From a virus, in IMG/VR virus record IMGVR_UViG_3300025647_000174, positions 1-30,771 of that record: a DNA stretch of 30,771 bases; one strand, written 5' to 3'. The position numbers and the translations under genes were made by a program. Of this stretch, positions 1-30,771 are shown in pieces. The stretch's first letter is position 1. Each line of letters opens with the position of its first letter. A model generated the notes under the pieces. That model was not told the DNA's origin, did no database searches, and saw only the letters and a program-made list of their open reading frames with translations.

Positions 1-63
1 GACCCGAGGATGCCGCTGTTTAAAGAGCGTAAATCCACGCATAGCTTTGGATCTGGATCTTAA
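1..63 (+). CDS. C-terminal end of an upstream phage gene (partial)
   Basis: The first 63 bases read in frame 1 as 20 codons ending in TAA; the last residues are THSFGSGS. The reading frame is open to the left edge, and the next gene follows 17 bases later with its own SD, so this is the tail end of a real upstream gene. Its position just before head genes fits a scaffold, head-assembly or other structural protein. Too little is present to assign a family. Confidence 0.55.
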   Translation, partial: DPRMPLFKERKSTHSFGSGS

Positions 64-80
64 ATATTTGGAGTTAAAAC

Positions 81-659
81 ATGGCTTACCCCACTGTTTC
101 GGCCCCATACGGATTCAAACCCATCAATCGTATTGGTGGCAACCCGTATGCAGGGTCAACTCGTCTGGTGCCGGTTGATTCCGGTGCTGTGTACGATGGT
201 GATCTAGTTGAACTGCTGTCTTCTGGCAAATGCAAAGTTGTCGCTGACGGTACCGCTGCCCCGCAAGCCCTTGGTGTTTGCGTTGGCGTTCAGTACACCA
301 ACTCGTCGGGTCAAACCGTTCAGGCTCAGTACGCTCCGTCGTCTGGCGTCACGAACGTGGTGGCCTACGTGGTGGATGACCCCACTGCTCTGTTCCAAGT
401 GGCTGTTGTGTCCTCGGGCACCACAATTGCTACTCTGGGCCGCACGGCAGTTGGTCAGAACACCTCGGTGGTTCTGAATGCTGGCAATGCCAATACTGGT
501 GATTCTAAGCAAGCTATTGACGATACTACGGCTACGACTAACACGTTGCCGATTCGTATTGTTGATGTTGTGCCTGAGACCGCCACCGGTTCGGATGCGT
601 ATGTTGAAATGATCGTCAAGATCAACACGCATACGTATAACAACACCACTGGCGTGTAA
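81..659 (+). CDS. probable head decoration/stabilisation protein
   Basis: A 192-residue protein, rich in Val, Thr, Ser, Gly and Ala, with alternating hydrophobic residues that suggest a mostly beta structure. It has no signal peptide or membrane segment. The start is fixed by GGAG at 70-73, seven bases before the ATG. It lies directly upstream of the major capsid gene, with only 10 bases between them. In tailed phages a small beta-rich protein in this position is most often a head decoration or capsid-stabilising protein that coats the capsid lattice. The function is inferred from position and composition; I do not recognise a named domain. A scaffold is less likely because the sequence is not helical or charged. 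Confidence 0.6.
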   Translation: MAYPTVSAPYGFKPINRIGGNPYAGSTRLVPVDSGAVYDGDLVELLSSGKCKVVADGTAAPQALGVCVGVQYTNSSGQTVQAQYAPSSGVTNVVAYVVDDPTALFQVAVVSSGTTIATLGRTAVGQNTSVVLNAGNANTGDSKQAIDDTTATTNTLPIRIVDVVPETATGSDAYVEMIVKINTHTYNNTTGV

Positions 660-669
660 GGAGTAAAAA

Positions 670-1575
670 ATGGCTATTTCACGCGCACAACTACTCAAAG
701 AACTCCTGCCGGGTCTTAACGCCCTGTTTGGTCTGGAGTACGCACGCTATGGCGAAGAACACAAGGAGATCTACGAAACCGAGACCTCCGAGCGTTCGTT
801 TGAAGAGGAAACCAAGCTGTCTGGCTTCTCCGCCGCTCCGGTGAAGAACGAAGGCTCTGCAATTGCTTATGACAATGCGCAGGAAGCTTGGACTGCTCGC
901 TATAACCACGAAACCATCGCTCTGGGTTTCTCGCTGACCGAAGAGGCCATCGAGGACAACCTGTATGACAGCCTCTCGGCTCGTTATACCAAGGCGCTGG
1001 CTCGTGCCATGGCATACACCAAACAGGTGAAAGCTGCGGCGGTTCTGAACAACGGCTTTTCTGGTAGCTACGCAGGTGGCGACGGTCAGGCTCTGTTCTC
1101 CAACGCGCACCCGCTGGTGTCTGGTGGTACCAACAGCAACATCCCGTCAACCCCGACCGACCTGAATGAGACTTCTCTTGAGAATGCCGTCATCCAGATC
1201 GCCGCGTGGACCGACGAACGTGGCCTGCTGATCGCCGCCAAGCCGCGCAAACTGGTTGTGCCCCCGGCACTCCAGTTCGTTGCAACCCGTCTGCTCGAAA
1301 CCGAACTGCGTGTTTCGACGGCGGACAACGACATTAATGCGCTCAAGAACAACGGCTCGATCCCCGAGGGATACACCGTTAACCACTTCTTGACCGACAC
1401 TAATGCGTGGTTCCTGACGACCGACGTTCCTAACGGCATGAAGCATTTTGTTCGTGTCCCGCTCCAGAATTCCATGGACGGTGACTTCGATACTGGCAAC
1501 GTTCGCTATAAGTCCCGCGAGCGTTACAGCTTCGGCTGGTCGGACCCGCTCGGGATGTATGGTTCGGAAGGCTAA
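670..1575 (+). CDS. major capsid protein, Mu gpT-like
   Basis: A 301-residue protein that would form the icosahedral head lattice. The N-terminus is charged and helical (LLKELLPGLNALFGLEYARY, then an acidic stretch ETSERSFEEE). Next comes a conserved-looking centre, with FSLTEEAIEDNLYDSLSARY at about residues 88-107 and LVVPPALQFVATRLLETELR at about 194-213. This layout matches the Mu gpT-like major head subunit family as I know it, and the length is usual for the family. AAGGAG at 658-663 sets the ATG. A strong terminator follows at once, which suits a very highly expressed gene. The main alternative is a different HK97-fold subfamily with the same role. Confidence 0.88.
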   Translation: MAISRAQLLKELLPGLNALFGLEYARYGEEHKEIYETETSERSFEEETKLSGFSAAPVKNEGSAIAYDNAQEAWTARYNHETIALGFSLTEEAIEDNLYDSLSARYTKALARAMAYTKQVKAAAVLNNGFSGSYAGGDGQALFSNAHPLVSGGTNSNIPSTPTDLNETSLENAVIQIAAWTDERGLLIAAKPRKLVVPPALQFVATRLLETELRVSTADNDINALKNNGSIPEGYTVNHFLTDTNAWFLTTDVPNGMKHFVRVPLQNSMDGDFDTGNVRYKSRERYSFGWSDPLGMYGSEG

Positions 1576-1596
1576 AACCCAGTAGTTAAGGGTTTG

Positions 1597-1626
1597 CAGA
1601 GGGGGCTTCGGCCCCCTTTGTTTTTT
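1597..1626 (+). terminator. strong intrinsic terminator after the capsid gene
   Basis: The stem pairs 1597-1606 with 1611-1620. It contains six consecutive G-C pairs closed by a very stable C(UUCG)G tetraloop, and is followed by TTTTTT at 1621-1626. It begins 21 bases after the capsid stop. This is a textbook rho-independent terminator and would cap or attenuate the capsid transcript. Downstream genes would then depend on read-through or on the promoter that follows. Confidence 0.93.
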
Positions 1627-1627
1627 A

Positions 1628-1656
1628 TTGACATCTGCATTATTGAGTGATACAAC
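1628..1656 (+). promoter_or_regulatory. sigma70-like promoter right after the terminator
   Basis: A perfect -35 box TTGACA at 1628-1633 is followed by a 17-base spacer and the -10 box TACAAC at 1651-1656 (4 of 6 to TATAAT). The predicted transcript start is near 1663. The -35 box touches the terminator U-tract, a compact terminator-promoter junction. It would be read by the host RNA polymerase and would restart transcription for the small head genes. Confidence 0.7.
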
Positions 1657-1665
1657 ATCATTATT

Positions 1666-1740
1666 CCGGGGTTATCCGGTGTTCTGACAGTCCCGGCTGA
1701 CGACATGCAGACAGAACACCCCCGCAACTCGCATGTGAGG
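1666..1740 (+). promoter_or_regulatory. structured 5' leader, possible H-type pseudoknot next to the SD
   Basis: The leader contains a perfect 9-base inverted repeat, 1678-1686 (GGTGTTCTG) with 1712-1720 (CAGAACACC). The loop of that stem holds ACATGC at 1703-1708, which is the exact complement of GCATGT at 1731-1736. Both helices together make an H-type pseudoknot. The second helix abuts the SD core GAGG (1737-1740), five bases before the ATG at 1746. A small CCGG hairpin (1666-1669 with 1676-1679) shares bases with the first helix and could be an alternative fold. This could regulate translation or bind a protein or ligand. The pairing is seen in the sequence; the function is inference, and I do not recognise a known riboswitch class. 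Confidence 0.6.
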
Positions 1741-1745
1741 AATCT

Positions 1746-2015
1746 ATGTCTACGACGACGTTTTCCGGCCCGGTTGTTTCGCAAAACGGCTTTTCTGGCG
1801 CTGTTACTGGCAATATCACCGGTACTGTTACCTCTACCACATCGACTTCCGCGCTTCTTGGCGATATTGCCGACGCGGTAAATACGTCTGGTAAGGCTCT
1901 TGGCACCACGCTGTATAACACCACTACCAAGACGTTTTATGTGGCGCAAGGCGCTACGGCTGGTAGCACTTGGATTGATGCAAGCGACGGTTCTACGACG
2001 ATTACTCCGGCCTAA
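1746..2015 (+). CDS. small Thr/Ser-rich structural protein
   Basis: An 89-residue protein, strikingly rich in Thr, Ser, Gly and Ala, with no charged clusters, Cys or membrane segment. The N-terminal half has repeated GxVTGxITGTV-like beta strands (FSGAVTGNITGTVTSTT). The second half (TTLYNTTTKTFYVAQG, then STWIDASDG) resembles short virion or fibre beta domains. It is the first gene behind the terminator-promoter junction and the folded leader. GAGG at 1737-1740 is a good SD. It is probably a head-fibre or decoration component. No family is recognised. Confidence 0.6.
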   Translation: MSTTTFSGPVVSQNGFSGAVTGNITGTVTSTTSTSALLGDIADAVNTSGKALGTTLYNTTTKTFYVAQGATAGSTWIDASDGSTTITPA

Positions 2016-2030
2016 TAGGGAGCATCTACC

Positions 2031-2315
2031 ATGATGCAAACCGACGTTAAGGCGACGACCATTTCTGCGAGCGTAACGGATGGTGCGGTGTTTGCAGGAC
2101 CGGCGCGTATCAAGGGTATTGTTGTTACGTATCCCGCTGGACCTGCCACGCTGACGTTAAAAAACGGCGCAGGTGGAACAACAATGTTTACCTTTAACGG
2201 GGCTGTTGATGCAGGAGCAATCAACATTGTAGTTCCGGGTGAGGGAATTCGTTGTGAATCTGGCATTTACGCCACCACAACATCCGGTGTTTACGCGACG
2301 GTGTTTTATGGCTAA
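2031..2315 (+). CDS. small beta-sandwich-like virion protein
   Basis: A 94-residue protein with regular beta-strand alternation (ARIKGIVVTY, ATLTLKNGAG, AINIVVPGEGIRC) and a C-terminus ending in YATVFYG. It has no signal peptide or membrane span. Start choice: ATG at 2031 or 2034 (consecutive ATGs), with GGGAG upstream at 2018-2022. The pattern fits small capsid-decoration or head-surface proteins found after capsid genes in environmental phages. Its last 8 bases overlap the next gene, which implies translational coupling. The exact role is unknown. Confidence 0.6.
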   Translation: MMQTDVKATTISASVTDGAVFAGPARIKGIVVTYPAGPATLTLKNGAGGTTMFTFNGAVDAGAINIVVPGEGIRCESGIYATTTSGVYATVFYG

Positions 2316-2562
2316 GTCCCCGGCATGGCAGAGGAAGGAAGGGAAAGCGGAAAGTGGCGGCTTGAACGCCAAGGGCCGCGCCTCTTACAACCGAGCCAAC
2401 CCCGGCAAACCGGGCTTAAAGCCGCCGCAGCCAGAAGGAGGGTCGCGCCGAGACTCCTTTTGTGCGCGGATGAAGGGGATGAAGAAGAAGTTAACTTCGA
2501 CCAAGACTGCAAACGATCCAAATAGCCGGATCAATAAAAGTCTCAGGGCGTGGAACTGCTGA
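2308..2562 (+). CDS. small basic protein, probably DUF6321-like
   Basis: An 84-residue protein rich in Lys, Arg, Gly and Ser. It carries the run GGLNAKGRASYNR at about residues 17-29, then RRDSFCARMKGMKKK, and ends in LRAWNC. This order of elements is what I recall for DUF6321, a family of unknown function common in aquatic phages; I could not search to confirm. The start at 2308 was chosen over an upstream in-frame ATG because the protein conserved-looking part begins MAKSPAWQRKEGK and the ATG overlaps the previous stop by 8 bases. It is the first of a run of small basic proteins and may bind DNA or the capsid interior. Confidence 0.65.
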   Translation: MAKSPAWQRKEGKAESGGLNAKGRASYNRANPGKPGLKPPQPEGGSRRDSFCARMKGMKKKLTSTKTANDPNSRINKSLRAWNC

Positions 2563-2563
2563 A

Positions 2564-2992
2564 ATGCCAAGTACCAGCAAAAAGCAGCATAACTTCATGG
2601 CGGCAGTGGCAAATAACCCTGCGTTCGCCAAAAAAGCGGGTGTATCCCGCTCCGTGGGGCAAGAGTTCATCAAGGCCGATAAGGGCCGCAAATTTGCAGA
2701 AGGTGGCGAGATGAAAGAATCTAAAGCAATGATGCAGAAAGAAATCGGCTTTATGAAGAAGAAGGGCGCTCCGAAATCCATGATTAAGCATGAGATGGCG
2801 GAAGCCAAAGGCATGAAGAAGGGCGGTATTGCTACGTCCCTAAAGGCTCATGCAGCGATGCCCGCGAGCAAAGCTCACGCCGGACTGAAGGGCGGTGGCC
2901 TTGCTGCTGGTCACAAAGCGGCTGACGGAATTGCCAAGAAAGGCAAAACCAAAGGCACCATGATCGCCATGCGTCACGGCGGGAAGTGCTGA
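2564..2992 (+). CDS. basic Lys/Gly/Ala-rich protein with the ADGIAKKGKTKG module
   Basis: A 142-residue, very basic protein. The N-terminus, SKKQHNFMAAVANNPAFAKK with VGQEFIKADKG after it, is a pattern I associate with small basic phage proteins of unknown function. The middle is methionine/lysine-rich and likely helical (residues about 50-85). A KKGG box lies at about 84-87. Near the C-terminus is the shared module ADGIAKKGKTKGTMI (from residue 120), followed by a short RHGGKC tail. It begins one base after the preceding stop. The charge and lack of hydrophobic core suggest nucleic acid binding or an internal head role; this is inference. Confidence 0.62.
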   Translation: MPSTSKKQHNFMAAVANNPAFAKKAGVSRSVGQEFIKADKGRKFAEGGEMKESKAMMQKEIGFMKKKGAPKSMIKHEMAEAKGMKKGGIATSLKAHAAMPASKAHAGLKGGGLAAGHKAADGIAKKGKTKGTMIAMRHGGKC

Positions 2993-2993
2993 G

Positions 2994-3224
2994 ATGGCTA
3001 CCAAGAAAGTTACCGCAGCCGATACGACTGCCGATCCAAAGCTTCAGGAATTGACCCCCGCAGAGATGCGGATGCTCAATGAAGCCAACGAGGATCGAAT
3101 GGCAAAAAAGCAGCAACAAGCGGCAAGCAAACCCCCCAAGCTAGGTGGGATGAGAAAAGGCGGCTACGTCCGTGCCGCTGACGGCTGCGCTATTCGCGGT
3201 AAGACGCGGGGAAAGATGGTGTAA
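2994..3224 (+). CDS. 76-aa basic protein with C-terminal ADGCAIRGKTRGKMV module
   Basis: A small protein with a charged helical N-terminal half (LTPAEMRMLNEANEDRMAKK), a short linker, an RKGGYV box at about residues 55-60 and then the shared module ADGCAIRGKTRGKMV as its last 15 residues. The module ends exactly at the stop codon, as in three other genes here. It starts one base after the previous stop, so it is probably translated by coupling. It has no membrane segment or signal. No function is known to me. A DNA-binding or virion-packaging peptide fits the charge and the genomic position between capsid and adaptor genes. Confidence 0.6.
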   Translation: MATKKVTAADTTADPKLQELTPAEMRMLNEANEDRMAKKQQQAASKPPKLGGMRKGGYVRAADGCAIRGKTRGKMV

Positions 3225-3226
3225 AA

Positions 3227-3490
3227 ATGGGGCTGAAACTTGGGGATGTTTCACCTCTTGCCGGTATGATGACCGGTGAAGGTGCTCTTGGCGATCTTAT
3301 GCGTCAAGGTTTTGGTGGCATGATTCCAGCGGCAATCGCGCGAAATATGTATGACGATGAAGAAGAAAAGAAACGCAAGATGGCTGGTGGTATGCCAATG
3401 AAAAAGGGCGGCAAAGTTAAAGCATCCTCGGCATCTAAGCGAGGTGATGGCATTGCCAAACGTGGGAAAACGCGGGGTAAGATGGTATGA
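3227..3490 (+). CDS. 87-aa protein with C-terminal GDGIAKRGKTRGKMV module
   Basis: The N-terminal half is Gly/Met-rich and mildly hydrophobic (GMMTGEGALGDLMRQGFGGM), then there is an acidic-basic patch DDEEEKKRK. A KKGGKV box (about residues 59-64) and the shared module (last 15 residues) follow. The C-terminal third is nearly interchangeable with those of the genes at 2994 and 3739, while the N-terminal parts are unrelated. This suggests different effector domains on one common tag. It starts 2 bases after the preceding stop and overlaps the next gene by ATGA. Function unknown. Confidence 0.6.
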   Translation: MGLKLGDVSPLAGMMTGEGALGDLMRQGFGGMIPAAIARNMYDDEEEKKRKMAGGMPMKKGGKVKASSASKRGDGIAKRGKTRGKMV

Positions 3491-3735
3491 GGGCATCTCG
3501 CGGCATGGGGGCAATAGCGCCGTCAAAAATGCCCAAAGGGGTCAAAAAGGCCCGTCGAGATGACACCGACTTCACGCAATACGCCGCTGGCGGGAAGGTG
3601 GGTCTGTATGAAAATATCAATCGCAAGCGTAAAAGAATCGCTGCGGGGTCTGGCGAACAAATGCGTAAGCCGGGGTCAAAAGGCGCTCCAACGGCTAAAG
3701 CTTTTGTTCAATCGGCTAAAACCGCCAAAAGGTGA
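3487..3735 (+). CDS. 82-aa basic protein of a phage family of unknown function
   Basis: A Lys/Arg-rich protein with a central AAGGKVGLYENINRKRKRI block and the segment GEQMRKPGSKGAPTAKAF before the C-terminus. I recognise this combination as recurrent in small proteins beside head genes of environmental phages, but I know no functional name for it. It carries a GGKV box like its neighbours yet lacks the ADG module. The ATG overlaps the previous stop (ATGA), so translation is coupled. It may be an internal head or DNA-associated protein. Confidence 0.6.
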   Translation: MRASRGMGAIAPSKMPKGVKKARRDDTDFTQYAAGGKVGLYENINRKRKRIAAGSGEQMRKPGSKGAPTAKAFVQSAKTAKR

Positions 3736-3738
3736 GTG

Positions 3739-4170
3739 ATGCCTGCTGGATTTAAAAATAGCGCAGCTAAGTATGGGACGATTACCCCATACGGGCTGCG
3801 TCATTCCGGCGTAGAAGCGAAAGGTAAGGGGTATTTTGGGGAATTGCCGTCAAGACAAGGCATGATGACAGAGTACTCTAGAACCTCTGAAGATGGAGAA
3901 TATGATTACCCCTTGGTTGTTCCGACGCTAGATAAGAGAGAGTTGGACAGCCTTACGAAACTCAGAGACGACGAAGAGGTTCTGGATTCAATAGAAAAAA
4001 AGGCAAAAGACTGGGCCGAGAAGCGACGGTCAGAAGGCAAAAGCCCTTTCGCTACCGGGTCTGACTTAAGAAGGCCGACCCCAAAGAAGAAGGGCGGTGT
4101 TGTTAAATCAGCGTCCAGTCGAGCAGACGGGATTGCCAAGCGAGGCAAAACCCGAGGAAGGATGATTTAA
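3739..4170 (+). CDS. 143-aa protein ending in the ADGIAKRGKTRGRMI module
   Basis: An N-terminal part (about residues 4-75) with KYGTITPYGLRHSGVEAKG and EYSRTSEDGEYDYPLVVPTL looks like a real globular domain. It is followed by a charged helical stretch (about 65-100), a KKKGGVV box and the shared module as the last 15 residues. GTG at 3736 is in frame, but ATG at 3739 has better spacing to AAAAGG (3727-3732). The VVPTL-containing domain is one I associate with phage structural-region proteins of unknown function. The module at the end links it to the neighbouring small basic genes. Confidence 0.6.
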   Translation: MPAGFKNSAAKYGTITPYGLRHSGVEAKGKGYFGELPSRQGMMTEYSRTSEDGEYDYPLVVPTLDKRELDSLTKLRDDEEVLDSIEKKAKDWAEKRRSEGKSPFATGSDLRRPTPKKKGGVVKSASSRADGIAKRGKTRGRMI

Positions 4171-4172
4171 AG

Positions 4173-4889
4173 ATGACTACCACCGGTACCGCAGCATTTA
4201 ATCTGGACGTAAATGACCTCGTAGAAGAGGCATTTGAGCGTTGCGGCAAGGAGTTGCGTACCGGTTACGACATGCGTACTGCGCGTCGGTCGTTGAATCT
4301 TTTGACGATTGAGTGGGCGAACCGTGGGATCAACCTGTGGACTATTGAGCAAGGCTCTATTCCGCTGGTGCAGGGTACGATCACTTATGATCTGCCGGTC
4401 GATACGATTGATTTGCTAGACCAGATTACCCGGACTGGGACTGGGCTAAACCAGCAGGATATCAACATCAATCGCATTTCGGAGTCTACGTACTCCACGA
4501 TCCCTAATAAGAACGCCCAAGGCCGACCGATTCAGGTGTGGATCAACCGTCAGTCAGGCGCCGTCGAGCCGGTTAGTGGGGTTGCCTACCCGCAGATCAA
4601 CGTGTGGCCCGCCCCGGATCAATCAAATCTGTACACGTTTGTGTACTGGCGGCTACGGAGGATTCAAGATGCTGGGTCTGGTGTTACCACGGCTGATATT
4701 CCGTTCCGGTTTCTTAACTGTATGGTTGCTGGGCTGGCCTATTATTTGTCTGTAAAGCTTCCAGAAGTAGACCCAAACCGTATCGGGATGCTTAAAGCAG
4801 ACTACGAACAGCAGTGGCAGCTTGCGGCAGATGAGGACCGTGAGAAAGCGGCGGATCGGTTTGTTCCTCGAATTACAATTTTGAGGTAA
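4173..4889 (+). CDS. head-tail adaptor-like protein
   Basis: A 238-residue protein. Residues 10-60 are helical (LVEEAFERCGKELRTGYDMR, ARRSLNLLTIEWANRGINLW). This is followed by beta-rich sequence (GTITYDLPVDTIDLLD), a middle with YPQINVWPAPD, and a C-terminal helical part with ALAYY-like packing (GLAYYLSVKLPEVDP) ending in an acidic helix. This helix-beta-helix plan resembles the P22 gp4 / T7 gp11-type adaptor that sits below the portal and starts the short tail. The start is 2 bases after the previous stop. Its neighbours (zinc-ribbon gene and a second adaptor gene) support a neck role. The family name is inferred from pattern only. Confidence 0.65.
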   Translation: MTTTGTAAFNLDVNDLVEEAFERCGKELRTGYDMRTARRSLNLLTIEWANRGINLWTIEQGSIPLVQGTITYDLPVDTIDLLDQITRTGTGLNQQDININRISESTYSTIPNKNAQGRPIQVWINRQSGAVEPVSGVAYPQINVWPAPDQSNLYTFVYWRLRRIQDAGSGVTTADIPFRFLNCMVAGLAYYLSVKLPEVDPNRIGMLKADYEQQWQLAADEDREKAADRFVPRITILR

Positions 4890-4892
4890 CAA

Positions 4893-5327
4893 ATGGCTGG
4901 TCCAAAATACGCATCTGGCAAGAACTCAATCGCGGAATGTGACCGCTGCGGACAGCGTTATAAACTGACCCAACTGCGTAAGCTGGTCATTAAGACTAAA
5001 CAAGTCAGTATCAAAGTTTGCCCGGAATGCTGGGATCCGGACCATCCACAGTTGCAGTTGGGGATGTATCCCGTATACGACCCGCAAGCGGTCAGGGAGC
5101 CAAGGCCAGACATTAGCTACTACCAGTCCGGTCTAAATGGGCTTCAGATAGAGAACACGACGGGGCCGTCCGAGGATCAGACTGGGGTTCCGGATGGGGG
5201 TAGCAGGGTCTTTCAATGGGGCTGGAATCCTGTTGGGGGAGCCAGCGGTTTTGATACTGCATTGACGCCGAACTACTTGGTTTTGCAGGCCCAAGTTGGT
5301 ACAGTTACGGTTGAAATAGGAGCATAA
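4893..5327 (+). CDS. small zinc-ribbon phage protein
   Basis: A 144-residue protein with two CxxC pairs, C16/C19 (CDRCG) and C43/C46 (CPECW), spaced like a zinc ribbon. Between them lies a basic strand-rich stretch (LRKLVIKTKQVSIKV). The conserved-looking DPDHPQLQLGMYPVYDPQA follows, then a Gly-rich beta C-terminus. Zinc binding is therefore very likely. The role is unclear: it sits between two adaptor-like genes, so a neck or packaging-motor contact is plausible, while the basic ribbon would also suit nucleic acid binding. It begins 3 bases after the adaptor stop, with GAGG at 4883-4886 serving as SD. Confidence 0.68.
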   Translation: MAGPKYASGKNSIAECDRCGQRYKLTQLRKLVIKTKQVSIKVCPECWDPDHPQLQLGMYPVYDPQAVREPRPDISYYQSGLNGLQIENTTGPSEDQTGVPDGGSRVFQWGWNPVGGASGFDTALTPNYLVLQAQVGTVTVEIGA

Positions 5328-5328
5328 A

Positions 5329-5517
5329 ATGGCTTACACACGTTCTGCCGATGGCATTGCCAAAAAGGGCAAAACTGAAGGCAAAAATCTTGGCAACAGC
5401 GGTCCGACAATGGGCATTGAGAAAGGCCCGAAGAAGCATACTGTCGGCAAGACCAATGCGGACATGAAGAAGATGGGCCGCAATCTGGCTAAAGTTGCCG
5501 CACAAAAGCGAGGCTGA
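5329..5517 (+). CDS. 62-aa basic protein with the ADGIAKKGKTEG module at its N-terminus
   Basis: This tiny, strongly basic protein begins MAYTRSADGIAKKGKTEGKN, so the module that ends several upstream proteins here opens the protein. The rest is Lys/Gly-rich with one probable short helix (NADMKKMGRNLAKVAAQKRG). It starts 1 base after the zinc-ribbon gene and lies 1 base before the next gene. The moved position of the module argues that it is a self-contained functional peptide rather than a generic basic tail. Function unknown. Confidence 0.58.
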   Translation: MAYTRSADGIAKKGKTEGKNLGNSGPTMGIEKGPKKHTVGKTNADMKKMGRNLAKVAAQKRG

Positions 5518-5518
5518 T

Positions 5519-5782
5519 ATGGCAAAGTACAGCATGAAAATGGGCGGGAAAGAAGTTGGTTCTGCCAGCGTCTACGCTTCGCCACACACCATGACAGGTA
5601 GCGCCACTCGCGTTCAAGCCAACCCCGGTTCGCTTCCTGATTCAAGCGAAGCCAATAACGTCAATATGTCGGTGGGTAATATCTCGCGTCGAGCAGCCCC
5701 GGCTGAAAAGACTTCCGGCATCAAGATTCGCGGTACCGGTGCGGCAACTAAAGGCACAATGGCCCGTGGCCCGATGGCTTGA
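5519..5782 (+). CDS. 87-aa protein with a divergent C-terminal module
   Basis: Starts MAKYSMKMGGKEVGSASVYA; ATG 5519 was preferred over an upstream in-frame ATG because it follows the preceding stop by one base. The middle is polar and Ser/Asn-rich. The last residues, IRGTGAATKGTMARGPMA, line up with the ADGIAKRGKTRGKM module (G, A, K/R-G, T, RG and M in the same order, with one extra residue), so I read this as a divergent copy. The stop codon overlaps an ATG (TGATG, 5780-5784), which I think was once the start of the adaptor gene now displaced by the endonuclease insertion. Function unknown. Confidence 0.58.
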   Translation: MAKYSMKMGGKEVGSASVYASPHTMTGSATRVQANPGSLPDSSEANNVNMSVGNISRRAAPAEKTSGIKIRGTGAATKGTMARGPMA

Positions 5783-5786
5783 TGCT

Positions 5787-6614
5787 ATGAAGCGGTACGG
5801 TTCTATCTACGTTGTCACGAATACTGTTACAGGAGAACAGTACGTTGGACAAACACGCCAACTTGCGCTGTGTAGGTGGAAATGCCATGTGAACACCGCT
5901 CGTTCCAAGGTGGCAAAGAAGTACCGTTTGGCGCAGGCAATAGCCACGCATGGTGTTGAAACGTTTTTGTTTGCGGAAGTTTTTACGGCTTTTGACGCGG
6001 ATACGTTAAACAATGCTGAGATGCAAATTATCGCGGAGCTTGAACCTGCATACAATATCGCCAAAGGCGGTGCGGGGCATCGTGGGGTAGTTCCGTCCGC
6101 AGAAGTACGTAAAAATCGTTCTGACCGATTAAAGCAGCAATGGGCGAACCCTGAATGGCGTCAGCAACAGCTAGAAAAAATAAAAGAAGCTTCTAGTTCT
6201 TTGGCGGCGCGTGAACGGGGTAAGCGTATTGCCCCTATAGGTAATGCGGCTCGTTGGGCAGCACATGTAAAAACGCAGCCCGTTGCTAAAGACAGATCCG
6301 CCACCTTGCGCAGTAGTTGGAAGAACCCGGAGGTACGGCAACGACGAATCAATGGACTAAAAAAAGCGTTGAGTGACCCAAACATTCTTGCAAGGTACCG
6401 TGCGGCGTCAATCGGTAGAAGGCACACAGATAGTACAAAAGAAGCTATTGCGCGGGCTAAATGGAAACCCGTATACTGCCGTGAGTTGCAGTGTTCTTTT
6501 TTGTCGCAAAAAGCTGCGGCAGAATTTCTTGGCGTGCTAAAAACGTCTGTATCAAACGCTGTCAGGAAGAAGGGCAGAGTGGCTGGTAAATACACTCTGG
6601 AAAAGGTGGCGTAA
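5787..6614 (+). CDS. GIY-YIG homing endonuclease
   Basis: A 275-residue protein that would cut an unoccupied target site and promote its own spread. The N-terminal GIY-YIG domain (about residues 3-95) has SIY at 6-8 and YVG at 19-21. It also keeps the residues matching the I-TevI active site: Y8, Y19, R30, H34, E78 and N90. Middle helical segments repeat a W-x-N-P-E pattern (QQWANPEWRQ and SSWKNPEVRQ), like NUMOD3-type DNA-binding modules. The C-terminus (FLSQKAAAEFLGVLKTSVSN) looks like a NUMOD1-type helix-turn-helix. ATG 5787 lies four bases after the preceding stop with no clear SD, so expression probably depends on reinitiation. All catalytic positions look intact. Confidence 0.9.
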   Translation: MKRYGSIYVVTNTVTGEQYVGQTRQLALCRWKCHVNTARSKVAKKYRLAQAIATHGVETFLFAEVFTAFDADTLNNAEMQIIAELEPAYNIAKGGAGHRGVVPSAEVRKNRSDRLKQQWANPEWRQQQLEKIKEASSSLAARERGKRIAPIGNAARWAAHVKTQPVAKDRSATLRSSWKNPEVRQRRINGLKKALSDPNILARYRAASIGRRHTDSTKEAIARAKWKPVYCRELQCSFLSQKAAAEFLGVLKTSVSNAVRKKGRVAGKYTLEKVA

Positions 6615-6617
6615 ATT
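6603..6617 (+). promoter_or_regulatory. SD plus AUU start for the adaptor gene
   Basis: AAGGTGG at 6603-6609 lies inside the end of the endonuclease gene, five bases before ATT at 6615-6617. The ATT directly follows the endonuclease TAA (6612-6614) and is in the same frame. No ATG, GTG, TTG or CTG occurs in frame until ATG 6789. The SD and the lack of alternatives support initiation at AUU, a rare start codon known in E. coli infC. Confidence 0.6.
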
Positions 6618-7310
6618 ACATATCAGGAACTTTTAGCCTCAATTCAGTCGTATACGGAAAACGTCTTTCCGGACGTTACGCTTTCTGACGGCTCAACCGA
6701 GACTACGGCTGAGCAGATCAATCGGTTTATTCAACAGGCTGAACAGCGGATCTATAACTCGATCCAATTCCCATCAATTCGCAAAAACATGACCGGGAAT
6801 GTGCAGTCAGGGAATAAGTATTTAAAAGCCCCTGATGATTTTTTGGCTGTGTATTCACTGGCTGTTATTGATGGTAGCGGTAATTATGAGTACCTGCTAA
6901 ACAAGGATGTGAACTTCATCCGTGCGGCGTATCCAAGTCCAACAGACACCGGGATTCCTCGATACTACGGATTGTTCGGTCCTGCAATTTCTGGTGCTGC
7001 TATCACTAACGAGTTGACGTTTTTGCTTGGGCCAACGCCGAATACGGACTACACCGTAGAGCTTCATTTCTATTATTACCCAGAGTCGATTACCACGGCA
7101 AACACAACGTGGCTGGGTGATAACTTCGATACGGTTCTGTTGTACGGGTCGCTTGTTGAGGCTTACACCTTTATGAAGGGTGAGCCAGATATGCTGGCTT
7201 TGTACGACGGTAAGTATAAAGAGGCGCTGGCATTAGCTAAACGACTTGGGGATGGCATGGAGCGTCAAGACGCTTACCGTTCTGGACAGTATAGGCAGGC
7301 GGTGGTTTAA
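6615..7310 (+). CDS. second head-tail adaptor-like protein, apparent AUU start
   Basis: Read from ATT 6615 this is 231 residues. The N-terminal part (TYQELLASIQSYTENVFPDV, then EQINRFIQQAEQRIYNSIQF) forms the amphipathic helices expected of a neck adaptor and flows without a stop into the rest (LLNKDVNFIRAAYPSP, LHFYYYPESI, FDTVLLYGSLVEAYTFMKG). Starting at the first ATG (6789) would remove 58 residues, including two helices. The protein resembles podovirus adaptor or completion proteins between portal and tail. The lost ATG is explained by the endonuclease gene placed just upstream. If AUU works poorly, this gene would be weakly expressed. Family assignment is by pattern. Confidence 0.7.
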   Translation: MTYQELLASIQSYTENVFPDVTLSDGSTETTAEQINRFIQQAEQRIYNSIQFPSIRKNMTGNVQSGNKYLKAPDDFLAVYSLAVIDGSGNYEYLLNKDVNFIRAAYPSPTDTGIPRYYGLFGPAISGAAITNELTFLLGPTPNTDYTVELHFYYYPESITTANTTWLGDNFDTVLLYGSLVEAYTFMKGEPDMLALYDGKYKEALALAKRLGDGMERQDAYRSGQYRQAVV

Positions 7311-7757
7311 ATGGCGCTCCAACAAACAGTTACCACGAGCTTTAAGGTTGAGATCCTCCAAGCTGTGCATAATTTTGGCCCGACTTCTGCGGATACTTTT
7401 AAGATTGCCCTTTATACAGGGGACTCTTCGATTGGTCCAAGCACTACGGCGTACACAACTTCAAACGAAGTTACCGGGGCAGGATACACCGCTGGCGGCG
7501 TCACGCTGACAATTAGCCAGACCCCAACCTCGGGCGATAATTCACAGCAAGTGCCTACAGCATACGTGTCATTTGCCTCTGCGGTTTGGGCTGGAGCGAC
7601 ATTTACGGCACGTGGGGCGCTCATTTATAACAGCACCAAGGGAAACAAATCGGTAGCTGTTTTAAATTTTGGCTCAGATAAAACGGTTAGCGGGCAGACA
7701 TTTACTGTTACGTTCCCGACGGCTACAGCTAATGACGCTGTGGTAAGAATTTCGTAA
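7311..7757 (+). CDS. beta-rich tail/virion protein (paralogue of the 7972 gene)
   Basis: A 148-residue protein with a short helical N-terminus (TSFKVEILQAVHNF), then DTFKIALYTG and TAYTTSNEVTGAGYTAGGVT, and a beta-rich C-terminal half ending in NDAVVRIS. These landmarks recur in the same order in the gene at 7972. It begins directly after the adaptor stop. It is probably a tail or fibre-base component made in a duplicated pair. No specific function is known to me. There is no membrane segment or signal. Confidence 0.65.
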   Translation: MALQQTVTTSFKVEILQAVHNFGPTSADTFKIALYTGDSSIGPSTTAYTTSNEVTGAGYTAGGVTLTISQTPTSGDNSQQVPTAYVSFASAVWAGATFTARGALIYNSTKGNKSVAVLNFGSDKTVSGQTFTVTFPTATANDAVVRIS

Positions 7758-7766
7758 GGGGTTGCA

Positions 7767-7961
7767 ATGGCATTAGTTACAACAACCAAAGGCGAAATGG
7801 ACGAAGCGTTGCTTGAGAAACGTGAAGGGTCCGTTGATAATGCTAATGAAACTGCGGCTTGGGTGGAGTATTGGCTTAATGGGGAGCTAGTCCATCGCTC
7901 AGTTCACGTTACATTGAAGAAATCCGTAACATTGTCTGCGGAAGCAGCATCTATCGTTTAA
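7767..7961 (+). CDS. 64-aa protein between the duplicated tail genes
   Basis: A small acidic protein with a helical N-terminal half (GEMDEALLEKREGSVDNANE) and a beta half (AAWVEYWLNGELVHRSVHVT). It has a correct start (ATG with GGGG upstream at 7757-7760). It lies between two paralogous tail genes, so it may be an accessory subunit or chaperone of their product. I do not recognise a family. It reads as a real gene because it fits the tight gene packing on both sides. Confidence 0.55.
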   Translation: MALVTTTKGEMDEALLEKREGSVDNANETAAWVEYWLNGELVHRSVHVTLKKSVTLSAEAASIV

Positions 7962-7971
7962 GGAGCCAAAC

Positions 7972-8430
7972 ATGGCGAATACTCAAGCAATGTGCACCTC
8001 GTTCATGGAACAACTCATGACGGCTACGCACGACTTCACAACAGGTACTGGGGATACGTTCAAAGCAGCCCTGTACGAAACAACTGCGACGTATAACGCA
8101 TCCACTACTGCATACTCCAGTACTGGTGAGGTTTCTGGCACCAACTATTCTGCTGGTGGTGTAACGGTGACTAACGGGACATCTCCGGCATCGACCAACA
8201 CTTCGGCAACCGCTGGTGTGGCGTATTGGACCCCGTCAGCATCAATCACGTACACCAATGTCACGTTGACTACACCGTTTGATGCTGTGTTGATTTATAA
8301 CTCGTCGAAGTCAGATAAGTCAGTCAGCGTGCATACGTTTGGTTCGCAGACCGTGACAGCGGGTACGTTTACCCTGACGATGCCGACTAACGATACGTCG
8401 AACGCTCTGTTGCGCTTGGCTACAACCTGA
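7972..8430 (+). CDS. beta-rich tail/virion protein (paralogue of the 7311 gene)
   Basis: A 152-residue protein sharing TSF at the start, DTFKAALYET, STTAYSSTGEVSGTNYSAGG and the C-terminal order LIYNSSKSDKSVSVHTFGS with the 7311 gene. Both are Thr/Ser-rich with beta strands. AAGGAG at 7961-7966 is a strong SD. The duplication, separated by one 64-residue gene, suggests two variants of a tail subunit used side by side. The exact place in the tail is unknown. Confidence 0.65.
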   Translation: MANTQAMCTSFMEQLMTATHDFTTGTGDTFKAALYETTATYNASTTAYSSTGEVSGTNYSAGGVTVTNGTSPASTNTSATAGVAYWTPSASITYTNVTLTTPFDAVLIYNSSKSDKSVSVHTFGSQTVTAGTFTLTMPTNDTSNALLRLATT

Positions 8431-8460
8431 TAAGGGCGGCGGTATAACCGCCGTGTAGCC
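8431..8460 (+). promoter_or_regulatory. hairpin that would shorten the SD-start distance
   Basis: TAAGGG at 8431-8436 is a good SD but lies 24 bases before ATG 8461. Between them is a perfect 7-base-pair hairpin, 8437-8443 with 8447-8453 and a 3-base loop. Folding it leaves only 7 bases (8454-8460) between SD and ATG, an ideal distance. There is no U-tract, so it is not a terminator. T4 gene 25 is a known case of this kind. Confidence 0.6.
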
Positions 8461-9453
8461 ATGACATTTGGAATCGCCCCATTCTCAGGAGCGCCATTCT
8501 CCTCGCTTGCGGGGCAGACGATTGTTGTCGCGCTTTCTGGTGTTTCCGCATCTGGTGCGGTTGGGACTGTTGCTGCTAATCCGCAAATTGCGGTTACCGG
8601 TGTTCAGGCTTCGGGGGCAATTGGTTCTGTTGTTGTAGCACAATCCGCCACGCTTACGGGGGCCGTAGCTAGCGGCCAGACTGGTTCTGTTAATACCGCA
8701 CAGACTGCGGCACTCACAGGGGTTGTAGCGTCAGGAGTTGTTGGTACCGCGACTGCGACTGCGGCGACGGCGATTTCTGGGGTTAGCACTACGGGTGCGG
8801 TTGGCAGCGTTGTCTTTAATAAGATTGGCGAAGCCACCGGGGTCCAAGCCATAGGCTCTGTTGGGTCTGTGGGTATGGGTGAACGTACTGTCGCCCTAAC
8901 CGGAGTATCAGCAAGCGGTACTGTTGGGGACGTTACTGAGACTAACAGCCCGACTGAAGACGGTGTAATTGCCTACGGCTCTGTAGGATCGGTATCAACG
9001 GATCGACAGGTTGCGCTAACCGGGGTCTCGGCATCGGGTGCGGTTGGAACAGTTGAGTTTGCGTATGCGGCGTTTTTGACTGGGGTAACGGCCTCTGGTG
9101 AGACAGGGACCGTACTGGCAGCGCCGATTGGGGTTGGAGTTTCCGCAGGCGGTGAGACTGGCAATCTTGGCTCTGAGCGGGTTGTTGCGTTAACTGGAGT
9201 TTCGGCTACAGGTGCGACAGGGATTGCAACTCCTGTTGTTGGTCCGGTAGAAGATAGCGTCGTTGCTTACGGCTATGTTGGGTCAGTCGGTTCCTCAAGA
9301 ACCGTGGCGCTTAGCGGCGTTTCTGCTCAAGGTCAGGCGGGTACGTTTAATCGCTTTTACTGGACGGTAATTGATGACAGCCAAACTCCAGACTGGCAGA
9401 ATGTGGATAATTCACAAACTCCAGATTGGATTGACGTAGAAATGACTGTGTAA
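8461..9453 (+). CDS. repeat-built tail fibre protein (about 14 short repeats)
   Basis: A 330-residue protein made of roughly 20-residue units with the core ALTGVSASGxxGTV. I count about 14, some diverged to GVIAYGSVGSV. A larger repeat of 98 residues is visible: the block starting ERTVALTGVSASG (residue 141) is echoed by ERVVALTGVSATG (residue 239). The C-terminus has a doubled SQTPDWxxV motif (DDSQTPDWQNVDNSQTPDW). Regular short Gly/Val/Thr repeats suggest a beta-solenoid or a fibrous shaft. It is probably a tail-fibre or spike shaft whose length may change by repeat gain and loss. Initiation likely uses the upstream hairpin. Confidence 0.7.
   Translation: MTFGIAPFSGAPFSSLAGQTIVVALSGVSASGAVGTVAANPQIAVTGVQASGAIGSVVVAQSATLTGAVASGQTGSVNTAQTAALTGVVASGVVGTATATAATAISGVSTTGAVGSVVFNKIGEATGVQAIGSVGSVGMGERTVALTGVSASGTVGDVTETNSPTEDGVIAYGSVGSVSTDRQVALTGVSASGAVGTVEFAYAAFLTGVTASGETGTVLAAPIGVGVSAGGETGNLGSERVVALTGVSATGATGIATPVVGPVEDSVVAYGYVGSVGSSRTVALSGVSAQGQAGTFNRFYWTVIDDSQTPDWQNVDNSQTPDWIDVEMTV
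8881..9342 (+). repeat. 98-codon super-repeat within the fibre gene
   Basis: The first copy starts at 8881 (GAACGTACTG) and the second at 9175, 294 bases (98 codons) apart. Protein order is matched in both: an E-R-(T/V)-V-ALTGVSA unit, then an ED-(G/S)-V-(I/V)-AYG unit, then ALTGVSA or ALSGVSA. The second copy is cut short by the C-terminal domain. DNA identity is modest, so the duplication is old. Confidence 0.6.
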
Positions 9454-9462
9454 GGAAGAAAC

Positions 9463-9924
9463 ATGGCACTTGTTGTAGCGGATCGCGTAAAGGAAACGAC
9501 CACAACGGCTGGTACGGGGACCGTTACGCTGCTCGGCGCAGCAACGGGCTATCAGTCATTTTCTGCTGTTGGTGACGGCAATACCACTTATTACACCATA
9601 GCTGAGCAGACTGGCGCGGATTGGGAAGTCGGGATTGGTACTTATACCGCGTCGGGGACCACGCTTTCAAGAGATACGGTTTTAGCCTCCAGCAATTCTG
9701 GCAGCTTGGTCAATTTTGGATCGGGCGATAAAGACGTATTTGTATCTTACCCTGCGGAGTATGCGTCTTTTGCGGCTGCTGGAGCTGTTGTAGAAAACTA
9801 CACGTTGTTCACGGGTACATATACAATGACGACAGGGAAGAATGGCTTTAGTGTAGGGCCAATAACTATAGCCTCTGGGTCGTCATTTACAGTTCCAAGC
9901 GGGCAACGCTGGCTGGTTGTGTAA
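9463..9924 (+). CDS. tail-fibre protein with a C-terminal NGFSVGP module
   Basis: A 153-residue protein opening MALVVADRVKETTTTAGTGT, followed by GYQSFSAVGDGNTTYYTIAE and GTYTASGTTLSRDTVLASSN. I know this series from fibre-type proteins of environmental phages. Its last 33 residues (YTMTTGKNGFSVGPITIASG, then FTVPSGQRWLVV) are a module also found at the end of the next gene. AAGGA at 9453-9457 is the SD. It is probably a distal fibre or fibre-adaptor piece; the shared end could be a trimer cap or docking site. Confidence 0.66.
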   Translation: MALVVADRVKETTTTAGTGTVTLLGAATGYQSFSAVGDGNTTYYTIAEQTGADWEVGIGTYTASGTTLSRDTVLASSNSGSLVNFGSGDKDVFVSYPAEYASFAAAGAVVENYTLFTGTYTMTTGKNGFSVGPITIASGSSFTVPSGQRWLVV

Positions 9925-9934
9925 AGGATAGAAC

Positions 9935-10771
9935 ATGGCGGTAACTAATTTCTCTCCCCTCCTTGGTTTGGCGCTCCCCACAACGGGGGATTTGTCTGGA
10001 ACATGGGGAGTCGTAGTCAATGACTCAATTACGCAACTTCTGGATTCGGCGGTTGCGGGTACCACCGTTCTGTCCAGTGACGCAGACGTTACGCTAAGCA
10101 CCACTAATGGGGCGGCGAATCAGGCACGCAACGCGGTCATCCGTTGGACAGCCACGGGTTCAGTGACCCGGTACATTACAGCGCCTGCGCAATCAAAAGC
10201 CTACGTAGTTATTAATGCTACTGGGGGGTCACAGTCAATCGTAATCCGTGGGGCTGGCCCGACAGCCGGGGTAACTATTTTGGCGGGGCGTAAAGCGCTT
10301 GTCGCATGGAACGGCTCTGATTTTGTTGAAATTGCGGGCGGGAAGGTTGACCTGACAACTGATGTAACCGGGGTACTTCCAGTAGCTAATGGAGGAACTA
10401 ATTTTTCCAGTTACACCACAGGCGACATTGTTTATGCTTCTGGCGCAACCGCGCTAACAAAACGAAATATTGGTTCCACTGGGCAGGTTCTTACGGTAGC
10501 AGGCGGGGTGCCTACATGGGCAACTCCGGCTTCTGGTCTTCCCAGTCAATCTGGAAACGCTGGTAAATGGTTAACCACTGACGGTACAAACGCAAGCTGG
10601 GCTACGCTGCTTATTCCCGGTGGTGGCGGATCTATTTCTATTAATTACACGACTGTATCTTCAAGCTACACCGTAGCTTCAGGCACAAACGGTTTTTCGG
10701 TTGGCCCCATGACCATCGCTAATGGGGTGACTGTTACAGTATCTTCCGGCCAACGCTGGGTTGTGATTTAA
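9935..10771 (+). CDS. tail fibre protein sharing the C-terminal NGFSVGP module
   Basis: A 278-residue protein. The N-terminus has FSPLLGLALPTTGDLSGTWG, typical of fibre proteins as I know them. The centre contains LPVANGGTNFSSYTTGDIVY and ALTKRNIGSTGQVLTVAGG, a fibre linker type often seen before receptor-binding ends. The last 33 residues repeat the module of the upstream gene (TNGFSVGPMTIANGVTVTVS, then SGQRWVVI). Different bodies carrying the same end suggests module exchange between fibres. It has no catalytic motif. Likely receptor recognition or fibre assembly. Confidence 0.72.
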   Translation: MAVTNFSPLLGLALPTTGDLSGTWGVVVNDSITQLLDSAVAGTTVLSSDADVTLSTTNGAANQARNAVIRWTATGSVTRYITAPAQSKAYVVINATGGSQSIVIRGAGPTAGVTILAGRKALVAWNGSDFVEIAGGKVDLTTDVTGVLPVANGGTNFSSYTTGDIVYASGATALTKRNIGSTGQVLTVAGGVPTWATPASGLPSQSGNAGKWLTTDGTNASWATLLIPGGGGSISINYTTVSSSYTVASGTNGFSVGPMTIANGVTVTVSSGQRWVVI

Positions 10772-10780
10772 GGGGCAAAC

Positions 10781-11233
10781 ATGAGTTCAATCGCAGCAGG
10801 GACCACAACCGGAACCGCGCTTGTCAGCACAGGAAATACTGCTGGCAATTTGGTGTTTCAGACTAACGGTGCAACGACGGCGCTGACTCTGGGGGCAGAT
10901 CAAACCGCAACCTATGCGGCGGGTGTTATTGAGAAGAAGGTGGCAATCGCCGCTTCAGCCATTGATCTGGCGCTAGGCAATTACTTCACCAAGACCATCT
11001 CAGGTACGACAACCTTCACAGTCAGCAATGTGGCATCCAGCGGAGCGGTTAGTGCGTTTGTGCTTGACCTAACCAACGGTGGATCAGCGACGGTGAATTG
11101 GTTCTCAGGCGTAACGTGGAATGCTGCTACACCTCCGACTCTGACAGCTTCAGGCAGGGATGTGCTGGCGTTCTTTACTTATGATGGCGGCACGACTTGG
11201 AATGCGTTCGTGCTTGGACAGGGGATGGCGTAA
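10781..11233 (+). CDS. short tail-fibre protein (paralogue of the 14925 gene)
   Basis: A 150-residue Thr/Ala/Gly-rich beta protein. The N-terminus (GNLVFQTNGATTALTLGADQ) and the C-terminal half (FVLDLTNGGSATVNWFSGVT, then PPTLTASGRDVLAFFTYDGG) match, in the same order, the protein at 14925 (SLTLTNGASYAVTWPTMTW, PTLTAKDVIVFW). The two are diverged duplicates. AAGGGG at 10770-10775 is the SD. Its stop overlaps the next ATG (TAATG). It is probably a fibre tip or fibre-fibre adaptor; specific receptor unknown. Confidence 0.65.
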   Translation: MSSIAAGTTTGTALVSTGNTAGNLVFQTNGATTALTLGADQTATYAAGVIEKKVAIAASAIDLALGNYFTKTISGTTTFTVSNVASSGAVSAFVLDLTNGGSATVNWFSGVTWNAATPPTLTASGRDVLAFFTYDGGTTWNAFVLGQGMA

Positions 11234-13152
11234 TGTCAGTCCGTGATGTAGTTCAAGCAGCAGCCGGTGCGTTGGGTGGGGCAACGTACATCGAGGACGT
11301 ATTCAGCACTTGGCTCTACACCGGCAATGGCTCCACGCAGACGATCACCAACGGGATTGATCTGGCTGGTGAGGGTGGGTTGGTTTGGACAAAGAGAAGA
11401 CCAACGGTCCAAAACCATCTTTTATTTGACACCGCACGGGGCGTGGGGAACAGACTTAATAGCAACACCACTAACGCAAATGAATTTAGCTCATTTACGC
11501 TTACATCATTTAATAACAACGGCTTTTCTTTAGGTTTTAGTGCTGACACAAACGCTAACAACAGTACTTTCGCCTCATGGACATTCCGCAAGGCAGAGAA
11601 GTTCTTTGATGTGGTGACGTGGAGCGGTAATGGTTCAGGTGCAAGAAACATCCCGCATAACTTGGGGTCAACACCGGGTTTCTACACAACAAAAATAACA
11701 AACGTAGCTTCTAACTGGCATTCATGGCATCGCAGTCTGTCCAGTGGATACGGAATCCTTCTTAACTCTACTAATGCTGCGTCAACCAGCACGGATGTTG
11801 CTGGGGCAACTGAGACATACATTAGCGTAACAAGTTCTTTGAATATTAACGGTGAAAATTACGTCGCCTACATCTTCGCCCACGACGCTGGTGGCTTTGG
11901 TGATGATGGGTCGGAGAATGTGATTTCGTGTGGATCGTTTACGACTGATGGCTCCGGTAACGCTACGGTGAGCCTTGGATATGAGCCTCAGTACGTCATG
12001 TACAAGCGTTCAGACGGTACTGGAAGTTGGCTGATGTTTGACAACATGCGTGGCATGACCGTTAACACCACGAACGGTGATGCAATTTTGTTTGCAAACT
12101 TAAGTGACGCTGAATCAACGGTGGATTGGATTCAACCAACAGCCACTGGATTCAATCCATACAACATTGCTTGGAACGCCACCTACATCTACATCGCCAT
12201 TCGCCGTGGCCCGATGAAGACTCCGGAGAGTGGGACGGAGGTGTTTAGTCCAAATACTATTGGCGCTGTAAGTGTAGGAACTCCCGTGACAACAGGTTTT
12301 CCTGTTGATCTTCAAATTCCAACTTGGCGCGGTGGCGTAAGTGGTCATTATGTATATGATCGCTTGCGTGGAGTTTCTTCTTCTACAACAGAAGGCGCCA
12401 AATCTTTGCAAACCCAATCAACTAGTGCGGAAGCAACGGTTTCTACCGCCACAAGGATGTGGGGAAATACCGGGTTTCAAGTAGATACAAGCTGGTCAAA
12501 TTCAGTATCAATTTTCTGGAACTTCCGCCGCGCCCCCGGCTTCTTTGATGAGGTTTGCTATACGGGAAATTCTGTTGCCGGAACAACCGTGGCGCATAAC
12601 TTGGCAGTAGTGCCTGAGTTAATGATTGTGAAGAGCAGGAGCCAAGCTGGTAGTGTTTGGGCTGTTTATACGGCTCCTACTGGCGCAACAAAATATATGC
12701 GATTAGAAAATACAATGGCGGCAGGAACAGCAACAAGTTTTTGGAATAATACATCTCCAACAGCGTCTGTTTTTACATTAGGGACGCAAAGCGATGTAAA
12801 TAATTCAGGATCAACTTTTGTTGCATACCTCTTCGCCACCTGCCCCGGCGTGAGCAAGGTTGGCTCTTACACAGGCACAGCAGCAACCCAACAGATCAAT
12901 TGTGGCTTCACAGGTGGCGCAAGGTTCGTTTTGATCAAACGCACCGACAGCACTGGTGACTGGTATGTGTGGGACAGCGCCCGTGGCATCGTGGCTGGCA
13001 ACGACCCGTACCTGCTGCTTAATAGCACAGCGGCCGAAGTGACCAGCACCGACTACGTTGACACCTACTCTGCTGGCTTTGAAATCAGCAGCACCGCCCC
13101 GGCAGCGATCAATGCTAACGGCGGGACATTCATCTTCTTGGCAATAGCTTGA
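11233..13152 (+). CDS. large tail fibre protein, probably DUF7483-like
   Basis: A 639-residue protein. ATG 11233 overlaps the previous stop (TAATG) and has AGGGG upstream, so it was preferred over an in-frame ATG at 11197. Similar blocks recur: GGLVWTKRRPTVQNHLLFDT and VLIKRTDSTGDWYVWDSARG; FFDVVTWSGNGSGARNIPHN and FFDEVCYTGNSVAGTTVAHN; and YIFAHDAGGFGDD. These blocks fit a receptor-binding fibre built of repeated beta domains. I recall this pattern as DUF7483, but I cannot confirm it. It is followed by a tail-assembly chaperone, its likely partner in folding. Confidence 0.72.
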   Translation: MSVRDVVQAAAGALGGATYIEDVFSTWLYTGNGSTQTITNGIDLAGEGGLVWTKRRPTVQNHLLFDTARGVGNRLNSNTTNANEFSSFTLTSFNNNGFSLGFSADTNANNSTFASWTFRKAEKFFDVVTWSGNGSGARNIPHNLGSTPGFYTTKITNVASNWHSWHRSLSSGYGILLNSTNAASTSTDVAGATETYISVTSSLNINGENYVAYIFAHDAGGFGDDGSENVISCGSFTTDGSGNATVSLGYEPQYVMYKRSDGTGSWLMFDNMRGMTVNTTNGDAILFANLSDAESTVDWIQPTATGFNPYNIAWNATYIYIAIRRGPMKTPESGTEVFSPNTIGAVSVGTPVTTGFPVDLQIPTWRGGVSGHYVYDRLRGVSSSTTEGAKSLQTQSTSAEATVSTATRMWGNTGFQVDTSWSNSVSIFWNFRRAPGFFDEVCYTGNSVAGTTVAHNLAVVPELMIVKSRSQAGSVWAVYTAPTGATKYMRLENTMAAGTATSFWNNTSPTASVFTLGTQSDVNNSGSTFVAYLFATCPGVSKVGSYTGTAATQQINCGFTGGARFVLIKRTDSTGDWYVWDSARGIVAGNDPYLLLNSTAAEVTSTDYVDTYSAGFEISSTAPAAINANGGTFIFLAIA

Positions 13153-13161
13153 GGTTAAAAA

Positions 13162-13665
13162 ATGAACTATCGCATCCGATCAAGCGGAGACATCAAATCT
13201 CAAGGTGAGATCCGCAAGATGCACCCCAACACATCGCTGCCTCGTGTTTGGGATGAGTCAATTTGTGAAGCTCTAGGGATTGATGTGATCTTTGAGGGTC
13301 CGCAAGCCACTGGCGGGGATCAGTATCAGTACAGCCAATCTGCCGGGGTCGAAGAGATCAATGGCAAGTGGTACACCAAGTATGTGCTTGGGCCAATTTT
13401 CACAGACCGCCCTGCAACGGACACTGAGCCAGCAATGACTGCGGCGCAGCAGGAAGCCGCGTACAAAGCTCAGAAAGACGCAGAGCAAGCCAAGAGTGTT
13501 CGTGCTGATCGGGATGCAAAACTCGCCGCATCAGACTGGACGCAGGGCAAGGACATCGCAGAAAATATCAGCAGCGTGTGGGCAACATACCGTCAAGCTC
13601 TTAGGGACGTTCCTGCACAGGCAGGATTCCCTTGGAATGTGACTTGGCCCACCCAACCGGAGTAA
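13162..13665 (+). CDS. tail-fibre assembly chaperone-like protein
   Basis: A 167-residue protein. The N-terminal part ends in NGKWYTKYVLGPIFTD, followed by an Ala/Lys/Glu helical linker (AAQQEAAYKAQKDAEQAKSV). The C-terminal domain has RADRDAKLAASDWTQ and WATYRQALRDVPAQAGFPWN, the signature of the phage tail assembly chaperone family (Phage_tail_APC type). It follows the large fibre gene and presumably helps that fibre fold or trimerise. A second copy lies at 16778. AGG-TT at 13152-13156 gives a modest SD. Confidence 0.82.
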   Translation: MNYRIRSSGDIKSQGEIRKMHPNTSLPRVWDESICEALGIDVIFEGPQATGGDQYQYSQSAGVEEINGKWYTKYVLGPIFTDRPATDTEPAMTAAQQEAAYKAQKDAEQAKSVRADRDAKLAASDWTQGKDIAENISSVWATYRQALRDVPAQAGFPWNVTWPTQPE

Positions 13666-13668
13666 GAA

Positions 13669-14673
13669 ATGACAATGACGATTAGTGGCTCCAGCGGGGC
13701 GACATTCCCAGACGCAACAACGCAAGCAACTGCGGCGACCGGCCCAGACTTCCAAGAATTTACCGCTTCGGGTACTTGGACCAAACCCTCTGGCGCAACC
13801 TTTGTGATGGTTGAGTGCTGGGGTGCTGGGGGCGGGGGTAATGCTGGAAGGCGCGGGGCGGCAGGTACAAATAGGGGTGGTGGACCGGGAGGCGGCGGCG
13901 GGGCGTATCGCTATAGCTTATTCCCGGCGTCCGATTTGGGTTCAACTGTATCGGTCACAATTGGAGCCGGTGGTACGGGGGGAGCCGCCCAGACGGTTAA
14001 TGATACTGATGGAAATCTTGGAACTGGCGGTGGGTCAACGTCATTCGGCTCCCATTTAGTTTCTTATGGGGGTGGTGTTGGCGAACCGGGAAGAACCTCT
14101 GAGGCAATCGGCGGGGGAGGTGGAGGGGTGCTGTCTGCCGCTGTTTCAGCAGCGACAGCCGGTTCGCCCTTTATTGGTGGAAACACTAACGCACGAGCCG
14201 CCGGTTTTGGGGGGGCCGTAGGCAATTGGGGGTACGACGCAAGCGGAACCGCCAATAGTGTCTTTGGTGGGTCATCTGGTTTTGGCGGGGGTGGTGGATC
14301 GCGTGGATTAAGTAACAACCAGAATGCAATCGGTGGTGGTGGATGCTCTGCATTTGGTGGTGGAGGCGGTGGCGGGGGAGGTCATATCCAAAGCGACAAT
14401 ACTGGTTATGCGGCGACTGAGGGTGGGTCGCAAACCGGGTTTAGTGGGGGCGGGGCCGCTGGGGCAACTACCCAAGGAGGAGTCGGGCCTGCTGGTGGGA
14501 GCCGCTTTCTTGGCGGCGGTGGCGGTGGTTGGGGCAATACCGCTAACGCTGGGGCGGGCGGTGCTGGAGGTATTGCCGCTGGAGGCGGTGGCGGCGGTGG
14601 ATCGACCAATGGCTTTAACTCCGGTGCTGGTGGTGCTGGTGGTAATGGCCTGTGCCGCGTTTATAGCTGGTGA
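13669..14673 (+). CDS. glycine-rich tail fibre / adhesin
   Basis: A 334-residue protein. A short N-terminal attachment region ([20 protein letters not shown]) is followed by [25 protein letters not shown], the usual opening of phage glycine-rich domains, then long glycine runs and the C-terminal [10 protein letters not shown]. The glycine runs are not strict Gly-X-Y, so a collagen helix is unlikely; a packed polyglycine-type sandwich, as described in T-even gp38 adhesins, is more plausible. It is a probable receptor-binding tip. The start codon is 3 bases past the chaperone stop. Confidence 0.75.
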
Positions 14674-14681
14674 GGTGCGAG

Positions 14682-14921
14682 ATGAGATACGCAATCATTG
14701 AAAACGGTGTGGTGGTCAACGTGGTTGTGGCGGATGCCGCACTCGCTGCCGAGAAGGGTTGGGTCGAATGCCCACAGGCAGGACCGGGATGGGGCTACAA
14801 CAACGGGGCGTTTACTAAGCCTGCTCCCGCACCGGAACCCGAGCCAGCACCCGCACCAACCAAAGAACAACTCATGGCTGAACTCGCAGCCCTGACAGCA
14901 AAAATTCAAGCATTGGAGTAA
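14682..14921 (+). CDS. 79-aa fibre-linked protein with Pro-rich linker and C-terminal helix
   Basis: It opens MRYAIIENGVVVNVVVADAA, then has AEKGWVECPQAGPGWGYNNG, a proline/alanine/glutamate linker (APAPEPEPAPAPT) and a C-terminal helix (MAELAALTAKIQALE). ATG 14682 has GAGG at 14672-14675 and was preferred to an in-frame GTG at 14670. The small N-terminal beta domain is familiar to me from fibre regions of environmental phages. The helix could form a short coiled coil. It is perhaps an accessory or assembly factor for the flanking fibres. Confidence 0.62.
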   Translation: MRYAIIENGVVVNVVVADAALAAEKGWVECPQAGPGWGYNNGAFTKPAPAPEPEPAPAPTKEQLMAELAALTAKIQALE

Positions 14922-14924
14922 CCA

Positions 14925-15410
14925 ATGACCACGACGATCAACGCGGACACCGTTACAGGCGGTGCAATTGTTACCGGGGATGCTTCAGGCCAGCTTGCGT
15001 TGCAAGGCGCTGGGGTCACGCAGCTTACGGTGACCAACTCGGGCATCACGTTTGCAAACCCTTTGACGCTCCCGTCTGGCTCTACTCTAACCGCAGCCAT
15101 CCTCAACGACGGCTATACCGAAGAGGTGTATGCCCTCGGCACTTCTGGCTCTTTGGCACTCAATCCGACCAACGGAAGCATTCAGACCTGTGTTTTGACG
15201 GGCAATCCTACGTTCACTGACAGCCTGTCTGCTGGTCAGTCTATTTCACTCACGTTGACAAATGGGGCAAGCTACGCGGTTACTTGGCCGACCATGACTT
15301 GGATCGCCGCTGGTGGAAGCGCAGCGCCAACACTAACCGCAAAAGATGTAATCGTCTTTTGGAAAATCGGTGCAACTTTATACGGTGCCTACGTTGGGAG
15401 CGGGGTCTAA
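14925..15410 (+). CDS. short tail-fibre protein (paralogue of the 10781 gene)
   Basis: A 161-residue beta-rich protein. It matches the 10781 protein along its whole length in order of landmarks: a Thr-rich N-terminus, GQLALQGAGVTQLTVTNSG, then LTNGASYAVTWPTMTW and PTLTAKDVIVFW. The region LPSGSTLTAAILNDGYTEEV is specific to this copy. Its stop overlaps the ATG of the next gene (TAATG). It probably attaches or caps the next protein, the AT-rich putative receptor-binding gene. Function inferred from paralogy and context. Confidence 0.65.
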   Translation: MTTTINADTVTGGAIVTGDASGQLALQGAGVTQLTVTNSGITFANPLTLPSGSTLTAAILNDGYTEEVYALGTSGSLALNPTNGSIQTCVLTGNPTFTDSLSAGQSISLTLTNGASYAVTWPTMTWIAAGGSAAPTLTAKDVIVFWKIGATLYGAYVGSGV

Positions 15411-16768
15411 TGCCTAACGCGAAAATTCTCCAGCTTGGTGCTGCTGGCGCTGCTGGCGGTACAAAGTATTTTGCTGGCATCTATACTTGGGCTGGGAGTA
15501 CCAATTCAATCAATAGACGCGGCTGCGTGTATGAACCTTTAGATGATTACGCGCAGGTTTATTTAGTTTATAACATAACCAGTCAAAATGGATATGGTAT
15601 GTTTACCGTTGATTTAACAACGGGGGACTACAAATATTCAAGAAGAATATATTCAACTGCCAATTATACAACCAATCCAATATCTTTTAATCGTGGTATT
15701 GACAGTTCTGGAAACGCAAATTACGGAATTCCATGGCTCCAATCTGGTCAAAACTCAAATTACTTTTTCAAAAGAAATAGCTCTACTTCTGTTACAACGT
15801 ACACTCAATACGTTGCTGGTTTTGGTTATTTTTATAGCCCAGACCTTAACGGGACCGTTTGGTCGCCAAATGGGAACCCGATTGTATTTGGTAAATTCGT
15901 AAATTACGATAAACCGTCTGGAGTAATTGCGTCTTCTTATAATACAAATTCTTCTTATACAAATAAATTTTTGTTGGCCGGAGATGGTGGCGCAGATTCT
16001 ATAACCTCCGCTATTGTATACAATTCTACTCAAGTTATTTACGGCAGCAACGATGAGTCTTATGACAGGCCAAATGTATATAAAGTTACATACAACAGTA
16101 CAGATGTAATCCAATCATTTGTTAGGATGAATTTAACAAACACTACCCTAACAACTGACGGTAACACTTGTGTTGCTTATAGGCCAACTGGCGATATTTT
16201 ATATGTTTCTACATGGAAAGGCATATGGGCATTTACGGCGTCTACGCTCAATGTCCACTCTACAATTACCGGTAGACTTTGCCCGACAAATGCACCAAAT
16301 CCCGGTTTGGCACCGAGTTATTACAGTCAATATACTGTTCGGATATCTTATGATTCAGTAAACGACAGGATTTACTGGTCTTCTGGGGCGCACTTTGTTT
16401 TGGCGTTGAGCCCAGATTTGTCAACAATATACTGGACAATTACCGGAGATTTTTGGAACGCTGAAGTTACTCCAAAAAATGACGAAGACGGCAATATTAT
16501 TTTTAGTGCAAGATGCAGTTCTAATAACAAAACAATAATTGTTGCCCAATTAGATAAAGACGCATCGCAAGTTCCAACTTCATATACAACCGTTGCTACA
16601 GGATTGAGTTGGCAAAGGGTTCTTAGTGGCGTAACTATGTCTACAGATACGGCCACAAAGAATAATGACGCTCCTTTTTCTTATATTAGGTCTGGGGCGG
16701 CAACATCACCAACCACTTCTAGTTTTCTAAATCAAGACCCAACAACTCAAAATGTTGTGAATGTGTAA
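15410..16768 (+). CDS. putative receptor-binding protein, AT-rich, possibly a beta-propeller
   Basis: A 452-residue protein. ATG 15410 overlaps the previous stop; an upstream in-frame ATG (15284) lies deep inside the preceding gene and was rejected. It begins MPNAKILQLGAAGAAGG, an opening that looks like a fibre attachment tag, then changes to Tyr/Asn/Ser-rich beta sequence with repeated strand pairs (MFTVDLTTGDYKYSRRIY, YVSTWKGIWAFTASTLNVHS, RIYWSSGAHFVLALSPDLST). The pattern suggests a propeller, without a clear named family. Base use is distinctly AT-rich (for example 21 G or C in 15601-15660, against 33 in 13981-14040). Transfer from another phage is likely. Confidence 0.66.
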   Translation: MPNAKILQLGAAGAAGGTKYFAGIYTWAGSTNSINRRGCVYEPLDDYAQVYLVYNITSQNGYGMFTVDLTTGDYKYSRRIYSTANYTTNPISFNRGIDSSGNANYGIPWLQSGQNSNYFFKRNSSTSVTTYTQYVAGFGYFYSPDLNGTVWSPNGNPIVFGKFVNYDKPSGVIASSYNTNSSYTNKFLLAGDGGADSITSAIVYNSTQVIYGSNDESYDRPNVYKVTYNSTDVIQSFVRMNLTNTTLTTDGNTCVAYRPTGDILYVSTWKGIWAFTASTLNVHSTITGRLCPTNAPNPGLAPSYYSQYTVRISYDSVNDRIYWSSGAHFVLALSPDLSTIYWTITGDFWNAEVTPKNDEDGNIIFSARCSSNNKTIIVAQLDKDASQVPTSYTTVATGLSWQRVLSGVTMSTDTATKNNDAPFSYIRSGAATSPTTSSFLNQDPTTQNVVNV

Positions 16769-16777
16769 GGAGATAAT

Positions 16778-17278
16778 ATGTTTGTTAAAGCAAAAGACGG
16801 GGCAATAGAAGCATTCCCGTATTTCAAGTCTCAGCTTAGACAAGACTTTCCTAATGTATCGTTCCCATCAAACATTTCTGATGAGGATTTAACGCATTTT
16901 GGGGTTTATCGAGTAGAGCGAAACGAAGCCCCTGTTTTTGACCCAAGGACGCAGTATCTTTCAGAAGAAGACGCTCCTGTATACGAAAACGGGAAATGGA
17001 TTCTTCGTTGGGTTGTAGTGCATAAGTCCGCAGAAGAAATTCAAAATGAGCTAGTTGGAACCGAAAAAAGCGCACGCGCATTAAGAAATCAAAAACTAGC
17101 AGATTGCGATTGGACGCAGTTGAACGACGCGCCAGTTTCTAGCGCCTCTGAATGGGCCGCATACCGGCAGGCACTAAGGGATGTTCCAAGTCAGGCCGGG
17201 TTCCCTTATGACATTGTGTGGCCGAAAAGCCCTGCTGAATTAGGTGTGGAGTCGGCTATTGGGGTGGCGCGTGTCTGA
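16778..17278 (+). CDS. second tail-fibre assembly chaperone-like protein
   Basis: A 166-residue protein. The N-terminal half is specific (FVKAKDGAIEAFPYFKSQLR, then FGVYRVERNEAPVFDPRTQY). The C-terminal domain repeats the chaperone signature of the 13162 gene: ALRNQKLADCDWTQ and WAAYRQALRDVPSQAGFPYD. It follows the AT-rich putative receptor-binding gene and shares its lower G+C, which suggests the pair moved together. AAGGAG at 16767-16772 is a strong SD. Its end overlaps the next gene by 8 bases. Confidence 0.8.
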   Translation: MFVKAKDGAIEAFPYFKSQLRQDFPNVSFPSNISDEDLTHFGVYRVERNEAPVFDPRTQYLSEEDAPVYENGKWILRWVVVHKSAEEIQNELVGTEKSARALRNQKLADCDWTQLNDAPVSSASEWAAYRQALRDVPSQAGFPYDIVWPKSPAELGVESAIGVARV

Positions 17279-17651
17279 GGGTATTACGCATGACATCCAG
17301 ATTGCGGACAATGTTTTTGTTCGCATGATGCGCTTTAAGAAAGCTGGGACTGAGTACGACGGTCACTCTCACAAGTTTGACCACATATCGCTACTTGCCG
17401 CTGGATCGGTGCGGATGAAACACGACAAAAATGGCGGGGGCGAACAGGTCTTTTCTGCACCGTACCTCATCGTTGTGTCAAAGGGCGTTGAGCATCAGTT
17501 CACTTCGTTAGAGGACAATACTGTATTGTGCTGTATCCATGCAGTCAGGGACGGGGATGGCGTAGATGATGTATCTAACCCCAATCTTTCATTGGAGTCG
17601 CAGTGGCAACTTATGTCTAAATACGGAACAGTAGAGCCAAAGGATGAGTGA
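17271..17651 (+). CDS. cupin-fold phage protein, GTG start
   Basis: A 126-residue single-domain cupin. The first motif, H32-S-H34-KFD-H38 followed by G45, and the second, GVEH (H75), give the set of histidines that usually holds a metal. The C-terminal end has CCIHAVRDGDGVDDV. The GTG at 17271 overlaps the preceding stop and has GGGGTGG at 17261-17267. The first in-frame ATG (17325) would cut into the fold. The family is familiar beside tail genes of environmental phages, but its substrate is unknown; it may be an enzyme acting on a small molecule or sugar, or only a structural fold. Confidence 0.75.
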   Translation: MSEGITHDIQIADNVFVRMMRFKKAGTEYDGHSHKFDHISLLAAGSVRMKHDKNGGGEQVFSAPYLIVVSKGVEHQFTSLEDNTVLCCIHAVRDGDGVDDVSNPNLSLESQWQLMSKYGTVEPKDE

Positions 17652-17932
17652 TGCCCTCGACGAACGACGATCTGGACAACAAACTGGACGAGATTCTTAA
17701 GACCCTGCACGGCATGGTGGGGGCGTTTGCGAAGAATCCTGACGGCTCCGTCGATTTTGACGGTCATCGTCGCTACCACGAGTCTATGATTCGCGCTGCA
17801 AATGCTCAGGAAAGATTCTGGGTCGAGTTAAAGCTAGAGATCGCCAAGAAAGGCGTGTGGGGTTTGCTGGTGGTTATCTGTGGATTGGTAATCGTCGGTA
17901 TTTCAGCCAAGTTGGGTATCGGTGCAAAGTGA
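17651..17932 (+). CDS. small protein with one C-terminal membrane segment, lysis region
   Basis: A 93-residue protein. The N-terminal two thirds is charged and helical (DDLDNKLDEILKTLHGMVGA). A single hydrophobic segment (GVWGLLVVICGLVIVGI, about residues 68-84) precedes a short basic tail. ATG 17651 overlaps the upstream stop (TGATG), with AGGA at 17641-17644; the in-frame GTG 17648 is less likely. One membrane span next to a holin and a lysozyme suggests an accessory holin, antiholin or regulator of lysis timing. I do not recognise a named family. Confidence 0.6.
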   Translation: MPSTNDDLDNKLDEILKTLHGMVGAFAKNPDGSVDFDGHRRYHESMIRAANAQERFWVELKLEIAKKGVWGLLVVICGLVIVGISAKLGIGAK

Positions 17933-17935
17933 ATC

Positions 17936-18403
17936 ATGCAACTCGATATCACCAAAACGATTGGCGCGGTCAGCGCGACGATTGCCATGCTGGGTGGTGG
18001 GTACGGGCTTGCAGATAAGGTTGGCTGGCTCAAAAAAGACATCCTCATGTGGGCACCGGAGCATTTCAGAATCTCCAGCGCAACTGCGGCAGGGGAATTT
18101 AAGGTGGTGGTTGCCCGTCAAAAGCTGCGTGATGATTGCGAGGTGACGGGGTTTAAGTTAGAGGTGCGCGATTCGGATTTCGTGGTGCATCCTGCCAAAC
18201 CGAGTATTGCCGCATTCAGCGGTCCTGCATCACCAACGGTCGATAAATTCGGCTACAAGTTCCAAATTGACGAGGATCACCAGCATAAGGTTGCACCGGG
18301 GCCAGCGACTCTGTTGGCGCATATCAAGTACAAATGTCCCGAGGGTGAAGTCATGGTCAACTACCCAAATCACGCAAACCTGACGTTCAATATCGAGGAG
18401 TAA
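17936..18403 (+). CDS. membrane-anchored protein in the lysis cassette
   Basis: A 155-residue protein. The N-terminus has one moderately hydrophobic stretch (TIGAVSATIAMLGGGYGLAD, about 8-27), a possible anchor. The rest is soluble and beta-rich (HFRISSATAAGEFKVVVARQ, GFKLEVRDSDFVVHP), with two Cys, at about 65 (DDCEV) and 137 (KCPEG). Anchored in the inner membrane with a domain on one side, it could be a spanin-like or lysis-regulating protein, but no lipobox is visible. It starts 3 bases after the previous stop. Function uncertain. Confidence 0.5.
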   Translation: MQLDITKTIGAVSATIAMLGGGYGLADKVGWLKKDILMWAPEHFRISSATAAGEFKVVVARQKLRDDCEVTGFKLEVRDSDFVVHPAKPSIAAFSGPASPTVDKFGYKFQIDEDHQHKVAPGPATLLAHIKYKCPEGEVMVNYPNHANLTFNIEE

Positions 18404-18405
18404 CC

Positions 18406-18903
18406 ATGCTTGAGCTACTCGGTGGGGGTATTTTTGGATCGCTGCTAGGCGGTATCTTCCGTATCGTGCCGGAAGTCCTGAAGTTTATGGACAAGAAGAA
18501 CGAACGCCAGCACGAGCTATCCATGTTCGATAAGCAATGCGATCTTGAGAAAGTGCGTGGGCAAATCCGCATGCAAGAGATCGGCGCTCAACGGGACATG
18601 GCGGTCGATGTCGGGGTTATGACGGCATTCAAGTCGGCAATTGATCAGCAAACGCAAATGGTCAAATCCGCTGGGGGCTGGGCTGCGTCCCTGAGCGCGT
18701 CGGTGCGCCCATTGATGACCTACTACCTGCTGCTGCTCTACGGCGCTGCAAAGACCGCTGCGCTAATCATTGCATGGCAATCTGGTCAACCAATGCTCCA
18801 AGTGATGAAAGAAGCGTGGGCAGTTGACGATATGGCGCTGCTCTCTGGCGTCATCAATTTCTGGATTCTCGACCGCACTTTGGCCCGTCGCGGGTTGGCG
18901 TGA
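18406..18903 (+). CDS. holin, 3-TM (GTA-release type)
   Basis: A 165-residue protein. The hydrophobic N-terminus LLGGGIFGSLLGGIFRIVPE is followed by a charged helical region (FMDKKNERQHELSMFDKQCD). SLSASVRPLMTYYLLLLYGA and a following segment (GAAKTAALIIAW), plus VINFWILDRTLARR, are further candidate membrane parts. This plan matches the three-membrane-segment holin family linked to gene-transfer-agent release as I know it. Holins open the inner membrane for the lysozyme, encoded directly downstream and overlapping by TGATG. The upstream spacing of 2 bases indicates a cotranslated cassette. Confidence 0.82.
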   Translation: MLELLGGGIFGSLLGGIFRIVPEVLKFMDKKNERQHELSMFDKQCDLEKVRGQIRMQEIGAQRDMAVDVGVMTAFKSAIDQQTQMVKSAGGWAASLSASVRPLMTYYLLLLYGAAKTAALIIAWQSGQPMLQVMKEAWAVDDMALLSGVINFWILDRTLARRGLA

Positions 18904-19343
18904 TGTTACAAATCGCAGCCGAGTTGTGTAAGCAGTTTGAGGGGTTCCGGGCGAAGCCATATTTGTGCCCAGCCGGAATCCCAACGATTGGCTACGGGTC
19001 AACGTATTACGCAGACGGCAGGAAGGTCACGCTCCAAGACGCGCCGATTGATGAGGCGGAGGCCGAGAAGCTGCTGATGCATGAACTGGAAACGACATAT
19101 CTGCCGGGGGTTTTGAGAAATTGTCCGGGGCTTGCGGCAGACGAAAGAAAGCTTAACGCCATAGTTGATTTTGCGTACAATTTGGGTGTAGGGCGGCTGC
19201 AAACCAGCACCTTAAAACGCAAGATAAACGCCCAAGACTGGGAGGGCGCTCAGGAGCAGTTGATGCTCTGGGTGCGGGGTGGCGGAAAAGTTCTACCGGG
19301 TCTGGTGCGTAGGCGAACGGCTGAATCCGCATTGTTGAGGTAG
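18903..19343 (+). CDS. lysozyme, GH24 endolysin with E-C-T active site
   Basis: A 146-residue muramidase that would cut the glycan backbone of peptidoglycan. The active-site region FEGFRAKPYLCPAGIPTIGY puts E13, C22 and T28 at the E-8-D/C-5-T spacing of GH24; the usual Asp is Cys here, a variant also found in other GH24 lysozymes. NAIVDFAYNLGVG is the second hallmark. The start is ATG 18903 in TGATG; GTG 18900 is a less likely alternative. It has no signal peptide or SAR-type hydrophobic N-terminus, so export needs the holin upstream. Full length for the family. Confidence 0.9.
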   Translation: MLQIAAELCKQFEGFRAKPYLCPAGIPTIGYGSTYYADGRKVTLQDAPIDEAEAEKLLMHELETTYLPGVLRNCPGLAADERKLNAIVDFAYNLGVGRLQTSTLKRKINAQDWEGAQEQLMLWVRGGGKVLPGLVRRRTAESALLR

Positions 19344-19345
19344 AG

Positions 19346-21469
19346 ATGCCATTATCCAAGCTGCTATTTAAACCCGGCGTCAACCGCGAGAACACGCGCT
19401 ATACCACGGAAGGTGGCTGGTATGAGTGCGACAAGATTCGATTCCGGCAGGGCAACCCCGAGAAAATTGGCGGCTGGGTGCAGTTTTCCTCCAATACGTT
19501 TACGGGGGTGTGCAGGTCACTTTGGAACTGGGTAACGCTTCGGGCTGAGAATCTTGTCGGGGTTGGCACAAACCTGAAGTTCTACATCCTCAAAGGCAAC
19601 GATTATTACGACGTAACTCCGATTCGCAAGACGGTTACGCTTGTTGATCCTTTCACAGCCACAGACGGGTCAAACGTAATAACGATTAGCGAAGTTGACC
19701 ACGGGTGTGCAGATGGTGACTACGTTACCTACAGTGGTGCCGGTATCACTGGATTGGGCGGGAATATCACTGCCGGGGTGCTGACAGGCACATTCCAGAT
19801 TACGTTTCTTGATGACAATAGCTACACGATCACTGTTAGTGCAACGGCCAACGCTACCGATGCTGCGGGATCTCCGGGGGGTGGGTCGGTAGTTGCGCAA
19901 TACGAAGTTAATACTGGCCCAAGCTATCAAGTACCATTAGTCGGGTGGGGTGCCGGTCCTTGGGGCGCTGGTCCTTGGGGTGTTGGACAAGAAACGTCTA
20001 CCGCGCTACAGCTTTGGAATCAGCGTAACTTTGGTGAAGATTTGATCTACGGGCCTCGGGGTCAGGGCGTGTACTACTGGAGTGCCAATGTCGGTTACTC
20101 CCCAATTCAAATCACAATCAGTATCGGCGCTCCCGGCGTTATTACGCTACCTGCTGGGTTCTCGTTTCCGGACGGAACGACGATTACATTTACCAGCACC
20201 GGGGCGCTTCCGACTGGACTGGACGTTGGGCAGGTGTACTTTGTGGTGAATTCCACGGGGGGCACATTCAATGTATCCACCACAATCCAAGGTTCACCGA
20301 TTACAACCTCTGGCACACAGTCCGGGCTGCAATACATTTCCGCTAAGGGCATCGACCTTGCGGATGCCGGGGACTCCGACGCACCGCTCTTCCAAAATTG
20401 GATTGAGGTATCGGATGTATCGAGGTTCGTGCTGGTGTTCGGCACCAATGATTACGGACAGACGTACCTTGATCCGATGCTGATCCGGTGGTCTGGGCAG
20501 GAAGATCCTTATACATGGACTCCTTCCGCGACAAATCAGGCTGGTAGCATCCGGCTGTCTCATGGGTCATACATCTCCTGCGTAATGCAGATGCGACAGG
20601 AATTTGTCGTTTTTACCGACTCGTCTTTATATTCCTTGCAGTATGTGGGCACCCCATTTGTCTGGTCGTTGCAACTGCTGGCAGATAATGTCTCAATAGT
20701 TGGCCCAAATGCTTCGACTATCGCCTCGGGACGCACGTATTGGATGGGTGTTGATAAGTTCTACGTGTACGATGGTCGGGTACAAACGCTTAATTGCGAT
20801 CTGCGCCGATATATTTTCAACGACTTTAACAAGCTACAGCCCCAACAGGTATATGCTAGTACCAACGAAGGGTTTAATGAAGTTTGGTGGTTCTATTGTT
20901 CGGCTAACAGTAACGTAATTGATCGCTACGTTGTATTCAATTATCTGGAAAACGTCTGGTATTACGGCACGATGGGCCGAACCGCATGGCTGGACTCCGG
21001 ATTACTACCTCACCCAATTGCAGCGACTTATAGTGGTAAGTTAGTGCAGCACGAAGATGGGGTTGATGACGTAGAAACCGGCTCTCCAGTGCCAATTGTT
21101 GCCAATATTTCTTCGTCGGAATTCGACATTGGGGACGGTCATAACTTTGGCTATGTGTGGCGGGTGATCCCAGATTTGACGTTTGATGGGTCTTCTCAAG
21201 TTGCTGGAGTAAGCGGTTCTGGTGTACCAACTCCCACGGTCACAATGACTCTATACCCCATGCAAAACTCTGGATCAGGGGTCGGCAATCCTGCGTCCAA
21301 ACAAGTTCTACGGGGTACGTCTTACAACATCACAGAAGAATTTACTGGGCAAATCTATACACGGGCGCGTGGGCGGCAGATGATCTTTAAGATTGAATCC
21401 ACGAACCTTGGGACTACATGGCAGCTTGGGGCACCACGGTTTGACATTAAACCGGACGGACGCAGATGA
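19346..21469 (+). CDS. large nozzle-like tail protein
   Basis: A 707-residue protein starting MPLSKLLFKPGVNRENTRYT, with GGWYECDKIRFRQGNPEKIG soon after, an opening I know from tail tube or nozzle proteins of podovirus-like phages. The body is beta-rich with insertion domains (about residues 110-200 and 250-330), Trp/Gly repeats GWGAGPWGAGPWGVGQ at about 200-215, and conserved-looking segments RFVLVFGTNDYG and DNVSIVGPNASTIASGRTYW. It is probably a T7 gp12 / P22 gp10-type tail component closing the channel. GAGG at 19336-19339 is the SD. Exact family by pattern only; confidence in tail role is higher than in the name. Confidence 0.68.
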   Translation: MPLSKLLFKPGVNRENTRYTTEGGWYECDKIRFRQGNPEKIGGWVQFSSNTFTGVCRSLWNWVTLRAENLVGVGTNLKFYILKGNDYYDVTPIRKTVTLVDPFTATDGSNVITISEVDHGCADGDYVTYSGAGITGLGGNITAGVLTGTFQITFLDDNSYTITVSATANATDAAGSPGGGSVVAQYEVNTGPSYQVPLVGWGAGPWGAGPWGVGQETSTALQLWNQRNFGEDLIYGPRGQGVYYWSANVGYSPIQITISIGAPGVITLPAGFSFPDGTTITFTSTGALPTGLDVGQVYFVVNSTGGTFNVSTTIQGSPITTSGTQSGLQYISAKGIDLADAGDSDAPLFQNWIEVSDVSRFVLVFGTNDYGQTYLDPMLIRWSGQEDPYTWTPSATNQAGSIRLSHGSYISCVMQMRQEFVVFTDSSLYSLQYVGTPFVWSLQLLADNVSIVGPNASTIASGRTYWMGVDKFYVYDGRVQTLNCDLRRYIFNDFNKLQPQQVYASTNEGFNEVWWFYCSANSNVIDRYVVFNYLENVWYYGTMGRTAWLDSGLLPHPIAATYSGKLVQHEDGVDDVETGSPVPIVANISSSEFDIGDGHNFGYVWRVIPDLTFDGSSQVAGVSGSGVPTPTVTMTLYPMQNSGSGVGNPASKQVLRGTSYNITEEFTGQIYTRARGRQMIFKIESTNLGTTWQLGAPRFDIKPDGRR

Positions 21470-22605
21470 GTACATTACCAGTCACGACGGAGTTTATTCT
21501 TGATCGGGTGGTGCCACCCAACCTTCCGTTGGCTCCTGCGCAGTACGATCCGAGATACCATGAGGCACTAAATAACATCCTGCGGCTTTACTTCAACCGT
21601 GTAGATAATTTTTTTGCAAAGCTCGCCAAAGGCGGTGTAATTGATTACATCGACTTCAATACAACAGAACCCAATGTTCCGCATCAAACCGGCAGAATAA
21701 ACTGGAATTCAACAGACAGCACTCTGGAAGTTGATCTGGATTATGACGTTGTAATGCAAACCGGGCAGGAGATGTACGCCCGAGTAAGAAACCAAACAGG
21801 CTCGACAATCCCCAACGGTACGGTAGTTGGTTTTGCGGGAACCGCACCACAATCTCTTCTCGTATCCCCGTATCTGGCAGATGGATCACAGCCTACCTTG
21901 TATATCTTGGGCATTATGACCCATGATTTGCCGGATCAAGCAAAGGGTTATGCGACGGTCTGGGGGTTCGTTCGGGACATAAACACCAGCGCCTTTAGTG
22001 TTGGTGATGTTCTTTACGCATCTCCAACAGTTGCAGGGGGGCTAACCAATGTTAAACCAACCGCGCCAAATAATGTCATTCCCATCGCTGCGGTAACCGC
22101 AGTTGGCACAACAGATGGGATTATTTTTGTCCGCCCGACAATTACACAACAGCAGTATTACGGTGCATTTTCGTTGACCAACGACTATTCCCCAGCCGCT
22201 GCAAATACTGCTTACCCTATATCGCTAAATGAAACCCGGATCAGTAACGGGGTGGTGATCGACGGAACCTATCCGTCACGGATTGTTGTGCCGCAGTCAG
22301 GGCTGTACAACATTGGGGCGACGTTCCAATACTCCAGCAGCAACGCCTCCGCAAAAGACATCTACAGTTGGGTGCGTAAAAATGGGACTGATGTAGTCAG
22401 ATCATCAAGGATTATCAGTCTGTCGGGTTCTGGGGCGTACAGCCCGGTAGCACTGTTTGAAACCTTGTCGTTAGATGCTAACGAGTATTTTGAATTGGTG
22501 TTTGCGTCCACGGACACCTCAGTAACTTTGAATGCGGTTCCAGCGACAGCGTTTGCACCGGGGTCTCCAGCGGTGTCATTGGACGTAACGCAGGGGCAGC
22601 AATGA
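21466..22605 (+). CDS. tail fibre protein with C-terminal jelly-roll-like domain
   Basis: A 379-residue protein; ATGA overlap with the nozzle-like gene. The N-terminal helices (YHEALNNILRLYFNRVDNFF, about 30-49) suggest a trimer stalk or attachment part. The middle has beta elements (GQEMYARVRNQTGSTIPNGT, GYATVWGFVRDINTSAFSVG). The C-terminal part (SGLYNIGATFQYSSSNASAK, DIYSWVRKNGTDV, FETLSLDANEYFELVFAS) has the strand pattern of C1q/TNF-like jelly rolls found in receptor-binding tips. It lies directly after the nozzle-like protein, so it may be a second fibre type fixed to the tail tube. Confidence 0.68.
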   Translation: MSTLPVTTEFILDRVVPPNLPLAPAQYDPRYHEALNNILRLYFNRVDNFFAKLAKGGVIDYIDFNTTEPNVPHQTGRINWNSTDSTLEVDLDYDVVMQTGQEMYARVRNQTGSTIPNGTVVGFAGTAPQSLLVSPYLADGSQPTLYILGIMTHDLPDQAKGYATVWGFVRDINTSAFSVGDVLYASPTVAGGLTNVKPTAPNNVIPIAAVTAVGTTDGIIFVRPTITQQQYYGAFSLTNDYSPAAANTAYPISLNETRISNGVVIDGTYPSRIVVPQSGLYNIGATFQYSSSNASAKDIYSWVRKNGTDVVRSSRIISLSGSGAYSPVALFETLSLDANEYFELVFASTDTSVTLNAVPATAFAPGSPAVSLDVTQGQQ

Positions 22606-22640
22606 AGTATTTTCTGGTATTTGTTGACCTAACTGATTAA
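22602..22640 (+). CDS. possible 12-residue micro-ORF
   Basis: ATG at 22602 overlaps the fibre stop (ATGA) and gives MKYFLVFVDLTD. The next gene begins at 22670 with its own SD, AAGGGG at 22658-22663. A leader peptide for coupling, or chance, are both possible; there is no sign of conservation to judge from. The AT-rich stretch between the two genes holds nothing else clear. Confidence 0.2.
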   Translation: MKYFLVFVDLTD

Positions 22641-22669
22641 AATTAAGCCAAATTTGTAAGGGGCGACCC

Positions 22670-23710
22670 ATGCTCATACGTAATAAATTCAACGGCTACC
22701 AACCTGACGGTCGGCGCGTGTACCCAGTCGGTGGCGGTGTTGGTGAAGCTATGCTTCTCGGTGCGGCTATGGGCGGTGGCTCCGCTGCAATAACTGGTGG
22801 CGATCCGCTCAAAGGTGCGCTGCTTGGTGGCCTTACTGGCGGGATCGGCGGGGGGATTAGTGGCGCACTACCCGGTGCTGAAGCGGGGACTCTGGCTGGT
22901 AGTACCTTGGGGGCAAACCCCACGGCTGCACAGGTTGGAACTCAGTTGGGTGTTCAAGGTGCAGCTACTGGTGCGGGATCTCAAGCAGCTATGTTGGCTG
23001 ACCAGATGGCTGGATTCGGTTCTCAAGGGCTGACCAGCTTACAAGGCGCAGCGCAGGGCGCTATTCCTACTAGTGCATTGGCACCGTCGGCGGTTACTCC
23101 AGTAGGTACAGCGGTTCAACAATCGGTAATCCCGGCGTCTCCCGGTGGCACCTTCACAGAAGGTATGGCGAGGTTTGCCCAAGACCCGTGGCAGTCCATC
23201 AAAAATCATAAGTTCCTTGCTGGAGCCTCTGCGCTGGCCGGTGCTACCGGGGCGCGTCCGGATATGGGCATCCCCGGCAGTGATTACGAAAGTGTTTTGA
23301 AGCGGTTCCGGTACTCTCCGGAGCGGTATCGCCCGGCGTTCGCTGCGGCTGGTGGTGGCATTGCGAACCTCGCTACTGGTGGGTACGACAGGGTAGTTGG
23401 TGACTCGCCGATGTATGCGCGGGGAGGCATTGCCGATTTAGGTACGTACTCTGATGGTGGCCGCATGCTGCGTGGGCCGGGTGATGGGATGAGCGACAGT
23501 ATCCCCGGTGTAATTGCCGGTAAGCGTCCCGCACGGCTGGCCGACGGTGAGTTTGTGGTCCCGGCTGATGTTGTTTCTGGACTCGGTAACGGGTCAACCG
23601 ATGCTGGCGCTCGGCAACTCTATGCAATGATGGACAAAGTGCGCAAGGCGCGTACCGGCAAGAAAACCCAAGGGCGTGAAATTAACGCTCGCAAGTACAT
23701 GCCCGCGTAA
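22670..23710 (+). CDS. Gly/Ala-rich internal virion-like protein with GGGI boxes
   Basis: A 346-residue protein. Residues 23-65 are a glycine-zipper-like hydrophobic stretch (GEAMLLGAAMGGGSAAITGG, then ALLGGLTGGIGGGISGAL), suited to membrane insertion. A Ser/Gln/Ala-rich middle follows. The C-terminal third has GGGIANLATGGYDR (228-241), RGGIADLGTYSDGG (251-264), then PGDGMSDSIPGVIAGKRPAR and LADGEFVVPADVVSGLGNGS and a basic end. I recognise the DSIP...LADGEFVVPADVV block from many environmental phage virion proteins. AAGGGG precedes the ATG. It is likely packaged and injected or part of a trans-envelope channel; inferred. Confidence 0.62.
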   Translation: MLIRNKFNGYQPDGRRVYPVGGGVGEAMLLGAAMGGGSAAITGGDPLKGALLGGLTGGIGGGISGALPGAEAGTLAGSTLGANPTAAQVGTQLGVQGAATGAGSQAAMLADQMAGFGSQGLTSLQGAAQGAIPTSALAPSAVTPVGTAVQQSVIPASPGGTFTEGMARFAQDPWQSIKNHKFLAGASALAGATGARPDMGIPGSDYESVLKRFRYSPERYRPAFAAAGGGIANLATGGYDRVVGDSPMYARGGIADLGTYSDGGRMLRGPGDGMSDSIPGVIAGKRPARLADGEFVVPADVVSGLGNGSTDAGARQLYAMMDKVRKARTGKKTQGREINARKYMPA

Positions 23711-23719
23711 GGAAAGATC

Positions 23720-24805
23720 ATGGCCGATAGTGGACAAGTGGTAGTTGGGTATGACGATAATGGACCTATTTATGGCTCCCCTCCCGCTGCCGAAACGCCT
23801 ACGAAAGCGCCTCCGGGGCAATGGGTTTCGCCAGAACCGACCGCCCCAAGGAACCCATTTGTTTTTGATCCCGCTGCGGCAGGAGAAACAATAGAGTCAA
23901 GAGCGGACTACTACAATCAATTACTTGGGCAAGGCTACACACACGCGGATATTAGAGCCGGTGTAGAGAAGGTAACCGGCCCCCAGTCAGACGCAAACTG
24001 GTCCTATCTTGCGCAGCAAGCTGGCATGCGGTCTCCCACGGGGCGTCCAGTAGCTGGGTCGGCGCAGTTCTACCAACCCGTTTATCAGCCGCAGTACACA
24101 AACTACGCAAATCCATACACGGCTTTTAATGTAAGTACGTATGGTACGCAGCCAATTATGTCGGACGCGCAGCGTTGGCAAATGGCAAACGGTGGTAGCC
24201 AAGACAACATAACGTCGTCAATTCGTTCTACGTTAAGCGCCAACCCCAATGCGGACATGAACACTATACTGGGGGCTATGCGCAGTGTTGGCATGAGCCC
24301 CTATGACGTGCAAACTGCCGGAGGGTTTTCAAACTATGCGCCCTCTATGCCTATGTTTGGCATGACTACCCCGTTCAATCCGTATACCGCTCAAAACCCG
24401 TTTAGTTACAACCAGCCTAGCTACGGCGGTATGGGTGGCTACGGTGGCTACGGCGGCTACGGTGGTATGGGTGGCTACGGTGGTTATGGCGGTATGGGGA
24501 TGTCGAACCCGTTTAGTTACAGCCAGCCTAGTTACGGTGGTATGGGTGGCTATGGTGGTATGGGTGGCTATGGTGGTATGGGTGGCTACGGCGGTATGGG
24601 TGGTTATGGTGGCATGGGAATGTCTAACCCGTTTAGCTATGGGCAATCCAGTTTTGGGGGCGCAAACACTATGGGATTCGGTGCGCCAGCGCAGCCAAAC
24701 TACGGACCTTCCTCTGCTATTGTGTCAAGGTCAGCCGGTATGCGTGGCACTCCTAATGTGATGCGTAGAGCGTCCGGCGGCATTACGGATTTGTTCAAGA
24801 AATGA
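23720..24805 (+). CDS. Gly/Tyr/Met-rich low-complexity protein
   Basis: A 361-residue protein. Residues 1-225 are polar and rich in Pro, Gln, Tyr and Asn, with one likely helical block (DYYNQLLGQGYTHADIRAGV). Residues 226-315 are low-complexity, with NPFSYxQ units at 226, 263 and 303 separated by GGMGGYGGYGG-type runs. The C-terminus is basic and ends ASGGITDLFKK, a GGI box as in the neighbours. The Tyr/Gly pattern recalls adhesive or silk-like sequences. The context suggests a virion protein, possibly internal. Function unknown. Confidence 0.6.
   Translation: MADSGQVVVGYDDNGPIYGSPPAAETPTKAPPGQWVSPEPTAPRNPFVFDPAAAGETIESRADYYNQLLGQGYTHADIRAGVEKVTGPQSDANWSYLAQQAGMRSPTGRPVAGSAQFYQPVYQPQYTNYANPYTAFNVSTYGTQPIMSDAQRWQMANGGSQDNITSSIRSTLSANPNADMNTILGAMRSVGMSPYDVQTAGGFSNYAPSMPMFGMTTPFNPYTAQNPFSYNQPSYGGMGGYGGYGGYGGMGGYGGYGGMGMSNPFSYSQPSYGGMGGYGGMGGYGGMGGYGGMGGYGGMGMSNPFSYGQSSFGGANTMGFGAPAQPNYGPSSAIVSRSAGMRGTPNVMRRASGGITDLFKK
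24395..24655 (+). repeat. short tandem repeats coding GGMGGYGG and NPFSYxQ
   Basis: DNA repeats of about 12-21 bases (GGTATGGGTGGCTAC-like) lie between three NPFSYxQ units whose codons start at 24395, 24506 and 24626 (units of 37 and 40 codons). This is a slippage-prone array inside a gene; the repeats stay in frame. Confidence 0.75.
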
Positions 24806-25221
24806 ACTTACGGGTAGCCCACGTTGACACAATCCACGTCCAACAAGTTTGGCCGTTTGTTGAGGAATTTATTCAGTCTGCGCTGAGTAAAGACGAAGGG
24901 GTAGCCGACTACAACGTCCATCACGTGCAGGCTTTTCTAACGGCGGGGCAGTGGTTGCTAATCGTGGCAATGGATGAAGAAAATCGGATTCATGGTGCGG
25001 GTACCGTGTCATTCATAAATTACCCCATGAGTCGCGTAGCGTTTATTACATCTATTGGTGGCAAGTTAATTTCCAACGACGATACGTTTGAGCAGCTTAA
25101 AGCTATCTTGAAGCAGCGTGGCGCAACAAAGATTCAAGGCTACGGGCGTGAAGCAATCGTGCGTCTGTGGAAGCGGTACAACTTTGAACCGCGCACTACA
25201 TTAGTTGAGGTGACAATATGA
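24802..25221 (+). CDS. GNAT-like protein, possibly T7 gp13-like
   Basis: A 139-residue protein, ATGA-coupled to the gene before and after. Its order of elements fits an acetyltransferase (GNAT) fold: an N-terminal helix (WPFVEEFIQSALSKDEG), strands (QWLLIVAMDEENRIHGAGTV, MSRVAFITSIGGKLIS), a helix (TFEQLKAILKQRGATKIQGY) and the end IVRLWKRYNFEPRTTLVEV. Several podoviruses carry a GNAT-like protein in the internal virion region (T7 gp13 type). Whether it is enzymatically active is unclear: the usual acetyl-CoA loop is not obvious. It could be a structural helper of ejection-protein assembly. Confidence 0.62.
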   Translation: MNLRVAHVDTIHVQQVWPFVEEFIQSALSKDEGVADYNVHHVQAFLTAGQWLLIVAMDEENRIHGAGTVSFINYPMSRVAFITSIGGKLISNDDTFEQLKAILKQRGATKIQGYGREAIVRLWKRYNFEPRTTLVEVTI

Positions 25222-27197
25222 GCGGTGGCGGCGGTCCAACTTCCACAACTGTAACCCAATCCAATATTCCGGATTGGCTGCGCCCACAGGTCGAGACACT
25301 TCTTGGTGGTGCGACTCAACAGCTATTTTCAACGCAGCCACGGATAGACCCTAAGACCGGGGAAAAAGTCTTAGATGAGAGCGGTCAACCAATCTATGAC
25401 ATTACCGGTACTCGTCCGTTTACTCCTTATAGTGCAGACCCCCGCGCATATGTAGCTGGGTTCAGCCCCCTGCAACAACAAGTTCAATTTAACGCTGCCA
25501 ACCTTCAAGTGCCGGGGCAGTACGGGCAAGCCACAGGTCTGGCCGGTATGGCCGGTATGGGCGGTATGCAGTCTGCGCAGCAGGCGATGGGCTATGGCAA
25601 TGCCGGGTTCCAGTCCGGGCAGTTGGGTCAGCAACTAGGGCTAGCCGCCGCGCAAAACGCAGCAAGGCAAGCAGCGCAAGCAGAAAACGCCGCCTATGGT
25701 TACGGCGCTATGGGCGCACAAGCTGGCATGCAAGGCCAACAGTCTGGTCTTTTGGGTCAGCAACTAGGCATCCAAGGCGGTCAATACTACGGCGGCATGG
25801 GTGCTGGATACGGGGCAGAAGCAGCGGCTCTTGCTCCTCAAGCTCAGATGTATGGCGGGATGGGTGCTGGTTATGGCGCTCAAGCTGCCAATCTGGCAAA
25901 TACCGCTCTGGGGTACGGTGATCTGTCTTCCCAGATCGGGCGTATGGGTCTTGATGCCCAACAAACAGGTCGCGGCATTACTGCCCAGTCTCAAGACTTG
26001 GCGCGACAGCAAGCACTCGCGGGGCAACAGTATGCGCAGATGGCAACAAGCCCATCCGCAGTACAAGCATATATGTCGCCGTACCAACAAGCCGTAACTG
26101 ATCTTCAGATTCAGGCGGCGCAGCGTCAAGCAGATATTGCGGCGCAAGCACGTGGCTCCCAAGCTGCCCGTGCCGGTGCTTTCGGTGGTGCAAGACAAGC
26201 TATCGAGAACGCTGAAGCTAATCGGGCACTCCAATCGCAGATTCAGGGTATCCAAGCGCAGGGTACGCAATCAGCGTACGACAAAGCCATTCAGAGTATG
26301 CAGTATGGCTCCAACCTCGGGCTTCAGGGATTGGGCGGCGCACAGTCGGGGCTTGGCACCGCACTTCAAGGCGGTCAACTTGGATTGTCTGGAATTGGTC
26401 AGGCACTAGCTGGTCAGCAAGCAGCACTTCAGGGTGTCGGGCAGGCAGGCTCCATGTATGGTCTTGGTATGCAGGGTTCCCAAGCGGGGCTTGCAGGACT
26501 TCAAGCCGCCAATCAGTTGTACGGAACTGGCATCCAAGGCGCAGGGTTGGGACTGCAAGGAGTGGACCGTCAACTGGCCGGTACTGCTCAAGGTATACAG
26601 GGTGCGCAAGCGGCTATGCAGGGGGCTGGAGTTGGTTTGCAAGGAGTTGGGCAAGCTATCAATGCGGGCCAGCTTGGACTTCAAGGGGCGGGTGTCGGGT
26701 TGCAAGGCACAGCTCAAGGAATGCAAGGCGCTCAAACTGGCCTGCAAGGGGTCAGCGGTGCGCAAGCCGGGTACGGGCTGGCAAATCAAGCAGCAGGTAC
26801 GCTTGGGTCACTTGGCACTCAACAACTTGCTGCACAGACGGGCATTCTTGGGTTGCAAAATCAGATTGGTCAGCAGCAACAAGCGCAAGAGCAGGCTATT
26901 ATCAATCAGGCCATCTCCAACTACGCGCAAGCGCAAGAAGCTCCTTACAACACCCTTGCTCAGTACAACGCCCTGCTGCGTGGCTATGCGGTACCGGGGC
27001 AAACGACATCTCAATATCAAGCAGCGCCTTCTATGGCTAGCCAACTTGCTGGCCTTGGTACCGCAGGAGTGGGCTTGGCTGGGATGGCAAATATGGCAGG
27101 CGTCGGTAGAAAAGCTGGTGGTCCCATTCGGGAAGAAGGTCCGGGGATTGATGAACTTGCACTTCGTCGGGCTATGAAGAAAAGGAAGGCAGCATGA
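25218..27197 (+). CDS. large Gln/Gly/Ala-rich repeat protein, probable ejection protein
   Basis: A 659-residue protein. The N-terminal domain (about 1-95) starts SNIPDWLRPQVETLLGGATQ and ends YVAGFSPLQQQVQFNAANLQ. A long region of 7-residue repeats follows, in two styles: GGMGAGYG and GQQLGLA types before about residue 250, and xxG(L/I/M)QG(A/V) types from about 380. The middle has YMSPYQQAVTDLQIQAAQRQ and AARAGAFGGARQAIENAEAN, a segment typical of podovirus-like internal proteins as I know them. The basic C-terminus has KAGGPIREEGPGIDELALRR. It likely lines the DNA-ejection channel, like T7 gp14/gp15; by inference. Confidence 0.7.
   Translation: MSGGGGPTSTTVTQSNIPDWLRPQVETLLGGATQQLFSTQPRIDPKTGEKVLDESGQPIYDITGTRPFTPYSADPRAYVAGFSPLQQQVQFNAANLQVPGQYGQATGLAGMAGMGGMQSAQQAMGYGNAGFQSGQLGQQLGLAAAQNAARQAAQAENAAYGYGAMGAQAGMQGQQSGLLGQQLGIQGGQYYGGMGAGYGAEAAALAPQAQMYGGMGAGYGAQAANLANTALGYGDLSSQIGRMGLDAQQTGRGITAQSQDLARQQALAGQQYAQMATSPSAVQAYMSPYQQAVTDLQIQAAQRQADIAAQARGSQAARAGAFGGARQAIENAEANRALQSQIQGIQAQGTQSAYDKAIQSMQYGSNLGLQGLGGAQSGLGTALQGGQLGLSGIGQALAGQQAALQGVGQAGSMYGLGMQGSQAGLAGLQAANQLYGTGIQGAGLGLQGVDRQLAGTAQGIQGAQAAMQGAGVGLQGVGQAINAGQLGLQGAGVGLQGTAQGMQGAQTGLQGVSGAQAGYGLANQAAGTLGSLGTQQLAAQTGILGLQNQIGQQQQAQEQAIINQAISNYAQAQEAPYNTLAQYNALLRGYAVPGQTTSQYQAAPSMASQLAGLGTAGVGLAGMANMAGVGRKAGGPIREEGPGIDELALRRAMKKRKAA
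25575..26850 (+). repeat. heptad repeats in the ejection-like protein
   Basis: A 7-residue period runs through most of the region. The clearest run is AQGIQGA, QAAMQGA, GVGLQGV, GQAINAG, QLGLQGA, GVGLQGT, AQGMQGA, QTGLQGV at about 26590-26757. Codon-level similarity is moderate, so the array is old and kept by selection. The limits are approximate. Confidence 0.65.
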
Positions 27198-28954
27198 TTA
27201 GCGGAATTGGACGTATCGCTACGGCTGAAAGAATGTCCGTAGATCAGCTAAAGCAGTCCCTGCAAAACAAAACGCTTCCAGCGTACATTGCGATCCCGCT
27301 CATCGAAGAAAAGATGAACATGGAGGAGCGCATGCGCAACATGCAAGCGATGCAGCAGCCTTCTCAACAACCGCCCATTGCGGAACAAGTTTTAAGTCGA
27401 GCGCAGGGTATTGATACGCTACCAACTAATCTGGCCCAAGCCCCCACTCAGGATATGGCAGGGGGCGGCATCGTCGCGTTCGCTGACGGTGGGGACGTTG
27501 AACGGTATCAGAATCAGGGGTTGATCCCCTACAGGCCAGACCAACAGGAAATCGGTAGGCTATATGAAAAAAGAAACCGAGCGGTGCAGGAGGGCGATCT
27601 TTATGAAATGCGGCAGATAGAAAGACGCCTTGCCGAACTAAACATGCCTACCGCACCGTCGGCGACACCAACACTACCTAGTACGCCTACACCGGCTGAG
27701 ATGCGCGATGTAGAACGAGCGCGTCGGTCGGAACAAGGCGCAGGGCTTCGCGCTGCCGCAGGTGAGTTCTACAGGGAAACAAAGCTTGGATCAGAGCCAG
27801 ACCCGGCGCAGAGGTACGTAATGCGTCGAGGTGCGGACGAATATAGCGGCGCGGTTACGGGTTATGTAGAGCCACCGCCATATGTCCGAGATATATACCC
27901 GGAAACAGCAGGGACGCGTGGGCTACCGTCTATCTCTTCTCCCGCTACACCTACCGCTAGTAGCCCAGCAGGTAGTAAAACGGGGGATGGGTCAGGAATT
28001 ATGGGGCTTGGGACTGGATTACGCGCAGCTAATTTCCCAAAAATGCCGTCCGGTCCTTCGGCTACCGAGATTACACAAAACGCGTTGCAGGGAGTTGGCG
28101 AAGAAGGTGTTGGAGGGTATTTTGCGCGCTCTCAGGAACGTGAGCAGCGGCTTATGGATGCTCTTAGCAAAGACCGCCTGCAAGGAAAAGCCTTTGAAGG
28201 GTACGAGGCTTCGCTAAAAAATGAAGCTCTCCAAGCCGGTGCCGATAAAGAGCAAGCTAAGTACATGGCGTTGTTTAAGGCCGGTCTCGCAATGATGTCA
28301 GGCACTTCGCGGCATGCGCTTCAGAATATCGGTGCCGGGGCTATGGTCGGCGCGGAAGATTATCAACGGGCTTACAAAGATCTTAAGAAAGCCGAAAAAG
28401 AACGCACTAAAGAATTTGCGCTTATTGAACAGGCTCGTCGTGCTGAGCAAAATAATGATCTTAAACGGCGCGATGAGTTGCTGATGCGGGCCTCGGATGC
28501 AGCCCAAAAACGTGATGACTTTGGTACCCAAGCACTTATTAACGCGGGTGTTAAAGATGCTGATCGGGCAGCGGATATGTGGAAGACGCAGTACAACGCG
28601 GCGGCTCACGAGAATATTGCTCATATTACGGGTGGGTACAGCCTAGCGGCGGCACAGGCCCGCGCACGTAATGCTGCCGGACTTACTGAGGCGCAACTTC
28701 TGAAATTCCGAGCGGATGCAACTAAAGCGGTTGACGACGATAAAGGATCTTTACGCGCTGCTGTTGCTAAAAAATTAAATCTTGCAAAAGTACCTCCACC
28801 CAATGCAAACGCTAAATTTGAGGAGGAATATGCTAAAGCGCGTAGAGCAGAAATTGACCGATATATGAATGATCTACTGCAACGCGGCAGTCCCTCTGCT
28901 TCCAATATGCCATCTGAAGTAAATTCACTTGTGAATAAGTACGCCCCCCGTTAA
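27194..28954 (+). CDS. internal virion-like protein with GGGI box and long coiled coil
   Basis: A 586-residue protein, ATGA-coupled to the repeat protein. The N-terminus has helices (MSVDQLKQSLQNKTLPAYIA, IEEKMNMEERMRNMQAMQQ), then the MAGGGIVAFADGGDVERYQ box (from residue 88) and a Pro/Thr-rich linker (about 155-170 and 240-265). The C-terminal half (about 300-520) is helical and heavily charged (YKDLKKAEKERTKEFALIEQ, ARRAEQNNDLKRRDELLMRA), a probable coiled coil. No catalytic motif is seen. Placed between the repeat protein and the giant gene, it probably belongs to the DNA-ejection set. Confidence 0.65.
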   Translation: MISGIGRIATAERMSVDQLKQSLQNKTLPAYIAIPLIEEKMNMEERMRNMQAMQQPSQQPPIAEQVLSRAQGIDTLPTNLAQAPTQDMAGGGIVAFADGGDVERYQNQGLIPYRPDQQEIGRLYEKRNRAVQEGDLYEMRQIERRLAELNMPTAPSATPTLPSTPTPAEMRDVERARRSEQGAGLRAAAGEFYRETKLGSEPDPAQRYVMRRGADEYSGAVTGYVEPPPYVRDIYPETAGTRGLPSISSPATPTASSPAGSKTGDGSGIMGLGTGLRAANFPKMPSGPSATEITQNALQGVGEEGVGGYFARSQEREQRLMDALSKDRLQGKAFEGYEASLKNEALQAGADKEQAKYMALFKAGLAMMSGTSRHALQNIGAGAMVGAEDYQRAYKDLKKAEKERTKEFALIEQARRAEQNNDLKRRDELLMRASDAAQKRDDFGTQALINAGVKDADRAADMWKTQYNAAAHENIAHITGGYSLAAAQARARNAAGLTEAQLLKFRADATKAVDDDKGSLRAAVAKKLNLAKVPPPNANAKFEEEYAKARRAEIDRYMNDLLQRGSPSASNMPSEVNSLVNKYAPR

Positions 28955-28963
28955 GGAACTGCT

Positions 28964-30771
28964 ATGGATTTAAGTCGCGTTTATGAAGCACTTAAAAATG
29001 CAGACGCGGCGGGGGATACCGCAGCGGCTACTGAACTCGCCACATATATCCGTCAAACACAAGATCAAGAAGCAAAAGAACTTAAAGCGCTACGAAAAGA
29101 GTACGGTCCCGGTATCTTTAAGACCTTCACACAAGGCGTAGGTCGTGGCGCGGGGGAGTTTGGCTCTCTTGTTACGGACATTATTCCTGCAATGGCAGGG
29201 TCTGCGCTTGGGTTTGAGGACTATGCCAAGGAACAATTAGCGGAAGCCGCGCAAAAACGCCAAGCGCGTGAACTGGAAGCCCCTCCGGTATTCCGTTCGT
29301 ATAAAGATGTTGAAGGCTTTGGAGATGCGCTGAAGTTTGGCGCTGAAGTCATTGGCGAGCAGATACCCAATATCGCAACGTCCTTAATTCCCGGTGTCGG
29401 GGGTGGCGTTTTAGCTGGTCGTGCTGCGTTAACTACTGCTGGCAAAGCTCTTGCTACACAGGCGGCAGAACGTGGGCTTGTTGGTGAGGCGGCTACAGCA
29501 TTCGTTGCTGAGGGTATGAAACGTGCTGCACCACAGGTGGCAGCTAGAGCGGGAATGGGTACAAACGTCGGAACCTTCCTTGGAGCTTACGCGCAAAACG
29601 CTCCGGAGGTTTTCCAAAACGTCTTTGAGGAAACAGGCCAATTAGAACCCGGCGTAGCGATGTTGTTTGGAGCGGGTTCTGCTGCTCTGGATTCAGTGCT
29701 ACCCGCGACATTGGCTAGGCAGCTTACCGGTCCTATGAAGGTCGGTATCGTTGAGAAGGTTCTTGAGAAGTCCGGAATGGACAAGGGGCTGCTGCGTAGT
29801 GTTACCGCAGGCATACTCAAAGGTGTCCCCAGTGAGGGACTAACCGAGGGCGCTCAGGAAGCGATCAGTATCGCGGCTGAAAAGTTCGTAGCCAACAACC
29901 CACAAATCTTTGAGAGCAAAGAGTGGGACCGCATCATGGAGTCCAGTGTCCGTGGCGCGATTGCTGGTGGCGCATTTAGCGCTGCTGGTAGTGGTGTGGA
30001 GCGGATGCGGGAAGGTGCTAAGCGTAAACAACAGTTAGCGGATGCACTTGAACGACGAGGACAACGCCAAGAAGCTGCCCGACTACGTGCAGAAGTTGCA
30101 CAAGCAGAAGCCGAAATTGCCGCCATCGAAAGTGGTGAAGCACAAGGACAACTTCCCGGAATGGAGGTTGGTCCCTACACATCCTTATTTACCCCCGCTC
30201 AAGTCAGTGCGGAAGCTAAAAAGCAGGGGAAGCAGAAAGCCGCAGGCGTACAACGCGAGTTCTTTGATGCCGAGGGCAAGCTAACCAAGGCTGCGGAAAA
30301 GGCGGCTACAGCGGACGAAAAGCGTACCGCAATTATCGAGCGCCAACGTGCCCAGCGCGAAGCTGCTGCACAAAAGGAAGCACAGAAAGCTGACCAGCTA
30401 AAGCTTAAGAAACTGCTTGCCGCACAACAGTTGACTCTTCCCGGCTTCTCAGAAGAAGAAATTGCTGCAACGCGGCAACGCGAAGCCGACGTGCAAGCAC
30501 GGATTGCCGAAACCGGTCAGGGGGATTTATTTGGCGGTATGCCCCCCGCACCCACAACCGCACCCGCACCCGCACCCGCCCCTATTCCGGGAGTGGAAGG
30601 TACTATCATCAGTGACACCAAAGCATTTGGTAAACAGCTTGGTGTCGGCCCTACGGCCAAAATGCTGAAAGCCGTAGCGGGTAAAGATCTTTCCAACCCC
30701 GCAGACGTAGCCGAGGTCAGACAGATACTGGAGGCTTATGCGTCGGGCAAGCCCGCTGTCGGTGCCGCAGA
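28964..30771 (+). CDS. large internal virion/polyvalent protein (3' end beyond the window)
   Basis: Open for 602 codons to the window edge, so the true protein is longer. ATG 28964 has AAGGA at 28953-28957. The N-terminal helix (MDLSRVYEALKNADAAGDTA) is followed by Gly/Ala-rich hydrophobic stretches (about 52-80, 128-160 and 215-250) and GVPSEGLTEGAQEAISIAAE (about 287-306). A long charged helical part (about 345-510) is broken by short Q-x-x-hydrophobic motifs. A Pro/Ala linker (APAPAPAPIP, about 530-545) precedes a new globular-looking part at the edge. Such mosaics are typical of the biggest ejected virion proteins (T7 gp16-like) or of polyvalent proteins. Enzymatic domains may lie downstream of the window. 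Confidence 0.68.
   Translation, partial: MDLSRVYEALKNADAAGDTAAATELATYIRQTQDQEAKELKALRKEYGPGIFKTFTQGVGRGAGEFGSLVTDIIPAMAGSALGFEDYAKEQLAEAAQKRQARELEAPPVFRSYKDVEGFGDALKFGAEVIGEQIPNIATSLIPGVGGGVLAGRAALTTAGKALATQAAERGLVGEAATAFVAEGMKRAAPQVAARAGMGTNVGTFLGAYAQNAPEVFQNVFEETGQLEPGVAMLFGAGSAALDSVLPATLARQLTGPMKVGIVEKVLEKSGMDKGLLRSVTAGILKGVPSEGLTEGAQEAISIAAEKFVANNPQIFESKEWDRIMESSVRGAIAGGAFSAAGSGVERMREGAKRKQQLADALERRGQRQEAARLRAEVAQAEAEIAAIESGEAQGQLPGMEVGPYTSLFTPAQVSAEAKKQGKQKAAGVQREFFDAEGKLTKAAEKAATADEKRTAIIERQRAQREAAAQKEAQKADQLKLKKLLAAQQLTLPGFSEEEIAATRQREADVQARIAETGQGDLFGGMPPAPTTAPAPAPAPIPGVEGTIISDTKAFGKQLGVGPTAKMLKAVAGKDLSNPADVAEVRQILEAYASGKPAVGAA

Follow-up and report, generated by a model that had tools for sequence, protein, structure and literature searches.

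A conserved pseudoknotted RNA leader preceding cement-protein genes in aquatic phages

Organization of the Locus

The window, i.e., the whole stretch of DNA analyzed here (30,771 nucleotides), is a 30.8-kb viral contig in which a gap of 170 nt separates a capsid gene from a gene encoding 89 amino acids. This gap contains, from 5' to 3', a terminator, the promoter sequence TTGACA-17-TGA-TACAAC and a leader of about 80 nt:

670–1575, + strand: upstream neighbor, Mu gpT-like major capsid protein gene (PF25209, 8.6e-16; PF10124 Mu-like_gpT, 2.9e-10), also PHROG 371 major head protein
1596–1627, + strand: intrinsic terminator, GCAGAGGGGGCTTCGGCCCCCTTTGT followed by TTTTTT, ending the capsid transcript
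1628–1656, + strand: promoter of the sigma-70 type (TTGACA at 1628–1633, 17-nt spacer, TGA-TACAAC, -10 box at 1651–1656)
1737–1740, + strand: Shine-Dalgarno (SD) sequence GAGG, 5 nt upstream of the ATG
1746–2015, + strand: small gene of the cement-protein type (89 amino acids, N-terminus M(A/S)xTTFSGPV)

The capsid protein gave no match in the PDB. An equivalent hairpin with a T-run is present at the terminator position in most of the relatives. The -10 box of the window matches at only 4 of the 6 positions, and a stricter promoter scan did not list the promoter of the window. Among the 221 relatives, a -10 box matching at 5 positions or more was found 14–16 nt upstream of the first helix of the leader (P1) in 77% of the sequences, as compared with 4.9% of the shuffled ones, and is accompanied by a TTG at -35; at a distance of 13–16 nt, the box is present in 196 of them. 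Given this spacing and the TTG at -35, the RNA should start a few bases from P1, and the transcription start in the window is predicted to lie at approximately 1662–1664.

The spacing between the capsid gene and the leader ranges from 48 to 1337 nt across the loci (48–129 nt in most of them) owing to the insertion of genes, endonuclease genes among them, while the leader is separated from the ATG of the cement gene by a constant short distance of 6–18 nt. In the examples inspected, the capsid gene and the leader are separated by an HNH endonuclease gene, and the leader remains beside the downstream gene. One 65-kb contig, IMGVR_UViG_3300010354_000081, carries a cassette composed of the capsid gene, an HNH gene, the leader and a cement gene at each of its ends (loci L001, L445, and L446); the cement proteins differ between the two cassettes, and this contig either is a mosaic of strains or was assembled from two of them. 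The -35 TTGACA of the cement promoter falls inside the final HNH codons at these loci with an HNH insertion.

Architecture of the Leader

The comparison with relatives defines five helices (P1 to P5), three of which are pseudoknotted or kissing. Their strands in the window are the following:

1666–1670, + strand: P1 5' strand CCGGG, pairing with 1692–1696, almost at the predicted 5' end of the mRNA
1676–1679, + strand: CCGG, 3' arm of a competing local hairpin (partner 1666–1669), incompatible with P1 and with two of the P2 pairs
1678–1686, + strand: P2 5' strand GGTGTTCTG, nine perfect pairs with 1712–1720, covarying
1688–1699, + strand: P4 hairpin CAG[TCCCGG]CTG, arms 1688–1690 and 1697–1699, the hexaloop containing the P1 3' strand
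1692–1696, + strand: P1 3' strand CCCGG, inside the P4 hexaloop
1703–1708, + strand: P3 5' strand ACATGC, pairing with GCATGT at 1731–1736
1712–1720, + strand: P2 3' strand CAGAACACC, partner of 1678–1686
1728–1739, + strand: P5 hairpin CTC[GCATGT]GAG, arms 1728–1730 and 1737–1739, the hexaloop being the P3 3' strand and the 3' arm belonging to the SD

P4 and P5 therefore share the same design, consisting of three base pairs closing a six-base loop that pairs elsewhere. Some unpaired bases are kept in at least 85% of the sequences, namely an A and an AC on the 5' and 3' sides of P4, respectively, and a GA preceding the 3' strand of P2. A sequence-only reading of this DNA had proposed a pseudoknotted leader abutting the SD, composed of the 9-bp perfect stem and the pairing between ACATGC and GCATGT, along with the SD GAGG and the CCGG hairpin (1666–1669/1676–1679). 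All these elements occur exactly at the positions given in that reading, and the pseudoknotted leader beside the SD is conserved in the relatives, but the fold described was incomplete, since the P1 3' strand, P4, P5, and the promoter were missed.

The full topology (P1 + P2 + P4 + P3) has a descriptor score of 61.5 in the window, which was equaled by only 1 of 600 dinucleotide shuffles. Ordinary minimum free energy (MFE) folding gave an unremarkable value (z = +0.34): this method cannot see the element because it is blind to pseudoknots.

Covariation and Selection at the RNA Level

A search of IMG/VR with the capsid protein yielded 80 close loci, and a covariance model including only P2 and P4 was built from 38 leaders. 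Since sets chosen with a descriptor are biased towards paired P1–P4, the covariation claims rest on the alignment obtained with this P2/P4-only model, P1 and P3 being outside it; a first descriptor scan gave many false maxima, and the descriptor which replaced it demanded P1 beside P4. In the P2/P4-only alignment, 90.3% of the cells are paired, vs. 64.8% in shuffled and 25–40% in slid alignments, two-sided changes occur in 22 of the 23 pairs, and the covariation score amounts to 0.671, whereas shuffling gives 0.223 and sliding no more than 0.108. The proportion of paired cells is 97.6% in P1 (two-sided changes in 4 of 5 pairs), 79.9% in P3 (6 of 6 pairs), and 100% in P4, the middle pair of which is UA, AU, CG, or GC. 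The compensatory changes looked for in the leaders of relatives are thus present in both of the helices put forward in the sequence-only reading.

When changes were counted on the capsid-gene tree, the independent co-changes and contrary changes numbered 8 and 0 at position 2 of P1 (p 0.008), 6.9 and 0 at position 3 (p 0.016), 7 and 0 at the middle pair of P4, and up to 9.8 and 0 in P2; in P3, each pair showed 4.7–7 co-changes and at most 0.1 contrary ones. The covariation of P1–P4 is strong and survives the correction for phylogeny. In a wider set, which was selected on pairing, P1 takes the forms CCGGG:CCCGG, CTGGG:CCCAG, CTAGG:CCTAG, CCTAG:CTAGG, CCAGG:CCTGG, CCGAG:CTCGG, CCAAG:CTTGG, and CCGGA:TCCGG. 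P5 is supported more weakly than P1–P4: its flanks are CTT:AAG (28), CTC:GAG (10), GTG:CAC (10), and ACC:GGG (6) among 63 sequences, with 141 CTT:AAG and 32 CTC:GAG in a larger set, and its co-changes, although nearly all of the expected kind, do not reach significance because of their small number, so that the covariation of P5 is suggestive. In P2, a symmetric pair search of 222 leaders gave 141 G-U pairs vs. a single A-C pair, an asymmetry which indicates that selection acts on the RNA of the + strand.

The competing hairpin, which had been read as part of a switch, is distributed according to the P1 type. In forms of at least 4 bp, a CCGG-type hairpin is kept in 113/120 CCGGG, 3/3 CCGGA, 2/2 CCAGG, and 1/1 CCGAG members and is nearly absent from the CTGGG (1/85), CTAGG (1/9), and CCTAG (0/2) members; compensated forms (CCAGG/CCTGG and CCGAG/TCGG) occur in the lineage group of the window. 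A switch based on this hairpin is thus not supported as a general feature, although some lineages of the family retain the hairpin itself. In terms of energy, its formation makes little difference: the hairpin with a shortened P2 and P4 amounts to -11.8 kcal/mol, and P2 with P4 to -12.5 kcal/mol, before P1 and P3 are added. This hairpin might represent an intermediate of folding or another state specific to certain lineages.

The Downstream Gene

The homolog of the 89-amino acid product in phage DSL-LC04 is annotated as a cement protein, and all the downstream products of at least 50 amino acids fall into cement-like groups having a common N-terminus and different bodies. An AlphaFold model of another type belonging to this family (mean pLDDT 58.8) gave as its top PDB match the cyanophage Pam1 capsid chain 7eel_H (probability 0.99), which is weak with an E value of 0.012, and as its third match, likewise weak, the KHP40 cement protein. 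Judging from its sequence, the gene at 1746–2015 is a cement-protein gene, and it is this gene, following the capsid gene, that the leader would control. A phmmer search of the PDB with the 89-amino acid product gave weak matches to coronavirus spike heptad-repeat constructs, which were discarded as most likely reflecting biased composition.

The leader was found exclusively before cement genes. The capsid tree requires a minimum of 17 switches of cement type, the leader being retained. The same leader types precede proteins with the N-termini TTFSGP, STTQSIW, and ATHLGPW, and the P1 type does not track the cement type.

Distribution Among Phages

The P2/P4-only model detected the element in the window, in phage DSL-LC04, and in 67 of the 80 capsid-gene loci, as a single copy in each case and always on the coding strand, and no second site was found in the 475 kb searched with this model. 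In a search of 18 whole records, one copy was present in 17, and the remaining record carries two, at its contig ends. A pattern drawn from the leader core and another drawn from a second leader type each matched at least 120 stretches, which indicates that the family is large: hundreds of freshwater phages and some marine ones carry the leader.

Among the 13 loci lacking the element, only L067 and L069 have a recognizable cement gene; several of the others stop soon after the capsid gene, and some contain long unrelated insertions. In L067 and L069, which are nearly identical, the cement gene is located about 727 nt after the capsid gene, with an inserted gene (apparently of the GIY-YIG type) and no leader. 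These two loci represent a natural loss of the element, which is thus not indispensable.

Since BLASTN of the leader against phages gave no match, the phage members were located via the capsid protein. Pelagibacter phage HTVC023P matches the model with 46 bits. The pelagiphages HTVC027P and 023Pt_psg01 have the topology of the leader but different sequences (P1 is ACTGTAT:GTACAGT in the former and ACTATAC:GTATAGT in the latter; 0/600 shuffles each), and P3 in these phages is CCTAG:CTAGG, which contains the SD.

In bacterial genomes, 30 pattern matches were obtained, 5 of which were confirmed by the model (L339, L330, L326, L325, and L344). The metagenome bins (MAGs) concerned are labeled betaproteobacterium, uncultured bacterium, Armatimonadetes, Verrucomicrobia, and Paceibacterota, and these five matches are probably phage contigs binned into MAGs; the remaining ones, mostly in GC-rich genomes, were not confirmed by the model and were dismissed as chance matches. 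Three records of 65,014 bases each (OQ594354, OL906435, and PP438419) have the same capsid match (72.3% identity) and name three different cyanobacterial hosts; their equal size and shared capsid match suggest that a single phage may be concerned, whose host is perhaps none of those named. The leader is absent from OL906435, the one examined among the three.

Comparison With Mu-gpT-DE and Other Known Leaders

At the gathering and at permissive thresholds, no Rfam 15 family, riboswitch or other, matched the leader, and only chance matches were obtained; no covariance model of a class in Rfam thus fits, in line with the statement in the sequence-only reading that no known class was recognized. 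This statement has to be qualified, since Mu-gpT-DE (RF03012) occupies the same place in sister phages. The RF03012 model (threshold 49 bits) failed to match the leader of the window and that of the other records tested, and it produced no gathering hit at 12 further loci; conversely, the leader model R1 gave at most 12.9 bits at RF03012-type loci. Both RNAs are located directly 3' of a gpT-like major head gene (PF10124 in the case of the gene upstream of our leader) and before a gene starting with M(A)xTTF..., and the hairpin of RF03012 is flanked by A and AC, as is P4. This A-hairpin-AC core is all that they share: RF03012 is a 53-nt model, typed as an sRNA, with one 5-bp hairpin and a 4-bp CCUG:CAGG outer helix including the SD, which is not part of the P1–P5 fold of the window, and it lacks P1, P2, P3, and P5.

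In the clade of the Roseobacter phage CRP-902, at the loci whose capsid proteins are 96–98% identical to that of CRP-902, the slot holds RF03012 or else a leader built like the one described here. RF03012 was found in CRP-902 itself (OQ401624; L355:3996-4048) and in 13 of 20 related IMG/VR loci (L372, L384, L377, and others), and locus L365 of the same clade has the present architecture, with P1 AGGGCA:TGCCCT (0/600 shuffles). RF03012 is the positional counterpart of the leader. Since its consensus pairs the SD and the model ends at the AUG of the next gene, RF03012 is probably also a leader of the gene following the capsid gene; we suggest that Mu-gpT-DE has been misclassified as an sRNA and should be regarded as a 5' leader. 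The fold described here is absent from Rfam, and the sole trace of it found in the literature is RF03012, compared here in its Rfam version, which, as noted in PMC7657543, differs from the ZWD version (Weinberg, 2017).

Three known types of leader seem to work in a comparable way. The mRNA leader of T4 gene 32, to which gp32 binds, contains one pseudoknot of the H type. It lies 5' of the SD and controls translation, which is its likeness to the cement leader, but it belongs to another gene and another phage group. Riboswitches such as SAM-II and preQ1-II sequester the SD in a pseudoknot within a short leader. The cement leader resembles them in its length and its SD-proximal pseudoknot but differs from them by having no Rfam match, by its two kissing hexaloop hairpins, and by its linkage to a virion gene rather than to metabolism. 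Like the 5'-terminal mRNA stabilizers of which the ompA leader is an example (PMC3997798), it is structured at the very start of a strongly expressed mRNA, and it differs from the ompA leader in its interlocked pseudoknots and the additional helices at the SD.

Possible Function of the Leader

The 3' strand of P3 overlaps the SD core by 1–2 nt in 173 of 214 members and by 4–5 nt in 8 of them, so that P3, which covaries, includes or abuts the SD and in most members reaches only its edge; P5 pairs CT[C/T] with [G/A]AG of the SD, a pairing that remains suggestive. The conservation of the fold, the covariation of P1–P4, the selection acting on the + strand RNA, the position, and the exclusive linkage to cement genes are all observed directly. 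On balance, they make it fairly probable that the element acts in cis as the 5' leader of the mRNA for the cement protein and gates translation initiation, and it probably sets the timing or the amount of cement protein. Transcription would begin a few bases from P1; P2 carries P4, and P1 is formed by the six-base loop of P4 with the first bases of the RNA; a segment of the P2 loop kisses the six-base loop of P5 (P3), the 3' arm of P5 being the first part of the SD. With P3 and P5 formed, part of the SD would be held in pairs and the fold would screen it off, and the opening of P3/P5 would give the ribosome access to it. P1 would shield the 5' end and might provide some added stabilization.

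RppH and RNase E require single-stranded 5' ends, and structures at the 5' end stabilize mRNAs (reviewed in PMC3997798), which makes a stabilizing role plausible alongside gating. That the leader might be a constitutive 5'-end cap and nothing else, ensuring mRNA stability and a steady high output, with P1 blocking the start of decay by RppH and RNase E and no sensing involved, seems to us rather doubtful. The fixed distance from the -10 box (13–16 nt) does put P1 at the 5' end of the RNA, and the product is an abundant virion protein, but this distance may reflect inheritance, some RF03012-type leaders of sister phages have no obvious promoter directly upstream, and a cap would need neither P3/P5 beside the SD nor the conserved unpaired A, AC, and GA.

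Translational riboswitches with an SD-proximal pseudoknot exist. The leader has such a pseudoknot in a compact fold, and its conserved unpaired bases near P4 and P2 might bind a metabolite or an ion, stabilizing P3/P5 and closing the SD; this reading is unlikely, however, since the leader precedes a single virion gene family in phages with different hosts and matches no riboswitch in Rfam. Autoregulation, in which the cement protein would bind its own leader, is improbable to much the same degree. It would fit the position of the leader and has a precedent in T4 gene 32, the mRNA leader pseudoknot of which is reportedly bound by its product (PMC3014915, PMC535899). The retention of the leader through changes of cement type, with the same leader types before differing N-termini and P1 types independent of them, argues against it. 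If a virion protein does bind the leader, the capsid protein is a better candidate than the cement protein, and we infer that the gating may respond to a capsid protein or to the state of the cell and not to the downstream protein.

A free sRNA produced 3' of the capsid gene, as Rfam types RF03012 (Gene; sRNA), was rejected as very improbable: it would account for the apparent promoter and the conserved fold, but there is no terminator between the fold and the ATG, the distance to the ATG is short and fixed, the leader accompanies the cement gene instead of the capsid gene, and the RF03012 model itself extends into the AUG of the next gene. Chance pairing or an element acting at the DNA level, with which the ordinary MFE z-score would agree, is refuted by the covariation and the G-U vs. 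A-C counts.

Gating of the cement mRNA would place an RNA structure in capsid assembly, the fold being located at a point where a phage could adjust how much cement protein it makes relative to shell protein. More tentatively, the leader might belong to a new class of phage regulatory RNAs with two kissing hexaloop hairpins, sensing the capsid protein or a cellular signal and setting the output of cement protein, with Mu-gpT-DE as a reduced or replacing form; freshwater phages and those of SAR11 and Roseobacter would then have retained a single leader function at the capsid locus, with exchanges of the fold and of the gene. An abundant, strongly covarying RNA fold missing from Rfam is widespread in aquatic phages and tied to a single virion gene, and its role can be tested, since Pelagibacter and Roseobacter phage isolates carry the leader or its counterpart.
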